Part shown: piece by piece, positions 1 to 64,000 of the stretch
How positions within the stretch are numbered: the first letter of the stretch is position 1
Layout: each line of letters opens with the position of its first letter
Assembly (NCBI RefSeq): GCF_024159085.1
Contig: NZ_JAMZDE010000003.1
Location: 124,001 to 188,000, forward strand
Direction of reading: 5' to 3'
Source: Idiomarina rhizosphaerae
GTDB lineage: Bacteria; Pseudomonadota; Gammaproteobacteria; Enterobacterales; Alteromonadaceae
DNA length: 64,000 nt
The notes under the pieces: model-generated
The model's input: only the letters and a program-made list of their open reading frames with translations
What the model was told of the DNA's origin: nothing
Database searches by the model: none
Program-made: the position numbers and the translations under genes

Positions 1-76
1 ATTAAAACGTGAGTGCATTAACAGGGAGAAGTGACAAGTAAGATACAGCAATTTGTTAACAGAGAAAAGTAACAGC

Positions 77-1132
77 TTAAGCCATACCGTAAAAGCTGCG
101 ATACCAGTCAACCGTGCGTTTCATGCCTTCGGTTACCGGCGTTGACGGCCTGTAGCCCATATCGTTTTCTAACTCAGATACATCGGCATAAGTGGCGACA
201 ACGTCGCCGGGCTGAATGGGCTGAAAGTCTTTTTGTATTTCAACGCCGGCGGCATTCTCAACCGCCTCTATAAAGGTCATAAGCTCAATAGGCTCGCTAT
301 TACCTATATTGTAAATTTTATAAGGTGCCGAGGAGATGGACGGATCCGGTTGCTTACCGTTCCATTCATTGTTGGCTTTGCATGGGTTCTCAATAACGCG
401 CACCACACCTTCAACAATGTCGTCAATATAGGTGAAGTCACGCTTCATTTTTCCATTATTGAAAACTTTAATGGTGCCACCATTTAACGCAGCCTTGGTA
501 AAAATAAAGGGCGCCATGTCGGGTCTGCCCCAGGGCCCATAAACGGTAAAAAAGCGCAGGCCGGTGCATTGTATGCCGTACAGGTGCGCGTAGGTGTGCG
601 CCATAAGTTCGTTCGACTTTTTGGTGGCTGCGTATAAGCTTACCGGGTGGTTAACACCGTGCGAGGTTGAAAACGGCATTTGTTCGTTCAAACCATACAC
701 CGAAGAGCTGGACGCATAACTTAAGTTTTTAACACCGTTATGACGGCAAGCCTCCAACACATTCATAAAACCAACAATGTTGGAATCGATATAAGCATTG
801 GGGTTTTCCAGCGAGTAACGAACTCCGGCCTGGGCAGCAAGGTTACAGACAGCTTCAAACTGCTCTTGTTCAAACAGGGCGTCTAATGCGGTCTTGTCTT
901 CCAATTTAAGCTGTATAAAAGAATAACCAGAATGCAACTCAGACTGAACCGGTACGCCGTATTCAATGTTACTTTGCTGTATGCCACTTTCTTGTAGGCG
1001 GCCATATTTTAGGTTTACATCGTAGTAGTCGTTTATGCTGTCCAGCCCAACTACGGTATGGCCTTGTTTTAGCAGCTTTAAGGCCGTGTAAAAACCAATA
1101 AAACCCGCCGTGCCTGTTACTAAAACCTTCAT
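77..1132 (-). CDS. UDP-glucuronate 4-epimerase-like SDR protein
   Basis: Extended short-chain dehydrogenase of 351 residues. It probably interconverts UDP-glucuronate and UDP-galacturonate in the cytoplasm to supply the polysaccharide made by this locus. The N-terminal Rossmann motif GTAGFIG (about residues 7-13) binds NAD. A conserved SSSSVYG stretch (about 141-147) and a YAATK catalytic Tyr/Lys motif (about 167-171) follow. The early NDYYD motif is typical of UDP-glucuronate 4-epimerases. It overlaps the sugar transferase stop by 4 bases and is the last gene seen in the long leftward operon. The ugd gene at the operon head would make its substrate. UDP-glucose or UDP-GlcNAc epimerase activity cannot be excluded. 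Confidence 0.85.
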   Translation of the reverse strand: MKVLVTGTAGFIGFYTALKLLKQGHTVVGLDSINDYYDVNLKYGRLQESGIQQSNIEYGVPVQSELHSGYSFIQLKLEDKTALDALFEQEQFEAVCNLAAQAGVRYSLENPNAYIDSNIVGFMNVLEACRHNGVKNLSYASSSSVYGLNEQMPFSTSHGVNHPVSLYAATKKSNELMAHTYAHLYGIQCTGLRFFTVYGPWGRPDMAPFIFTKAALNGGTIKVFNNGKMKRDFTYIDDIVEGVVRVIENPCKANNEWNGKQPDPSISSAPYKIYNIGNSEPIELMTFIEAVENAAGVEIQKDFQPIQPGDVVATYADVSELENDMGYRPSTPVTEGMKRTVDWYRSFYGMA

Positions 1133-1677
1133 TTTACTCTGTCCCCTGAGCCTTTGCCGGTAACCGTCATTAAAATATACTGAAAGTAGCTTTTTATGTT
1201 GAGTGTACTAATCATTTTTGCGTCAGTTTCTGCCAGTAACTGCGGCGTGGACATGTCTATTTTGTTTACCTGCGCCAACCCGGTTATACCAGGGCGAACG
1301 TTAAACACGCCTTTTGCCTCGCGCGCCTGGGTTAACTCTTCCTGATTAAAAAGCCCAGGCCGTGGGCCAACTAAGCTCATCTCGCCCTTTAGAACATTCC
1401 AAAGCTGCGGAAGTTCATCTAGCTTAGTGCGGCGCAAGAAATGTCCGAATTTGGTAATAGATGCACTACTGGCTAAATGGCTGGCTACTGAGGCGGTGTC
1501 CTTTTTCATGGTTCTGAACTTAACCAGAACAAAAGGTTTTTTGTTTTTGCCTACCCGCTCTTGTCGGAATATGGGGGAGCCCGTATCAAACAACCCTATA
1601 AGGGTAAGTAAAACAAGTATGGGGAAGCCAATTATCAAGCCAAAAAAAGAGAAAAGAAAATCAAGAACACGAATCAT
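1129..1677 (-). CDS. Initiating phosphoglycosyltransferase (PglC/WcaJ C-terminal type)
   Basis: Short bacterial sugar transferase of about 182 residues. It moves a sugar phosphate from a UDP-sugar to undecaprenyl phosphate at the inner membrane and so starts repeat-unit assembly. One hydrophobic re-entrant or membrane segment lies near residues 5-25. The family motifs FRQERVG, KFRTM, LRRTKLDELPQ and SLVGPRPG are all present. The short length without extra membrane helices is the PglC-like monotopic class. A GTG at 1692 that shares a base with the upstream TAG stop is an alternative start. The ATG at 1677 is preferred because it gives the usual family N-terminus MIRVLDF. Confidence 0.88.
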   Translation of the reverse strand: MIRVLDFLFSFFGLIIGFPILVLLTLIGLFDTGSPIFRQERVGKNKKPFVLVKFRTMKKDTASVASHLASSASITKFGHFLRRTKLDELPQLWNVLKGEMSLVGPRPGLFNQEELTQAREAKGVFNVRPGITGLAQVNKIDMSTPQLLAETDAKMISTLNIKSYFQYILMTVTGKGSGDRVK

Positions 1678-1691
1678 TGAATAGGTTATCA

Positions 1692-2663
1692 CTATTGGTT
1701 GTCGGGTTTATTAGAGCTGTGCAGCTCATGGTTAACACAGGCTTGTATTGCCTGTTGAAAGCTAACTGGCGGCTCCCAATTTAACGTTTTTTTAGTGTGG
1801 GTTATATCAAGTTGTAAATTACCAAACAGCCTGTCCGCAATGGCTTTTTTACCTAATATTGTTGCACCAAAGCGCATTAACCCAACCGGACATGGCCACA
1901 ATTTAGGCTTTTTACCATAAGCTCGGGTTAAGGTTTCAAATAGCTCTTTGGTTGAAACGTCGTGATCATCACTAACTAAAAATGTTTCATTAAGAGGTTG
2001 TGAGTGCTTAACACAAGTAATAATTAAGCTAACCAGGTTTTCTAACGAAACTAGGCTTCTTTTATTTCTTACGGCACCAAAAGGCAAAGGCACATTTTTC
2101 TTAGCTAACCCCATTAAAGCTTTAAAGTTACCCTTTACCCCGGGCCCATAAACCAGTGGAGGGCGAATAATAACAAGCTCAGTAGCAGAGCCTGAAAGCT
2201 CCTTTTTCAAGGCCAGTTCAGCATCGCGTTTTGACTCACCGTATAAGTCTTCGGGTGAATATTCACTTGTGTTTTTATAGGAGCTGCCGGGGATTGTTGA
2301 CTCGCCCAAGGCTTTTACTGAACTCAAAAATATAAAGCGCTTTACGCCCTTCTCTTTCGCTTGTTTAGCCAGCCTTTGAGGAGCAAGAACATTCAGTTCT
2401 CTAACTTTCGCTATAAATGAATCATCACTGGAAACCGGTACATGCGCTAAGGCGGCGCAGTGTATTACCGTATTAACCCCATCTAACGCCGCGCTCCAGT
2501 CTTCCGTATTCAAGGGCACAGCCATAACTTCCGGGCGAGCTTTTCTTGCGGTACGTTTTACTGTGTAACCGCTGTCCGTCAGAGCATCACTTAACGAGCC
2601 GCCAATAAACCCCGTTGCCCCTGTTACGAGCACTCTGTTATTTTCCTCGGAACGACTAACCAT
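1692..2663 (-). CDS. NAD-dependent epimerase, probable UDP-GlcNAc C4-epimerase
   Basis: Extended SDR protein of about 323 residues with GATGFIGG near the N-terminus and the catalytic pair in YGESKRDAE. Proteins of this type sit beside PglC/WbpL-type sugar transferases and usually provide the C4-epimerised UDP-N-acetyl sugar used as first sugar. The ATG at 2663 gives a normal N-terminus and an 8-base overlap with the upstream glycosyltransferase, so it is preferred over an ATG at 2699. The exact substrate is inferred only from the neighbourhood. Confidence 0.75.
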   Translation of the reverse strand: MVSRSEENNRVLVTGATGFIGGSLSDALTDSGYTVKRTARKARPEVMAVPLNTEDWSAALDGVNTVIHCAALAHVPVSSDDSFIAKVRELNVLAPQRLAKQAKEKGVKRFIFLSSVKALGESTIPGSSYKNTSEYSPEDLYGESKRDAELALKKELSGSATELVIIRPPLVYGPGVKGNFKALMGLAKKNVPLPFGAVRNKRSLVSLENLVSLIITCVKHSQPLNETFLVSDDHDVSTKELFETLTRAYGKKPKLWPCPVGLMRFGATILGKKAIADRLFGNLQLDITHTKKTLNWEPPVSFQQAIQACVNHELHSSNKPDNQ

Positions 2664-3504
2664 TCGCCCTCCCTCTCGGATCAAATAGGTTAGCGACATG
2701 AGTTAGCAGCTTTCTTAGTGGTGTTGGCAACAAGGCTTTTACAACCGGGAAAGCAACGCCCATGCGAGCTTTGAAACCCAATCCTAGGGAGGACACACCT
2801 TTTAAACCAATTTTGTACTGGCTCCACGCCACAGAAAGGCTATTCCGGTTATGACTGTCGTCAGTTACCCGATATTTTATCAATGGCTCTTCTGTGTTCG
2901 CAAAACGGTAGCCCAGATCGGCACACCGAAACCATAATTCGTAATCCTGCCTTCTTTTTAGCTCTTCAGAGTAGCCTCCTGCAGCTAAAATTCGGTCTTT
3001 CTTAAACATAACGGAAGGGTGAATCAAAGGGCACGTCCACATAAGCTTGTATATTTCTTCATGCGACTTCGGCACTCCCCGCTTTCCAAGCCTTAAGCCT
3101 TCAGCATTAATATCAATAGCAGGAGAACCTAAAATATCCAGTGCTTTATCGCTCGTAAAACATTGTTGCTGAACCTTAAGCCTTTCCGGGTCACTAATGT
3201 CATCAGCATCCATCCTAGCAACCAGCTCGTAACGACAATGACGCAGCCCAACATTCAATGCATGAGCTAAGCCTTTGTTATTTTCAATTCGGATAACATC
3301 TAAAACGGCAGGAAATTTGCTTTTATATCTACTAATTACATTTTCCAAGCTCTCATAAATAGGACCATCTACGACAAGAACCAACTGAGCTGGCATCTGA
3401 TTTATAAGAATGCTCTGCAAAGCTTCGTCAAACCAATTAGGTTTGTCCCCTTTGTATACCGACATTAAAACCGATACATTCAAATTACTTTTTTGTTCAT
3501 TCAT
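2656..3504 (-). CDS. Glycosyltransferase family 2
   Basis: GT-A fold inverting glycosyltransferase of 282 residues, probably cytoplasmic and acting on the undecaprenyl-linked repeat unit. The N-terminus NVSVLMSVYKGDKPNW and the metal-binding ARMDADDISDPERL motif (about residues 95-108) define the family. A later KRRQDYELWFR motif matches the catalytic ED/xxYE region. It is part of a tight leftward operon (4-base gap from the upstream GT4 gene). Donor and acceptor sugars cannot be told from the sequence. Confidence 0.88.
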   Translation of the reverse strand: MNEQKSNLNVSVLMSVYKGDKPNWFDEALQSILINQMPAQLVLVVDGPIYESLENVISRYKSKFPAVLDVIRIENNKGLAHALNVGLRHCRYELVARMDADDISDPERLKVQQQCFTSDKALDILGSPAIDINAEGLRLGKRGVPKSHEEIYKLMWTCPLIHPSVMFKKDRILAAGGYSEELKRRQDYELWFRCADLGYRFANTEEPLIKYRVTDDSHNRNSLSVAWSQYKIGLKGVSSLGLGFKARMGVAFPVVKALLPTPLRKLLTHVANLFDPRGRANG

Positions 3505-3508
3505 TGGA

Positions 3509-4621
3509 TTATGCTTTAAGAGTGCTTTGGTAAAGAGACATGTATCTTGACGCCATTACATCAGCGCTTAGTTCCGAATCAATAATATTACTTAATGCGG
3601 CGGTATAACTATTGCGATTATTGCTAGTCATGTTCTTCAACTTCAGTGCGAGCTCATCAAGCTCATTTAAACGAAACTGATAGCCAACATTAGAGTTAAG
3701 TTCAAATATCTCTTTATGCGGTGGAATATCTGACAGTATGACAGGCAAGCCACTTGCCATAGCCTCCAGAGCTGCGTTAGGCATACCTTCGGCTAGAGAC
3801 GCCGATACAAAACAATCGCTTGCAGCTAGATAGTCGGAAACATTTGTTACTCGTCCAGTAAAGTGAATATTGAGATCTTTAGCTAAAAGTTTGCACTCAC
3901 TTTCAAGCTCCCCGCCACCAACTAGCACCAGAGATACTTCTTCACTCTCTCCAAAGGCTTCTTTAAACGCCTTAATTAAACGAGCTGGATTTTTACGCCC
4001 ACTTAAGTGACCCGTGGATACAAACTGGTAGTCAGAAACGGGTAAATCGAGACGTTCTCGAAATTCTTTCTTAACCGCACTAGACACAGGGTTGTATCGT
4101 TCGGTATCAACGCCATTTAAAACACAAGTTACATTCTTCAAACCATAATACTGAATCAAATTTTGGGTTACTGCTTTTGATACACCGCAAACAGCGGACA
4201 TTTCTCTTAATGCTTTTAACTGAGCCAGCTCCAACAGCTTTCCTTTGAAACTTCCATAGGTCATGGGTAGATCTAATTGAGGGAAGTTTCTGACTGTTGC
4301 TATGCAAGGAGTGGTAGAGGAAACTTTCACTGCCAAACTGTCTGAACGAACGCCTTGAGTGTGAATGATATCGGGCTTTTCGTCGGCAATTATTTTTTTT
4401 AAAGCTTTGGCAGAGAAAAACAAACCTGCCAACCTGGACAAGTTCAGCGTTCTAACTTGAATACCTTTTCCAACAAAGTCACTTTTAAGTGAGTCACTCT
4501 CTTCTGGCGAAAGCGTCACTACGACTACCTCATACTTCGAGTTAACTCGCGATACCAAGTTTAAAAGCTGATTAGTCGGCCCCGTTCGCTTTAGCGTGGA
4601 AACCAGATACATTATCTTCAA
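3509..4621 (-). CDS. Glycosyltransferase family 4
   Basis: GT-B glycosyltransferase of 370 residues. The N-terminal Rossmann half begins MKIMYLVSTLKRTGPTNQ. The C-terminal half shows STGHLSGRKNPARLI and ASLAEGMPNAALEAMASGLP, where the EGMPN...E motif binds the nucleotide sugar in retaining GT4 enzymes. It probably extends the repeat unit on the cytoplasmic face. It lies between a polymerase-like membrane protein and a GT2 gene. The sugar added is unknown. Confidence 0.9.
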   Translation of the reverse strand: MKIMYLVSTLKRTGPTNQLLNLVSRVNSKYEVVVVTLSPEESDSLKSDFVGKGIQVRTLNLSRLAGLFFSAKALKKIIADEKPDIIHTQGVRSDSLAVKVSSTTPCIATVRNFPQLDLPMTYGSFKGKLLELAQLKALREMSAVCGVSKAVTQNLIQYYGLKNVTCVLNGVDTERYNPVSSAVKKEFRERLDLPVSDYQFVSTGHLSGRKNPARLIKAFKEAFGESEEVSLVLVGGGELESECKLLAKDLNIHFTGRVTNVSDYLAASDCFVSASLAEGMPNAALEAMASGLPVILSDIPPHKEIFELNSNVGYQFRLNELDELALKLKNMTSNNRNSYTAALSNIIDSELSADVMASRYMSLYQSTLKA

Positions 4622-4631
4622 ATCACTTACC

Positions 4632-5720
4632 TTAAAAGAGAATAGACTCGTATGGCGTAAAGCCCCGAATATGTAAAAGCATAATAAGGTTAAGAAGAGC
4701 GTATAAACATACGCTAACCCAACTTAGAACTTTCCACCTAAAAATAGTGAACATTAACATAGGGAACAAAATAACTTCTGTCAGTGTTAAAAAAGCTGAC
4801 ATCCGACCGATAATAAAGCCTAAATCGTGGAAGGCTAACCGCAAACACGTGCCTAAAACGAAGAAGATGGCGAGCCATTTAAAATGTTGGAATTTATTTT
4901 TACACTTACGCCAAAAGTAAAATATTAATAAACAGAGAAGTGCGTTTTTCAGGTTTACCATACCCAAAAAACCAAGAGAGTCCCCATACTGGCCACTATC
5001 CACATAATTTAATGCAGAGTCGGCTCTCGGCAGCCAGTCAGGAAGAATAAGTTTAACTATACTTCGACCTAGTCCCACTGCACCCATTATAAAAGACAAA
5101 AAGAAACCGAAAACCAAGGTTCTTTTACCCAAATTTAGGAGTTTATAGAGAAAGGGTGCAAAGAGGACGATCGATGCAGTGTGCATAGTCATTGCTAGAA
5201 AGGTATAAAAGAGAGCTTTTTTATGCCTACTCACAGAAAGTTGGTACAAAACATGAAGGCCAATAGAGGAAGCTATACCATACCTTACTGCCGTTAGTGC
5301 ATGTGTAAAAAAAAGATAAGAGAAATAAACCAAAAAAGCAGTTAAAACTAGAGGAGTTAATCGTTTCGCCGCAAAATAAAATACAACACAATTTATTAAA
5401 GCAGTGAGAAAAAAGAAACCTTCAGAACTATTAAAAAAAGTTTTGAATAAAACGATATAAACAGCAAAACCTGGCTCAAAAAAATAGTTGAATGCTAATA
5501 TTTTTTGGATACCATGTTCAGCAATCCCTGTAAAGTTATAAAAAATCTCTTCATATGAACTGTAATCGGCACCTACATTTACTGTTCTTAAGCCAGCCAA
5601 CAGCGACATAAAAAAAACTGCACACAGCGGCAAGTAAAATTTTAAATATCGATCTTTTGTGGAAGCCTCAAGCAGACTTCCACAAGCTAACATAATTAGA
5701 ATTACATAATAAATTAACAT
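4632..5720 (-). CDS. EpsG/Wzy-like polysaccharide polymerase
   Basis: Integral membrane protein of 362 residues with about ten hydrophobic segments spread over its length. It fits the EpsG/O-antigen polymerase class that joins lipid-linked repeat units in the periplasm. An early RTVNVGADYSSYEE segment with Arg and Asp is typical of EpsG proteins. The gene is AT-rich and Phe/Leu-rich compared with the core genes to the right, as polymerase genes usually are. Together with Wzz upstream it implies Wzy-dependent chain assembly. Assignment rests on topology and context, since polymerases share little sequence. Confidence 0.7.
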   Translation of the reverse strand: MLIYYVILIMLACGSLLEASTKDRYLKFYLPLCAVFFMSLLAGLRTVNVGADYSSYEEIFYNFTGIAEHGIQKILAFNYFFEPGFAVYIVLFKTFFNSSEGFFFLTALINCVVFYFAAKRLTPLVLTAFLVYFSYLFFTHALTAVRYGIASSIGLHVLYQLSVSRHKKALFYTFLAMTMHTASIVLFAPFLYKLLNLGKRTLVFGFFLSFIMGAVGLGRSIVKLILPDWLPRADSALNYVDSGQYGDSLGFLGMVNLKNALLCLLIFYFWRKCKNKFQHFKWLAIFFVLGTCLRLAFHDLGFIIGRMSAFLTLTEVILFPMLMFTIFRWKVLSWVSVCLYALLNLIMLLHIRGFTPYESILF

Positions 5721-5803
5721 TTATAACAATTAATCACGCCAATAAAAAGCAACCAGCAATAATGAAAGAAAATAATAAAAGCGAGCAAAAGAAATTGACA
5801 TAA

Positions 5804-7369
5804 TCACTTTAGAAATCGGTTAGAGTTATACCAGCCTGACAAAAGGAAAAGTCTATAAATCATTTTACTAGCCATAATTGAACTCCAGTTATCCTTTCCA
5901 ATATTATTCTTTAATCTATCTACTACAATGCCTTTTGTTTCACTCCATAGTGAACACTTATCTATTTCACATAACATAAAATCTAAATTCTTTTTGACGA
6001 TCTTCGGAGAATTATATGTCCACCCCATCTTTCCAATAGCGTCGCTATCAAGACCTATACGTTTTTTTAAAACATTTCGCAAAGTCAATTTATTATTCAG
6101 CGTTACTCTATCAAAAAGATATTCCTCAGGAAGGTTTTGAAAGTATTCTGCAACACTTTGATTCATAAATGGCAATATCAAATTTCCAGAAATAGAACTT
6201 GAAAAATTTCGGGCTTTTCGAATATGTAGTTCAGATGCAACTATAGGAGTCAAAATACTGGTCTTGAAGTCGAATAACTCCATTTCCTTTCGTTCTTTGC
6301 TTATCGTTTCCCAATACCGTTGAACATTAATAGCGCCCTTTACGAGTCTTTTCGTATCCGCATAGCTCATTCCACCGGTCCCACACCATTCGGCAGGGGT
6401 CCTCAGTAAAGGAGATACTACGGATTCCGAGTTTACATAACTTCTCAATACGCGGAAGGGAGTCGTAAGCTTTGCGAAAGGAATAGCAATCTTTTCTCTT
6501 TTAGTCGGAGGTGTACACATATAGCTATCATTACCACCACCATCAATAATATTCGCACCTTTCAATTCTGGTAACTGATACGCGTACAATGGGTACGCCA
6601 ATGTAACGTTATCCGTACAAGGAAAAGGCGCATTTATAAAGTAATCTTTAATTGCTTGTTTATGCTCGCCTTGCAAATAGTCAATTTCGTGCAAAATCTG
6701 ATGTCTAAAGCCTAATTTTTTTGCGATTTTAGCACTGACCTCACTTTCATCTGCATTACCTTTAGACTTATGAGTTATTAAAGTTACTTTATCTTGCCAT
6801 CCAGCTTCGGCCAGGGCTAAGGCTACACTGTTGCTATCTTTACCTGCACTGTGGAATAAAAAAATGGGTTTAGATTTATCAATTCGATTTATGGTCGCAT
6901 CAGCAAGCATTTTTAAGATTAGACCTTCATCAGGTTGCATCTCATCTTCAGTTAAACGATTTGCATTCAAAAATGGAAATTCGTGACTGAATTTAATTTC
7001 TATTTTACCGCCTACACTGGATACTTTTGCCATATCACCAATACCAAGAACGTATATATCTCGATAAGCAGTCTTAGGTGGAGGAACTACCCCACTCTGT
7101 AATAAAAAGCAAATACCTTCATTACTTACCTTTAAAGGTTTCGGTACACGCGCATCATTTAGTAACTCAGTGATGGAATCGGTATATAGTAGAGTCGACT
7201 GGTCTTCTGGCCAGTACAAGTACAATGGAAACTCACCCGCTAAATCAGATGTGAGTTCCAGTCCTGCTTGGCTGGAGTTATACTGATTAATCATTTTTGT
7301 TGACTCGTTAATTCCAAAGTTATTTTTAAAGACTCTTTTTAAGACTGATCTGCCGCGGTAACTAGACAA
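5804..7369 (-). CDS. Asparagine synthetase-like amidotransferase without glutaminase Cys
   Basis: Protein of 521 residues related to AsnB. The C-terminal half carries an ATP-pyrophosphatase P-loop as HSAGKDSNSV (about residue 174-183; the family consensus is SGGxDS), followed by an acidic ADESE loop. The N-terminal part keeps a remnant of the Ntn glutaminase fold (DLAGEFPLYLYW...LLYTDS), but the Cys-2 nucleophile that should follow the initiator Met is missing. Such enzymes in O-antigen loci amidate sugar carboxyl groups. Here galacturonic/glucuronic or nonulosonic acid units are possible targets, which is inference. No glutaminase partner is seen nearby. The gene is AT-rich, with an AT-rich gap of 188 bases upstream. 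Confidence 0.72.
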   Translation of the reverse strand: MSSYRGRSVLKRVFKNNFGINESTKMINQYNSSQAGLELTSDLAGEFPLYLYWPEDQSTLLYTDSITELLNDARVPKPLKVSNEGICFLLQSGVVPPPKTAYRDIYVLGIGDMAKVSSVGGKIEIKFSHEFPFLNANRLTEDEMQPDEGLILKMLADATINRIDKSKPIFLFHSAGKDSNSVALALAEAGWQDKVTLITHKSKGNADESEVSAKIAKKLGFRHQILHEIDYLQGEHKQAIKDYFINAPFPCTDNVTLAYPLYAYQLPELKGANIIDGGGNDSYMCTPPTKREKIAIPFAKLTTPFRVLRSYVNSESVVSPLLRTPAEWCGTGGMSYADTKRLVKGAINVQRYWETISKERKEMELFDFKTSILTPIVASELHIRKARNFSSSISGNLILPFMNQSVAEYFQNLPEEYLFDRVTLNNKLTLRNVLKKRIGLDSDAIGKMGWTYNSPKIVKKNLDFMLCEIDKCSLWSETKGIVVDRLKNNIGKDNWSSIMASKMIYRLFLLSGWYNSNRFLK

Positions 7370-7557
7370 TAATACGAATAGACTTTAGCCACCAACTGAA
7401 TGGAATTCATATTGAACGCGAGAATTAAAAAGTATATTTAAAACCTACAGACTGTCTGAAGAGATTATTTTTATATGAGAAACGACTCTTCGCACATCAA
7501 AGTCATTTTCTAACAGATTTTTATTCTAATTTTAAAGTGGTTATTTTATCAAAGCCT

Positions 7558-8943
7558 CTATTTGTAAATCAAAAATGAATGGGCAGAAACTTTCTTTATG
7601 ACATAATCACTTTCGCTTCCTAGACTATTATCCAGACTGCATAGATTTTGAATGTTTCTCTTAACATCTGTCATATAAATAGGCGGGAACGTTGCTAAAG
7701 ACTTATTCTCACTTTTATAAAATGAATCTAACCTGTTTTTAATTTTACTAGGTAGTTTTCCATGAATCCAAAAGGTTTTATGAATTAAATGGAATAACAT
7801 TCTTTTAAACGAATACTTTACTCTCTCTTTGAAAGCTATGTGCTTTAAAAGGGGATTCGGTGCAGTATTAAAAGAGTTCATAACTTTGGCGATCGAATCA
7901 GTAGCGGTGCTATCAGACCAATTCGCAATATATTTTCTTGCAATATCAGTTACGTCCTCAAACTGCCAATTATTTCGATTATGCAAATGTTCTATTAGTG
8001 GTTTGCACTCTTGAAAGTTTGTGGAGAATTGATTAGCAAAACTGAGATAAGGACTTTTCAGTCCATCTGGTCTAAGACCAAAAACATGCTTACCCAGAGC
8101 TCTTGCCTCGATTGCAGTTGTGCAACCATCATGAATAACACAATCATTTTCACATATTTGTTGAGCCAGCTCCGTACTATAATCTACCGTTACATTTTTA
8201 AAGTCTCCGGCAAGCTCCCTATAAACGTCTATCTTCTCTGCGGGATGCGGACGTATAGTTATACGGAATCGGTCATTATTTGCTAATGATTTAATTAATT
8301 TAACAAACTCTAAAAATATTTTTTTGTCTGACTCAACAAACTCCTGAAATTCAACTTCTTCTCTAGGAGTCGTTATAAAATTTAGCCTTCTTAGGTTATC
8401 TATCTCTTTTTCTAAAGAATCACTCAGAGGATTCACATATGTAAACCTCGTATTGATTAGAACTTTTACTAATTCTGACTCATTGCTGGTTTCGTTAGTG
8501 CGATCCTTGAGTTTTCTATAAAGATCAAATTTCGGTGAACCCGTTAGATACTTATTATTACGCGCAGGGTTATTTTTCCGTATTGTTTCTAGTTGTTTAT
8601 TGCCCCATAAAAAAACCGCATCCAAGCGTTCGAGAAGCTCTTTATCCCCTCGAGTCTGATTGTATAACTCATCAGATTTATATATCATGCCTTCTTCGTC
8701 AAAAGCCGTAACCAAGTATCCATTTTCTTGTATTTTTAATAGCCGCTCACGACTCCAAAGTCCGTGATCTTTATTCAGATAAACACCGGTTCCTTTTTTC
8801 TTCTGTGCGTAATTTTCAACTTTCCCAATTAGGATTTGAAAGTCATATTTTTTTGCAAGTTTTAATGCCAAATATAGTTTAGGAAGAAATTCTCTCTTGA
8901 ATAGCTCTATATGTACTAATGCTAGAGGTTTATTAATACTCAT
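7558..8943 (-). CDS. Putative surface carbohydrate biosynthesis protein (GT-B-like)
   Basis: Soluble protein of 461 residues. It resembles the loosely defined surface carbohydrate biosynthesis proteins found with legionaminic and pseudaminic acid genes. Its middle part shows TIRPHPAEK and a later CVIHDGCTTAIEARALGK segment, a layout like the donor-binding half of GT-B transferases of the CDP-glycerol/polysialyltransferase type. It may transfer the nonulosonic acid made by the genes upstream. It overlaps the SDR gene by 4 bases, so it belongs to the same operon. It is markedly AT-rich. The function is not established. Confidence 0.55.
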   Translation of the reverse strand: MSINKPLALVHIELFKREFLPKLYLALKLAKKYDFQILIGKVENYAQKKKGTGVYLNKDHGLWSRERLLKIQENGYLVTAFDEEGMIYKSDELYNQTRGDKELLERLDAVFLWGNKQLETIRKNNPARNNKYLTGSPKFDLYRKLKDRTNETSNESELVKVLINTRFTYVNPLSDSLEKEIDNLRRLNFITTPREEVEFQEFVESDKKIFLEFVKLIKSLANNDRFRITIRPHPAEKIDVYRELAGDFKNVTVDYSTELAQQICENDCVIHDGCTTAIEARALGKHVFGLRPDGLKSPYLSFANQFSTNFQECKPLIEHLHNRNNWQFEDVTDIARKYIANWSDSTATDSIAKVMNSFNTAPNPLLKHIAFKERVKYSFKRMLFHLIHKTFWIHGKLPSKIKNRLDSFYKSENKSLATFPPIYMTDVKRNIQNLCSLDNSLGSESDYVIKKVSAHSFLIYK

Positions 8944-9713
8944 AATGAGAATCCATCGTCTATAACAATATTCTGTCCAGTCACATATTTTGACTGCTCG
9001 GACAGTAAAAACAACACTGAGCCGATCACTTCCTCAACTTCCAGCATTCCGGCTCCATGAGTTTTTTCTTTATAAGCTTTCAAGAACGCTTCTGGTTGAT
9101 GGTCAAAAATACCACCAGGGCTGACACAATTAATACGGAAACGACTATCCCCAACATAAGCCACCGCGTATTTACTTAGATGTTGAATCGCAGATTTAAT
9201 CGCTGCATATTCCACGGGCATAGTCATCAGTGTGTTGTTGTAAATCTCAAATTTTGGAGCAATCACACCATAAATAGAAGAAATATTAACTAAAGAGAAG
9301 GGGCGCTGATTTTGCTTAAAGTAAGCTGCGCACTGTTTAGTAAACGAAAAGGCACTGCCAAGATGCAGCGATAGATTTTCGTTAAAACTCTCTAAGCTAA
9401 CATCGAAAAAGTGCTTACCGTAAGTCTTATTACGTGGATAAGCCGAGTTTACGGCTCCATCAATCAAAATATCATGTTGTTCAAAAAACGTTTTTACACT
9501 CTCTTCTAAGGTTATATCCAGCTCACTACAGCTTAGCTTCCTATTATTCACGTCAACACCGAGTGCCACCATACGCTCAAGCATCGCTTTTAAATTAATA
9601 TCTACCGCAATTACTTTTGCACCTTGCTTTAGCAAAGCAGGAACAAGCCGTGTACCTAGAAGGCCGCCAGCGCCAGCGACGAGAATAGTTTTATTGTCTA
9701 GGAGCTTTTCCAT
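8940..9713 (-). CDS. ptmA: SDR oxidoreductase, PtmA-like
   Basis: Classical short-chain dehydrogenase of 257 residues with cofactor motif GAGGLLG (about 15-21), an NISSIYG serine and a YAAIKSA catalytic Tyr/Lys. The C-terminus TGQNIVIDDGFS is also typical. Its position right after the CMP-sugar synthetase matches ptmB-ptmA in the Campylobacter legionaminic acid locus, where PtmA is needed for the GDP-linked amino-sugar precursor. The start overlaps the upstream stop by one base. The pathway role is inferred from gene order. Confidence 0.72.
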   Translation of the reverse strand: MEKLLDNKTILVAGAGGLLGTRLVPALLKQGAKVIAVDINLKAMLERMVALGVDVNNRKLSCSELDITLEESVKTFFEQHDILIDGAVNSAYPRNKTYGKHFFDVSLESFNENLSLHLGSAFSFTKQCAAYFKQNQRPFSLVNISSIYGVIAPKFEIYNNTLMTMPVEYAAIKSAIQHLSKYAVAYVGDSRFRINCVSPGGIFDHQPEAFLKAYKEKTHGAGMLEVEEVIGSVLFLLSEQSKYVTGQNIVIDDGFSL

Positions 9714-10402
9714 TATTGATGTTCCTGAATGATGGTTTCTGCTAATTTGAAGTCATAAATATCGTCAATATCGATCGCCCGCTCTTTTGGTACTTCGACA
9801 CTGGTCACTTTGCCTGAAAAAATGCCGTAATGACTTAAAAGAAAATTGGGTGTAGTAACATAAACAACGGTTGTGATATCAAAAATAGTCGGTGCGTCTT
9901 GCCGGCGGACGATCTCCCCACGCGGCTTATTAACTAATTCAACCAAGCCTTCGCCTATCTGCTTAACCATATTGAAATATGGGCTGCGGCTGGCTGGCGT
10001 AATAGAAATACAGATATCTGCTCCCACGCTTTTACGCCTTGCAATCGCGCGTTCAACGTCGTCAATGCTTCTTAACGGACTTGTTGCAGGTAAACTAACA
10101 AAACCATCAAATTCGCCGTAATGCGTTTGAGCCCACTCAACTCCGTGACGCCATGATAGCCATTCAGGGCTAATATCACTCGCTAGTTTAGCTGGACGGT
10201 CAATTACAATGGCGCCGCCAGCGCGAGCCACCGCAGCTATCTCGATATCATCAGTTGAGACAAATACTTGGTCTATAGACGGAGAAGCAAATGCTGTATC
10301 GATGGAGTACTGTAACAGGGGTTTGCCCGCTAATGGTTTAATGTTTTTTCCCGGCAGTCCTTTTGAGCCGCCGCGAGCAAATATAAATGCAAAGTTTTTC
10401 AT
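9713..10402 (-). CDS. legF: CMP-legionaminic acid synthetase-type cytidylyltransferase
   Basis: Acylneuraminate cytidylyltransferase of 229 residues that activates a nonulosonic acid with CTP. The signature [17 protein letters not shown] is at residues 8-24. SLPATSPLR and the late ERAIDIDD motif with metal-binding Asp residues complete the family pattern. It sits among legI, legG, legC and legB homologues, so CMP-legionaminic acid or a close relative is the likely product. A second, separate cytidylyltransferase occurs at 35,224-35,913. Confidence 0.85.
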   Translation of the reverse strand: MKNFAFIFARGGSKGLPGKNIKPLAGKPLLQYSIDTAFASPSIDQVFVSTDDIEIAAVARAGGAIVIDRPAKLASDISPEWLSWRHGVEWAQTHYGEFDGFVSLPATSPLRSIDDVERAIARRKSVGADICISITPASRSPYFNMVKQIGEGLVELVNKPRGEIVRRQDAPTIFDITTVVYVTTPNFLLSHYGIFSGKVTSVEVPKERAIDIDDIYDFKLAETIIQEHQ

Positions 10403-10409
10403 AGAGTGT

Positions 10410-11408
10410 TTAGCCTTTCAAATCGACAGGGACCGATTTAATAGGAGAGCCCTTCTTTATCTGTTCTATTAACTCGATGTTTTTTACTGCTTCCACCACA
10501 GGCATACACTGATTAGGTTGGTTATGGATACACGCAACGAAATCCATAATCATGGCAGTATACATTTGATTTTTATCCCATTGAGGTGCGCTATATAGCA
10601 CTTGGTTTTCTTGAGCAGAGATAAAGCGGATTTCATTGTTCATTAAATCCCACTCCAAAGCTCCGTAGCTACCAACAAAACGGCACTGGCGATAGGCCGT
10701 ACGCTGCAAGAAATCCAGATGAACATGCACTACTGCTTTTTCACGTGTGCTTAACATCAAATCGACACTGTCTTCGACATCTAAGCCTAATTCTTGCGTT
10801 TTTCGCAAAATCGCATGCTCTAGGGTAACATCTCCAAGAAGCCACCGCGTGTAATCCAGTTCGTGGCTCAATTCTAACAAAGCGCCACCGCCCAATTCTG
10901 CTCGCGCAGACACGCTTTCACGGTAATCTTTGTTTGGCCGCCAATCAGGTAGATACTGACCAATTTCAACACTAGAGTGGTATAATTGCCCTAGCTTGCC
11001 TGATGCAAGAATTGCTTTCATTTCTAGCACGGAAGATAGATAACGCAAACAGTAACCAACAGCCACAGGAGTTTGATAACGAGTTATGGCAGCTTGTAAA
11101 GCCTTAGCATCTTCTAATGTTGCTGTGACTGGCTTTTCGATAAGCACTGGTATGCCAGCTTCAATAAGAGGTATCGCATGGGCTGCATGAAAGGGCGCAG
11201 GAGAAGCAACAATAACTAGCTCAACTTGTTCTTCTATCAAAGCTTCAATTGAGCTAACCAATTGGTCTGCATTACTTATCACTTCCCTCGGAATACGGCC
11301 GCTAGCAGACATGCAATACAAGCACGCTTTGGGAAATAGCTGCTTTAAATTTCGTCGATGCCGATCGGATATATTCCCTAATCCCACAACAGCAACTTTG
11401 TTCATCAA
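10410..11408 (-). CDS. ptmF: Gfo/Idh/MocA family oxidoreductase, PtmF-like
   Basis: NAD(P)-dependent dehydrogenase of 332 residues. It has an N-terminal Rossmann motif VAVVGLGNISDRH and the family EKP motif in PVLIEKPVTATLED (about residue 92). A GGGALLELSHELD segment corresponds to the catalytic helix. It lies between ptmE and the CMP-sugar synthetase, which is where ptmF lies in Campylobacter jejuni. A role in making the GDP-glucosamine branch precursor is therefore likely but inferred. It overlaps the upstream gene by 4 bases. Confidence 0.68.
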   Translation of the reverse strand: MMNKVAVVGLGNISDRHRRNLKQLFPKACLYCMSASGRIPREVISNADQLVSSIEALIEEQVELVIVASPAPFHAAHAIPLIEAGIPVLIEKPVTATLEDAKALQAAITRYQTPVAVGYCLRYLSSVLEMKAILASGKLGQLYHSSVEIGQYLPDWRPNKDYRESVSARAELGGGALLELSHELDYTRWLLGDVTLEHAILRKTQELGLDVEDSVDLMLSTREKAVVHVHLDFLQRTAYRQCRFVGSYGALEWDLMNNEIRFISAQENQVLYSAPQWDKNQMYTAMIMDFVACIHNQPNQCMPVVEAVKNIELIEQIKKGSPIKSVPVDLKG

Positions 11409-12460
11409 CCTAACCCTAACGTATAAATATCTTCTTGTGCACGATTAAACTCATCCATGCGACCAATATCTAACCAATACTCATGTATAGGAAACATCAG
11501 TACGTCTTCATTTTTATCGATATAGCTTTGCAACAGCGTTGGCATATCAATACGCAGGTTCTTTTCAACGCGACGAAACACTTTCGGCTCAATGACATAA
11601 ATGCCCGCGTTGACAAAGAAGCGTTGAACCGGCTTTTCTTCCATACTGACGATACGTTCGCCATCACCAACTATAACTCCATAAGGCACCTGGTAGTCGT
11701 ATTCCCGGACGCACATAGTTGCTAGTGCATTATTCGTCGTATGAAAATCTAAGACGCGTTCAAAATCTACTGTGGTTAGCACATCGCCGTTAACCATAAT
11801 TAAGGGTAATTCGGGCGTACTATCAGGAAGCAAGCCAAGTGCTCCGCCGGTACCTAGCGGACTCTCTTCGTGTACGTAGGTAATATTAATATTCCATTGA
11901 CTGCCGTCGCCAAAATAGTTTTTTATCACGTCGGGCAAATAATGAGTTGAAATATAAAAGTTGGAGAATCCAGATTTAATGAAGTTAAGTAGCAAGGTTT
12001 CCAGAATGGGTCGCTCACCCACTTTCAACATTGGCTTGGGTGTGTCATCAGTAAGGGGCCGTAAGCGAGTACCAAACCCACCTGCCATGATAAACACTGG
12101 GTTCTCATACTCTTGCGTGCTTTTTGCTTGCTGCAGAGTTTGTAAGCCAACCAGCTTCTCTTCATCGAGCACAGGTACCGCTAGAATGCTTTTACTTTGC
12201 ATCAGCGCAATAGCGTCTTTTCGCGATAGGCTGTTTGCAACGGTTGTCGGTGATGTATTCATTATCGTCTCAACTTCATTTTCCAGACCGACACCTTTCA
12301 ATAAAGCGCGGCGAATATCGCCATCTGTTACGATACCCAGCAGCTTCATTGAGTCATCACACACCAAAACTATGCGCAATCCTTCCTTATCGAGTCTTTG
12401 TAGCGCTTCTTTAACAGAAACCGATGGTGCGACAACGACATTGCGCCAATCATAACTCAT
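11405..12460 (-). CDS. ptmE: CBS-nucleotidyltransferase fusion, PtmE-like
   Basis: Protein of 351 residues with two N-terminal CBS motifs (about 8-115) followed by a sugar-phosphate nucleotidyltransferase domain. The nucleotide-binding signature is MAGGFGTRLRPLT (about 125-137), followed by KPMLKVGERPILE. In Campylobacter the same architecture (PtmE) makes GDP-glucosamine for legionaminic acid. This supports a GDP-sugar rather than UDP-sugar route here. The CBS pair probably senses a nucleotide, which is inference. The start lies 4 bases downstream of the legH stop. Confidence 0.8.
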   Translation of the reverse strand: MSYDWRNVVVAPSVSVKEALQRLDKEGLRIVLVCDDSMKLLGIVTDGDIRRALLKGVGLENEVETIMNTSPTTVANSLSRKDAIALMQSKSILAVPVLDEEKLVGLQTLQQAKSTQEYENPVFIMAGGFGTRLRPLTDDTPKPMLKVGERPILETLLLNFIKSGFSNFYISTHYLPDVIKNYFGDGSQWNINITYVHEESPLGTGGALGLLPDSTPELPLIMVNGDVLTTVDFERVLDFHTTNNALATMCVREYDYQVPYGVIVGDGERIVSMEEKPVQRFFVNAGIYVIEPKVFRRVEKNLRIDMPTLLQSYIDKNEDVLMFPIHEYWLDIGRMDEFNRAQEDIYTLGLG

Positions 12461-12464
12461 TCTA

Positions 12465-13103
12465 TTAGCTTCCCTCTTTAATAAACGACTTTGCAGGATA
12501 ATGTACAGATGTAGCAGATAAATTTTGTTTAACTACTGAACCAGCTCCAACAATTGCTCCTTCAGCAATTGAAACGCCTTGAATTACAACGGCACCAGCG
12601 CCTACATGCACATTGTCACCAATGGACACATTTCCACAAATTATTGCGCCTGGAGCAATATGGCAATTTGAGCCTATAACCACATCGTGCTCTATAATAG
12701 CTCCAGTATTTACAATGGTATTAGCTCCCACCTCGCAAGCGTTTAAAGTTGCTCGAGGGAGCACTTGGCAACCTTCCGAAAGCTGTACATACTTCGATAA
12801 TGTCGCCGTACTCGAAACGACGGTAGCAAATGAATAACCTGCACTCTTAAAACGCTTAAATAATTGCTCACGCAGTTTTGCATCATTTGGCAGCGACCCT
12901 ACAGCGTTCACTAACTTTATACTATCGGGCTCATAAGCTTCTACATCATCGTCATGGTGTAGGTGTTTGACTCCTTGAAATTCAGGAACTTGCCTTAGTT
13001 CGGGTGCAACGATAGCCTCTATCATCCCCCCCTGACTACATAAGGTTTCAATTAAAACCCTCGCATGACCTCCGCCACCGAGAATCAAAAAAGACTTAGT
13101 CAA
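12465..13103 (-). CDS. legH: PglD/NeuD-type sugar N-acetyltransferase
   Basis: Acetyltransferase of about 212 residues. An N-terminal nucleotide-sugar-binding segment ILGGGGHARVLIETL is followed by a left-handed beta-helix of hexapeptide repeats (for example VIGSNCHIAPGAIICGNVSI). This is the layout of PglD/NeuD proteins, which acetylate the 4-amino group of UDP- or GDP-linked sugars. The proposed start is a TTG at 13103. It has a GGAG Shine-Dalgarno 8-9 bases upstream, overlaps the legI stop by 8 bases, and places the glycine-rich motif at the usual position. A longer start at 13145 is less likely. Confidence 0.8.
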   Translation of the reverse strand: MTKSFLILGGGGHARVLIETLCSQGGMIEAIVAPELRQVPEFQGVKHLHHDDDVEAYEPDSIKLVNAVGSLPNDAKLREQLFKRFKSAGYSFATVVSSTATLSKYVQLSEGCQVLPRATLNACEVGANTIVNTGAIIEHDVVIGSNCHIAPGAIICGNVSIGDNVHVGAGAVVIQGVSIAEGAIVGAGSVVKQNLSATSVHYPAKSFIKEGS

Positions 13104-14169
13104 GTAGCAAGTCTCCTGCTTCGTAGTTGTGCCGACTTTGCTCACCTACTATTTGCCAATAATCATAAGGTGAACGACCACCACCCGGTCGTTTTATAGC
13201 AATATCTTCGGCCTTAATTACCTGACCTTTTTCTATTGACCGCGCTGCTACCAAACTTTTACGGGCAATATTTTTATTGTTTACTTCTGATACCGTCGGG
13301 CGTTTAACACCGTCGCCCATTGCTTTTTCCACATCACGAATAGCTGTAACCATTTCAGCAAGGTCGTCAGGCTCTAATGACGCTTTGTGATCAGGCCCTT
13401 CCAAGTTTTGGTCTAAGGTGAAGTGTTTTTCTATAACACTCGCGCCCTTAGCAACAGCGGCTATAGGTATCGTAATACCACGGCTATGATCGGAATAGCC
13501 AACTTTTAATTTGAACGTACTAGCTATAGTGTCCATAGCGTTCAAGTTAATCTCTTCCATAGGCGCAGGATATTCTGTCGTGCAATGCAAAACCGTCACT
13601 TTTTCACGCAGAATTTGCTGCCCACTTTCTGATGCATATGCCGTTTCAAAATCTGCTCGAGTAGCTTGATTAGCAGTCGGATTTAAATAACCATAAGCAA
13701 TAACACCTAAAACCGATTCGATCTCGGCCATTGTTGCCATGCCTGTCGAAACAATTAAATCACACCCAGTTTGAGCATGCTTTAACACTAAGGGGGCATT
13801 AGTAATTTCGCCAGACGGTAATTTTAAACGTTTCAAACCTAAATCATTGACTAAAAAGTCCAGGCTTTCATCGTCGAATGCCGTTGAAAGAAACTCAATA
13901 CCTAGTTCATTACAATATGCTACCAATTCATAATGGAGTTCGTGACTCAATTCCAAACGTTGTAGCATTGCTAACTGGCTTTCTTCTTTACCAAGATTCT
14001 TTTTCTGGTAATTAGCCTGAGTTGCCTTCTCTGTGACAATGTTCTTCGCTTTAAATGTTTGAAATTTTACAATATCTGCTCCAGCTTTATGAGCTGAACT
14101 TACTAAATCACGAGCCAGCTTTGCATCACCATTATGGTTAACTCCTGCTTCAGCGATTATCAATGTCAT
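13096..14169 (-). CDS. legI: Nonulosonic acid synthase (legionaminic acid type)
   Basis: NeuB-family synthase of 357 residues. It condenses phosphoenolpyruvate with a 6-carbon N-acyl sugar to give a nonulosonic acid. The TIM barrel begins IIAEAGVNHNGD, and KFQTFKA, STGMATM, LHCTTEYPAP, GYSDHSRG and EKHFTLD mark the active site. A C-terminal antifreeze-like SAF domain (about 290-357) contains ARKSLVAARSIEKGQVI. Neighbouring legB, legC and legG make legionaminic acid more likely than sialic acid. It shares about 36 percent of its pattern by eye with the second NeuB at 34,173, so it is not a recent duplicate. Confidence 0.88.
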   Translation of the reverse strand: MTLIIAEAGVNHNGDAKLARDLVSSAHKAGADIVKFQTFKAKNIVTEKATQANYQKKNLGKEESQLAMLQRLELSHELHYELVAYCNELGIEFLSTAFDDESLDFLVNDLGLKRLKLPSGEITNAPLVLKHAQTGCDLIVSTGMATMAEIESVLGVIAYGYLNPTANQATRADFETAYASESGQQILREKVTVLHCTTEYPAPMEEINLNAMDTIASTFKLKVGYSDHSRGITIPIAAVAKGASVIEKHFTLDQNLEGPDHKASLEPDDLAEMVTAIRDVEKAMGDGVKRPTVSEVNNKNIARKSLVAARSIEKGQVIKAEDIAIKRPGGGRSPYDYWQIVGEQSRHNYEAGDLLLD

Positions 14170-14174
14170 TATTC

Positions 14175-15338
14175 TTAACCTTGTTCTGAATCTAAATCGT
14201 GAAATGTCTTTATGGTTGTTAAGTCGGCTTTACGAATTAGATTAAGGATTTTTTCACTAGCATTACCTTTACCGTAAGGATTAACCACCGAGCTTAATGC
14301 ATTAGACTTAAACATATCAATTGTTTGCTCTAACGCTTTCCTGATACCCACTTCACTTGGAGAACAGTTAACTACACTTTCGGCAGCAAGTCGTCCAAAC
14401 TGGCGCGTCCCTATATTTATAGTAGGCACTTTGAAAGAAGGAACCTCGATGATACCGCTGGATGAGTTACCGATAACAACTGTTGCATGCTTAACTGCGC
14501 TCAAATAACGGCGTTGACCTAACGAAGGAACGACAATAACCCTCTCTTTATGCTTTGCAGCATAAGCTTCTATCAAAGGGATAATCTTTCGCCCACCCTC
14601 ATCAGCGTTTGGATAAGTTATAATTACTTTAAGCCAAGGATAGGTGTCCAGAACCCTCGTAATATTTTCGAAAGCCTTTTCTGCAGGTTCATTTGCGAGT
14701 GTTACTGGATGATAAGTCACAATTGCAAAGTCGCCATCTAAAGAAAACTTTAAAGATTCGGATAGTTCCTGACGAGACATGAACTCAGAGCGCTTAAGAT
14801 GATCGAGTCCTATAGCTCCTACATTGATAACCCTTTCAGGGGCTTCACCTAATTGTATGACTCGTTTGCGATAGCTTTCAGTGGAGGTTGCGTGTAACAA
14901 ACTTAATTTACTTATCGCATGCCGAATAGCATCATCATAAGCGCCTTCGGTTATCTCGCCTCCGTGAATGTGCAGCACCGGCACACGCATTAGCATAGCG
15001 GCTTGCGTCACTCCCAGTGCTTCATAGCGGTCGCCCAAAACAACCAAAATATCCGGCTGTTGCCGCTCAAGGGCGTCAGCATACCCAATAATACCTAGTC
15101 CTAGGCTTTTTACAGTGCCTACCGCCGAATCTGATGAAAGTAACATTTCAATTTTTTCAGAAATTTCAAAACCATCAGCTTCTATCTGATCTGCGGTATG
15201 ACCAAACTCTGGAGATAAATGGGAACCAGAAACCAGCAACTTCAGTTCTAAATCATCTGCACCTTGAATGTCTTTCAGCAACCAATACAAAAGTCCATAT
15301 TCAGCTCGAGTTCCTGTGAATACTGCGACTTTTTTCAT
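14175..15338 (-). CDS. legG: Hydrolysing NDP-sugar 2-epimerase, NeuC/LegG family
   Basis: GT-B fold enzyme of about 387 residues. It hydrolyses and 2-epimerises an NDP-amino sugar to the free manno sugar used by the synthase. Conserved segments are FTGTRAEYGLL at the N-terminus, VLGDRYEALG, HIHGGE and GNSSSGIIEVPSF. The ATG at 15338 is chosen because it places the family N-terminus at residue 1; a longer start at 15377 would overlap legC by 29 bases. In the Campylobacter pathway the substrate is GDP-linked, and the ptmE homologue here suggests the same. Confidence 0.87.
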   Translation of the reverse strand: MKKVAVFTGTRAEYGLLYWLLKDIQGADDLELKLLVSGSHLSPEFGHTADQIEADGFEISEKIEMLLSSDSAVGTVKSLGLGIIGYADALERQQPDILVVLGDRYEALGVTQAAMLMRVPVLHIHGGEITEGAYDDAIRHAISKLSLLHATSTESYRKRVIQLGEAPERVINVGAIGLDHLKRSEFMSRQELSESLKFSLDGDFAIVTYHPVTLANEPAEKAFENITRVLDTYPWLKVIITYPNADEGGRKIIPLIEAYAAKHKERVIVVPSLGQRRYLSAVKHATVVIGNSSSGIIEVPSFKVPTINIGTRQFGRLAAESVVNCSPSEVGIRKALEQTIDMFKSNALSSVVNPYGKGNASEKILNLIRKADLTTIKTFHDLDSEQG

Positions 15339-15348
15339 AGTAATTCCG

Positions 15349-16491
15349 TTATCTAAAAATTGGTGAACTAGGAACATTTACAAGACGCGCTTCTATATCT
15401 TCGGATACTTCCAAGTCGCCTCTTAAACACTGTGCAAACATAGGTAACTTATGCATAAGCTGCCATATGGGTCGGCACATTATGCCTGCACTGTTTTGCT
15501 CTTCGAGCAAAGCATTGCGTGCACTTTTATCTTCACAAAGTATTGCGTTGAGCCAAAAGTTGGAGTGACTATGGCTTGGTTCATCGACAAACTCGTAGTT
15601 CGAACCTTTAAAGAACTCTCTATACTGATTAGCCAGTTCACGTTTCTGTTCTAAGAATACAGGCAACCTTTGCATCTGAGCACAACCAAGTGCTGCGTTT
15701 AAGTTCGGCATCCGATAGTTAAAACCGGGTTCATCATGATAAAACTCATAAGGGTGAGGTACTTTAGCAGTAGTCGTAATATGTTTCGTGTGCCGGCCGT
15801 CAACATCATTAGCGCAAAGCACCATACCGCCACCGCCAGTTGTAATAATTTTATTACCGTTGAAACTTAAAGCGGCAAACTCACCAATTGTGCCTGTGTG
15901 TTTACCCTTATAATAAGAACCTAAGCTCTCTGCAGCGTCTTCCACTAGCGTAATATGCCACTTCTGACAAATACGTTGTATTTCATCCAAATGCACTGAG
16001 TGACCAAATGTATGCATTGGAACAGCCGCTTTTATTACCTGCCTGGATTCTTTATGGATACACCGTTCACCATCTAGTTTGGCGTTATGCTCAAGGAAAG
16101 ACTCTAGCGCGATGGGGCAAAGCCCTAAGGTCTCACGTGATGCATCTACAAATACAGGGGCAGCACCCATATGGTGAATAGCATTACAGGTTGCAACAAA
16201 AGTTAATGCTTGAGTAATTACCAAATCGCCCTGTTTTACACCTGCCATATAAAGTGCAGTATGCAGTGCAGCGGTTCCATTAACTGTAGCTACTGCTTTT
16301 GGGCTTTCAGTAAAACGCTCAATTTCTCTTTCAAATTCGTCAACGTACTTACCAACGCTCGACACAAAGGTTGTTTCAATGGTGTCTAGCACATTGGATT
16401 TTTCCTGGTCGCCAAATGTTGGAGCATGAAGCGGAATGAAATCCTTCGTTTTATAAAGAGAACGAATAAACTCGCTTAAATGATGTGACAT
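15349..16491 (-). CDS. legC: DegT/DnrJ/EryC1 aminotransferase (LegC type)
   Basis: PLP-dependent sugar aminotransferase of 380 residues. It adds the 4-amino group to the 4-keto-6-deoxy sugar made by the LegB dehydratase. Characteristic segments are NGTAALHTAL, VEDAAESLGSYYKGKHTG and the Schiff-base lysine in FNGNKIITTGGGG (about residue 222). It is followed by legG and preceded by legB, the expected pathway order. The C-terminus is close to the legG start, with an 11-base gap. Confidence 0.87.
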   Translation of the reverse strand: MSHHLSEFIRSLYKTKDFIPLHAPTFGDQEKSNVLDTIETTFVSSVGKYVDEFEREIERFTESPKAVATVNGTAALHTALYMAGVKQGDLVITQALTFVATCNAIHHMGAAPVFVDASRETLGLCPIALESFLEHNAKLDGERCIHKESRQVIKAAVPMHTFGHSVHLDEIQRICQKWHITLVEDAAESLGSYYKGKHTGTIGEFAALSFNGNKIITTGGGGMVLCANDVDGRHTKHITTTAKVPHPYEFYHDEPGFNYRMPNLNAALGCAQMQRLPVFLEQKRELANQYREFFKGSNYEFVDEPSHSHSNFWLNAILCEDKSARNALLEEQNSAGIMCRPIWQLMHKLPMFAQCLRGDLEVSEDIEARLVNVPSSPIFR

Positions 16492-16503
16492 ACTTTTCTC
16501 AAA

Positions 16504-17694
16504 TTACATTTTACTGTCGAGATATTTACCCATCTCTTTATGACCGAATGCAGGTATCATTTCGTGAAATAGCTTTACTATGTCTTCTTTCGTCCAGGAG
16601 TGAGAGGTTCGTAGTTCATTAATTTCTTTACTGAAATGCTCTAACAGCTTTTCATCATAAATAGCGTCATTTTTAATCACCCCAATGTTGCTAAACCGAT
16701 CCATATCCAGCACTTCATTTTCTGTGAAGAACTCTTCAAAGTCCTTTTCTCCGGTTGTGTCGCTGGAAGTAAACAAACAAGGCCATTTCCCCTGTTCCGG
16801 TAAGGTCTTAATAAACTCTCTGGCTTCGTCTTCAGAACTACAAGGATAAGGTTCATAACCGATACTTCTCAAATACTTCTCTGCAATTTCAGAAAATGTA
16901 ATTAAATGAAGCGCTTCGCTTAATTTAGGGAAAAATATATCTCTATTTTCACCAAACAAGCACGACATTAAGCACAACTCGCCAGATTCTTGCGGAGTAA
17001 CGAAGTAACGTTTAATGTCGTTCGGGGCAACTATAGGTTGTTTTTTCTGAATTCTTTGGTTAAACCCATGCAAAAGAGAGCCGTCTGAAAAAGCTACGTT
17101 AGCAAAGCGAGCAGTCGATATTTCGATTAACTCACTGCCCCGCATAAGAAACATTTCCATAATACGTTTTGAAGCTCCCATCATATTGACAGGATTTGCG
17201 GCTTTGTCAGTAGAGACACAAAAGTACTTTCGCGCCCCAGCCTCTTTCGACTGCTCTAGCGTCTTAACGGTATTAAAAATATTAGTTTCTATCATCCTCA
17301 TAAGCGTATAAGGATCTTTTTCACTTCTCACATGCTTTAGCGCGGAAAGGTTCAGTACGTAATCATACTGCCCATCTTTTTTTATAAACGCAGTATATTC
17401 CAGAGAGCCAATATCTAAGGCGAATGTTTGAAAGTCACCCTCTATATAACCAATAGAACTTCTCAAGTCTCTGACAAGCTCAACCAAATTATTCTCACTA
17501 ATATCAACTGCATGAAGTTTTTGGGGGTTTCTTTTAAATATTTCCTTGGTAACTGCTTGACCAATTGAACCAGCCGCACCAATAACCAAAAAAGACGAAG
17601 ATTCAATTATCGCTCTTGTCGTTTTTTCACTAACACTAATATCTTTAATAAATAGTGGAGTTTCTCGCCCAACCAAACCTAAAATATCTTGCAT
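16504..17694 (-). CDS. legB: NDP-N-acetylglucosamine 4,6-dehydratase (LegB/PglF-like)
   Basis: Soluble CapD/FlaA1-type SDR dehydratase of 396 residues and first dedicated step of the legionaminic pathway. The cofactor motif is GAAGSIGQAVT. The active-site block is STDKAANPVNMMGASKR, where the usual Tyr of the YxxxK motif is Met, as in 4,6-dehydratases of this family. It lacks the N-terminal membrane helices of PglF. The start is 79 bases downstream of the flippase stop in the same direction. Confidence 0.83.
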   Translation of the reverse strand: MQDILGLVGRETPLFIKDISVSEKTTRAIIESSSFLVIGAAGSIGQAVTKEIFKRNPQKLHAVDISENNLVELVRDLRSSIGYIEGDFQTFALDIGSLEYTAFIKKDGQYDYVLNLSALKHVRSEKDPYTLMRMIETNIFNTVKTLEQSKEAGARKYFCVSTDKAANPVNMMGASKRIMEMFLMRGSELIEISTARFANVAFSDGSLLHGFNQRIQKKQPIVAPNDIKRYFVTPQESGELCLMSCLFGENRDIFFPKLSEALHLITFSEIAEKYLRSIGYEPYPCSSEDEAREFIKTLPEQGKWPCLFTSSDTTGEKDFEEFFTENEVLDMDRFSNIGVIKNDAIYDEKLLEHFSKEINELRTSHSWTKEDIVKLFHEMIPAFGHKEMGKYLDSKM

Positions 17695-17773
17695 ACTTGC
17701 AGCCTTATATCGAATATTCTAATTAGTCAACCTTCAATACACTGAAAAGTTCAAAGCACTATTATTTGCATAT

Positions 17774-19570
17774 TCAAGCATGCCGAGCCATTTCCTGAAA
17801 CATGTCACTTCTGGAAACCAAATCCTCGTACTTACCTTTATCTATAACTTTCCCTTTATCTAGTAAATAAATACAGTCGCATTTCTTAACCGTAGCTAAA
17901 CGGTGAGCAATCATAATTATTGTTTTTTTACCGGAAAAGTCATGAATTGCATCCATCACAAGTTTTTCAGTTATGCCGTCAAGTGCACTAGTAGCTTCAT
18001 CTAAAACCAAAACTTCTGCATCGTCATATAGCGCACGAGCAATACCTATTCTTTGTCTTTGACCACCGGAAAGCTGTATACCGCGTTCACCAACTCTTGT
18101 ATTTAAACCTTCTGGTAGACGCTCAAGCAGTTCATCCAAATGAGCCATTTGAGCGGCTCTAGTCACTCGGCTTTCATCAATCTCTTCTGGAGGTATTCCA
18201 AAAGCGATGTTTTCTCTAATACTTGAGTCAGCTAAAAATATAGCCTGAGGCACAAAGCCCACGTTGTTCTGCCAGGCTCTTTTTTTCTGCCCATCTATTT
18301 TTTCTCCATCAACAACTAAACAACCATTTTGAGGTTCAATTAGCCCCAATAAAATATCTATAGCTGTTGATTTACCAGAGCCTGAAGCACCAACCAGACC
18401 AATTACTTGATTTACCGGTATTTCCACCGTAAGTTCGCTTAGTGCTTTTTCTTCTTTATCCGGGTAATTAAAACTGACATTATCTAATTTAATTAATTTT
18501 TTAGGTGAGAGTTTACCAGCCTTACATGAAGGCTTAATATCTTCAAAACCTTGGCTTTCGACTAAATCTTTTTCAATACTATCGAAAGACGAAATATTAC
18601 CTTTTACTTGCGCCAGGCAGGTGTACATTTGTTGGAAAGCAGGGAGTAACTTAAAACCCGCCAAAGCGTACACCGATAAAACAGGCAAGATATTCCCAAG
18701 GTTTCCATCGTAGGCTGATAATAAATACAGCACCAAGAATATTACTGCGCCAAAAGCTACAAGCTCCATAGCATACCGAGGAGCCTGAGCGAGAGCCCTT
18801 GTTACCCCTTGAGCGCGCCCTAACGTTTTACTTGATTTATCGAATAGTTGATTAAACTCTGCTTGTCGGCCTAACAATAAGGTGTCTTTAATACCACCAA
18901 AACCTTCATTCATTAATTTAAATCTTTGTTGATTCGCTTTAGAAATATGATCACCGTTGCTGCTTAAACGTTTTCGGACTGTTTTATACAACACCACATA
19001 AGCTAACCCAAAAACTAGCAGTCCTATCAACGCAACTAAGGGATTGAAAACGAAAATGGCTGCTGTCATTACTATTGCCAAGACTCCTTTAGCATTCATT
19101 TGCATTAAAGGTTGAATAACAAGGTTTGTTATTCGATTCGATTCTTGTGAAATTCTGTTAGTTAATTCACTACTACTACCGCTGGCATGAAAGAGCCATG
19201 ACTGCTGCATATAGTGCTTATATAAACGAGTTGAAATTTCAGCTCCTACCTGAGCAGCATATAAGGACAGCCGCCAAGTTGTGAACATTGAAACCGCTGC
19301 CGCGCCGGACAGTGCTAAAAGTACGGCAATGCCTAACCAGAAAAGAAAATCTCTTGGACTTTCAAAACCACTTAGTGCGTAGAGTTGCGCTAATTTCCCG
19401 TCGCCTTGCAACAAACTGATGTCACCCACCAAGGCCATAAAAGGGCCTATTGCGGCAACACCAGCAACTTCAGCAAAAGCCATAAGCACCACCAGAAACT
19501 GGAGCCGAATTAAGCGTTTCCGTTGTTCAGAGGTTAGTAATTTAAATAGTGTTTTTAAGCGTTTGAACAT
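17774..19570 (-). CDS. ABC transporter, PglK-like lipid-linked oligosaccharide flippase
   Basis: Half-transporter of 598 residues with an N-terminal membrane domain of about six helices (1-315) and a C-terminal ATPase domain. The ATPase shows Walker A GASGSGKST (about 393-401), the Q-loop NVGFVPQ, the signature LSGGQRQR, Walker B VLVLDEATSALD and the H-loop AHR. In nonulosonic and glycan loci such proteins (PglK/WlaB) flip undecaprenyl-linked glycans. No MATE-type Wzx gene is seen in the operon, so this is the best flippase candidate. General lipid or peptide export cannot be ruled out. Confidence 0.82.
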   Translation of the reverse strand: MFKRLKTLFKLLTSEQRKRLIRLQFLVVLMAFAEVAGVAAIGPFMALVGDISLLQGDGKLAQLYALSGFESPRDFLFWLGIAVLLALSGAAAVSMFTTWRLSLYAAQVGAEISTRLYKHYMQQSWLFHASGSSSELTNRISQESNRITNLVIQPLMQMNAKGVLAIVMTAAIFVFNPLVALIGLLVFGLAYVVLYKTVRKRLSSNGDHISKANQQRFKLMNEGFGGIKDTLLLGRQAEFNQLFDKSSKTLGRAQGVTRALAQAPRYAMELVAFGAVIFLVLYLLSAYDGNLGNILPVLSVYALAGFKLLPAFQQMYTCLAQVKGNISSFDSIEKDLVESQGFEDIKPSCKAGKLSPKKLIKLDNVSFNYPDKEEKALSELTVEIPVNQVIGLVGASGSGKSTAIDILLGLIEPQNGCLVVDGEKIDGQKKRAWQNNVGFVPQAIFLADSSIRENIAFGIPPEEIDESRVTRAAQMAHLDELLERLPEGLNTRVGERGIQLSGGQRQRIGIARALYDDAEVLVLDEATSALDGITEKLVMDAIHDFSGKKTIIMIAHRLATVKKCDCIYLLDKGKVIDKGKYEDLVSRSDMFQEMARHA

Positions 19571-19612
19571 GGTTATTGCTTATTGCCTTGTAGCACGTAG
19601 AGGAAGATAGCA

Positions 19613-19636
19613 CCTGACGCAATAGCGTCAGGCTAC
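19613..19636 (-). repeat. REP palindrome, GC type
   Basis: A single palindrome CCTGACGC-AATA-GCGTCAGG followed by CTAC (GTAG on the minus strand). It lies between the ABC flippase and wzz and is the leftmost REP in the window. Confidence 0.85.
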
Positions 19637-19637
19637 A

Positions 19638-20654
19638 TTAAGCGTCGGGTTGCTTACTTTTACTGGTTCTGACTAAGTGACGAATAAAAACAACAAATAA
19701 CGATAAAAAGCCGCCTAAAAAGGTACCAATAATACAAATTAAGGCTCGAGAGGGAGCGTCTCTTTGCTCTGGTACTACCGCAGGGTCTAGCACTTGAAAA
19801 ATATATTCAGGCCTAACATTTGCCAACATTATGGTTTGTATTTGCTTTTCAATAAGTTGGTAAAATACCTGCTGCATGCTGCTTAAGTTGGTTTCACCCA
19901 ACTCTTTCTGCAGGTACTCCATACTGCTTTGCGCTTCTTTAATATCACGCTGACGCATATGGTTGTTAATGTCTTCAATTAGCCACTCAACCCACAGGTG
20001 AGCAATAACAGGAGACTGATGGTTAACTGAAATATTGATAAGACCCGGAGTTTCGGAGTCTTTTTCAACTAAAAGAATCTCATTTTGAAAAACATTCACG
20101 TATTCCCAGCTACTAGGCTCAGGTTGTTTCGGGGGTTCTACATCCCGTACCCACTCACTAGTCTTAGGGTTGTAAACTTCTTGGTTAAAAACCAACTCAC
20201 CACTTGCTCTATGCCACTCTTTAACCGCCATTACTTCAGGCAAAATATTGTGCTTTTGTACAAAGTTTTTAATAAATTGACGCGACTGCAGTATTTCCAT
20301 TGCCATGGTCACTTTATCAACCTGTTTGTTTCCAACACTCAGCCCCGCTAAGCTTGCTAAGCCTCCCATTTCTTCACCAAACCCTTGGCCTTGAGCTTCT
20401 TCGGTAGGTGCTAAGGTAGCTTCTGCTTTATAAATATTAGGCAAGCTTAATGAATAAATAACCGATGCCCCCGCAAACACAAAGGTAATGGCAATAATAA
20501 TCCATTTGCCGTCCCAAATAATGCCGAACAGCTCGCGAAGGTCTATTTCGTCGTCTTGCGGGTAAGGGGCATTGTAATAGTTGGGTGGGTATTGCCCTGA
20601 CCCGTATGGCGCAGGTGGCTGATTATTTGGGTTTTGCTGGTTTTCTTGTGTCAT
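19638..20654 (-). CDS. wzz: Wzz-type chain-length regulator
   Basis: Polysaccharide co-polymerase of 338 residues that sets modal chain length together with the polymerase. The N-terminus is Asn/Pro/Tyr-rich and lies in the cytoplasm. It is followed by a membrane helix near 53-72, a long periplasmic part, and a second membrane helix near 305-330 (ALICIIGTFLGGFLSLF). There is no C-terminal kinase domain, so it is the Wzz rather than the Wzc type. The TAA stop lies directly next to a GC-type REP palindrome (19,613-19,636). Confidence 0.85.
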   Translation of the reverse strand: MTQENQQNPNNQPPAPYGSGQYPPNYYNAPYPQDDEIDLRELFGIIWDGKWIIIAITFVFAGASVIYSLSLPNIYKAEATLAPTEEAQGQGFGEEMGGLASLAGLSVGNKQVDKVTMAMEILQSRQFIKNFVQKHNILPEVMAVKEWHRASGELVFNQEVYNPKTSEWVRDVEPPKQPEPSSWEYVNVFQNEILLVEKDSETPGLINISVNHQSPVIAHLWVEWLIEDINNHMRQRDIKEAQSSMEYLQKELGETNLSSMQQVFYQLIEKQIQTIMLANVRPEYIFQVLDPAVVPEQRDAPSRALICIIGTFLGGFLSLFVVFIRHLVRTSKSKQPDA

Positions 20655-20701
20655 GGCTTTGTCTTATTGGGTTCTTTACTAAAAGTTAGTCGTTGTTATG
20701 G

Positions 20702-21868
20702 CTAATCGTTATTAAAAAGGTCGCGCGTATACACCTTCGCTTGCACGTCTTTTAAGTCATCGGCCAGCCGGTTACTGAGTATAATTTCCGACACGGCTTT
20801 AAATTCCGTCAGGTTATTAATAACCCGCGAGTTATAGAAGCGCTCGTCTTTTAACTCTGGTTCGTACACTACCACTTCTATGCCTTTGGCTTTAATGCGC
20901 TTCATAATGCCCTGAATGGCCGACGCCCGAAAGTTGTCTGAGCCCGACTTCATAACCAGGCGGTACACGCCAACCACTTGGGGTTGTCTTGCAATAATTT
21001 GGTCGGCAATAAAGTCTTTACGGGTACGGTTGGCGTCCACAATGGATTTAATCATGGTTTGTGGTACGTCGTCGTAATTGGCAAGAAGCTGCTTGGTGTC
21101 TTTGGGCAGGCAATAGCCGCCGTAACCAAAGCTGGGATTATTGTAATGCGAGCCTATGCGCGGGTCTAAGCACACGCCTTCAATAATTTGTTTGGTGTCT
21201 AAACCGTGCACTTCTGCGTAGGTGTCCAGCTCGTTAAAGTAGGCAACACGCATGGCTAAATAGGTATTGGCAAACAGTTTAATGGCTTCGGCTTCGGTGC
21301 TGTCGGTAAACAGGGTGTCTATATTTTGCTTTTCGGCACCCTGCTTTAGTAGGTTTGCAAAAGTTTCAGCGCGTTCTGAGCGTTCGCCGACAATAATACG
21401 CGACGGATGCAGGTTGTCGTACAAGGCTTTGCCTTCGCGCAGGAACTCTGGCGAAAACAGAATGTTATTGGTGCCGAACTTTTCTTTTAGCGACTGCGTA
21501 TACCCCACAGGAATGGTTGATTTAATAACCATAACCGCATTTGGGTTGGCTTCTATTACCTGGCTTATAACGCTTTCAACGGTTTTGGTGTTGAAGTAAT
21601 TGGTTTGCGGGTCGTAGTCGGTGGGGGTGGCAATAACCACAAAGTCGGCGTTTTTGTATGCTGCGTGCGCGTCGGTGGTGGCGCTGAGGTTCAGGGGCTT
21701 CTCCTGTAAAAAAAACTGAATTTCTTTATCGACTATAGGTGATTGTTTTTTATTTATTTTCTTGACTTTTTCTTGGTCTATGTCGACTGCGGTAACCTGA
21801 TTATGTTGTGCAAAGAGAACCGCATTTGATAAACCTACGTATCCTGTACCTGCTACTGCAATTTTCAT
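20702..21868 (-). CDS. ugd: UDP-glucose 6-dehydrogenase
   Basis: NAD-dependent dehydrogenase of 388 residues that oxidises UDP-glucose to UDP-glucuronate. It has the cofactor motif [13 protein letters not shown] and the catalytic cysteine in [15 protein letters not shown] (about residue 258). The length is the short bacterial form. It is the first gene of the leftward polysaccharide operon, 28 bases downstream of an ops element. Its product can feed the epimerase at the other end of the operon. Confidence 0.93.
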
Positions 21869-21896
21869 TCGTTTTAACCCTGGTTACAACGGTTGG

Positions 21897-21909
21897 GCAC
21901 GCTACCGCC
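21897..21909 (-). promoter_or_regulatory. ops element (RfaH recruitment site)
   Basis: On the minus strand the sequence reads GGCGGTAGCGTGC, which matches the enterobacterial ops element at the core of JUMPStart leaders. It lies 28 bases upstream of the ugd start, in the expected transcribed leader. Known ops sites pause RNA polymerase and load RfaH, which suppresses termination in long surface-polysaccharide operons. The operon here runs about 21.8 kb without a clear internal promoter, which fits. Confidence 0.85.
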
Positions 21910-21954
21910 CATGGGGTGCGGCTCCCATAGACCGATGGTGCTGTTATTTTTTTG

Positions 21955-21983
21955 TATTTTGCGCGTTACTAAATTTAGATCAA
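21955..21983 (-). promoter_or_regulatory. Candidate sigma-70 promoter for the polysaccharide operon
   Basis: The minus strand shows TTGATC, 17 bases, then AAAATA. Transcription would begin near 21,948 and put the ops element about 40-52 bases into the leader. The -10 box is weak, so this is only a candidate. Confidence 0.3.
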
Positions 21984-22125
21984 GCGCGTATGATACCGCA
22001 TGCAGCCCTTGCCCTACAAAGGCTTTTCACACCCTTTTCGACGATATTTTGAGCGGTTGGTTCCTTTACACTTTTCACCCTTTTGTCCTATGGCGGTTTT
22101 TATAAGGTTTGTGTAATCTCGATTT

Positions 22126-22181
22126 GTAGCCTGACATTCATGTCAGGAACACTATCTCACCTGACATGAATGTCAGGCTAA
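22126..22181. repeat. Inverted REP pair
   Basis: GTAG plus CCTGACATTCATGTCAGG at 22,126-22,147 and the facing palindrome 22,160-22,177 followed by CTAA, a degenerate foot. It lies in the gap before the beta-CASP gene. Confidence 0.88.
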
Positions 22182-22226
22182 GGGCATCAAGTCAGAAGCA
22201 CAAAGCGACACACAGGAAACCAACAC

Positions 22227-23618
22227 ATGGACGTAATACACCACGGCGCGTTTGAAGGGGTTACAGGCTCTTGCCACGAACTATTTTTAGACAGTGACCA
22301 CTCACTTTTAGTTGACTGCGGACTGTTTCAGGGCGCAGAAACGTCCGGTTCCGGCGCGAATTCTGACACCCAAAAAATTGACTTCGATATTAGCAAAGTG
22401 CAGGCGGTGGTGGTGACTCACTGCCACATAGACCACGTAGGACGTTTGCCCTGGTTGCTTATTGCGGGCTTTGTCGGCCCCATATACTGCACTAAAGCTA
22501 CGGCGATGTTGCTGCCACTGGTTATTGAAGACGCCCTGAAAATTGGCTTAACCCGTAACGGCGAGATTATAAACGCGGTTATTGCGCGCTTACAGCGCCA
22601 GCTGCGTCCAACAGCTTACGATAAATGGATGGAACTACCTGCCGACGTAGCCCCGGAACGATTTAAGCTGCGCTTTCGGCAGGCAGGGCATATTCTGGGT
22701 TCGGCCTACGTTGAGGTTGAGAATGTGAGTACCCACTACCGCGTGGTGTTCTCAGGTGACCTGGGCTGTAAAAACACACCACTACTGCCCGACCCGACGC
22801 CGTTAGAACGCGCTGACTTCTTGCTGCTGGAAAGTACCTACGGCGACAAAAACCATGAGTCCCGCGCCGACCGCTCTCAGCGGTTAAAGGCTGTGGTTGA
22901 GCGTTGCGTGGAAAACAAAGGTGTTATTTTAATTCCGGCTTTTAGTATTGGCCGCACGCAGGAACTGCTGTACGAACTGGAAGACATTATTCACACCGCG
23001 CGTGAGCAGGAAGCTGAAACCGGAGTAGCTGACGCGGTGTGGCATAAAATGACGGTTATTCTGGACTCCCCGCTGGCTGCGCAATTCACAAAACAATACC
23101 GGGCAATGAAAAATTTATGGGACGAAGAAGCCCGCGAACGTTTAAGTGAAGACCGTCACCCGCTGAATTTTGACCGCTTACTGACGGTGGATGAGCACAG
23201 CGAGCATGAACGTATTGTGAATTTCTTACAGAGCAGTGGTGACCCTTGTATTGTTATTGCTGCCAGCGGCATGTGTACCGGCGGGCGCATGCTTAATTAC
23301 TTAAAAGCGTTGCTGCCCGACCCGCGTACCGACGTGCTGTTTGTCGGGTATCAGGCCGCGGGTACACCGGGGCGGGATATTCAGCAATATGGTCCGGACG
23401 GCGGTTATGTTGAGCTTGACCATGAGCGGGTCTGGATTAAAGCCGGTATTTATACTTTAGGTGGCTACTCCGCCCACGCCGACCAGCAAGAGCTGCTGGA
23501 TTTTATTGACGCGACAGAAGAACCGGTTAAGCGCATACGACTAATTCATGGCGAAGCCGATGCGCGACAGGCGCTGGCGGCTAAGATCCGCGAGCGTTAT
23601 GGGGTGGATGTATCATGA
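22227..23618 (+). CDS. Beta-CASP metallo-beta-lactamase RNA-processing nuclease
   Basis: Protein of 463 residues of the YSH1/RNase J-related family that occurs widely in bacteria as an RNA-specific exonuclease or endonuclease. The zinc motif HCHIDHVGRL lies at about residues 72-81. Further metal ligands are in RQAGHILGSAY and FSGDLG, and the beta-CASP region ends with GGYSAHADQQEL. The C-terminal RIRLIHGEADAR motif completes the active site. A decayed partial copy lies at 25,717-26,201, on the far side of the Fic gene. An inverted REP pair follows the stop. The physiological RNA substrate is unknown. Confidence 0.85.
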   Translation: MDVIHHGAFEGVTGSCHELFLDSDHSLLVDCGLFQGAETSGSGANSDTQKIDFDISKVQAVVVTHCHIDHVGRLPWLLIAGFVGPIYCTKATAMLLPLVIEDALKIGLTRNGEIINAVIARLQRQLRPTAYDKWMELPADVAPERFKLRFRQAGHILGSAYVEVENVSTHYRVVFSGDLGCKNTPLLPDPTPLERADFLLLESTYGDKNHESRADRSQRLKAVVERCVENKGVILIPAFSIGRTQELLYELEDIIHTAREQEAETGVADAVWHKMTVILDSPLAAQFTKQYRAMKNLWDEEARERLSEDRHPLNFDRLLTVDEHSEHERIVNFLQSSGDPCIVIAASGMCTGGRMLNYLKALLPDPRTDVLFVGYQAAGTPGRDIQQYGPDGGYVELDHERVWIKAGIYTLGGYSAHADQQELLDFIDATEEPVKRIRLIHGEADARQALAAKIRERYGVDVS

Positions 23619-23628
23619 CGTGGCGTGT

Positions 23629-23739
23629 GTAGCCTGACGTTCACGTCAGGGAAGGTGTCTCACAACGGTAGCATCACGGAATTATTTTAACGGTGGTTGA
23701 ACCGGGTATACCGCACCTGATGCAATAGCATCAGGCTAC
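23629..23739. repeat. Inverted REP pair after the beta-CASP gene
   Basis: A GT-type palindrome (GTAG at 23,629, stem 23,633-23,650) faces a GC-type palindrome (23,716-23,735 plus CTAC). The 65-base spacer is a divergent relative of the 107-bp module spacer. The right foot gives the Fic gene its TAG stop. Confidence 0.85.
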
Positions 23740-25247
23740 AGCAGCGACGCCAAGAACGAGGTAAACGGCTTTATATCTTGTTTAACGCTAGCCGCTTCCA
23801 GTGCCTGCATATATTCGGTGCGCCGTTCTACGGGAACCACCGTCCAGGGATAGCCCCCCGAAGCCAGCATTAAATTCATAATAAAGCGACCCATTCTGCC
23901 GTTACCGTCGAAATAAGGGTGAATATAGACAAAAATAAAATGACCTAAAACAGCCCGAACGGCAGCGTTATCTTCTTCTAATAGCAATTCAAAAAGCGTT
24001 GGCATCATGTCGCGTACTGCTTCCCGGCTTGGTGGCGTGTACTTCGACTGACGAATATAGACAGGGCCTGTCCGGTAGCCGGCCAGGTCCGCCTGTTTAA
24101 TAATACCGGCCGCCACACTCGGACTAAATAAAGCCAAATACCAATCGCTATGCACTTGCTCTAACAACTCACCCGGATTCTTGCCTTGTAATACTTCTCT
24201 AACAGCTTTTTTCACTTCCTGAAACGCATTCCAGTAACCTTTTGCAGCCATAGCATCCAAGTGCTTTTTGCTTTCATCTGAACCGTCAGCTTGCCAGTTT
24301 CCTGAGCGGACAAGTTCAATCAGTTCTCTTGTAACCCGATAACCCTCAATAGATAGTGAATGGTAAGCGTCAGTAACGTATTTTTCCTCTACCTCTGCCA
24401 TGTAAATGTCAATATCCGGGGGCTGCTTTGGTTGTTCAGGAAATTGCTTTATTATGCTTTCACGCATTTGTGCCCACAGAAGCCTTAATCTATTAGCGTA
24501 AGGTGACAGGTCACGGCGACCGAAATTTACCGGAACTTTTTCTTCAAAAGGGTCTTCTTCCTGCACTTTTAAGTCGGCAGCTTGCATAACTTTTAAAATA
24601 TTATCGGCAATGACATCCCGACCAATATTTCTAAAAGCCCCGACGAGTCGGCCGCCAATCACACTATGGCTTCCAGCCAACAAAACAGATAACACGTCTG
24701 AGGCATCGGTCACCATTGATAAGGCGGTTCGCATTTGAATGGGCGCATTCAAAAACTGATTAGCCGAACAATTCACTAACGCAGCAGGCAAACTGTAAAC
24801 ATTTAAGCCGTTCAAACTCTCAATTTGTTCAGCGTTAGGCATATTCAGTCTGACATCAAAAATAGACGTGTCATGTAAGAAAGAAGTTGGCTTGTTATTT
24901 CCCTTGGGAGACCGCACGAGCAACTGCTGAGGCACCGTTTTATCACCAATATGAAAGTTAATTGACTGCTCTGGTGATAAGCACCAGGCGTTGCCGAACC
25001 GCTCTGACAAGTAGGCACTACAGAAGTCCCAAAACGATGTATACCAAGAGGTGCTGTCACCAGGTTTTTCATCGGGCATAGCTGGTATGTACCAGCCTCG
25101 CATAACTTCCTTAATAAACCCGTGCTTTAACAATCGTTCACGATGTGTTCGACTAAGATGCTTTGATTGTATAGCGACAACGCCTGACTCCTGAAGCTGC
25201 TTTAACTGCTCAAGAGAGCTTGCCAGTTTTTGTGATACATCGTTCAT
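23736..25247 (-). CDS. Fic domain protein with AbiEi-like N-terminal region
   Basis: Protein of 503 residues. The Fic core motif HPYFDGNGRMGR (H443 onward) predicts AMP or other nucleotide transfer to protein hydroxyl groups. An inhibitory alpha-helix motif S297-xxx-E301-G302 precedes it, so it is a class II self-inhibited Fic protein. The first 200 residues (winged-helix start, MRGWYIP, then a region with ALVNCS) resemble the AbiEi antitoxin/transcription factor fold. The TAG stop is supplied by a REP end (23,736-23,739). A DUF4143 remnant lies directly upstream. Targets are unknown, and a role in toxin-antitoxin or phage defence is possible. Confidence 0.83.
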   Translation of the reverse strand: MNDVSQKLASSLEQLKQLQESGVVAIQSKHLSRTHRERLLKHGFIKEVMRGWYIPAMPDEKPGDSTSWYTSFWDFCSAYLSERFGNAWCLSPEQSINFHIGDKTVPQQLLVRSPKGNNKPTSFLHDTSIFDVRLNMPNAEQIESLNGLNVYSLPAALVNCSANQFLNAPIQMRTALSMVTDASDVLSVLLAGSHSVIGGRLVGAFRNIGRDVIADNILKVMQAADLKVQEEDPFEEKVPVNFGRRDLSPYANRLRLLWAQMRESIIKQFPEQPKQPPDIDIYMAEVEEKYVTDAYHSLSIEGYRVTRELIELVRSGNWQADGSDESKKHLDAMAAKGYWNAFQEVKKAVREVLQGKNPGELLEQVHSDWYLALFSPSVAAGIIKQADLAGYRTGPVYIRQSKYTPPSREAVRDMMPTLFELLLEEDNAAVRAVLGHFIFVYIHPYFDGNGRMGRFIMNLMLASGGYPWTVVPVERRTEYMQALEAASVKQDIKPFTSFLASLL

Positions 25248-25255
25248 GGGAGTTC

Positions 25256-25594
25256 CTAATATGGCTCAAAAGCTGTATTAAATTTCGAGTTTAACGCTTT
25301 ATGTTTTATAGGTTTTAATGTTTTACCATTTACAGGTTTAGAAGTATATCTATTCATAGGTTTTAACGCGAAGTAATTCATCAACGTTAATCGAGAGCGC
25401 AGGCCTCCTGCATGTAGACTGACGTTTAGAATATCGACTTCTACTTTATCCTTGTTTCTAAAATGATAGAACTTCAGGTCCTCATCATACCAACCAGCAT
25501 GTTTTCTAAGCTCCTGATAGATGAAAGTTTCCAGTAATTGTCCAAGTAACTCATTATCCTTCCAAAGCTCGTCTGATTGAAAATAGAAGTTCGT
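25256..25594 (-). pseudogene. Remnant of a DUF4143 AAA+ ATPase C-terminal domain
   Basis: No intact gene is present, but the minus strand at 25,430-25,573 encodes a recognisable DUF4143 block in one frame. It contains GQLLETFIYQELRKHAGW and then FYHFRNKDKVEVDI, the conserved end of these ATPases. The frame begins after an in-frame TAG near 25,594, lacks a start, and continues open to a TAG at 25,256-25,258 just before the Fic start. The last third is built of degenerate repeats around AAAACCTATAAA and is not DUF4143-like. This is all that stands in the 469-base gap, apart from short repeats. Confidence 0.65.
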
Positions 25595-25716
25595 CTAATT
25601 GAAAGTAAGACATCGGCTAATTATAGATTCATGTGTGCAATATCACCCATTTATCCCATAGCGCTTTTCCGCTAGTTTTTGTAACCTTGTTGCTTTAAAC
25701 AAGACGGAACCAACAC

Positions 25717-26201
25717 ATGGACGTAATACACCACGGCGCGTTTGAAGGAGTTACAGGCTCTTGCCACGAGCTGTTTTTAGACAGTGACCACTCACTTTTA
25801 GTTGACTGCGGGCTTTCGGCCTACGGCTTACGACAAATGGATTGAACTGCCTGAGGATGTAGCCTCTGAGCGCTTTAAGCTGCGCTTTCGTCAGGCCGGA
25901 CATATTCTGGGCTCGGCCTATGTTGAAATTGAGAATATGAGTACCCACTACCGAGTGGTGTTTTCAGGTGACTTAGGTTGTAAAAATACTCCGCTATTGC
26001 CCGACCCTACGCCTTTAGAGCGTGCTGACTTTTTGCTGCTGGAAAGCACCTACGGCGACAAAAACCATGAGTCCCGCACTGACCGGTCTCAGCGGTTAAA
26101 GGCCGTAGTTGAGCGTTGCGTGAACAGGAAGCTGAAACCGGGCCATGAAGGAATTATGGGACGAAGAAGCCCGCGAGCGGTATGGGCTGAATGTATCATG
26201 A
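25717..26201 (+). pseudogene. Decayed partial copy of the beta-CASP nuclease gene
   Basis: The start ATG and the first 100 bases are nearly identical to 22,227 onward, including the upstream AACCAACAC. Four internal deletions relative to the intact gene are visible, corresponding roughly to 22,325-22,605, 22,912-23,005, 23,023-23,098 and 23,137-23,594. The junctions fall at short direct repeats such as CCGGG and CGCGAGCG. The end GTATCATGA matches the intact stop. The zinc motif is lost, so it cannot be active. Confidence 0.88.
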
Positions 26202-26255
26202 CATGGCGTGCATGTCAGGCACATGGTGGGCATGTCCGGCGGCAAGGCGGGTGCG

Positions 26256-26453
26256 TCACCCCCACTCAACAACAACGGGTTGTTCGAGGTAGGGGTTGTG
26301 GTGGGCGCGGAGGCTTTCTTTGGCGGCTTCTTCGGAGTTTAGCCCGTGGTCGATGCTGCCGTCGTTGTAGCGCAGGGCGAAGGGCTGGTTATACGGCCGC
26401 GAGCGCACGCAGTCATAAAAGGCTTTCAGGGTATGGCAGGTTGTCGCTGTCAT
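26256..26453 (-). CDS. Small protein of 65 residues coupled to dabA
   Basis: Small gene not assigned to any family I recognise. Its ATG overlaps the dabA TGA in an ATGA arrangement (26,450-26,453), which implies translational coupling. The protein starts MTATTCHTLKAFYDC and ends QPVVVEWG. It is hydrophilic, has no membrane segment, and contains two Cys and four His residues. Position and spacing suggest an accessory or assembly factor for the DabAB complex. That is inference, and a non-functional trailing frame remains possible. Confidence 0.6.
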   Translation of the reverse strand: MTATTCHTLKAFYDCVRSRPYNQPFALRYNDGSIDHGLNSEEAAKESLRAHHNPYLEQPVVVEWG

Positions 26454-28723
26454 TTTGCTGTTACTGGTGTTGTCACTGGACATAGTTCACCTCGCGCGTT
26501 CAGTCGATGCAGATTGATCCACTGTTGTTCAAAGAGTTCGTTAAAAGTGACAGCCTTGGCCAGCGCTTGCTGAATGGTGGCTTCGTCGGCTTCGACAATA
26601 ACCTGCAGGCGCATGGGCCGGTGCACAAAGTCGCTACCGTTATGCACTGACTGCCAGGCCAGCCCCTGGCGCAAGTCACCCCCGTTGCCTTCAAAAACAC
26701 CGATGTCGTTGGCTACCCGGTTATGCAGCAGCTTATTACCGCTACCCAGTTGTTTGGGCTCGGTTACCGAGCAGTAGTACTGCCAGTTTATCCAGTTAGC
26801 AACGAGGCCCGGCGCGCTCATGAGCTGAGCCAGCAGTTCGCCATTTGGGTCGTTTTTACTGTTGTAGTCATGCAGAAAGTTACTGCCGATAGTTTCAGCA
26901 GAGGTTAACCGCTCAGACTGTCCGAAAAATAAGACATTGTTGTCAGCCAGCCCCCACTCCGGACGTAGTTCAGCCCAGTGGCCGGAGCGTGCTTTACGGT
27001 CTTTTTCTGACTCGCCGCTGGCCTGGGTTAGCTGTTCCGTTGCTGCGCGGAACACTTGTTTGACACTGTCCGGCACGGTATTGGACAGCCAAATAACCTT
27101 ATCGGTGACGGTTTCGTGCATAGCAGAATGGAACTGAGTAGCGTCGGGAATAGCAACGCCCCGCTCACGCAAGTTCTCACGAATATCCTGGTTGTTAAGC
27201 AGCCGTACTAACACCCGGGCACTTAACGCACCGGTTTGGCCGCCGCAGGCGCCGCAGTTAAGACCGGCGCGCTGGGCGTTGTTACTGTGATGCGAGCCAT
27301 GCCCGACCAGCACAATATGCTTGGCGAAGCGGGTAAACTGCATTCCCGTCAGAGCCTGCTGACATATATTTACCAGCGACTCCATTGACGCTTCGCCGTT
27401 GTGCTCACAAATACTGCCGTCGGCAATGTACGCATTATTAGCCGTAGCCAGTTGTCCGGGCACACCGGTGAGTAAAGACTTCAGTTTACTTAAGCCCAGC
27501 GCCTCAACGCCGCTGAACATGGATACCGGCGCATTGAACATATTGCTTAATAAGGAACCAACCGATTGCTTACGCGCCGGTGCTTTAATGTAAAACGCCG
27601 GTTGCAATAACCCCGGTACATGAGGAACATCGCGACCTTTACGCTGAATAGCCAGCGGCACACCAAAGAACCCGGCAAAGCCTTTGCTTTGTACGTAGCT
27701 GCCCAGGCTTTTTCCGGCCTGCTCAAGCGCACGACGGTAACGCTCTGAGCGCACATCGATACAGAACACCGCTTGTAAATGTGGCGTGTTGTTCTCTTCG
27801 GCCGTGTCGGGGTTAAACTGCAACCTGTTTAGCTGCGAGCGTTCGTAAGCCGCCTGCCATTGCCACAATAAGCTGTTGTGCTGCTCAATATGAGCCACCT
27901 GCCCTTCACAATTTTCAATTTGTGCGCTTAAAGCCTGCTGCAGCTGCTGATAAACCTTAGTATTGGTGCGCTCGGCCAGCTGCCACAAAATATATTCCCA
28001 GGCCAGCCGAATGCACAGCAACTCGAATACCCACTGGCTGTCCTGACGGGCATCCTGATAGGCAAATGCTGCAGCCCAACCCCATAAGTCACTGATAAGC
28101 GCCTGGCTGTAACAGCGCAGAGCGTAATCTGACGCGTCACTTAAAAAGTTGTCATGGCACACCTGAACAAGCGTGTGCGGGTCGTCCGGCAATTGCGCGA
28201 ATAACTCGGTGAGTTCGGCCTCGTCCATTAAGGTTTCGATACCGCGATCGGCACGCGAAATAGTCAGCCAATGCTGATACAACGAACTGTCTTTGCCAGT
28301 CTGCTGAAAGCGGGTTGGAAACTGCATAAATAAGCCACAGGTTTGGCTAATTTGCAGCACCACTTCATCGTTCCAGCGCATTTTGCGGCGACGCCGCGTG
28401 TATTTGTCCACCAACTGACTGAGGTTACGCCATTGCGGCAGCTGCGCTTTTAGCAGGGAGCGCTGCTCCAGCTCGTTTACCATTTTGTTGGTGACCAGCG
28501 CTGCGTCTATTCGATTTTGCTGCCATTGTTGCCAGTAAAAGTCCGGGCTCATGAGCAAACGTGTACCGGCGCTGTAACGCCAATGCGCGGCAACCCCGGC
28601 TACCGGCTGCTGGCGGTAATGCCAGAAGGGGTTAACGGCTATCCACTGAGACAACGGCCATTGTGGCGCAATGGCTTTACTCACCTGTCCGGCAATAGTC
28701 GCTAAACGATTCGCTGTGCTCAT
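26450..28723 (-). CDS. dabA: DabA, carbonic-anhydrase-like subunit of the inorganic carbon pump
   Basis: UPF0753/DUF2309 protein of 757 residues. Together with DabB it forms a membrane complex that hydrates CO2 to bicarbonate in an energy-driven, one-way manner. Predicted zinc ligands are C321 and D323 in FCIDVRSE, H475 in GHGSHHSNN and C490 in NCGACGG. The 15-residue spacing between the last two equals that in characterised DabA. The start at 28,723 forms an ATGA overlap with dabB and is preferred over an ATG 90 bases upstream inside dabB. Confidence 0.92.
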   Translation of the reverse strand: MSTANRLATIAGQVSKAIAPQWPLSQWIAVNPFWHYRQQPVAGVAAHWRYSAGTRLLMSPDFYWQQWQQNRIDAALVTNKMVNELEQRSLLKAQLPQWRNLSQLVDKYTRRRRKMRWNDEVVLQISQTCGLFMQFPTRFQQTGKDSSLYQHWLTISRADRGIETLMDEAELTELFAQLPDDPHTLVQVCHDNFLSDASDYALRCYSQALISDLWGWAAAFAYQDARQDSQWVFELLCIRLAWEYILWQLAERTNTKVYQQLQQALSAQIENCEGQVAHIEQHNSLLWQWQAAYERSQLNRLQFNPDTAEENNTPHLQAVFCIDVRSERYRRALEQAGKSLGSYVQSKGFAGFFGVPLAIQRKGRDVPHVPGLLQPAFYIKAPARKQSVGSLLSNMFNAPVSMFSGVEALGLSKLKSLLTGVPGQLATANNAYIADGSICEHNGEASMESLVNICQQALTGMQFTRFAKHIVLVGHGSHHSNNAQRAGLNCGACGGQTGALSARVLVRLLNNQDIRENLRERGVAIPDATQFHSAMHETVTDKVIWLSNTVPDSVKQVFRAATEQLTQASGESEKDRKARSGHWAELRPEWGLADNNVLFFGQSERLTSAETIGSNFLHDYNSKNDPNGELLAQLMSAPGLVANWINWQYYCSVTEPKQLGSGNKLLHNRVANDIGVFEGNGGDLRQGLAWQSVHNGSDFVHRPMRLQVIVEADEATIQQALAKAVTFNELFEQQWINLHRLNARGELCPVTTPVTAK

Positions 28724-30045
28724 GAGTGTTTCTCCCGCTGAATGCGACCCTGGCGCTGGTAATAGTGAATGGGATGGCTGGGCCAGAGCCACAGCACCAG
28801 CCGCGTTAACCATTCGTCGAGATACAACCCGGCGTTTAAGGTAATGAACCAGCGCTGGCTAAGCCGGTGAGACGGCGTGTGATGCACCAACCAGTAAGTA
28901 AAGGCGAAGGCGTTAAACATAAGGGTTACGACAGGCTCCAGCCAGACACTGCTGAACGGTGGTTGCGGCTCAATAACCTGATGCGCTAGCATGCCCAGAA
29001 TAAGGTAAGCCACCACGGTTAATGCCGACACAGTAATTCGCAGCAGTTTCTGATGCAGGTTCATCCATAAGGTGGTGAGCGCCATAGCCAGTAACGCCGA
29101 CGGAAGCCATTTAGGATTGCCCAGGAACCACCAGCAAGCGGCGGCAATAATGCCCTGAAACGCTATAAAGACAACGCCAATACGCCAGAGTGAACGGGCC
29201 TTTGGCTGCTTTATTATTGCCACTTCGCTTACCGACAAAAACGCATGGGCTTTATACACCGAGTGCGCCACCAGGTGCAGTAGGGCTAAGTCGTAATAAC
29301 CCAGACCAATTTCCAGCAGCATAAGTCCCATTTGCGCGCTGGTAGACCAGGCTAAGCGCACTTTTATGCTAATGCGGGTGGCCATAATAAGCGCGGCAAA
29401 GCAGCACGACGCCGCCGACACCAGACATAGTAACCACACAGCCAGCGCGCTGTTGCTCCATAGCGGTACGGTTGCCAGCAACAAAAAGCCGCCCAGGTTA
29501 ATAATACCGGCATGCAGTAAAGCAGAAACCGGGGTTGGTGCTTCAACCACCTGAATAAGCCAGCCGTGTAAGGGTAGCTGAGCGCATTTAATGAGTGCCG
29601 CCATAACCAGGCATAGTGCGGCAATGTGCTGGGAGAGGAGTGTGGAGCCGGTGCCGAACTGCTGTAACGCGGTATCCAGCTGCAGGCTGCCGGTGGTTAA
29701 GTACATAATAATAAAAGCCGTGCCCAGAAAAGTTTCTGAGCAACGTGCCAGAATGAATTTTTTGTGAGCTGCCAGTACGGCGCGGTCACGTTCAGGGTAG
29801 AACATGAGCAGGCTGTGCAGCTGCAGGCTTATTGCCATCCAGGCGGCGAAAAACACAATAAGGTTATTGCTGACAATAAGAATAAAGACCGCTATAAGGC
29901 AGCCAACCAGCTTGGTGACAAATGCGCGGCGGCGCGGGTCCAGCCGGAAGTTTCTGAAGGCGTAGCGCGTAACGACCCACGCTAATACTGCAACCAGCAC
30001 CAGTAAAACCGGTCGTATACCCGATAGTGTCAACCATTCCGCCAT
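28720..30045 (-). CDS. dabB: DabB, NuoL/antiporter-like membrane subunit
   Basis: Membrane protein of 441 residues related to complex I subunit NuoL and Mrp antiporter subunits. It probably couples cation flow to DabA activity. About 12 hydrophobic segments are visible. The region around LHGWLIQVVEAPTPVSALLHAG (about 159-180) is the conserved proton-channel signature, followed by a conserved HSVYKAHAFLS motif. It is the first gene of the operon and diverges from a LysR gene, as in the DAB2 arrangement. Confidence 0.9.
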   Translation of the reverse strand: MAEWLTLSGIRPVLLVLVAVLAWVVTRYAFRNFRLDPRRRAFVTKLVGCLIAVFILIVSNNLIVFFAAWMAISLQLHSLLMFYPERDRAVLAAHKKFILARCSETFLGTAFIIMYLTTGSLQLDTALQQFGTGSTLLSQHIAALCLVMAALIKCAQLPLHGWLIQVVEAPTPVSALLHAGIINLGGFLLLATVPLWSNSALAVWLLCLVSAASCCFAALIMATRISIKVRLAWSTSAQMGLMLLEIGLGYYDLALLHLVAHSVYKAHAFLSVSEVAIIKQPKARSLWRIGVVFIAFQGIIAAACWWFLGNPKWLPSALLAMALTTLWMNLHQKLLRITVSALTVVAYLILGMLAHQVIEPQPPFSSVWLEPVVTLMFNAFAFTYWLVHHTPSHRLSQRWFITLNAGLYLDEWLTRLVLWLWPSHPIHYYQRQGRIQREKHS

Positions 30046-30157
30046 GAATGCGCCTCGTGTGTCTTGTTTGGAGCAATTATGGAGGCAGGCTTGATGTTAA
30101 GTAAAATAGATATAAACTATAAATTCATTCGCTTTAAGTGAACGGTTGGTAAGCCCG

Positions 30158-31024
30158 ATGAATTATAAACACCTTTATTACTTTTGGCACGTGGCAGAAA
30201 ACGGGCATTTAACCCAAACCGCACAGAAGCTTCATGTGTCGCAGTCGGCGTTATCGGCACAGATAAAGCAGCTGGAAGAGTGGCTGGGTACGCCGCTGTT
30301 TGAGCGCACAGGGCGTAAGTTAGTGCTGACTCAGGCCGGGTACATTGCGCGCCAGTATGCCGACCGCATTTTTCACGAGGGTGAAAACCTGGTTAACCAG
30401 CTAAAGCAAGGCATGGACGGCAGTGATTTGGTTGTGCGTATTGGTCATGCATCGACCATGTCACGTAACTTTGTGGAAGCTTTTATTCACGAGTTGATAC
30501 ACCAGCATGATGTTCAGTACCGGCTACATTCAATGACGCCGGACCAGTTATTTAATGAGCTGGCGGATCATCAAATTGATATTGCTCTGGCCAATACCAG
30601 CGTGCGCGGCAGCGACAAGCAATTGTGGCAGAGCCGTTTACTGGCGCGGCAGCCGGTGTCAATTATTGGGCCACCGGGCCGTGACATTGAGCAGCTAACC
30701 GATGTAGCTTTACGCAATAATAACTGGGTGTTACCGCCGGAGAATATGCCGCTGCGTGCGGCGTTTGATATGCTGAGTGCGGAATACAACTGGCAGCCGC
30801 GGGTGCTGGCAGAAGCTGACGATATGGCGATGCTGCGCCTGTTGGCCAGGGATACCGGCGCGCTGGCGGTTATTCCGGACGTTGTGGTACGGGACGAGCT
30901 GACCAGCGGGCAGTTGAAGCGCTATTTAACTCTGCCCAATGTATTCGAGCATTTTTACGCCATAACCCTGAAGCGCCCGTTCGAACACCCCATGGTCGCC
31001 AAGCTGCTGCAGCGGTTTGTTTAA
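30158..31024 (+). CDS. LysR-type regulator beside dabBA (NhaR-like)
   Basis: Transcription factor of 288 residues with an N-terminal winged helix (MNYKHLYYFWHVAENGHLTQ) and a LysR substrate-binding domain. NhaR has the same N-terminal wording. It diverges from dabB across a 112-base gap that contains AT-rich partly symmetric sequence (about 30,102-30,125) where it may bind. The ATG at 30,158 is chosen over an in-frame TTG at 30,146 because it gives the family N-terminus. A role in switching on the carbon pump is inferred from its position. Confidence 0.85.
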   Translation: MNYKHLYYFWHVAENGHLTQTAQKLHVSQSALSAQIKQLEEWLGTPLFERTGRKLVLTQAGYIARQYADRIFHEGENLVNQLKQGMDGSDLVVRIGHASTMSRNFVEAFIHELIHQHDVQYRLHSMTPDQLFNELADHQIDIALANTSVRGSDKQLWQSRLLARQPVSIIGPPGRDIEQLTDVALRNNNWVLPPENMPLRAAFDMLSAEYNWQPRVLAEADDMAMLRLLARDTGALAVIPDVVVRDELTSGQLKRYLTLPNVFEHFYAITLKRPFEHPMVAKLLQRFV

Positions 31025-31055
31025 TGCCGCCCCGACGTAACCGCTCCTGACCCGC

Positions 31056-31207
31056 GTAGCCTGACATTTATGTCAGGTGAGGTGCCGCTCCTAACCCGCG
31101 TAGCCTGACATAAATGTCAGGAGCGATGTTGAACACGCGGCATCGTCTAATTATTTGGGCGGTGTTTTAAACTGGGTGTATCTCACCTGACGTAAACGTC
31201 AGGCTAC
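31056..31207. repeat. Cluster of three REP palindromes
   Basis: AT-type palindromes at 31,060-31,077 and 31,104-31,121 each follow a GTAG, and a GT-type palindrome at 31,186-31,203 is followed by CTAC. The stretch 31,100-31,207 is a full composite module in inverted orientation relative to those near the RAYT gene. It lies between the LysR gene and ung. Confidence 0.9.
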
Positions 31208-31225
31208 ATCAGGAATGCCGTTACA

Positions 31226-31876
31226 TCACACCCACCTTATCGGTTGGCGCCCGTGTTGCTGCAAATAATCGTTGGTTTTGCGGAAATGATTGGCGTCGAA
31301 GAACCCGCGATGCGCTGACAGCGGCGATGGGTGCGGTGCGGTCAGTATGCAATGCTTGTTGCCGTCAATAAGCGGTATTTTCTTCTGCGCGTGCGAACCC
31401 CAGAGCAAAAACACCACATGATCGGTTGCGTCCGACACCTTGCTGATAACCGTATCGGTAAAGGTTTCCCAGCCCCAGCTGGCATGACTGTGCGCATTGC
31501 CCTGCTCTACCGTAAGTACCGTGTTCAGCAACAACACTCCCTGCTCAGCCCAACAGGTTAAATCGCCATGCTGCGCCAATACAGTGTCGGGGTAGTCTAT
31601 GGCTATGGCTTTAAACATGTTGCGCAGCGACGGCGGAAACTTGACGCCTTCGGGTACCGAAAAACTCAAACCATGCGCCTGACCGGGGCCGTGGTATGGG
31701 TCCTGCCCCAGAATAACCACTTTAATATTTTCCGGATCGGTGAGCTTAAGCGCGTTGAAGACGTCTTCTTTGGGTGGATACACCACGGTTTCCTGCCGCG
31801 CCTGCTCTACGCGCTGCCACAGCTGCTGAAAATAAGGCTTCTGCTTTTCTTCGGCTAAAAGAGTGCTCCAGGGCAT
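31226..31876 (-). CDS. ung: Uracil-DNA glycosylase
   Basis: Family 1 enzyme of 216 residues that removes uracil from DNA. The water-activating loop [14 protein letters not shown], the uracil-binding LLLNTVLTV and the minor-groove loop [11 protein letters not shown] are complete. The ATG at 31,876 gives the normal [10 protein letters not shown] start, and a longer frame to 31,945 has no family support. REP palindromes lie on both sides of the gene (31,056-31,207 and 31,934-31,989). Confidence 0.95.
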
Positions 31877-31933
31877 GGTCTTATTCCTTTGTTTTGTGTC
31901 GTGCCGGGTTCCACGTACGTTGTTGCTGACGGC

Positions 31934-31989
31934 GTAGCCTGACATTTATTTCAGGTGAGATACCGTTCCTGACGTAAACGTCAGGCTAC
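31934..31989. repeat. Inverted REP pair between ung and the neu operon
   Basis: GTAG with an AT-type palindrome (31,938-31,955, one mismatch in the right arm) faces a GT-type palindrome 31,968-31,985 with CTAC. The CTAC contains the stop codon of the sialyltransferase-like gene. Confidence 0.9.
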
Positions 31990-33047
31990 AATTCCTGATA
32001 GCTCAACTGTTTTACGTCGACTTCGCTTAATAATTTAGCCAGTGGCGCTGAAAAATGCTCGGGTGTTTTTTGCTCTAACTTCACGGCCATAACATTCTGT
32101 TTATTGCTCAACCAGCGGATAGTAAATAAGGTTGAGCTGACGTCACCAACATAAGTACAGGACTCGGGAAACTGCGGCAGCAGCAACTCAAACCCAACCC
32201 GGTTATCAATATGCACCAGCTCCGGATGCTTTTGTTTAAAGTGCTCAATATAGTTTGACCGCGGGTGAGCTTTTAACGCAATACGGCTTTTCTCTGTTTT
32301 GCGGCTGAAAATATCCACCATTCTGTCGAGGTGTTCATTCACATCTTTATAGAAAGAATCACCCGTTAATATAATAACGTAATCGACATTCTTTAACGGC
32401 TCTATGTCGATATCTGCCAACGCCAGCAAGTTCTTATTAAACTCATCGAACTCAGGCAGTTTAAACGCCGCTTTTGAAATAGGCTCAACTTTCTTGTTCC
32501 GCAAAACTGGGTGTATCAGCTCCGGAAACGTCGCATGAATGGTCGATATCCACTTAGACGCACCTATCATTTGCGGGCTGCTCCACCACATGCCGTAAGC
32601 CAACTTCTTCAATAAAGGGTCGACGTAGTTGTGCACAAAGCTGTGCATGTGCCGGTGACCCAGATAGGTTTGGGTTCCTTCATCCAGGTAATGGCCTTCA
32701 GCACTGTTTTTCCCGCGGTTCGCCAGGTGCATTGTGTACTGAAACTCAACGCTTCGGTCGGAGCCGGTATAAACCCGCGACGGCGGCGTTTCTGCAACCA
32801 GATCGGCCAGCCTCTTTAGTCGTGCTTTACGCTTACTGAGCTTACTTTTTACGTGCGCATCGCTAAAACTGATAACAGTTTCAAAAATAGAGCTGTTTTC
32901 CAGCGCCTGGGTAAATAACAGACGATTGCTTTCAAGGTAATAATCGACAATAGCCACGTTAATGTCGTCTTTATGACCCAAAGCCGTGGTTACGCTGAAC
33001 AGCAGGTGCAGCGGCGATGAAATAAAATAGTAATTAACTTTTTTCAC
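31986..33047 (-). CDS. Sialyltransferase-like glycosyltransferase
   Basis: Protein of 353 residues. It has the features shared by bacterial sialyl- and polysialyltransferases: a D/E-D/E-G motif in YLDEGTQTYLG (about 122-132), an HP motif in LKAHPRSNY and a double-Ser motif in VSSTLF. It begins MKKVNYYFISSPLHLL, as in polysialyltransferase-type proteins. It is the last gene of the neuABC operon and overlaps neuC by 14 bases, so CMP-Neu5Ac is the likely donor. The TAG stop is part of a REP end (31,986-31,989). The acceptor glycan is unknown. Confidence 0.7.
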   Translation of the reverse strand: MKKVNYYFISSPLHLLFSVTTALGHKDDINVAIVDYYLESNRLLFTQALENSSIFETVISFSDAHVKSKLSKRKARLKRLADLVAETPPSRVYTGSDRSVEFQYTMHLANRGKNSAEGHYLDEGTQTYLGHRHMHSFVHNYVDPLLKKLAYGMWWSSPQMIGASKWISTIHATFPELIHPVLRNKKVEPISKAAFKLPEFDEFNKNLLALADIDIEPLKNVDYVIILTGDSFYKDVNEHLDRMVDIFSRKTEKSRIALKAHPRSNYIEHFKQKHPELVHIDNRVGFELLLPQFPESCTYVGDVSSTLFTIRWLSNKQNVMAVKLEQKTPEHFSAPLAKLLSEVDVKQLSYQEL

Positions 33048-34173
33048 GTTTGTCCCAGTCTACAAAAACTTTTTGCTTGGATATTGCCCAGAAGGCTTCC
33101 GAGCGCAAGGTGCTGATAAAGCCCTCGGCGCTGTTGCCGTCACCAAATTCAGACGAAGGCTCAAAGCGTTTGGTTTTAAAGGTTTTTATGGCCTCTAAAA
33201 TAGCCGGAGTCTGCTCTTCTACGTTTAAGATAGACTCGGCTGTAGCCCGGCTTTGTTGCCTGCTGCCCAGGTTAATGGTGGGTATGCCGTAAAACGGCGC
33301 TTCGCGAACGCCGGCGCTTGAATTACCGATGATCATATTGGCGTTTTTAAGCAGCACCAGAAAGTATTCAAAACGAATACTGGGGTAAATGCGAAAACGC
33401 GGATGGTTCTCGCAGCGCTTTAGCTCCGTCAGAATGGTGTCGGTGCCGTGGTCATTATTGGGGTACACCACCACAAAATTTTCGTCACTTTCCAGCATGG
33501 CATCGACGGTTGACTTAATATTCGATTCCAGCGACTCAAGCTCGGTAGTCACCGGATGGTACATAAACACCGAGTAGTCTTTAAACGCAATGTCGTACTT
33601 TTCTTTAACTGTATCCAGCGAAGGCAAATTCGGTGAATTCATGACATCAAGGTCGGGTGAGCCGATGGTGAAAATAGACGACTTTGCCTCGCCCAATTGC
33701 ACCAGCCGCTCCTGCGCTTCGTTATTGGACACGAAGTGCGTATGCGCCATTTTGGATATGGAATGACGGATAAGCTCGTCAATGGTGCCCGACACCTCGC
33801 CGCCTTCAATATGGGCAACCAGAATGTTGTTCAGGCTACCCACAATGGCGCCAGCCATGGCCTCTACCCGGTCGCCGTGAACCACAATAACGTCCGGGTT
33901 ATTCTCGTGAATGTAGTCCGACAAACCGGTTATGGTTTTCGCCAGAACCACGTCCATGGTGTCGTTTTTGGTCTGGTTAATGTACTTATAGCTGGAGGCT
34001 ATTTTCAGGCGCTCGACTTCAATAGAAGTCATGCCGTAGCGGGACATCATGTGCATGCCGGTAATAAACAGCTGAACTTCAAATTCATCCGCTTTATCGG
34101 TGACTTCAATTAAACTTTTCAGTTTGCCAAAGTCGGCACGGGTACCGGTTACGAAAAGCACCTTCTTTTTCAT
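33034..34173 (-). CDS. neuC: UDP-GlcNAc 2-epimerase (hydrolysing)
   Basis: Enzyme of 379 residues that yields ManNAc from UDP-GlcNAc. It shows FVTGTRADFGKLKSL at the N-terminus, VVHGDRVEAMAGA, HIEGGEVSGTIDE and GNSSAGVREAPFYG. It belongs to the same family as the product of 14,175-15,338 but is clearly a different protein. Because this operon has no dehydratase or aminotransferase gene, the simple ManNAc route to sialic acid is more likely than the legionaminic route. The ATG shares one base with the neuB TAA. Confidence 0.86.
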   Translation of the reverse strand: MKKKVLFVTGTRADFGKLKSLIEVTDKADEFEVQLFITGMHMMSRYGMTSIEVERLKIASSYKYINQTKNDTMDVVLAKTITGLSDYIHENNPDVIVVHGDRVEAMAGAIVGSLNNILVAHIEGGEVSGTIDELIRHSISKMAHTHFVSNNEAQERLVQLGEAKSSIFTIGSPDLDVMNSPNLPSLDTVKEKYDIAFKDYSVFMYHPVTTELESLESNIKSTVDAMLESDENFVVVYPNNDHGTDTILTELKRCENHPRFRIYPSIRFEYFLVLLKNANMIIGNSSAGVREAPFYGIPTINLGSRQQSRATAESILNVEEQTPAILEAIKTFKTKRFEPSSEFGDGNSAEGFISTLRSEAFWAISKQKVFVDWDKREKS

Positions 34174-35231
34174 TACTGAACATCCTCAGAACGCAATTGA
34201 ACATCGTTTTCAATGTCTTTAGCGGCGGTTTTACCCATTAGGTTTTCGTAGTCGTCTGCCAGGAACTGACCGGTTCCCGGACGCTTAACCCATAAATTGT
34301 CCTGGCTAAAGGTTTCGCCTTTTTTAATGGGCTTAATGGTTACTACGCTGGCGTAGGCAAAGTCGATGGTCACCTGCTCTTCAGCTACCGCGCCTTTCTG
34401 GCCGCCACGCATGGCTTTCATCCGCTTGGACTCCTGAATTAACGAACGACATTCTTCGGTGTCCATAGAGCAGTTAATGTCCGGGCCGGTACGCTGTTTG
34501 TGGTCGGTAAAGTGACGCTCCAGAATAGAGGCACCAACGGCTACGGCACCAAGGCAGGCCAGGTTATCAATGCTGTGGTCAGACAAACCGACAACCGCGT
34601 CGTCAAATGCGTCCTGCAACTGGTTCATGGCACCTAAACGGATCAGGTTATCCGGTGTTGGGTACACGTTAGTGCAATGCAACAGGGCATACTGCACACC
34701 GTGCTTACGGAAAATATCAACGGCTTTAGCAATAGACGGAATGTCGTTCATGCCGGTGCTGAGAATAATGGGCTTTTTGTACGACGCCACAAGCTCCAAT
34801 AACGGGTAGTTGTTACATTCGCCTGAGCCAATTTTATAGGCTTCAACACCCATTCTCTCTAAACGCTCGGCGGCGGCGCGGGAAAACGGCGTACTGATGA
34901 ATATCGCGCCTTTGCTTTCGACGTATTCTTTCAGCTTGGTTTCGTCTTCTTCGTTCAGCGCACAACGTTCCATAATTTCGTAGATAGACACGTCGGCATT
35001 GCCCGGAATGACTTTCTTCGCGTCGGCGCTCATTTCGTCTTCAACCACGTGAGTCTGGTGCTTAATAATTTCAGCGCCCGCAGAGACTGCAGCGTCGACC
35101 ATTTCATAAGCGGTTTCCAGGCTGCCTTCGTGGTTAATGCCTATTTCAGCGACCACAACCGGGTCGTGGTCGTAACCAATTTCGCGCGAACCAATTTTCA
35201 TTACTGGGTGTTTTTCCGGGGTGTTAGCCAT
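34173..35231 (-). CDS. neuB: N-acetylneuraminate synthase
   Basis: Synthase of about 352 residues that condenses ManNAc with phosphoenolpyruvate. The barrel begins [50 protein letters not shown] and [14 protein letters not shown] follow. A C-terminal SAF domain carries [20 protein letters not shown]. The ATG at 35,231 overlaps neuA by 8 bases and gives a short N-terminal extension, while the start at 35,285 would overlap neuA by 62 bases. Confidence 0.87.
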
Positions 35232-35913
35232 GTTGTGTTTTCTCCATAATCTGTTCGGCAAGTTGCAGGTCACTTGCTCTGTCAATGTCGACAGACGCCT
35301 CTTCGCTCATAATGTAAGGGTAGACATTTTGGCGCGGAATACCGCCGCCAGCTTCGAAGGCTGCTGTACTAAATATATAAATGGCACCGTTGGGATGAAC
35401 GGTACGGGGAAGATCCTGACGGCGCATGTAAGGCGCGTCCAGGCTCAAAAGGCCCGATAAAGACCCGTCTGAATTCAGTTTGTATGCTTTTGCGGCAGAA
35501 TGTGCCGGTTCAATAACACTTAAAACACAGCTGGCGTTACTGGCCGAAAAAATTCGGTAAGCTTCGTCAATATGCTGTGCCGATCTTAACGGCGACGTGG
35601 GTTGCAGCAGCGTTACGCTGTTAACCTTAAGCGACTGCTTTTTTAAGTAATTAATGGCGTGTGCAATAACCGGTTCGCTGCTGGTGTCGTCCTGTGCCAG
35701 CTCTGCCGGCCGCGGAATAACCTGAGCTCCGGCCTGTTGACTGATGTCGGCAATGGCCTGGTCTTCTGTCGACACATAAACAGCGTCAACCGACGCAGCC
35801 TTTTGTGCAGCCAGTATGGTCCAGACAATAAGCGGCTTACCGTTCAGTAACGCGATATTTTTCCCGGGTAGCCCTTTCGAGCCACCACGGGCGGTTATCA
35901 ATGCAACATTCAT
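35224..35913 (-). CDS. neuA: CMP-N-acetylneuraminate cytidylyltransferase
   Basis: First gene of the neuABC operon, 229 residues. The CTP-binding signature [18 protein letters not shown] opens the protein. [17 protein letters not shown] and the metal-binding end [11 protein letters not shown] are present. It probably activates Neu5Ac to CMP-Neu5Ac for the transferase at the end of the operon. A candidate promoter lies at 35,953-35,981. Confidence 0.88.
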
Positions 35914-35952
35914 TCGTTTTGTTGACCTGACGACTTAAAAAATATCGCGTAG

Positions 35953-35981
35953 TTTATCACGTTCTACGGTGACTTAGTCTA
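35953..35981 (-). promoter_or_regulatory. Candidate promoter of the neuABC operon
   Basis: Minus strand TAGACT, 17 bases, GATAAA, each box with four of six consensus bases. It lies about 40 bases upstream of neuA, in the only gap before the S9 peptidase gene. Confidence 0.35.
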
Positions 35982-35987
35982 CCTGAG

Positions 35988-38003
35988 TTATTCGTCCCGG
36001 TACTTTTCGAACCAATGCAGAATGTAAGCCACTTTGTTCATCAGGTTACTGGGCCGCGCGTAAATACCGTGGCCTGAGTCCTGAATACGCACCATAGCGG
36101 TGTCCACACCTTTAAGTTTCAGCGCCTGATAATACTGCTCGGTTTCTGACATAGGCGTACGATAGTCGTTTTCACCAGTTAACAGCATGGTTGGCGTAGT
36201 CACATTGCCGACATAGCTGATAGGCGAATACTTCATGTAATGTTCCATATTGTCCCACGGCAGACCCGGGAACCAGTATTGATAGAAGAAGTTGTACATA
36301 TCGGCAGTGAGCACAAAGCTGTACCAGTTAATAACCGGCTTAGCCACAACCGCAGCTTTAAAACGGTCGGTATGGCCGACTATCCAGGCGGTTAGCACGC
36401 CGCCGCCACTACCACCGGTAACGTAAAGCTCGTCTTCTTCGATAAAGCCTTTGTTAATAACTGCGTCTACGCCGTCCATTAAGTCGTTGTAGTCGTGGCT
36501 TGGGTAGTTGTGATGAATTTCATTAGCAAAGTCAGAGCCGTAGCTGGTACTGCCGCGCGGGTTGGTGTAAAGCACCACATAGCCAGCTGCTGCAAACAAC
36601 TGAATTTCAGCCGCAAAACGAGGACCATAGTTAGTGTGCGGACCACCGTGAATTTCCAGCATTAGCGGGTAATTTTTGTCTTTATCGAAACCCGGCGGAT
36701 AGGCTATCCAGCCCTGCAGGTCGATGCCATCGACACTCGATTTGTAGTTAATTTCTTCTACTTTGGCTAACTGCTTATGTGCCAGCGCATCCTCGTTTAA
36801 ACGAGTTAGCTGCTGTACGTCGCCGTCGTCCCATAATGCCAGCTCCGCCGGACGCATAGGATTAGAGATAGTAAAAGCTATACGGTCGTTTTTGGCTACG
36901 CTGAAGTCGCCACCTCCATAAGGCCGGGCATAAGACAGACCGCCGACTCTATTGGTCAGTTGGCGATGATCTCCGTCTAAGTCGGTGCGCGCCAGCTGTC
37001 CGACCCCGTTGTTGTCGTAGGTAAAGTAAACACCTTCGCTGTCACGGTCCCATTCAAACCCTGTAACGCTGCGGTCTAAATCTCCTGTCAGCAGTTCGAC
37101 GCTTGAACCGTCTAAGTCCATTACGTACAAATTAGAGGCCTGAAAACTCATTTTGGTGTCGTCATAACCAGTAAAAGCAATTTTCTCCCCGTTTGGAGAG
37201 ACTTTTGGCGAACCATCGGGGCCGTCACGTTCAGTAATTGCAGTAATTTCTTTGGAGCTTAGAGTTAGGCGATAAATTTCGCTGTTAACTGGTTGACGGA
37301 ATGCGTCATCACGGCGGTTTGCCGAGAAGAAAATATGCTTACTGTCCGGCGACCACGAGACTTGCCCGCCGTGATTAAATTCTTCGTCTGTTAGCTGACG
37401 CGGAGAGCCACCGGTTGCCGGAATAACATAGATTTGCTGATGTCCATCTTTAGCATAACCACCGCCGTCGTAACGATAATTGTCTTTGTCGATATACTTA
37501 GGCGCAGCAGTCCAGTCGGCACCTTCGGGTTTGCCCGGTAAGCTGACCGGTGCTGGCTGTGACTTGGGCGTAAACATGGAAAACGCAATTTGGCTGCCGT
37601 CGGGTGACCAGCTTAAGCCAGACGGCGCTTGTGTTAGTTGAGTAATTGCCGCACTGTCACCGGAATCGACCCAGTAAATATGAACCTGTGGAGAGCCGGT
37701 TTCGGTTGATACATACGCCAGACGGTCGCCACTGGGTGACCATACCGGCTGGCTTTCACTGCCCTGGCTGCCCGTTAACGGCCGAATATCACCGTCTGGC
37801 AGGCTGGCCCATAAACGCCCGACTTTGCGGTCGTTGTTTATGTCCATAGACTGACGGACAAACACCGTCCACTCGCCGCTGGGGTGAATGGTAGGTGATG
37901 ATGCGTATTCCAGCGTGAATATGTCTTCTAACTGGAGTTTTTCCTGGGCTGCTGCTGTGCCCGAAAGCATCAGCGCCGCCGCTGTTATTATCCATTTTTT
38001 CAT
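35988..38003 (-). CDS. S9 family prolyl-oligopeptidase-type peptidase
   Basis: Exported peptidase of 671 residues. A signal peptide (MKKWIITAAALMLSGTAAAQ) precedes a beta-propeller of WD40-like/PD40 repeats (about 40-400, for example WSPSGDRLAYVS and WSPDGSQIAFS). The catalytic alpha/beta-hydrolase domain has nucleophile Ser in GGSGGGVLTA, Asp in TGENDYRTP and His in DSGHGIYA. It probably degrades peptides in the periplasm. Four REP palindromes lie upstream. Confidence 0.92.
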   Translation of the reverse strand: MKKWIITAAALMLSGTAAAQEKLQLEDIFTLEYASSPTIHPSGEWTVFVRQSMDINNDRKVGRLWASLPDGDIRPLTGSQGSESQPVWSPSGDRLAYVSTETGSPQVHIYWVDSGDSAAITQLTQAPSGLSWSPDGSQIAFSMFTPKSQPAPVSLPGKPEGADWTAAPKYIDKDNYRYDGGGYAKDGHQQIYVIPATGGSPRQLTDEEFNHGGQVSWSPDSKHIFFSANRRDDAFRQPVNSEIYRLTLSSKEITAITERDGPDGSPKVSPNGEKIAFTGYDDTKMSFQASNLYVMDLDGSSVELLTGDLDRSVTGFEWDRDSEGVYFTYDNNGVGQLARTDLDGDHRQLTNRVGGLSYARPYGGGDFSVAKNDRIAFTISNPMRPAELALWDDGDVQQLTRLNEDALAHKQLAKVEEINYKSSVDGIDLQGWIAYPPGFDKDKNYPLMLEIHGGPHTNYGPRFAAEIQLFAAAGYVVLYTNPRGSTSYGSDFANEIHHNYPSHDYNDLMDGVDAVINKGFIEEDELYVTGGSGGGVLTAWIVGHTDRFKAAVVAKPVINWYSFVLTADMYNFFYQYWFPGLPWDNMEHYMKYSPISYVGNVTTPTMLLTGENDYRTPMSETEQYYQALKLKGVDTAMVRIQDSGHGIYARPSNLMNKVAYILHWFEKYRDE

Positions 38004-38043
38004 TGTTGTTCTCCCGGAAATATTACATAAGCCTGAGGTTTAT

Positions 38044-38191
38044 GTAGCCTGACGTTTACGTCAGGAGCGATATCTCACCTGACATAAATGTCAGGCTACA
38101 AAGTAAATCTGTTCCGTATCTCACCTGACATAAATGTCAGGCTACAAGGTAAATCCGTTCCGTATCTCACCTGACATAAATGTCAGGTTAC
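38044..38191. repeat. Cluster of four REP palindromes
   Basis: A GT-type palindrome at 38,048-38,065 after GTAG faces three AT-type palindromes at 38,078-38,095, 38,124-38,141 and 38,170-38,187. The last three are in 46-base tandem copies; the final foot is TTAC. It lies between the DUF1302 terminator and the S9 peptidase gene. Confidence 0.9.
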
Positions 38192-38219
38192 GTCCCATAT
38201 CACGTCGCGCAAATAAAAA

Positions 38220-38241
38220 AACCGCCTCAGTAGAGACGGTT
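38220..38241 (-). terminator. Rho-independent terminator of the DUF1302 gene
   Basis: On the minus strand a 9-bp stem (AACCGTCTC with GAGGCGGTT, one G-T pair) with a 4-base loop is followed by TTTTTTATTT. It lies about 30 bases after the DUF1302 stop. Confidence 0.85.
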
Positions 38242-38271
38242 TTATCGTGGTTAACACATTAATTCAATGAA

Positions 38272-40152
38272 TTAGAACGCGTATGAGAAGCTGACTGACG
38301 CATAATCGCGATCAGCTAGCGGATCAAGTTCTTCATCAGAATACATGGTGTAGCCTAGACTAACTTTGTAAGTTGACAGGTAATCAGCCATCAAATTCAA
38401 GCCTAATGACTTACGACCTTCAATAAAGTTACTGTTAGTTGAGTAGCCATTTACGTCATGATTAAACTGAATAGTTGGGTTTAAACCCCAGCCCTGCCAA
38501 ACATTTGAATATTCAAACTGGAAGCGGGTGCGATAACCCCATGAGGTAGATGTCGCAAAACCTTCGCAGTTGCCGACCCGGCTTTGCAAAGCGCCTGCTA
38601 TATCATCCCGTCCAGCTTGTCCAGCCGCGCCAATTAAAGGATCCATATCAGCCTGAGTTAAACACTTGCCATACAATGGCAGGCGACCATAACGTTGCTC
38701 TTGTAATCCCGGCATGTCGTGAACGTTGTTCATAGCCACTTCACCCACGAAAGTCATGCGATCTGAGCCCCACAAACGGTCAACAAAACGCACAAAGCTT
38801 AATTGGGTCTGACTAACGTCTAAACGGTCATAACCATGAGCTAAACCATTACCGCCAAACGGTGTGTTATTAAAGCGGTTTGAAAAAGTACTTGGTACAT
38901 TTGGACGTAGGCCAGTCGTTAAAATTTCGGTGGTGTTAATTTGCACAGGCACGCCATCGCGGTAGCTGTACTCGCCCGAAACAGACCATAGGCCTAAATT
39001 GGTACTAAAGCTAAAGCCATAAACTTCGGTGTCTTCAGGGTACTCGAGTACCAACCGAGGGCCATCAATAGGGTAGCCATTAGGAGAAGACCAGGTAAAA
39101 CCAAGATCCAGAGGCGATACGCCTTCTTGGCTGGCTCGAGGATCATCTATCCAGTTATAAGCCGAAATAATAGGCGTGTTGTTATGCAGGTTAAGATAAT
39201 AAACGCCAAACTCAGCACCAAGATCTAACGAGTAATAACGCAGGTTTGCACCCCACTGACCACTGTCAGAAGCTTCCAGGGTTGGATTACTGCCGATATA
39301 AGCACCTGCCTGTACCGATTCAAAGTCACTTAGGTAACTGTTAGGGTCACCCGGAACTAATTGCGGGTTAAGCGTAACTTTGCCACAGCCTGAACCACCA
39401 ATAATATCAACACTCGAGAAGTACGTACCACAGCCGTCCAGCTTGGTGTTATCCCACTCGTACTGGTAAAACGCTTCTAAGTTGAGTGAGTTGGTTAAAC
39501 CAATGCTGGTGCTGAACATACCAACTGGCAGCAAAGCTTCTTTAATTTCTGCACCAGGGCGACGTGCCGCGTTAACGTCTAACGGGTTAATGTCGTTAAT
39601 GCCGTTAAAAATAAAGGTACTTTCACCCCAGCTTAACACCTGACGACCCAAACGTACGCTGGCTGGCATGCTGCCTAAATCGAAATTAGCGTAAACGAAA
39701 GCATCGAGTAACTCGATGCCTTTACCTTGTGAGTAATCGTCAAAGATATCGTCATTTAATTTGGTATCAGGATAATAATTGTTACCTGCGTGACCATGCG
39801 GCATATTTTCTTCTGAAACCACATGATCGTACCAATAGTTGAAACGAATAAAAGCACCATGACTGCCGCCATCAATGCTTAGATCGTGTACACCTTTGAA
39901 TACCGATGACACTAAGTCACCTTTATCAAAGTTGAGGTTGCCGTCGTCGCCGACACTAGATTGAGCCGTACCACCAGCCATGTTACCGGGATGGATCAGG
40001 TGGTTAGCCTGATCTTCCATACGCCACGCTGCGCCGTAAGACAGAATAGAGTCGAATTTAATTTCATAATCGCCGACTTCAAAGTCAGCTGCCTGGCCTG
40101 ATGCTGCAAAGCTCAGTGCAATGGCCGTAGCCAGAGGAAGTTTTTTTAGCAT
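38272..40152 (-). CDS. DUF1302 outer-membrane family protein
   Basis: Secreted protein of about 626 residues. The signal peptide is MLKKLPLATAIALSFAASGQA. The body is rich in aromatic and Asp/Asn residues and ends SVSFSYAF, the C-terminal aromatic pattern of outer-membrane beta-barrels. It matches the DUF1302 family of marine gammaproteobacteria, whose members are often linked to lipid or hydrophobic compound metabolism. The ATG at 40,152 is preferred over 40,170 since it starts the signal peptide. The DUF1329 partner seen in other genomes is absent here. Confidence 0.82.
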   Translation of the reverse strand: MLKKLPLATAIALSFAASGQAADFEVGDYEIKFDSILSYGAAWRMEDQANHLIHPGNMAGGTAQSSVGDDGNLNFDKGDLVSSVFKGVHDLSIDGGSHGAFIRFNYWYDHVVSEENMPHGHAGNNYYPDTKLNDDIFDDYSQGKGIELLDAFVYANFDLGSMPASVRLGRQVLSWGESTFIFNGINDINPLDVNAARRPGAEIKEALLPVGMFSTSIGLTNSLNLEAFYQYEWDNTKLDGCGTYFSSVDIIGGSGCGKVTLNPQLVPGDPNSYLSDFESVQAGAYIGSNPTLEASDSGQWGANLRYYSLDLGAEFGVYYLNLHNNTPIISAYNWIDDPRASQEGVSPLDLGFTWSSPNGYPIDGPRLVLEYPEDTEVYGFSFSTNLGLWSVSGEYSYRDGVPVQINTTEILTTGLRPNVPSTFSNRFNNTPFGGNGLAHGYDRLDVSQTQLSFVRFVDRLWGSDRMTFVGEVAMNNVHDMPGLQEQRYGRLPLYGKCLTQADMDPLIGAAGQAGRDDIAGALQSRVGNCEGFATSTSWGYRTRFQFEYSNVWQGWGLNPTIQFNHDVNGYSTNSNFIEGRKSLGLNLMADYLSTYKVSLGYTMYSDEELDPLADRDYASVSFSYAF

Positions 40153-40295
40153 AGTTGTTCTTCTTTTCATTGTGAGCCACCTAATCTTTTTAACTTGTTT
40201 GGCGGTTATGTCTGAATCATGTCCGATGAGTTAAAAATATGCAAGTATATGAACACGAAAATATAACAAGTTGTTAGAAAAAGTGCGGGGAAATG

Positions 40296-40331
40296 TCGCT
40301 ACTGACGGCTAAAACTGCCCGTCAGCAGCGA
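40296..40331 (-). terminator. Hairpin after etfBA
   Basis: A 13-bp stem with one mismatch (TCGCTACTGACGG paired with CCGTCAGCAGCGA) and a 10-base loop lies about 20 bases after the etfA stop. On the minus strand it is followed only by ACATTTC, so termination may be weak. The plus strand has five T after the stem. Confidence 0.5.
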
Positions 40332-40351
40332 TTTTTAACAGCTAATAGAAG

Positions 40352-41281
40352 TTAAATTTTGCTGTTTAATTCCGGTAGTACGTCGAATAAATCGGCGACT
40401 AAACCGTAGTCTGCAACCTGGAAGATAGGTGCTTCTTCGTCTTTGTTGATAGCAACAATGACTTTAGAGTCCTTCATACCGGCCAGGTGCTGGATAGCAC
40501 CACTAATGCCCACGGCTATATAAAGCTGCGGTGCAACAATTTTACCGGTTTGGCCAACCTGCATGTCGTTTGGTACAAAACCAGCGTCGACCGCGGCACG
40601 AGATGCCCCCACGGCAGCGCCCAGTTTGTCAGCGATGTCTTCCAACATATGGAAGTTCTCGCCGTTTTGCATACCGCGACCACCAGAAATAACGATTTCT
40701 GCTGAGGTCAGGTCAGGACGCTCGGATTCGGCCAGTTGCTCTTCCACAAACTCAGATTTGTCGTTATTAAATACTGAGTCGATGCTTTCAACCTCACCGC
40801 TTCCGCCTTCTTCTGCGACGGCGTCAAAAGCTGTTGCACGTACGGTAATCACTTTGACTTTGTCTTCTGACTGCACCGTGGCAATAGCATTACCTGCGTA
40901 GATAGGACGCTTAAAAGTGTCGTCGCTTTCTACCGAGATAATGTCAGATACCTGCGCTACGTCTAATAATGCAGCAACGCGCGGCATGAAGTTTTTGCCG
41001 GTAGTTGTGGCTGGTGCCAGAATGTGGCTGTAATTTTTGCCTAAATCGGCAACCAGTTCACTGATGTTTTCCGCTAACTGATGCGCGTAAGCTTCGTTGT
41101 CTGCCAGAAAAACTTTTTTCACGCCGTTAGCTTTTGCTACGTTTTCGGCAACAGTTGAGCACCCTTTACCAGCAACCAGTACCTCGATGTCGCCACCGAT
41201 TTTCTGTGCAGCGGCTAACGTTTTCAGGGTTGATGGATCAACCGCGTTATTGTCGTGTTCTGCTACCACTAAGATGCTCAT
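40352..41281 (-). CDS. etfA: Electron transfer flavoprotein alpha subunit
   Basis: FAD-binding subunit of 309 residues. The C-terminal FAD domain has [39 protein letters not shown] and [12 protein letters not shown]. With EtfB it carries electrons from acyl-CoA and other dehydrogenases to ETF-ubiquinone oxidoreductase. The start overlaps the etfB stop by 4 bases. Confidence 0.96.
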
Positions 41282-42027
41282 AATACTTTCGCCTCGTTTT
41301 TCAGTTTGTCGACCAGCTCATCTACGTCAGCTACTTTCACGCCGGCACTACGTTCGGCAGGGGTTTCAACTTTCAGTAGCTTAATAGTGCGCTTAACTTC
41401 CACACCCAGTTCGTCCGGGGTTGTGGTTTCCAGCGGCTTACGCTTGGCTTTCATAATGTTTGGCAGCGACGCGTAACGCGGCTCGTTCAGGCGCAGGTCG
41501 GTGGTGACAACCGCTGGCAGGTTAAGCTTAACGGTTTGCAGACCGCCGTCGATTTCACGAGTGACGTTAACAAAACCGTCGCCCACTTCCACTTTAGACG
41601 CGAAAGTGCCCTGTGGCATACCGGTTAAAGCGCCCAGCATCTGGCCGGTCTGGTTGTTGTCTGAGTCGATAGACTGTTTGCCCAGAATAACCATGTCCGG
41701 GCCTTCTTTCTCTACTACGCCTTTTAAGATTTTGGCGGCGGATAAGGAGTCCGGCATGTCGTCGGTTTCAACCTGAATGGCACGGTCAGCGCCTAATGCT
41801 AGGGCTGTGCGAAGTTGTTCCTGCACCGCTTTAGGGCCAATAGAAACGACAACCACTTCGTCTGCGGTGCCCGCTTCTTTCAGGCGTACGGCTTCTTCTA
41901 CCGCAATTTCACAGAATGGGTTAAGTGCCATTTTGACGTTTGCCAAATCGACATCGGACTGATCTGGTTTAACACGCACCTTGACGTTGTAGTCAATGAC
42001 GCGCTTAACCGCGACAAGTATCTTCAT
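41278..42027 (-). CDS. etfB: Electron transfer flavoprotein beta subunit
   Basis: AMP-binding subunit of 249 residues, beginning [20 protein letters not shown]. The signature [16 protein letters not shown] and ETF loop region [21 protein letters not shown] are intact; the latter is the recognition loop for partner dehydrogenases. It is first in the etfBA operon and has a good promoter at 42,080-42,108. It diverges from csdE. Confidence 0.96.
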
Positions 42028-42079
42028 GTTGTCTTCCTTTTTCTGGAATGTTCTGAATGTTGGTATTTATTATGTTGCC

Positions 42080-42108
42080 ATTATCCTAGACTGGCGTCGA
42101 TCTCACAA
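42080..42108 (-). promoter_or_regulatory. Sigma-70 promoter of etfBA
   Basis: Minus strand TTGTGA, 17 bases, GATAAT, about 50 bases upstream of etfB. The -10 box has five of six consensus bases. Confidence 0.6.
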
Positions 42109-42151
42109 GTTATGGGAGAATAAAACTCTATTGCCGTAAGGGAGAGTTTAC

Positions 42152-42514
42152 ATGGCCAGCTGGGAACAGCTTTTTCGTCACTTAGTTCAACAAGCTAAAA
42201 GTCTACCAGAATACCCGGCGGAATGTCGTGATGACGATCATCTGGTGGGCGGCTGCGAGGCTAAAGTGTGGCTATGGCTGGATACCTCTGATGTGGAGGC
42301 AGTAGTGATTCGTTTTGATTCGGAGTCACGCATAGTGCGCGGCTTATTGGCGCTGCTGCAACAACGGCTGGACGGCTGTTCTGTTGCTGAGATTTCGACT
42401 TTTGATATTGACGCCTTTTACCGCGCCGAAGGCCTCGACAACGCGCTCAGCCCCTCGCGCAGCAACGGCCTGTATCAGGTAGCCAAAACCTTGAAGCTAA
42501 GGGTTGTAGCCTGA
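42152..42514 (+). CDS. csdE: CsdE/SufE-family sulfur acceptor protein
   Basis: Protein of 120 residues that accepts persulfide sulfur from a cysteine desulfurase. The active Cys lies in DHLVGGCEAKVWLWLD (about residue 30), the SufE/CsdE signature. TcdA (CsdL) is encoded convergently next to it, which matches the CsdA-CsdE-CsdL network of E. coli. No csdA is present in the window. The TGA stop lies inside a REP element (GTAGCCTGA), so the last residues may be REP-derived. Confidence 0.85.
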   Translation: MASWEQLFRHLVQQAKSLPEYPAECRDDDHLVGGCEAKVWLWLDTSDVEAVVIRFDSESRIVRGLLALLQQRLDGCSVAEISTFDIDAFYRAEGLDNALSPSRSNGLYQVAKTLKLRVVA

Positions 42515-42633
42515 CATTCATGTCAGGTGGGATATAACCACTTAAAATACTGCCCAAATAATTAGATGACGACGTTGTGTTCAACATCGTTCCTGACGTA
42601 AACGTCAGGCTACATCTGGGGCTGTCAGGCTAC
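42506..42633. repeat. Composite REP module between csdE and tcdA
   Basis: A full module of 108 bases (42,506-42,613) has an AT-type palindrome on the left and a GT-type on the right. A partial end TGTCAGGCTAC (42,623-42,633) follows. The csdE TGA and the tcdA TAG both lie inside REP sequence. Confidence 0.92.
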
Positions 42634-43415
42634 GGGCTCAATCGCTTCAATAACGTAGCAGTGGCTTGCATGGCGAAGCTGCAGGTGACCACCATGGCGG
42701 CGCCAAAGCCGGAACTGCAGTCCATGCGCATGGTGCCGGAGCCTGGTTTCTGCAGTGTGACGTTGCCTTCGTGCTCACCTGAAATTATTGGATAGCGCAG
42801 TTGCTCTTCGGAATAGACACAGTCGACGCCCCATTTACGTTTGGGGTTCTTGGAAAAGCCGTAGTCGCGGCGCAGTTGTGAGCGCACCTTGGCCAACAGA
42901 GGGTCTTGCTTGGCTTTGGCTAAATCAGCTACCCGGATCATGCTAGGGTCTATCTGCCCACCCGCTCCACCGCACACCACTATGCGTAATTTGCGACGTT
43001 TGCACCAGGCCACAAGTGCTGACTTAGTATTAACGCTGTCTATGGCATCGAGCACGGCATCGGCGCCGGTTAAGTATTCTTCAAAGTTTTCCGGCAGCAA
43101 ATAGTCGTCAATTACCCGCACTTCGCAGTTAGGATTAATGCTTTTCACCCGCTGCGCCAATACTTCGCTTTTAAGCTGGCCTATGGTGTTATCCGTTGCC
43201 GGTAGCTGGCGGTTAATGTTAGTGACACAGACATCGTCCAGATCGATAAGCGTTAGCTTACCAATACCTGTACGCGCCAGAGCTTCCACTGCCCAGGAAC
43301 CTACGCCGCCAAGCCCGGCGACCACAATATGTAACTGCTGAAAATGCGTTAACGTCGCTTGCCCGTAAACACGGCTTACGCCGCCAAAACGTTGATCAGG
43401 TACTTCTTCACTCAT
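42630..43415 (-). CDS. tcdA: tRNA threonylcarbamoyladenosine dehydratase
   Basis: ThiF/UBA-family enzyme of 261 residues that cyclises t6A37 in tRNA using ATP. The nucleotide site is GLGGVGSWAVEALARTG with later LIDLDDVCVTNINRQ. The ATG at 43,415 gives MSEEVPDQRFGG, and a GTG at 43,430 is an alternative. It overlaps the PAS gene by about 8 bases. The TAG stop comes from a partial REP end (42,623-42,633). Confidence 0.93.
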   Translation of the reverse strand: MSEEVPDQRFGGVSRVYGQATLTHFQQLHIVVAGLGGVGSWAVEALARTGIGKLTLIDLDDVCVTNINRQLPATDNTIGQLKSEVLAQRVKSINPNCEVRVIDDYLLPENFEEYLTGADAVLDAIDSVNTKSALVAWCKRRKLRIVVCGGAGGQIDPSMIRVADLAKAKQDPLLAKVRSQLRRDYGFSKNPKRKWGVDCVYSEEQLRYPIISGEHEGNVTLQKPGSGTMRMDCSSGFGAAMVVTCSFAMQATATLLKRLSP

Positions 43416-43827
43416 GGCTGGGTTGTTCACTCACATCGTAAATAATAATGCCCACCTGGTGCACTTCACCACGAGGGTTCTTCAGCGGAATTAGGGTGAC
43501 GTTTTGATACATCCATTCACTCTGCCCACTTATTGGGCGGCTATGGCGAAAACGAAAGACGTAAGGACGCTGTTGCCAGGTAATAAACACCCGCGAACTT
43601 AACTGCCGCACCCGGTCAATTTTACGCTGAAACCAGGCCTCTTCGATACCCGGGCAGCAGCGAAATAAATTTTTGTCGCGTACTTCACTAGGGCGCAGGC
43701 CGCTGTGGTTCTGCATAAACTCGTTCCACATCTGAATGTTGTTGTCGTTATCGATAACCACAATGCCGACATCAATAGCACCCAGAATGCTCAGCTTGCT
43801 GTGCAGTTCGTCCATATCGTCTATCAT
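43408..43827 (-). CDS. PAS domain protein
   Basis: Single-domain PAS protein of 139 residues. It shows AIDVGIVVIDNDNNIQMWNEFMQNHSG, a typical PAS start, and a later PAS core LIPLKNPRGEVHQVGIIIYDV. It has no output domain and probably works with the CheX-type response regulator whose stop overlaps its start as ATGA (43,824-43,827). It may bind a small ligand or haem/flavin, which cannot be told from sequence. Confidence 0.8.
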   Translation of the reverse strand: MIDDMDELHSKLSILGAIDVGIVVIDNDNNIQMWNEFMQNHSGLRPSEVRDKNLFRCCPGIEEAWFQRKIDRVRQLSSRVFITWQQRPYVFRFRHSRPISGQSEWMYQNVTLIPLKNPRGEVHQVGIIIYDVSEQPSHE

Positions 43828-44846
43828 TCGTCGTCTCCCTGGAGCCAATGGGCCAGCTGCTGGTCAAGAATTTTCACCGCGTCGGCAGGGAATAACAGCA
43901 GTAAATCGAAGGCCAGTTTGTGCTCCGGTAACTGATAACCAATTTCTATTGCCAGAATTTTCTGCCAGCGATGTTCGCCGTGTTTAATCAATTCCCGCAT
44001 AGACTGATGTTCGCCTAACAGCACCGGCTGCGAAGCCGCAAACTCCACATGCAGTTGCTGGCCTAAACCGTTTAAACACGCTGAGGACAAAATGGACGCA
44101 ACGTCCATTAACGACTCAATGCGTTGTTGCTTAACTGAGCCGCTCTCGCCAAGCTTAGCCCCCAGCAGTTTGCCAATATCGTCAATAGAGGCGTCGTTAA
44201 ACAGTGTTAGTGCTTCACCCAGAATACCGCTGCCGGAGAACCCCTGACTTACCGCAGCTACCTGCTTGTTTGTGTCGATAGACTCTATTGCCATGTGCAG
44301 TTCGGAAGGGGCGATAAAATTCACATTAGGTACAGGCAGTTCAATAAAAGTATCCAACACCCGGGCTAAGTGATCACCGGCTTGCCCCATGGCAACGTTT
44401 GATACTTCCCGGTAGACATCCAGCGGATTCGCCGGAGCCTGTGGTGTTTCATCGGCCAGTTTAAGCTGACCCGCGGCCGGTTGGTACAGGCCAAACTGCT
44501 GCAACAGGGTTTGTATGTCCTCTGGCTTCATCGGCTTTTTAACGAAAGCCATAGCACCCAGAGCCTGCACTCGCTTTTGCGCCTCGGGCTGAATGTCACC
44601 GGACACGACAATAACCAGGGTTTCTAATTGCTCTTCTTTTATGGCCTGCAGGGTTTCATAGCCGTCTTTTACCGGCATATTTAAATCCAGAAACAGTACT
44701 TCGGCGCGACCTTCGCGCACGCAGGTGAGTGCCTGCTCTCCGTGCTCCGCCTGGTGAACCTCTGCATCCCAGTCATCTGGCAGCGTGCGTAATAGCTGCT
44801 TACGCGCCATTTTGGAGTCATCGCACAGAGTGACTTTTAACGTCAT
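43824..44846 (-). CDS. Response regulator with CheC/CheX-like domain
   Basis: Protein of 340 residues. The N-terminal receiver (1-120) has the acid pocket CDDS, phospho-acceptor Asp in VLFLDLNMPVKDGYE, VVSGD and KKPM. The C-terminal part (about 145-340) contains paired phosphatase-type helices, as in CheC/CheX (EVSNVAMGQAGDHLAR and ESLMDVASILSSACLNGLG). Such proteins remove phosphate from CheY-like receivers. The gene heads an operon with the PAS protein and tcdA. The cognate kinase is not evident. Confidence 0.85.
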   Translation of the reverse strand: MTLKVTLCDDSKMARKQLLRTLPDDWDAEVHQAEHGEQALTCVREGRAEVLFLDLNMPVKDGYETLQAIKEEQLETLVIVVSGDIQPEAQKRVQALGAMAFVKKPMKPEDIQTLLQQFGLYQPAAGQLKLADETPQAPANPLDVYREVSNVAMGQAGDHLARVLDTFIELPVPNVNFIAPSELHMAIESIDTNKQVAAVSQGFSGSGILGEALTLFNDASIDDIGKLLGAKLGESGSVKQQRIESLMDVASILSSACLNGLGQQLHVEFAASQPVLLGEHQSMRELIKHGEHRWQKILAIEIGYQLPEHKLAFDLLLLFPADAVKILDQQLAHWLQGDDE

Positions 44847-44931
44847 AGATTCAGGCTCCCGCCATTGTTGAATGCTTTTATTCTAGCGCAGGCCACAACC
44901 TGATGCCATGGATGTGAATATGCCCGCCGAT

Positions 44932-45315
44932 GTAGCCTGACATTTATGTCAGGTGAGGTATCCCCGATGAAAATACCGCCCAAATAATTAAGCGATGCCT
45001 TGTGTTCGACATCCTTCCTGACGTAAACGTCAGGCTACGAACGGATAAATTGCAGCGGTGTTGTAGCCTGACATTTATGTCAGGTGAGATATCACCGATG
45101 AAAATACCGTCTAAATAATTAAGCGATGCCTTGTGTTCGACATCCTTCCTGACGTAAACGTCAGGCTACGAACGGATAAGTTGCAGCGGTGTTGTAGCCT
45201 GACATTGATGTCAGGTGAGATATCCGCGATGAAAATACCGTCTAAATAATTAAGCGATGCCTTGTGTTCAACATCGCTCCTGACGTAAACGTCAGGCTAC
45301 ATCAATGTCAGGCTG
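44932..45315. repeat. Tandem array of three REP modules upstream of the RAYT gene
   Basis: Three 107-base modules start at 44,932, 45,063 and 45,194, so the period is exactly 131 bases. Each has an AT-type palindrome after GTAG, a shared spacer of about 63 bases, and a GT-type palindrome before CTAC. A 24-base linker separates the first and second modules and the second and third. A degraded fragment ends near 45,315. This array fills most of the 543-base gap between the CheX-type regulator and the RAYT gene; nothing else was seen there. Confidence 0.95.
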
Positions 45316-45389
45316 CATCAACCAATACGCCGTTTTCCTACAACACAATGGAATTGACCGTTTCTGGGTTATGACTATTAATTAGCTGC

Positions 45390-45947
45390 ATGACTAGTGT
45401 ACGCAGATACTACGAAGGTGGATGGTATTTTTTTACCGTTTGCACCTACAAAAGACAAAAGGTACTAACACGCCCCGATGTTCTGGCGGCGTTACGTAGT
45501 GCCGTGAAAGAGACCATAAAAACTCACCCGTTTGAAATAGAGGCGTGGGTTGTCATGCCTGATCACCTGCATTGCGTATTGAGAATAATGGACACGAATG
45601 TTCCGGTTCGATGGTCTAAAATTAAGGCCTTAACCTCTAAAGCTTTGCCAGAATTTTCACACAAAAATTACAACGCGCACTATAAGAATAAGAGCAGACA
45701 AAAACGTCAACTAAACAGCCTGTGGCAAAAAGGATATTGGGAGCACACAATTCGTAACGAAAAAGAACTTTATATGTACTTACTTTACTGCTGCTACAAC
45801 CCGGTAAAACACCGTTACGTTTCAAACGCTACCGAATGGCCCTATTCAACTTTGAACCAATATCTACGCAACAGGCGCTACCCACCCGATTGGGCTTACA
45901 TTAACGAATCTTGGGTAGACAGTAACCTCGCCGCGTACGACCCATGA
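45390..45947 (+). CDS. REP-associated tyrosine transposase (RAYT, TnpA-REP)
   Basis: Single-stranded DNA endonuclease of 185 residues of the Y1/HUH class. It has FFTVCTYKRQKVLTRPD, the His-x-His metal motif in VVMPDHLHCVLR (about residues 54-65), and the catalytic Tyr region YCCYNPVKHRYV followed by EWPYSTLNQYL. All elements look intact. Known RAYTs recognise a GTAG next to a hairpin, which is exactly what the surrounding palindromes show. Tandem REP modules lie just upstream (44,932-45,300) and downstream (45,987-46,141). The Shine-Dalgarno before the ATG is weak, so expression may be low. Confidence 0.93.
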   Translation: MTSVRRYYEGGWYFFTVCTYKRQKVLTRPDVLAALRSAVKETIKTHPFEIEAWVVMPDHLHCVLRIMDTNVPVRWSKIKALTSKALPEFSHKNYNAHYKNKSRQKRQLNSLWQKGYWEHTIRNEKELYMYLLYCCYNPVKHRYVSNATEWPYSTLNQYLRNRRYPPDWAYINESWVDSNLAAYDP

Positions 45948-45960
45948 CGCAACCTGCGTT

Positions 45961-46141
45961 GGTGATGCCGTGTGTTCGACATCGATCCTGACGTAAACGT
46001 CAGGCTACGGGAGATAAACTGCGATATTACGGGCGTAGCCTGACATTTATGTCAGGTGAGATATCACCGATGAAAATACCGCCCAAATAATTAGGCGGTG
46101 CCTTGTGTTCGACATCCTTCCTGACGTAAACGTCAGGCTAC
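45961..46141. repeat. REP modules downstream of the RAYT gene
   Basis: The right half of a module (spacer end from about 45,961, palindrome 45,987-46,004, CTAC to 46,008) is followed by a full module at 46,035-46,141. The last foot supplies the thyA stop codon. Confidence 0.93.
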
Positions 46142-46989
46142 ACGGCGAAGGGATATTTAATGGGTTCGTGGCACTGGTAACCGCTGACGGTGAAATCGTC
46201 TTTGCTGACCCAGGTTTCAATGTCTTCCAGAGATTTAATGTCTGGGTTTATGTGCAGCTGCGGCGATGGGAAAGGCTCACGTTTCAACTGAACGTCGCGC
46301 ATTAACTCTAACTGGTTTTCATAAATGTGAGCGTTCACTATCTTATGATATGCCTTGCCCGGCTTGTGACCGGTAATTTGTGCCACCAAAGCTAAAAGAA
46401 CAAAGCACTGAATTTGATTAAAATTGAGTCCCAGCGGTACGTCGCAGCTGCGTTGGTACGATGTCAGATACAACGTGTCACCTAACAGTGAAAAGTTGTG
46501 GGTATGCATGCACGGACGCAAACAACCCAGTTCAAATTCGCCCGGGTTATAGAAGGTCACTATCTCTCCGCGGTCATCAATGCCTTTCGACAGGTTATTA
46601 ATAACCTTTTTCAACTGATCTAAGTGGCTTCCGTCCGGTTTTTGCCATGAGCGCCCCTGCACGCCATAAACGCGTCCCATGTCGTCTTCGCCTTTGCGAT
46701 TCGGGTTATTCAACCATGCCTGGTTTTCGTTGGCATTGGCGTCCCAGGTTTTGCAGCCAATATCACGGAATTGAGCGGCGCTGTCGTAGCCTCGCAAGTA
46801 CCCTAGAAGCTCAGCAATAGCCGACTTGTAATAGCTTTTCCGAGTAGTAATTAGCGGGAATTGGTTGTTGGCAACGTCGTACTCTAAGTCAGCGTTTATG
46901 ACCGTTAGGCAGTTAATGCCTGTACGTTCATTTTTAACCCAGACCCCTTCGTCGACAATGCGTTGGCACAGTTGTAAATATTGTTTCAT
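46138..46989 (-). CDS. thyA: Thymidylate synthase
   Basis: Enzyme of 283 residues that methylates dUMP with methylenetetrahydrofolate. The active Cys lies in [12 protein letters not shown], and [18 protein letters not shown] binds dUMP phosphate. The slightly long form is that of Vibrio/Alteromonadales ThyA rather than E. coli. The TAG stop is the TAG of a REP GTAG foot (46,138-46,141). It belongs to the conserved rppH-ptsP-lgt-thyA order. Confidence 0.95.
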
Positions 46990-47040
46990 TTTTTATGCAG
47001 AATCATCTTGTGCGTAATGTTTTATATCGTACCTGATGCT

Positions 47041-47196
47041 GTAGCCTGATGCTATTGCATCAGGTGAGATCTTATCCGTGGAAGGCCATCTGCAGTAGCC
47101 TGACATCTATGTCAGGAACGGTATCTCACATAACCTCTTCGTAGCCTGACATTTATGTCAGGGCTAATATCCCACCTGACATAAATGTCAGGCTAC
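47041..47196. repeat. Cluster of four REP palindromes between thyA and lgt
   Basis: A GC-type palindrome (47,045-47,064, loop TATT) and two AT-type palindromes (47,099-47,116 and 47,145-47,162) each follow GTAG. They are closed by a facing AT-type palindrome at 47,175-47,192 with CTAC. Confidence 0.9.
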
Positions 47197-47208
47197 GTCC
47201 CGCATCCA

Positions 47209-48009
47209 TCAGCCCGTAGGCGATTGTTTCTTTGCACGAACCATCAGGAAAACACCCAGAATGATCATTGGCAGGGTCAGCCATTGGCCCATGGACATGC
47301 CGAGTGATAATAAACCTAAGTGAGCATCGGGTTCGCGGAAGAACTCGACAATAAAGCGTGCAACGCCGTAGCCTAACAGAAACAGTCCGCTAACCGCACC
47401 AACGCCACGGGGTTTGCGCTGGAACCACAGAATAACGGCGAACAACAGCAAGCCCTCTAACAAGGCTTCGTATAACTGCGACGGATGGCGTGGCACCGGC
47501 CCGCCACTGGGGAAATACATAGCCCAGGGCACTTCTGCCGCACGCCCCCAAAGCTCGCCGTTAATAAAGTTACCAATGCGTCCGAAAAACAACCCCATTG
47601 GCACTAACGGAGCAACAAAGTCACCTACCTGCAAAAATGAGCGCTGTTTTTTGCGGGCATACAGATACATAGCGGCAATAACACCCAGCAAACCGCCGTG
47701 GAACGACATACCGCCTTCGTGTATATAGAACAGGTACAACGGGTTATCGATAAAGTAGTCGAAGTGATAGAACAGGGTATAACCGATGCGACCACCGAGA
47801 ATAACGCCGATAAAACCCCAGAACATCAAGTCGCTGAACTCTTCCTTGCTCCAGTTGGGGTCTGTTTTGGTCTGGCGCATGCCCCAAAAATAAGCGAAGG
47901 CAAAAGCCGCTATATAGGCCAGGCCATACCAGCGAATGTCCAAAGGTCCCCAAATATGAAAAAGAACAGGATCAATGGCCGGAAATTGCCAATAGTCATT
48001 AGACGGCAC
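47209..48009 (-). CDS. lgt: Prolipoprotein diacylglyceryl transferase
   Basis: Inner-membrane enzyme of 266 residues that adds diacylglycerol to the lipobox Cys of prolipoproteins. Seven hydrophobic segments are visible. The MSFHGGLLG motif and the signature [14 protein letters not shown] are complete. The start is a GTG with AGGGAG eight bases upstream. A 23-base gap separates it from the TSUP gene. Confidence 0.96.
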
Positions 48010-48032
48010 TGCTTGTACTCCCTGCTTTATGG

Positions 48033-48824
48033 TTAATTAAAAATAAGTTGTATGGCGACCAGAATTAAAAACGCCGCAAAAACGCGCTGTAACTGTTTGA
48101 CTGGTAATTTGTGCGCAAGTTTAGCACCCAGAGGGGCGAATAGCACCGATGCAACGGAAATCCCTAACCAGGCAGGCACATTAATTAAACCTAAAGCACC
48201 AGTTTCCCGACCCGACAACCAGCCATTTAAAATAAACATCACCACCGAGCTACAACCAATAACAAAGCTGCCGAGCGAGGAAATAGCGATAGCCTGGCGC
48301 ACCGGCAAGCGCATGCGACTTAAAAATGGCACGGTCAGCGCGCCACCGCCAATACCAACCAGGCCCGATATAGTTCCGATAATATAACTGCCCAGCGCCA
48401 CTAACCGTTTAGAAACTGACGTTAATGGTTCGCCAGTTTTCTGCGGAAGTACCATGCGGGCAGCCAGGGCTATTAACACAATTGAGAAAATGATTTTTAA
48501 CCAGTCTGGATCAACAACAGTGACCAGAAAAGCGCCTGTCATTGCGCCAACCGATAACCCCGGCAATACCCGAATTAGCCAAAACTTTTCCATCAAACCA
48601 TGTTTAGCATGCGCACGTGATGCACTGGCTGTGGTCATGCAAATGGTTGCCAGACTGGTGGCGATAGCGCTGGGGACAACCAATTCCGGCGATACGCCAA
48701 TAATAGGCAATAAATAAATGAGCAGCGGCACAATAACCAGACCACCGCCAATACCCAGTAAGCCGGCTAATAAACCCGCCACTGCTCCGCCGCCAATACA
48801 CCAAATCCAGGTGGTGAGTAACAT
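48033..48824 (-). CDS. TauE/SafE (TSUP) family permease
   Basis: Membrane protein of 263 residues with about eight hydrophobic segments and the two family repeats [20 protein letters not shown] and [19 protein letters not shown]. It probably moves a sulfonate, sulfite or other organic anion. It stands between ptsP and lgt and would be co-transcribed, with a Shine-Dalgarno GGGA seven bases before its ATG. The substrate is unknown. Confidence 0.9.
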
Positions 48825-48826
48825 GC

Positions 48827-51100
48827 TTATTTCCCTGCTCTGACAAAACCACCGAGTCCGATGCTTTCCATCTTCTCGGCAATCATTTTGCGAATTTGAT
48901 CGGGGTTACGTGCCTGCAAGGCTTTCGCCAGCATTACGTTAAGCGTACTGGAGCGCACATTACGCAGTATCCAGCGTACCCGGTCGACGTTGTAACTGTT
49001 CATGCTGAGCTGTCGATACCCCATGGCAACCAATAATAGAGCACCGCCCGGGTCACCGGCTAACTCGCCACAGACACTAACGGGCTTACCAATTTCTTCG
49101 CAGCGCCGGGCTATTTCATCCAGGCTGGCTAATACTGCCGGGTGGTATGCATCATAAAGGCTGGCGACGCGACGGTTGTTGCGGTCAACGGCCAGCAAGT
49201 ACTGTGTGAGGTCATTACTGCCGACTGAGAAAAAGTCGACCTTGCTGGCCATAGCGGGTAACTGATAAATGGCCGCAGGCACTTCTATCATCACGCCCAA
49301 CTGCGGCTGAAACAGGTTAACGCCCACTTCACAGCCCTGCTCTTCGGCTACCTCAAAATATGCTTGCTTAATCAGTCGCGACGCTTCATCCACTTCGCTG
49401 GTGCTGGTTATCATGGGTAGCAAAATACGTAAATTGCTTTTACCAATACTGGCTCGCAACATAGCGCGAATTTGAATCAGAAAAATTTCCGGATGGTCCA
49501 GCGTTAACCGAATGCCTCGCCAGCCCAGAAAGGGGTTGTCTTCTTTTAAAGGAAAGTAAGGTAGGGGCTTGTCGCCGCCAACATCCAGCGTACGCATAAC
49601 CACTGGCTGATCAGGAAACTGCTCCAGCACTTCCTGATACATTTCGGTTTGTTCGTCTTCTGTGGGCAATTGGTCGCGCATCATGAAAGGTATTTCTGAG
49701 CGATACAGACCCACGCCATCGATGTTCAGCGTTTTTAGGTAGTCGTGAGTAACATCCAGCCCGAGGTTCAGGTGCAGACTGATGCGCTGACCATCCTGCG
49801 TTTCTGCCGGCAAATGGCTGTGCTCAGTAACAATGTCACGCAGTTCTTGTTCTTCTTCGGCTAACTGATGGAACTGAGCTAATACTTGCGCTGGCGGGTC
49901 CACATAAATTTCGCCGGTGTAACCATCCACCGCCAGCAACCGGTCGGAGAAGAAATGCAGCTCGATGTCGTCGACACCCAGCACCGCCGGAATGTTCATG
50001 CTGCGCGCCATAATGGCCGCATGCGAGTTGCTGGAGCCGTTTAACGAAATAATACCGGCAATGCGTTCCCGCGGCAGTTCGGCCAACATGGAAGCCGTGA
50101 CTTCGTCCGCTATAAGAATGAAGCTGTCCGGCAAAGGCTTGCGTTTACGCTGACGGTTTTGCAAGTGCAACAGAACCCGCTGGCCTATGTCGCGGACATC
50201 GGTGGCTCGTTCTTGCAGGTATGAGTCTTCCAGTGCTTCAAACTGAGCAACGAACTGTTCAACCACATATTTTAATGCCGTTTGCGCGCGCCAGCCTTCC
50301 TTAATCATATTTTCAACGGCGTCGCCCATACTCGCCGCGTCCAGCATCCCCTGGTACACATCGAAAATTGCCAGCGTATCGTCCGGCACCTGCCCCGCCA
50401 TACGCCTGGACAGTTCTTTTAAGTCGGCCCGGGTACGTGCAACCGCCTGTCGGAACTTGCGAATTTCATGGATGGGTTTGTCGGAACGTCGTGGAGTGAC
50501 TTCATCCAGGCGCGCTTCTGGTCGCGACACATAAGCCTCACCCACCGCCACACCGGGAGAACCGGGCAGACCTCTTAAACTGTGTATCCAGGGTGAGTGC
50601 TCACTGACCAGCAAGCCTTTGGCATCGGCATGTGCAATAACCGCCGCCAACTGCGCCGCCAGGGTAACAATAAAGGCTTCTTCTTCGCGGCTAAAGTGCC
50701 GCGCAACACTTTGATGCACCACCACAATACCCAACACTTTACGCCGATGGATAATAGGAGCGGCTAATAAGCCCTTATAAATATTCTCGTTGGTGTCGCT
50801 GAGCTTTTTGTTGGCGGGATGCATACTGGCATCGGCAATGTTTAAAGGCTCTTCTCGTTGTGCCGCTAAACTGATAATGCCTTCGCCGAAGTCGACCCGA
50901 ACGGGTTTTCCGTCTTCGGCGCGCAGGCCATCGCTGGCCGCCATAACAAACTGACGCTGATCGTTGTCGGCTAAAAACACACTGCAACTGTCGGTTTCTA
51001 AGGCTTCGCGCACCTGACCCACCATGGTACTTAAAGCCATGTTGAAATCAGGCGCTTTATTGACGCCCTGGACTATCCTTTGCAATGTAACCAACATCAT
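48827..51100 (-). CDS. ptsP: PEP-protein phosphotransferase of the nitrogen PTS (EI-Ntr)
   Basis: Protein of 757 residues. An N-terminal GAF domain (about 1-150) senses metabolites such as glutamine in the known family. It is followed by enzyme I domains with the phospho-His in SNSHAAIMARSMNIPA and the PEP-binding GLYRSEIPFM and SVGSNDLTQYLLAVDR. It phosphorylates NPr. The start at 51,100 (MMLVTLQ) follows the rppH stop by two bases. A longer frame that runs into rppH is not credible. Confidence 0.94.
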   Translation of the reverse strand: MMLVTLQRIVQGVNKAPDFNMALSTMVGQVREALETDSCSVFLADNDQRQFVMAASDGLRAEDGKPVRVDFGEGIISLAAQREEPLNIADASMHPANKKLSDTNENIYKGLLAAPIIHRRKVLGIVVVHQSVARHFSREEEAFIVTLAAQLAAVIAHADAKGLLVSEHSPWIHSLRGLPGSPGVAVGEAYVSRPEARLDEVTPRRSDKPIHEIRKFRQAVARTRADLKELSRRMAGQVPDDTLAIFDVYQGMLDAASMGDAVENMIKEGWRAQTALKYVVEQFVAQFEALEDSYLQERATDVRDIGQRVLLHLQNRQRKRKPLPDSFILIADEVTASMLAELPRERIAGIISLNGSSNSHAAIMARSMNIPAVLGVDDIELHFFSDRLLAVDGYTGEIYVDPPAQVLAQFHQLAEEEQELRDIVTEHSHLPAETQDGQRISLHLNLGLDVTHDYLKTLNIDGVGLYRSEIPFMMRDQLPTEDEQTEMYQEVLEQFPDQPVVMRTLDVGGDKPLPYFPLKEDNPFLGWRGIRLTLDHPEIFLIQIRAMLRASIGKSNLRILLPMITSTSEVDEASRLIKQAYFEVAEEQGCEVGVNLFQPQLGVMIEVPAAIYQLPAMASKVDFFSVGSNDLTQYLLAVDRNNRRVASLYDAYHPAVLASLDEIARRCEEIGKPVSVCGELAGDPGGALLLVAMGYRQLSMNSYNVDRVRWILRNVRSSTLNVMLAKALQARNPDQIRKMIAEKMESIGLGGFVRAGK

Positions 51101-51102
51101 AT

Positions 51103-51615
51103 TTAACGTTTGCGCCTGTGCTGACGCCCTCCCGAAGCTCGAAATGGCATCGCCTGCGTGGCAAACTCTTTCATCACCCGACGGTAAACATCGCGCTTGA
51201 AGGATACGACCTGCCGCACCGGGTACCAATAACTGACCCAGCGCCAGCCATCAAATTCAGGGTGGCCTGAATGTAAAACATCTACGTCTTCTTCACGACA
51301 TTTTAGCCGTAACAAAAACCACTTTTGCTTTTGTCCAACACACATGGGCCGCTGTTCACGTCGAATTAAGCGCTTTGGCAAGCGATAACGCAACCACTGA
51401 CGGCTGGTGTACAGAATTTCAACCTGCTCTGGCTTTAACCCGACCTCTTCGTAGAGTTCGCGGTACATTGCCTGCTCAGGGGTCTCGCCTTCGTGAATTC
51501 CTCCTTGCGGAAATTGCCAGCTTTGCTGGTTAATTCGACGAGCCCAAAATACCTGCCCATGCCCGTTACAGATGACGATTCCTACGTTTGCCCGGAACCC
51601 TTCTGCATCTATCAC
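51103..51615 (-). CDS. rppH: RNA pyrophosphohydrolase
   Basis: Nudix hydrolase of 170 residues that removes pyrophosphate from mRNA 5' ends. The Nudix box [23 protein letters not shown] is complete (E residues REL-EEVG). The start is a GTG at 51,615 giving [17 protein letters not shown], which matches E. coli RppH, with GAGGA upstream. It heads the rppH-ptsP-TSUP-lgt operon and diverges from mutH. Confidence 0.95.
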
Positions 51616-51709
51616 GCGAGCATCCTCAATTATTCTCTGTTACAGTGGATTCTTCCATAAAGCCCGGTTGCGGGCAAATGCTGATTCACTATTTACGAAG
51701 ATTTAAGTC

Positions 51710-52384
51710 ATGACCGACAAGCCACAACGCCCTCAGTCCATTGATGAATTGTTTCAACGCGCGGCGGCTTTAGCCGGCCGTACATTTGCTGACCTGGCCG
51801 CTGAAACCGGATTACAGGTACCCAAAGATTTGCGCCGCGATAAAGGCTGGGTAGGGCAACTACTGGAGCTGCAACTGGGTGCCACTGCGGGCTCTAAGCC
51901 GACGCAGGACTTCCCCGAGCTAGGTGTTGAGCTGAAAACTCTTCCGGTAACGCCTGAAGGTGAACCGCTGGAAACCACTTTTGTTTGTACCGCTCCTTTA
52001 GTGAATATTCAGGGAGTCCAATGGGCGACTTGTAACGTACGAAATAAATTACAACAGGTGTTGTGGCTGCCTATTGATGGCCGCCGTGAAGTGCCTTTGG
52101 CGGAACGAGTGGTTGGCAGTGCGTTTTTGTGGATCCCCAGCGAGCAGGAGGAAGCCTTGCTGCGCAGCGACTGGGAAGAACACATGGATCGCATTGCTTT
52201 GGGCCAGGTTGAGAGTATTACCGCGCGCCAGGGTGAAGCTATGCAAATTCGGCCTAAAGCCGCAGATGGCTCGGCGCTGACCGAGGCCATTGGTCCGGAC
52301 GGTACTATAATTGAAGTGCGCCCACGGGGCTTTTATCTTAAGAAGGACTTCACCCGGCAGATATTGCAGCGAATGTTTATGTAA
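51710..52384 (+). CDS. mutH: DNA mismatch repair endonuclease MutH
   Basis: Protein of 224 residues that nicks the unmethylated strand at hemimethylated GATC sites. The catalytic residues lie in [14 protein letters not shown], which is the D-x6-E-x-K arrangement of MutH. It implies Dam methylation in this organism. It is transcribed away from rppH, as in other gammaproteobacteria, and is followed by an inverted REP pair. Confidence 0.95.
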
Positions 52385-52413
52385 TACGTGGTGTTGCCTG
52401 CTCAACCCATAAT

Positions 52414-52469
52414 GTAGCCTGACATTTATGTCAGGTAAGGTATCGCTCCTGACGTAAACGTCAGGCTAC
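52414..52469. repeat. Inverted REP pair after mutH
   Basis: GTAG and an AT-type palindrome (52,418-52,435) face a GT-type palindrome (52,448-52,465) with CTAC, without the long spacer. Confidence 0.9.
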
Positions 52470-52529
52470 GGAGCACAGAATCAGTATTACGGGCAATGTC
52501 GGCGGGTTATCCAGTACGTAGGAGAAACT

Positions 52530-53192
52530 ATGCAATTTAATGTCAGTCCTCAAGCTAAGCGCAACGCGTTAACCTTTTGTGGGTTGGCGGTATTGTTGTT
52601 TGCACTACTGGTTTTCCTTCACCTGGTGCGGGACGACATTCCGGTTGGTGTTACTGTGGTGCTTGGCGCAACGTCCGGCATATTTTTGCTGTTAGGCGTT
52701 GGTAAAGTGATAGAGCCTCCGGTGTCGCTGGTGATCACCGAAGAAGGCATTCGTTATTTGCACCGCCGTGGACAATGGCAGATTCGCTGGGAGAATATTA
52801 TCCGCTACGACGTTCCCCGCGTGAATCGGGTGCTGGAGCTTGAAGATGCCCCCTTTTTGGGGTTCCGACTGTATCAGGTTGAAGAAGTGCTGGATGACAT
52901 TTCGCCGCGTTTAGCCTCTGCCCTGCTGTTTGAACAACGCCAGTTGCTGACCATGGCGTTGAGGCATCAGGCACCCGAGCGCGAGGATTATACACCTTAT
53001 TTTGATATTCCGGACAGTTACATTAGCCCCAATGGTACTGTTTATAAGGGGCTAATTGGTGTGTTTGGTAAGCGCATGGAACAAATGCGGGAATTACTTG
53101 GCTACGACCTTTACGTAAGTTCCAATGCGCTGGACCGCGACATTTACGATTTTAAAGCCCATTTGCAGAAGTTGCAGACATCGCGTACGTAG
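52530..53192 (+). CDS. DUF2982 membrane protein
   Basis: Protein of 220 residues with two N-terminal hydrophobic helices (about 15-35 and 40-60) and a soluble remainder. It matches the DUF2982 family found in Alteromonadales and Vibrio; its function is unknown. The conserved IRYLHRRGQWQIRWENI part recalls a PH-like fold. The TAG stop lies in a REP GTAG foot (53,189-53,192). Confidence 0.8.
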   Translation: MQFNVSPQAKRNALTFCGLAVLLFALLVFLHLVRDDIPVGVTVVLGATSGIFLLLGVGKVIEPPVSLVITEEGIRYLHRRGQWQIRWENIIRYDVPRVNRVLELEDAPFLGFRLYQVEEVLDDISPRLASALLFEQRQLLTMALRHQAPEREDYTPYFDIPDSYISPNGTVYKGLIGVFGKRMEQMRELLGYDLYVSSNALDRDIYDFKAHLQKLQTSRT

Positions 53193-53244
53193 CCTGACGT
53201 TTACGTCAGGAACGATACCTCACCTGACATAAATGTCAGGCTAC
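53189..53244. repeat. Inverted REP pair between convergent DUF2982 and EAL genes
   Basis: GTAG with a GT-type palindrome (53,193-53,210) faces an AT-type palindrome (53,223-53,240) with CTAC. Both converging genes end with the TAG of a REP foot, so the whole 48-base space between them is REP. Confidence 0.93.
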
Positions 53245-53975
53245 GGAAAATTAATGTCCTGAAAGGCTTCCAGCATGGGTTTCTGGAAGAAGTAGCCTTG
53301 CATTAGGGTAATGCCACTGTCGCGCAGGTATTTGTATTCGTCTTCGGTTTCAATGCCCTCGGCTACAAGCTGAATCCCCAGCTCTTCGCCAATTTGCTGA
53401 ATGGACCGAACCAGAGTTTGCTTCACCTTATTCTGGTTAATATCACGAATAAGCTTCATATCAATTTTCAGAATATCCGGCTGAAAGTCAGCCAGTAAAT
53501 TCAACCCGGCGTATCCGGCACCAAAGTCATCGATGGCGGTTCTGAAACCCTCTTTACGATAAGCTTCAAACACTTCCACCAGAAACTCCTGACTCACAAC
53601 CTGTTCCTGCTCAGTCACCTCAAAAATAATTTTATTCCGGTCGAATCCGGTTTTGCGGGCTGTCGATAGAGTGGTTGCCAGACAAGTTTCCGGTTCATAT
53701 ATGGCGTTAGGCATAAAGTTAATGCTCAAACTGCCCGGTAATTGAATACGAGAAGCGGTTTCTATTGCCTTAACCCGACAAGTTTGATCAAAAGTGTACT
53801 TGTTGTCTTCAGTCACTTGCCCCAATATTCGCCCAGCGCCCTCGCCGTTTTCTCCACGAACCAGAGCTTCGTGTGCGAATACGCTTTTCTTTGAAATGTC
53901 GACAATGGGCTGAAAGGCCATTTTAATGCCAAACCCCAAAGGTTTTCGACAATCACAAGATGGGCAAACAGACAT
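53241..53975 (-). CDS. EAL-domain cyclic-di-GMP phosphodiesterase
   Basis: Protein of 244 residues consisting of one EAL domain. The EAL signature (HEALVRG), Asn in INFMPNAI, Glu in FEVTEQE, Asp pair in IDDFGAGYAG, Lys in LKIDMKL and Glu in AEGIE are all present, so it should be active. The N-terminus carries CPSCDC, a small Cys cluster that may bind metal or sense redox. The TAG stop comes from a REP end (53,241-53,244). Confidence 0.92.
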   Translation of the reverse strand: MSVCPSCDCRKPLGFGIKMAFQPIVDISKKSVFAHEALVRGENGEGAGRILGQVTEDNKYTFDQTCRVKAIETASRIQLPGSLSINFMPNAIYEPETCLATTLSTARKTGFDRNKIIFEVTEQEQVVSQEFLVEVFEAYRKEGFRTAIDDFGAGYAGLNLLADFQPDILKIDMKLIRDINQNKVKQTLVRSIQQIGEELGIQLVAEGIETEDEYKYLRDSGITLMQGYFFQKPMLEAFQDINFP

Positions 53976-54128
53976 AGGCTATCCTTAAGTTGAGTCTAAT
54001 TACTAAGTATCTTATTAAACCTAGCAGTTTTCAAAACAAACGTAAAAATGAACAGTGTTGATCAATAAAAATTGCGTTTTACCAAAAATACTGTATTAAG
54101 CATTCAAGATTTACAACAAGGTAGCACA

Positions 54129-54551
54129 ATGACAACAATTGGCTGGCAAGAGTGGGGAGCACTTCCTGAACTCAATATTAATCTCATTCATATGAAAGTC
54201 GATACTGGCGCGAAAACTTCATGTCTGCACGCGTTCAAACTTGAACCTTTTGAACGCGACGGGCAGGAATGGCTGCGTATTTTTATGCACCCGGAACAAG
54301 AATCTTTGCGCGAACAAGTTTGCGAAGCGCCAATATTTGATAAACGTGAGGTGACCGATTCCGGCGGTCATACCGAAATCCGTTATGTGATCCGAACCCG
54401 GTTACAACTGGGTAAGTTTGACCAGCCGGTCGAACTGACATTAACTAACAGAGACACCATGAAGTTCCGTATGTTATTGGGTCGACAAGCCATGCGCGGA
54501 AACTTTATCGTAGATCCACAAGCCTCTCACTTATTAGGAGAAGAGCAATGA
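54129..54551 (+). CDS. RimB-like retropepsin-type protease (PF05618 family)
   Basis: Protein of 140 residues in the family formerly named ATP-dependent zinc protease. The [12 protein letters not shown] motif resembles the DTG triad of retropepsins, and [15 protein letters not shown] closes the fold. It overlaps rimK by 4 bases. In other bacteria this family (RimB) works with RimK in removing or controlling glutamate tails on ribosomal protein S6. The ATG at 54,129 is preferred over a TTG at 54,072. Confidence 0.8.
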
Positions 54552-55453
54552 GAATTGCGATTTTATCGCGTAACGCCTCACTTTATTCAACTCGCCGCTT
54601 AGTGGAAGCCGCTGAAGAACGTGGGCACGAAGTTGACGTACTGAATCCGCTAAGATGTTACATGAACATTAATGCCCGCGAGTCGTCCATTCATAAGCAC
54701 GGCAAGGAACTGCCACACTACGACTGCGTTATTCCGCGTATTGGTGCGTCGATCACCTTTTACGGTACGGCTGTTTTACGCCAGTTCGAAATGATAGGCA
54801 GCTACCCGCTCAATGAGTCAGTCGCTATTTCACGTAGCCGCGACAAGTTGCGCTCGCTGCAATTGCTTTCGCGAAAAGGTATAGGCCTGCCTACCACCGG
54901 TTTTGCCAGTCAGCCGCAGGACATTCCTGACCTGATTGACATGGTTGGCGGCGCACCGTTGGTTATTAAATTGCTGGAAGGTACTCAGGGCATTGGTGTG
55001 GTATTAGCCGAAACCCGTCAGGCCGCTGAAAGTGTTATTGAAGCCTTTATGGGTCTGCACTCCAACTTTATGGTTCAGGAATACATTAAAGAAGCCGGTG
55101 GTGCGGACATTCGCTGTTTGGTTATTGGTGATAAAGTCATTGCGGCGATGAAGCGCCAGGCTAAGGCCGGAGAATTCCGTTCCAACCTTCATCGTGGTGG
55201 CAGCGCATCGTTAGTTAAGCTGACTCCGGCCGAGCGAGCCACGGCGGTTAAAGCCGCTAAAACCATGGGGCTTAATGTAGCGGGTGTGGATATCTTACGC
55301 TCTAACCATGGCCCATTAGTTATGGAGGTTAACTCCTCGCCGGGGCTGGAGGGTATTGAGCAGGCAACTGAAAAAGACGTGGCGTCACAAATAATCGCCT
55401 TCCTTGAGAAAAACGCCAAAGCGCATAAAACCCGTACCAAAGGGCAAGGATAA
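54548..55453 (+). CDS. rimK: Ribosomal protein S6 glutamate ligase
   Basis: ATP-grasp ligase of 301 residues that adds glutamates to the C-terminus of S6. Conserved regions are [49 protein letters not shown] and [14 protein letters not shown]. It is in an operon with a RimB-like gene and an aspartoacylase-like gene. The C-terminus [11 protein letters not shown] is basic. Confidence 0.93.
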
Positions 55454-55454
55454 A

Positions 55455-56477
55455 ATGAACGGTTTTGAACTGGCCGGGCAATGGGTAGAACCGGGGTCGC
55501 ATCAGCATATTACTCTGCCCGCTTTGCGTTTGTATAACGACGCACCGCTGGACTTACGTATAGATGTGTTTCATGGCACCAAGCCCGGCCCGGTATTGCT
55601 GGTTTGTGCGGCTATTCATGGTGATGAGCTCAACGGCATTGAAGTTTGCCGTCGCTTAATTAATATCACCGATGCCCGCACGCTCAGCGGCACCCTAGTG
55701 GTTGTGCCTATTGTTAACTTATTTGGTTTTATTCAGCAGTCTCGCTATTTGCCCGACCGGCGTGATTTAAACCGTTGCTTTCCCGGCTCGGAACGCGGTG
55801 CTCTGGGAAGTCGTATGGCTTATTTGTTCAGTGAAGAGCTGGTCAAAAAATCGACCCATATTGTGGACTTGCACACGGGTGCTATTCATCGCAGTAACCT
55901 GCCGCAAATTCGGGTCGATGTTGAAAACGAAAAAGCACTGGCCATGGCGAAAGTTTTCAGTACGCCGGTTATTCTGCATTCTAAAGAGCGCGACGGTTCC
56001 TTACGGGCCTTAGCCAATGAATTAGGCATTCCCTTAATTTTGTATGAGGCGGGTGAAGGACTGCGCTTTGACGAGGCTTCGATAAGTGCCGGTGTTATTG
56101 GCGTACAGAATGTCATGAAGCATTTAAAAATGATGAAAGGCCGCCGTCGTGGTCGCCGTATTACACCGGTTATTGCCCGCCGTTCTACCTGGGTTCGCGC
56201 AGAACGCGACGGCCTTATTATTCCCAAAGTTGAGCTGGGACAAACTATTCAGAAGCAACAAGTATTAGCCTTAAGTGTTAACCCACATGGTGGCGAAGGC
56301 GATGCGGTTGAATCTCCGGTACGCGGCATTATTATAGGCTGCAGTAATATTCCGGTGGCCAACGAAGGCGAAGCCTTATTCAATGTTGCACAGTTTGATA
56401 AGGACGTCATGTCGGACGCTACCGAAAGCGTTGATTCTTTTACCGAGGTTTACGAGAACAAACCTTATGAGCAGTAA
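55455..56477 (+). CDS. Succinylglutamate desuccinylase/aspartoacylase family protein
   Basis: M14-like zinc hydrolase of 340 residues. Zinc ligands lie in IHGDELNGIE (His, Glu) and VDLHTGA (His). The C-terminal part (about 255-330) is a biotinyl-like beta domain. The start is placed at the ATG 55,455, two bases after the rimK stop. Because it is coupled to rimK, it may act on glutamyl or acylated amino acids, which is inference. It overlaps the Hpt gene by 11 bases. Confidence 0.85.
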   Translation: MNGFELAGQWVEPGSHQHITLPALRLYNDAPLDLRIDVFHGTKPGPVLLVCAAIHGDELNGIEVCRRLINITDARTLSGTLVVVPIVNLFGFIQQSRYLPDRRDLNRCFPGSERGALGSRMAYLFSEELVKKSTHIVDLHTGAIHRSNLPQIRVDVENEKALAMAKVFSTPVILHSKERDGSLRALANELGIPLILYEAGEGLRFDEASISAGVIGVQNVMKHLKMMKGRRRGRRITPVIARRSTWVRAERDGLIIPKVELGQTIQKQQVLALSVNPHGGEGDAVESPVRGIIIGCSNIPVANEGEALFNVAQFDKDVMSDATESVDSFTEVYENKPYEQ

Positions 56478-56823
56478 TTCAGCACCGATTGATTTTAACC
56501 GCGGTCTGCGCCACTGTGATAATCAGCACAACCTTTACCGAGAGGTACTGAACTGTTATTTGGAGCAGTTCAGTCCTTTGCTGAATAAAGATGACTTGTT
56601 AGAAGATGTTGAAGCAGCCCGCTTACAGTTACATACGTTAAAAAGTTTAAGTGCTACTATTGGCGCCACTGAGCTGAGCCTTTTGGCTGCACAACTTTTC
56701 AAAAACTGGCAACAGAAGACTTATGAACAACGCCTTGCAGCACTTACACAAGTTAACACTAAATTAGCCGCAGTGAACAAAAAAATAGCAAGCTACTGTA
56801 ATGAAGTTGTCCCGGACGATTAA
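56467..56823 (+). CDS. Hpt domain protein
   Basis: Small histidine phosphotransfer protein of 118 residues. The phospho-His lies in LHTLKSLSATIGATELS (about residue 56), followed by helices typical of the four-helix bundle. The ATG at 56,467 lies inside the end of the preceding gene. It has no kinase partner beside it. A second, ArcB-type Hpt is found at 62,161. Confidence 0.75.
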   Translation: MSSNSAPIDFNRGLRHCDNQHNLYREVLNCYLEQFSPLLNKDDLLEDVEAARLQLHTLKSLSATIGATELSLLAAQLFKNWQQKTYEQRLAALTQVNTKLAAVNKKIASYCNEVVPDD

Positions 56824-56901
56824 AATTAATACAAAAAAGGGTAAACATTCGTTAAAATAGCCCGATAAAAATTATAACAACAGTTAGAGTACAGGCGCCC
56901 T

Positions 56902-58608
56902 ATGTCCAGTCCGGTCAGTTTCCGGGTTTCTGAAAGAGATGTGTACATCAGCATTGATGCCGGCACCCCTCCCTCAGAGGTCAAAGCAGATAAACTACAG
57001 CAAGCGTGGCAAGCTTCTAAGTTTTCGGCTGCAAAATTACTTGATCCACAAATGCTGCTACAAACCGCAACAAAGTACGCCCAGCATTACAGTAAAGACT
57101 CTAACAGCAGCATTCCCTTTCAAGTCGCTATTGCCGAGATTTTTGATGCGGATTTAAGTTTGCAAGTAAGCGAAGATAATATGAAAGTCACTGCCAGCGG
57201 TATTGTCGGTTATGGCGGTAGCCCTCTGACGCAGGAAGTCATCATTGCCAAGCTAAGGGAAAAGAAAATTACCTCAGGTATTCAGCGCAAGGCTATTGAC
57301 GCCTTGGTTGAACATACTAAAGAAGCTCCACCGGGCGCAGAACTGTCGGTTACAGTAGCAAAGGGCAAATACCCTATCAATGGCAGCAATGCCAAATTTA
57401 AACCCCTGACAGACGATGCCCGAAAACGCGTATTACGCCCTCAGTTGCGTGAAGACGGTACCGCAGACATGCGCGATTTAGGCGCTGAAGTCACGGTTGA
57501 TCCTGGCCATCCGCTATTGCAGAAAATACCTCCCAGCAAAGGTCGTGTTGGTTTCACCGTTTTTGGACAGGAACTGGAAGCCCGCGACGGTGAGGACCGC
57601 GACTTTAAACCCGGAGAAGGGACACGCGTCAGCGATACTGATGCCAATTTAATTGTTTCTGACCGGACCGGCATGCCCAGTTTTAACGAAAACAGCGTGC
57701 AGGTTGATGACGTTATGCAGTTAAACAACGTCGATGTATCAACTGGTCACGTTAAGTTTAAGGGCAGCGTGATAGTCACCGGCAATGTCAGTGAAGGAAT
57801 GAAGGTCACTTGTACAGGCGACATTACGGTTGGAGGCTATGTCGATTCTGCCGAGCTGCACGCCGATGGCAATATCACTGTGCGTAAAGGCTGTATTGGC
57901 CACCTAATTCACTCAGGCGAGAATACCGAGCACGACGAGGATGCCGATGAATGGATACCGGACGTGTCCACCAAACTAGTTGCAGGTGGTTCCATCTGGT
58001 GTGCTTATGCCCAGTATTCCTACTTTGAAGCTCAAACCGGTGTGAATACGGACAAACAGTTAACCCATTGCCATGTCATAACGAAAGGGCCACTGGCCAT
58101 TGGTGGTGAAGGCCGTAATGCCCGCGGCAAGCTAATTGGTGGCACTATTGAAACCTGTGATCATGTCTATTGTGGCCAATTGGGCGCTCCGGCGGGTACT
58201 AAAACCCGTATTTACTGGTCGCTACCGCCCGCTGACCCTCAGTCGCTTGAGCACTTAAACAGTATGCGTGCTCTGCTGGCAAAAACTCTGGCCCGGGTAA
58301 AAGTGGTACAACAAGGGTTAAACCGTTGCGACAAGCTGGAAGATGGTGTGAAAAAGCTGGAATACCAGAAAAAACTAAAAATTGAGTTACGCAAACTTAA
58401 GGCTCGCATTGTTAATACCCGAACCAGCATAGATTCAATACTGGAAGCTTTCGAAAACCACCCGGTTTTGCGCACTATGGTCAGCAAAGAAGTCTTCCCT
58501 GGTATTTTGTTTATTTTTAAAGAGAAAAGTCTGCGCATAAAAGAACATCGAAATGGTACAATGTTCTTACTTCAGGACAAACAACTACGAGTAGATAGCT
58601 TGCTCTAA
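56902..58608 (+). CDS. FapA/DUF342 domain protein
   Basis: Protein of 568 residues. It has a FapA N-terminal region, a central right-handed beta-helix (about 270-440; VIVTGNVSEGMKVTCTGDITVGG) and a C-terminal coiled coil (about 455-520). The family is named after flagellar assembly protein A, and members act in polymer or envelope related roles. The gene stands alone between an Hpt gene and rsmC. The exact function is unknown. Confidence 0.82.
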   Translation: MSSPVSFRVSERDVYISIDAGTPPSEVKADKLQQAWQASKFSAAKLLDPQMLLQTATKYAQHYSKDSNSSIPFQVAIAEIFDADLSLQVSEDNMKVTASGIVGYGGSPLTQEVIIAKLREKKITSGIQRKAIDALVEHTKEAPPGAELSVTVAKGKYPINGSNAKFKPLTDDARKRVLRPQLREDGTADMRDLGAEVTVDPGHPLLQKIPPSKGRVGFTVFGQELEARDGEDRDFKPGEGTRVSDTDANLIVSDRTGMPSFNENSVQVDDVMQLNNVDVSTGHVKFKGSVIVTGNVSEGMKVTCTGDITVGGYVDSAELHADGNITVRKGCIGHLIHSGENTEHDEDADEWIPDVSTKLVAGGSIWCAYAQYSYFEAQTGVNTDKQLTHCHVITKGPLAIGGEGRNARGKLIGGTIETCDHVYCGQLGAPAGTKTRIYWSLPPADPQSLEHLNSMRALLAKTLARVKVVQQGLNRCDKLEDGVKKLEYQKKLKIELRKLKARIVNTRTSIDSILEAFENHPVLRTMVSKEVFPGILFIFKEKSLRIKEHRNGTMFLLQDKQLRVDSLL

Positions 58609-58624
58609 GCCGTTAAGTATCACT

Positions 58625-59629
58625 ATGTCAGCTGCAATTTTATCTATGCTTGGACGCCAGTCCGAGCAACCCTGGGCTAATGGCTCATTATTGGTTATAC
58701 ATCCGGGTGGTGGCGAGTTAGCTGCCTTAACTAATGCCTCGGCCTGGAGCTTTCATGCAGGTCACGCGGCCTATTGGGAAGCTGCCGGGCGTCCGGTTTT
58801 TTGCCAAATTCAGCCCCCGAACCTTAATAGCTACGACGGTGTTTTATTTCTGGTAGCGAAGGAAAAAGAGCTGAATCAGTATTTACTGGAACAGTTAGCT
58901 TCATTGCCGGCCGGCACTCCGGTATGGTTTGCCGGCGAAAAACGCTCTGGTATTCAACCTTTAATGAGACACTTACCTGCCTGGTTAAGGCCGCCGCAGA
59001 AACTTGCTTCGGCAAACCATTGCCTGCTTTTTGCCAGTGAACGCAATGAGCATGATCATCAAAGCGCCTCAATAGACAGTTACGCTAAAACCATTACTTT
59101 CGAGTTAAACCAGCAACGGGAATCCTTTGTTACTTTGCCGGGCGTATTCAGCCGTGAGCATATTGACCCGGCGACCTTACTGTTACTGCAGCATATTAAG
59201 GATTTACCCAAAGGCCGGGGCATGGATTTTGCCTGCGGTGCGGGAGTTATTGCCAAGCAACTCGTACCACAGGCCACTGAACTTATGGCCTGTGATGTGA
59301 GTCCTATTGCCATTGCCGCCAGTGAGATAACACTGGCCAATGAACCAGTAACAACCGAGTTGCGTTTAGCCGATGGCATACCGGACAATGCCGGACAGTT
59401 TGATTTCATTGTCAGTAACCCTCCGTTTCATACTGGACAGAAAACCGACTATGAAATTGCTCGTAAATTTATTAGCAATGCCCGGCAACACCTTAATAAA
59501 AAAGGTGTTTTTAGAGTCGTTGCGAACCGTTTTCTGCCCTGGCCAGAAGCAATTGAATCGGTATTTGGTAACTGCAGTGTTATAGCCGATGATGGCCGTT
59601 ATCGCGTTTACCATGCAACTTGTCGATAA
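58625..59629 (+). CDS. rsmC: 16S rRNA m2G1207 methyltransferase
   Basis: Protein of 334 residues with a degenerate N-terminal methyltransferase-like half and a C-terminal SAM-dependent half. The cofactor motif is MDFACGAGVIAKQL (about 200), and the catalytic NPPFHTG motif is at about 265. It methylates guanine 1207 in the small ribosomal subunit. The start is 16 bases after the FapA gene. Confidence 0.92.
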   Translation: MSAAILSMLGRQSEQPWANGSLLVIHPGGGELAALTNASAWSFHAGHAAYWEAAGRPVFCQIQPPNLNSYDGVLFLVAKEKELNQYLLEQLASLPAGTPVWFAGEKRSGIQPLMRHLPAWLRPPQKLASANHCLLFASERNEHDHQSASIDSYAKTITFELNQQRESFVTLPGVFSREHIDPATLLLLQHIKDLPKGRGMDFACGAGVIAKQLVPQATELMACDVSPIAIAASEITLANEPVTTELRLADGIPDNAGQFDFIVSNPPFHTGQKTDYEIARKFISNARQHLNKKGVFRVVANRFLPWPEAIESVFGNCSVIADDGRYRVYHATCR

Positions 59630-59663
59630 ATAAGCCGTTTTTTTGTTTAACTGATGCCTTTTT

Positions 59664-59691
59664 TGTTAACGCTTTGCTAACATTAGTAAAC
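59664..59691 (+). promoter_or_regulatory. Candidate ArcA-type direct-repeat site
   Basis: Three direct repeats, TGTTAAC, TGCTAAC and AGTAAAC, start at 59,664, 59,675 and 59,685, that is 11 and 10 bases apart. ArcA sites in E. coli consist of GTTA repeats spaced 11 bases. The site lies about 35-60 bases before the histidine kinase gene, upstream of arcA. Confidence 0.4.
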
Positions 59692-59724
59692 ATACAATTT
59701 TTCAGAGACTGAGCCGTAGACTGA

Positions 59725-61344
59725 ATGCATACCATTTCACTGAAGCGCATACTGATTTATATCGTGTTGTTGGTCACCAGCTTCGCGCTTCTCGTCGGTT
59801 TTACGGTTAATATTGTGAGTCAGGTCGCACAGTATCAGGAGTCATTGCGTGACCAGGCTTTGTCTTATTCCCGCATTGTGGCCGGCAACGCTGCCAGCAG
59901 CTTAGTTTTTAATGACAACGCTAACGAAAAACAGCGGCTGAGTTCGTTAGAGAACACCTCGTTTATTCAGCATGTTCATGTCTACAAAATGGATGAAACC
60001 AGTAACGAACTGACCTTTTTCTCAAGTTATAATAAAAAGGGTCTGCCCCCTATTCCGGCGCGGTTCGCTAAACTGGATAAACTGACAACACCGCAAACTA
60101 ACGACAACTACATTGAAGTTTCTCAACCCGTAGTACTGGACGATGAAGTTATTGGCTACGTGTATTTGCGTGGTTCACTGGAACAGGCCCGCTTATTCAT
60201 GTGGCGCTCAATTGCCATTGCCAGCGTGGTTTTTGTACTGACACTGTTACTTTGCTGGTTAATAACCCTGCGCTTGCGAAAGACCATTGTTACACCATTG
60301 GACAGCGTCGTTGATGTGATTTCTCAGGTTGCCCGGGACAAAAATTATTCATTGCGCCTGGCACCGTCAAAGCTGGTTGAATTTGATATGATGGCGCACG
60401 CATTTAACACCATGCTCGATCGCGTGCAGCAACACATTAGCCGCCAGCGCAGAGCCGAAGAAGAAGCCAGTCAATTAAATACCGAGCTGGAGCGCCAGGT
60501 TACCCAGCGCACTCAGGCACTAAAGGAATCCAACAGCGAGCTGCTTAAAACACTGGAACAATTGCACCAGTATCAGGGGCAACTGGTTGAGTCGGAAAAA
60601 ATGGCGTCACTGGGTGACATGGTGGCCGGTATTGCTCACGAGGTTAATACACCGATAGGTCTGTCAGTTACCGCTTCCACCCTATTGCAAGACAAGCTAA
60701 CGATAATGCAGGAGAAGTTCGACGAGAAACGAATTTCAACCTCAGAGTTCGAACGCTTTTTAAGTGATTGCGATGAAAACCTGCAAATTATTTACCGTAA
60801 TTTGGGACGCGCGGCGGACCTGGTGACCAGCTTCAAGCAGGTGGCGGTTGATCAGTCATCCGAAATTGACCGGGATATTCATATTCCGTCGTTCATGAAT
60901 GATGTTCTTATTTCGGTTAAGCCCCGACGTCTGGACCCGGAGAAGTTCCCTATCCGCATTTCATGCCCTGAGGGGCTGACGGTACGCGCTAAAGCCGGGC
61001 CTTTAAATCAGGTGCTGATTAACCTTATTGTCAATTCTATGATCCATGCTTTTGAGGGGTATAGCAGCGGACGAGTGGACATTAGTTTTACTATGGTAGG
61101 TGATGACAAGCTGGAAATGGTTTATACCGACAATGGTAAAGGTGTTCCCAGTGATATTAATCGCAAAATATTTGACCCCTTTGTGACCACCAAACGAGGT
61201 TCCGGCGGCAGTGGGCTGGGCCTGCATTTGGTGTATAATCTGGTGACTCAGGTACTGGGCGGGAACATTCACTTTTTCAGTGAAGAAAAGAACGGCGTGG
61301 AGTTTATTGTCCGTTTTCCTGTCACTTTGGTCAGCAATGCTTGA
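59725..61344 (+). CDS. Membrane sensor histidine kinase upstream of arcA
   Basis: Kinase of 539 residues. A first membrane helix (about 7-30), a periplasmic CHASE8-like sensor part (30-155), a second helix (about 158-182), HAMP and coiled coil are followed by the kinase core. The H-box is GIAHEVNTP (about 308-316). The N-box NQVLINLIVNSMIHAF, G1 YTDNGKGV and G2 GGSGLGLHLV are intact. It lies 100 bases upstream of arcA in the same direction, but ArcA usually pairs with ArcB or ArcS, so partnership is not certain. The stimulus is unknown. Confidence 0.88.
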   Translation: MHTISLKRILIYIVLLVTSFALLVGFTVNIVSQVAQYQESLRDQALSYSRIVAGNAASSLVFNDNANEKQRLSSLENTSFIQHVHVYKMDETSNELTFFSSYNKKGLPPIPARFAKLDKLTTPQTNDNYIEVSQPVVLDDEVIGYVYLRGSLEQARLFMWRSIAIASVVFVLTLLLCWLITLRLRKTIVTPLDSVVDVISQVARDKNYSLRLAPSKLVEFDMMAHAFNTMLDRVQQHISRQRRAEEEASQLNTELERQVTQRTQALKESNSELLKTLEQLHQYQGQLVESEKMASLGDMVAGIAHEVNTPIGLSVTASTLLQDKLTIMQEKFDEKRISTSEFERFLSDCDENLQIIYRNLGRAADLVTSFKQVAVDQSSEIDRDIHIPSFMNDVLISVKPRRLDPEKFPIRISCPEGLTVRAKAGPLNQVLINLIVNSMIHAFEGYSSGRVDISFTMVGDDKLEMVYTDNGKGVPSDINRKIFDPFVTTKRGSGGSGLGLHLVYNLVTQVLGGNIHFFSEEKNGVEFIVRFPVTLVSNA

Positions 61345-61368
61345 AAAATCTCAAACAAAAGTCATAAT
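61341..61368 (+). promoter_or_regulatory. Candidate arcA promoter
   Basis: TTGAAA, 16 bases, CATAAT. The -35 box overlaps the stop of the kinase gene. The predicted start lies about 70 bases before arcA and would let arcA be transcribed apart from the kinase. Confidence 0.4.
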
Positions 61369-61444
61369 GTAACGTCATAACTTTTATAAATATAAGTTCA
61401 ACACCGTACGCACAGCGACGAACTTTCCGGGAAAATCAACGCTT

Positions 61445-62167
61445 ATGAATGCCAGAATACTGATTGTTGAAGACGAAGTTGTTACGCGCCAGACCCTCAC
61501 ACGTCTATTCCAACAAGAAGGCTACGAAGTTTTTGATGCTGCTGATGGCCTGCAAATGGAAAACATCATGCGTCAGGAACGTGTTGACGTCGTAATTATG
61601 GACGTCAATTTGCCAGGTAAAAATGGTCTGGAACTTGCGGAATCATTACGTGAAAGCGACAACATTGGGTTAATTTTCTTAACCGGTCGTGACAGCGAAG
61701 ATGACCGCCTGTTGGCACTGGAATTAGGGGCAGATGACTATCTCATCAAACCTTATAACCCAAAAGAGCTAACAATTCGTGTACGCAACCTGTGCCGCCG
61801 CATTGAAGCATCGCGCTCAGGCAGCCCGGTTGAAAATAACAGCGTTGAATTCCAGTTCCATGGCTGGCGCCTGAACAGTGACAGCCGCTGCCTGTACTCA
61901 CCGGAAAACCAAATGTTTCGTTTGCCGAAAAGTGAGTATCGTGCGTTGGAGTTATTTTTATCTAACCCGGGTCGCATACTTGATCGTGAAACTCTGGTTA
62001 AACGCATGCTCGATCGCGAACTGCGTCCGAATGACCGTACCGTTGACGTTGCCATTCGCCGCATTCGTCGGCATTTCGAGTCTCACCCGGAAACGCCGAA
62101 CTTAATAACCACCATCCATGGTGAAGGCTATCGCTTTATCGGCGAGGTTGATCAGCAAGCTCAGTGA
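61445..62167 (+). CDS. arcA: Redox response regulator ArcA
   Basis: OmpR-family regulator of 240 residues. The receiver starts ILIVEDEVVTRQTL and has phospho-Asp in VIMDVNLPGKNGLE, FLTGRD and the LIKPYNPKELTIR block. The DNA-binding domain ends TVDVAIRRIRRHFESHPETP and TTIHGEGYRF, which is nearly word for word the E. coli ArcA pattern. It represses aerobic metabolism genes when phosphorylated. It is convergent with the hptA-like gene and overlaps it by 7 bases. Confidence 0.92.
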   Translation: MNARILIVEDEVVTRQTLTRLFQQEGYEVFDAADGLQMENIMRQERVDVVIMDVNLPGKNGLELAESLRESDNIGLIFLTGRDSEDDRLLALELGADDYLIKPYNPKELTIRVRNLCRRIEASRSGSPVENNSVEFQFHGWRLNSDSRCLYSPENQMFRLPKSEYRALELFLSNPGRILDRETLVKRMLDRELRPNDRTVDVAIRRIRRHFESHPETPNLITTIHGEGYRFIGEVDQQAQ

Positions 62168-62511
62168 TGCTCAGCTAACCAGGCATCAATTTGGCGTCGG
62201 TGCGGGATGACCGCATCGGCCCATTCAATTAATAAACGCTCAGCTACCGGCCACTCCCACTCGTCTTTCTCAACTTTTTCCATTAGCTCAGATAACGCAG
62301 TTAAACCGACTGAACCGCAAGCTCCTTTGACTTTGTGCGCCTGTTTGCGCAGCTCGTCTTCGTTACGACTTTTAGCAGCCTGATGCAGTAATTGCGCATA
62401 GCTTTGAATAATACCGTCAAAAGTCGCCAGCGTTGAATTCACGCCTTCAACACCTAAGGTATCGACGTATTGTTGTAATAGCTCGGTATCTATCGCCGAT
62501 TTTTCTGCCAT
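62161..62511 (-). CDS. hptA: Stand-alone ArcB-type Hpt protein (HptA-like)
   Basis: Protein of 116 residues. The phospho-His lies in AHKVKGACGSVGL, which closely resembles the C-terminal Hpt domain of ArcB. In Shewanella a stand-alone HptA relays phosphate from ArcS to ArcA. The convergent arcA gene next door makes the same role likely here. The start at 62,511 (MAEKSAID) has GGAG nine bases upstream; ATG 62,526 is an alternative. A perfect FNR box lies upstream (62,656-62,669). Confidence 0.82.
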   Translation of the reverse strand: MAEKSAIDTELLQQYVDTLGVEGVNSTLATFDGIIQSYAQLLHQAAKSRNEDELRKQAHKVKGACGSVGLTALSELMEKVEKDEWEWPVAERLLIEWADAVIPHRRQIDAWLAEHH

Positions 62512-62626
62512 CTTTGTGTGCTCCATCAATCCAAAACCCTATCCTCGGCGTATTCCTGTTTTGAGTCAACCACTGTGCAGACAGAATCGATTAGGGCAAT
62601 CGGTGTCACCTGGTGAAATTCTGCGA

Positions 62627-62669
62627 TATAATGCCCACCTTTAGACTGAGCCTCATTGATCAAGATCAA
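62627..62669. promoter_or_regulatory. FNR box between hptA and folE2
   Basis: TTGATCAAGATCAA at 62,656-62,669 equals the FNR consensus TTGAT-N4-ATCAA on both strands. On the minus strand a CATTAT box (62,628-62,633) would place a start at 62,621, so the FNR centre is at -41.5, the class II activation position for hptA. On the plus strand a perfect TATAAT (62,627-62,632) would put the same site at about +17 to +30 of a folE2 transcript, where it would repress. Confidence 0.6.
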
Positions 62670-62710
62670 ACAGGCCGGACAATATTCACGACACTTGGAG
62701 TTCACAACGA

Positions 62711-63637
62711 ATGCCAACAGTTATGCCCGACGTAGCCAACCAAACCCAGGCCCAGACAGAGGGAGCTCTCGATTGGGTTGGCATGAGCAATATTGAAGTT
62801 CCCTTGATGGTGGCAGCAGCCGGCGTACCAGAACGCCCGGTAGCAGCTAAAGTGGAAGCTTTTGTCAATCTGAAAAACCCGAAAACCAAGGGTATTCACA
62901 TGTCTCGCTTGTATTTGTTGCTGGACAAAATGTCGACCGAAGGCGAGCTCAGTCACGATACTTTGAAGCAACTGCTGAATGACTTTATTGAAAGTCATAA
63001 AGACATCAGTGATCAGGCCTTTATTAAGTTTGATTTTGACTATCACCTGCGCCGCAAATCGTTGATTAGCAAAAAGCAGGGCTGGAAAGCTTACCCAGTC
63101 AGTTTAACCGGCCGCTACGATGCGGGTCAGTTAAAACTGGAGTTGTCTGTCGATGTCCCTTATTCATCGACTTGCCCTTGCTCTGCGGCTTTAGCGCGCC
63201 AGTTAATTCAGGACGCCTTTAGTGAGAAGTTTGCCGGTCAGGAACAGGTGGATGCCAGCATCATGCATGAATGGCTAGGTTCCACCGAAGGTATTGTTGC
63301 AACACCGCACAGCCAGCGTTCAGTTGCTGAGGTTAAAGTTGCCTTAAGTGACAGTGTTAATGACTTTCCCATTGTGGAACTCATTGATGCCATTGAAGGG
63401 GCTCTTAAAACACCAGTACAAGCCGCCGTTAAACGTGAAGACGAGCAAGAGTTTGCGCGCTTAAATGGCCAGAACCTGATGTTCTGTGAAGACGCATCGC
63501 GTCGCTTGCAACACCAGTTAAACCAGATGTCGAATTTCCGTGATTTCTGGTTGCGGGTTAACCACTATGAGTCACTGCACGCGCACGACGCAGTGAGTGT
63601 CACGACCAAAGGCGTTCCCGGTGGTTACTCGGCATAA
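62711..63637 (+). CDS. folE2: GTP cyclohydrolase type IB
   Basis: Enzyme of 308 residues that makes 7,8-dihydroneopterin triphosphate from GTP for folate and related pathways. The family Cys lies in [15 protein letters not shown] (about 150), and SMRC-type region [13 protein letters not shown] and [11 protein letters not shown] are present. Type IB enzymes can use metals other than zinc and often replace FolE in zinc shortage. No clear Zur box was seen upstream. A GGAG lies ten bases before the ATG. Confidence 0.93.
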
Positions 63638-63685
63638 CCGGGTTAAGTAAATTCCATAAGCAGCCATAGCTGGCACAGCTTTTGC

Positions 63686-63726
63686 TTCACACCTCACAGA
63701 GCGTCAATTTTCTGATGAGGTGTGAA
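63686..63726 (+). promoter_or_regulatory. Perfect 11-bp hairpin covering the Shine-Dalgarno
   Basis: TTCACACCTCA (63,686-63,696) pairs fully with TGAGGTGTGAA (63,716-63,726) across a 19-base loop. The right arm contains the GAGG that lies eight bases before the ATG at 63,729. No T-run follows, so it does not look like a terminator. It could be a translational switch or a protein-binding dyad. Confidence 0.6.
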
Positions 63727-63728
63727 AA

Positions 63729-64000
63729 ATGGAAATTATCCTGTTGTTGTTTGTTGTGGTGTTAATTGCGGTGGCTATTATTGCCAGCCGAATGTCTGAA
63801 AACTATGTGCCCTACCCTTATAAGCTAAAAGACGTTTCCTTGTGCACTGCACAGGAAGATCAGTTTTTAACGCTATTGGAAAAGTCGGTAGGCGACAACT
63901 TCCGCATATTCACTAAAGTTCGTTTAAGCGACATTGTTACCGTGCGCTCAGGGTTATCTTCAACCGCACGCAAAGATGCCCACAACAAAGCCAGCCAGCG
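63729..64000 (+). CDS. DUF2726 family protein (partial)
   Basis: The first 90 codons of a gene cut by the window end. The protein starts with a membrane helix (MEIILLLFVVVLIAVAIIAS). A DUF2726-like segment follows, with LLEKSVGDNFRIFTKVRLSD. DUF2726 resembles nuclease-like folds in other proteins, but no function is known. The start codon is fixed by the GAGG Shine-Dalgarno inside the hairpin described above. Confidence 0.75.
   Translation, partial: MEIILLLFVVVLIAVAIIASRMSENYVPYPYKLKDVSLCTAQEDQFLTLLEKSVGDNFRIFTKVRLSDIVTVRSGLSSTARKDAHNKASQ

Follow-up and report, generated by a model that had tools for sequence, protein, structure and literature searches.

REP sequences and the RAYT genes associated with them have been described in several bacteria, with most REP families being genome-wide in distribution according to the accessible part of PMC3733652. 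RAYT cutting of single-stranded REPs at foot-guided sites is covered by work on E. coli, Stenotrophomonas and Marinomonas, and the spread of REPs is regarded as poorly understood in the portion of that literature available (PMC8266576). Nunvar et al. (2010) reported that REPs gather near rayt, in regions of up to two hundred kilobases, in three marine gammaproteobacteria and in Thauera, and proposed that new REPs arise preferentially near rayt (PMC2817692). Local accumulation has therefore been in print since 2010, and the kind of system presented here is already known; as far as the accessible parts of the sources go, the same is true of RAYT/REP pairing and of REPINs (PMC2817692, PMC3116915). 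The name Idiomarina occurs nowhere in the main text of PMC2817692, and no paper on REP sequences in Idiomarina was found in a literature search of partial coverage. The present analysis adds a distance curve, a correspondence of halo and gene position in five neighbourhoods with their palindromes, and leftover REPs in RAYT-less relatives, none of which was found in this partial search.

The system analysed here lies in a stretch of 64,000 nucleotides from Idiomarina rhizosphaerae (the window) and, judged by sequence, is an ordinary RAYT/REP pair by family. REPs accumulate near the rayt gene as they do in the cases of 2010, for which neither a decay curve nor a cross-locus test within one family was found in the accessible part of PMC2817692. 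E. coli TnpA-REP (4er8) is the only strong solved relative of the window RAYT by sequence (3.9e-27), and the two systems share an HxH motif with a tyrosine, the same GTAG-contact residues, a GTAG foot by a hairpin and flanking REPs. The REPs of E. coli need a bulge for activity according to the available text of PMC8266576, whereas those of Idiomarina have perfect 8-bp stems; furthermore, rayT of E. coli MG1655 is without a halo in the stretches compared, whereas the Idiomarina RAYT has one. The REPINs of P. fluorescens SBW25 are likewise RAYT-associated and formed by two inverted REPs and a spacer within one hairpin, but the SBW25 doublets are described, in the part of the paper available, as randomly distributed and extragenic (Bertels and Rainey, 2011; PMC3116915), while the Idiomarina REPINs are regional. 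Perfect palindromes after GTAG are also reported for the group 3 REPtrons of Stenotrophomonas and Marinomonas, the Stenotrophomonas REP having an 8-bp stem and a 3-nt loop (PMC8266576, accessible part). The motifs of the window RAYT (DHLH, WE and Y..YNP) agree better with group 2 in the table of PMC6006769. Long REPs, often bulged, also belong to the description of group 2 (subclass 2.2, the E. coli type), but the REPs here have perfect 8-bp stems with no bulge, so that the RAYT is only a candidate member of that group.

The RAYT gene and its REP sequences

The RAYT open reading frame has no internal stop and is present in single copy in the genome that holds the window (G000; 2.87 Mb, 9 contigs searched), where its neighbours are a response-regulator-like ORF, judged by eye, and thyA (Table 1). 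Its product scores 152.9 bits against the curated NCBIfam model REP_Tyr_transpos (NF047646; cut-off 80, 5.3e-45). An IS200/IS605 insertion sequence was ruled out, with NF033573 reaching 36.3 bits, below its cut-off of 55, and one copy in the genome. The HxH motif and a single catalytic-type tyrosine aligned to Y115 of E. coli are found in all 24 aligned proteins, E. coli included, and in the alignment the window RAYT is identical to E. coli at W94, Q95, E100, H101 and R104, the E. coli residues discussed for GTAG contact in the available part of PMC6006769. In a tree with midpoint rooting only, the 20 RAYTs of Idiomarina and Pseudidiomarina are set apart, with a support of 100/100, from the four remaining proteins, one of which is E. 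coli RayT. The closest named relative, as identified through RAYT, is Idiomarina ramblicola (93% identity).

A pattern search of the window, in which a hairpin was defined by an 8-bp stem with at most one mismatch and a loop of 2-4 nt, detected 33 CCTGA...TCAGG hairpins in 12 clusters between 19,613 and 53,240. In 31 of the 33, GTAG immediately precedes the hairpin or CTAC immediately follows it, so that the counts given for all three by the earlier note were reproduced exactly. The strict form CCTGACRTNNAYGTCAGG comprises 29 of the 33 hairpins, 27 of them with the foot, and when up to 3 mismatches were allowed 48 strand-matches were obtained, against a shuffle mean of 0.01 (100 shuffles). The REP unit consists of GTAG, the 8-bp stem and a 2-nt loop. 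An intact RAYT between arrays of the same palindrome, as had also been claimed, was confirmed, with an uninterrupted reading frame and REPs that recur in the genome bordering it on both sides. Rfam gave nothing at gathering threshold within the window.

Table 1. Positions in the window of RAYT, its neighbouring genes and the REP-type sequences.
Feature	Position	Strand
REP-like hairpin, 4-nt loop, CTAC foot	19613..19636	-
Two REPs, foot of second not intact	22126..22177	
One strict REP and one 4-nt-loop hairpin	23629..23739	
Three REPs	31056..31207	
REPIN, 56 bp, mismatch in one stem	31934..31989	
REPIN, then two further REPs, 46-bp tandem	38044..38191	
Two REPs, opposite orientation	42506..42613	
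Response-regulator-like ORF	43824..44846	
REP array before RAYT: 131-bp unit in 2.8 copies, six REPs in all	44932..45300	
RAYT, 185 aa, intact	45390..45947	+
Three REPs downstream of RAYT, last abutting thyA end	45987..46141	
thyA	46138..46989	
Four hairpins, last two forming a REPIN	47041..47196	
REPIN, 56 bp	52414..52469	
REPIN, 56 bp, ssDNA folds as single hairpin, z -7.9	53189..53244	

On the 345,097-bp contig of G000 to which the window belongs (C3), 25 adjacent head-to-head REP pairs were identified, 18 of which have a 12-nt hinge of type TGAGATATCGTT and 6 a spacing of 63-64 nt, the wide spacing also being that of the pairs in the array before RAYT. A pair with the 12-nt hinge amounts to 56 bp and folds, as single-stranded DNA, into one hairpin (z -7.9), as a REPIN does. 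ATG-started ORFs of at least 200 codons cover 82% of C3, yet not one of the 81 palindrome midpoints on the contig is inside such an ORF. With a GTAG foot, a short hairpin, an extragenic location and a high copy number (112 copies), the palindromes have the properties of REP elements.

The halo of REP sequences around RAYT

The strict GTAG-REP occurs 112 times in G000 (0 for a reversed control pattern), and 76 of these copies are confined to C3:36-220 kb, a stretch of 184 kb with RAYT at 169 kb. The spread over 33 kb described earlier thus stands inside the window, but the true region measures about 184 kb, only part of which the window holds. Patterns taken from beside RAYT might count the local type only and miss older stems farther away, and two features of the data lend themselves to this explanation: the patterns of the relatives were taken from hairpins near RAYT, and palindromes change even at one locus. 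We regard it as highly improbable in view of a stem-blind search, made on this contig only, in which GTAG with any perfect 8-bp hairpin was found 95 times, always within 36-220 kb and with a CCTGA stem in 94 cases, indicating that the confinement on C3 is not caused by the search pattern. Each of five control feet yielded 0 or 1 hairpin on C3, the maximum in the G008 stretch being 4. The origin or terminus as a border of the halo was unsupported: along C3, every 15-kb bin except one has a negative GC skew, with no lasting sign change, and in the single-contig genome G005 (2.84 Mb) RAYT is found at 0.53 Mb (record coordinates).

The distance test comprised 13 genomes (10 and a further 3), with REPs at most 1 kb apart merged and the RAYT-flanking array removed beforehand; in the relatives, palindrome patterns came from hairpins within 10 kb of RAYT. 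In G000, 12 of the 112 REPs were without an individual position and entered as separate distant clusters. G001, G006, G010, G018, G079, G083 and G084 were left out, as were G021, G036, G046, G068 and G075, for which no REP pattern was made. REP clusters were enriched within 150 kb of RAYT in 12 of the 13 genomes (10 of 10 and 2 of 3; P <= 0.0015 each, uncorrected), with genomes that share a neighbourhood being non-independent, relatives' genome sizes being rounded values and near counts being lower bounds on account of contig ends. In the 10-genome set, the enrichment ranged from 5.1-fold (G082) to 16.8-fold (G081), and the pooled number of clusters per 100 kb was 13.1 at 2-10 kb, 9.7 at 10-25 kb, 4.2 at 25-50 kb, 5.6 at 50-100 kb, 1.4 at 100-150 kb, 1.2 at 150-200 kb, 0.6 at 200-300 kb, 0.3 at 300-500 kb, 0.24 at 500-1000 kb and 0.59 at 1000-1500 kb. 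This profile is not fully monotonic, since 50-100 kb exceeds 25-50 kb and there is a rise past 1 Mb. Two genomes of the thyA neighbourhood may serve as examples: 29 of the 43 REPs of G005 (one contig, 2.84 Mb) and 17 of the 26 of G008 are within 150 kb of RAYT.

RAYT lies within a densest 200-kb interval of its own contig in 9 of 11 genomes, being off-centre in G015 and G004. On the short contigs of G000, G008 and G015, a random centre equals RAYT in 20 to 67% of draws, so that the evidence in these genomes comes from setting the region against the remainder of the genome. Enrichment is weaker in G004, where RAYT is at 531 kb but the densest interval at 576-776 kb, and where the 1.5 kb to either side of RAYT contain no GTAG hairpin. 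Most REPs of the searched type in G004 are on one side, at C1:576-996 kb and up to 465 kb from RAYT; these one-sided REPs could mark an earlier RAYT position. In G082, 13 REPs were observed at C1:10-95 kb, in the first 95 kb of a contig other than that of RAYT; the contig with RAYT ends 46 kb away from the gene, and the two contig ends perhaps adjoin. A genome from another family, G059, has 7 of its 13 REPs at RAYT itself, none of its clusters at a distance of 2-150 kb and no halo.

As a control, the 300 kb around rayT of E. coli MG1655 were found to contain 15 REP clusters (51 REPs) and the antipodal 300 kb also 15 (27 REPs). Clusters at 0-2, 2-10, 10-25, 25-50, 50-100 and 100-150 kb numbered 1, 1, 0, 3, 2 and 8, respectively; between the stretches compared there is no cluster halo at rayT, single REPs alone being commoner near it.

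It is fairly probable, as a whole explanation of these patterns, that RAYT spreads the REPINs of its own lineage preferentially near its own gene and that the halo arises in this way. On single-stranded DNA, REPs of the same lineage would be recognised by the single-copy RAYT through their GTAG foot and hairpin and would be spread by it, mostly as 56-bp REPIN dimers, to intergenic sites. Dispersal would favour DNA near the RAYT gene, either through a cis-preference of the protein or through strand transfer limited to nearby DNA; a protein acting near its site of synthesis would suffice, and so would strand transfer confined to a single folded or replicating stretch. A halo of about 100-150 kb would then build up wherever RAYT resides and fade once it is lost. 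We infer both the role of RAYT as the mover and, from geography, its preference for nearby DNA; the explanation draws support from copy numbers that track the matching RAYT clade, from the crowding seen in five neighbourhoods with different palindromes and from the leftover REPs of RAYT-less relatives (see below). Weighing against it are G059, with no halo, G004 and G015, with off-centre ones, the random-centre result on the three short contigs, G007, whose leftover REPs lie outside the syntenic halo in the stretches read, and G001, with 22 REPs of a type that is missing beside its RAYT. That RAYT acts in cis, with dispersal falling with distance over about 100 kb, is advanced more tentatively, as a proposal that might almost as readily hold as fail. 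If it does hold, halos would record the present site of RAYT, and a former site before its loss or move, and a genome-wide pattern like that of E. coli would represent overlaid old halos or a trans-acting form. The remark of 2010 on local accumulation becomes, with such a curve, a testable number.

Neighbourhoods and palindromes in relatives

A RAYT match was obtained in 17 of 78 genomes in a first search and in 8 of 8 in a second, 25 in total, and within the genus its occurrence is patchy (11 of 19 genomes). Strict GTAG-REPs, counted as strand-matches of the footed pattern and thus twice where a palindrome is doubly footed (seen in G005 and G007), number 112, 43 and 26 in the three genus members with the RAYT clade of the window and 0 to 12 in the other 16 (0 in 9 of these); they are absent from all 59 further family and order genomes searched. 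The earlier note had proposed a lineage-specific RAYT/REP pair, a view that would suffer if the palindrome were equally abundant in relatives without this RAYT clade, and had called for counts genome-wide and in relatives. With 0 to 12 copies where the clade is missing, the palindrome is not equally abundant there, and the proposal is borne out, with high copy numbers only alongside this RAYT clade and none in the 59 genomes outside the genus.

Shared ORFs of at least 150 aa were compared around 15 RAYT loci. The thyA neighbourhood is that of G000 and G008, as well as of G005, assigned by thyA; one neighbourhood is common to G080, G081, G082 and G085 (seven Pseudidiomarina loci compared), and further ones were recognised for G009/G010/G014/G018, for G015/G078, for G001/G004 and for G006 alone. 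Neighbourhood groups have at most one ORF in common, at 34-40% identity. The RAYTs of G006 and G078 adjoin homologs of C3:88-93 kb and C3:114 kb, which places both near the thyA locus on the Idiomarina map. It could be envisaged that the region itself attracts or tolerates REPs, for instance through much intergenic space or weak selection, and the three thyA-locus genomes do have their halo on the same syntenic stretch, with the same asymmetry. This is quite unlikely, however, considering that cognate palindromes crowd RAYT in four other neighbourhoods, with no more than one weakly similar ORF in common, and that C3 at 1-36 and 220-345 kb is without any of the 95 GTAG hairpins. Under the preferred reading of dispersal from RAYT, single RAYTs in different neighbourhoods, with different palindromes and their own halos, would lend themselves to measurements of how far REPs are disseminated, and the same family series allows enzyme residues to be matched to repeat sequence.

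The palindromes vary from one neighbourhood to another, and species with a common neighbourhood can differ as well. A GTCG/CGTG/CTTG pattern was found in 109 copies in G018, 86 in G006, 84 in G010, 66 in G009, 64 in G014, 62 in G004, 22 in G001, 3 in G012 and 1 in G002, with 0 in the remaining 10 of the 19 genus genomes, and a CCTGYYGC pattern in 100 copies in G015, 1 in G013 and 0 in the 17 others. In G001, RAYT, in the stretch C1:205-225 kb, is bordered by CCTTCGGC hairpins, and the genome also holds the 22 hairpins of GTCG/CTTG type, a type not flanking its RAYT. RAYTs with GTAG-GTCG/CGTG/CTTG REPs (G009, G010, G014, G018, G006a and G004) have H95 and D100 (E. coli numbering), and those with GTAG-CC stems have E100 in all cases and Q95 in most. 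The difference in residues 95-101 is a possible candidate for a specificity switch; as the D100 rows cluster together in the tree, apart from G001, such a switch may correspond to one or two events.

Site differences and RAYT-less genomes

Collinearity with the C3 halo is seen in G005 (91.9% identity) and, for the most part, in G008 (82.8%) and the RAYT-less G011 (82.0%). For 32 of the 38 REP clusters of C3, both flanks were found together in G005, where 18 of the 32 are without a strict REP and 14 have at least one. As examples, each compatible with gain or loss, REPs of G000 at C3:36.1, 105.6, 115.0, 155.1, 156.0, 176.4 and 219.8 kb correspond to 0-19 bp between the flanks in G005, as do those at C3:91.8, 102.3 and 162.0 kb in G008. 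Horizontal transfer of a large block that already contained RAYT and REPs, the halo being the import, would be in keeping with the several neighbourhoods of RAYTs and their patchy occurrence in the genus; the collinearity just described and the many REP sites that differ between G000 and G005 render it very unlikely.

Single-REP tandem runs of one orientation and regular steps were observed at C5:26.8-27.4 kb and C9:151.2-153.4 kb of G018 and at C17:73.4-73.7 kb of G015, with steps of about 71, 85 and 49 bp, respectively. Such long regular runs indicate that REP arrays grow in tandem too, and this growth is also plain in the window, with its 131-bp and 46-bp tandem arrays. The halo could on these grounds be attributed to local tandem duplication and gene conversion near a founding array, with RAYT only maintaining or cutting REPs. 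That account is unlikely, as the REPINs of G000 that are missing in G005 or G008 sit in distinct intergenic spacers with tens of kb between them, arrays were merged before distances were counted, and high copy number tracks the matching RAYT; dispersal by RAYT to intergenic sites remains the preferred reading.

G011 and G003 have no RAYT match and carry 10 and 6 GTAG-REPs, of which 7 and 4 lie in halo-syntenic stretches (P 2e-7 and 1e-4, values that are flattering because the stretches were picked by REP positions). In both genomes, the spacer that separates thyA from the regulator gene has REP-like hairpins; a RAYT remnant was also sought at the thyA locus of each, and the spacer gave no convincing match. 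The pattern fits a loss of RAYT after which the REPs stayed; alternatively, the REPs may have come without the RAYT gene. Synteny was read in G003, G011, G007 and G017, out of seven RAYT-poor members with 1-12 REPs (the others being G002, G012 and G016). In G007, three stretches containing 6 of the 12 strand-matches were read and showed no synteny with C3, and the stretch around one of the 2 REPs of G017 is syntenic with C3:70-83 kb. Where its relatives carry RAYT, the 668-bp spacer of G011 has other sequence that, judged by eye, resembles fragments of small genes, among them a helix-turn-helix regulator, with a single REP after it.
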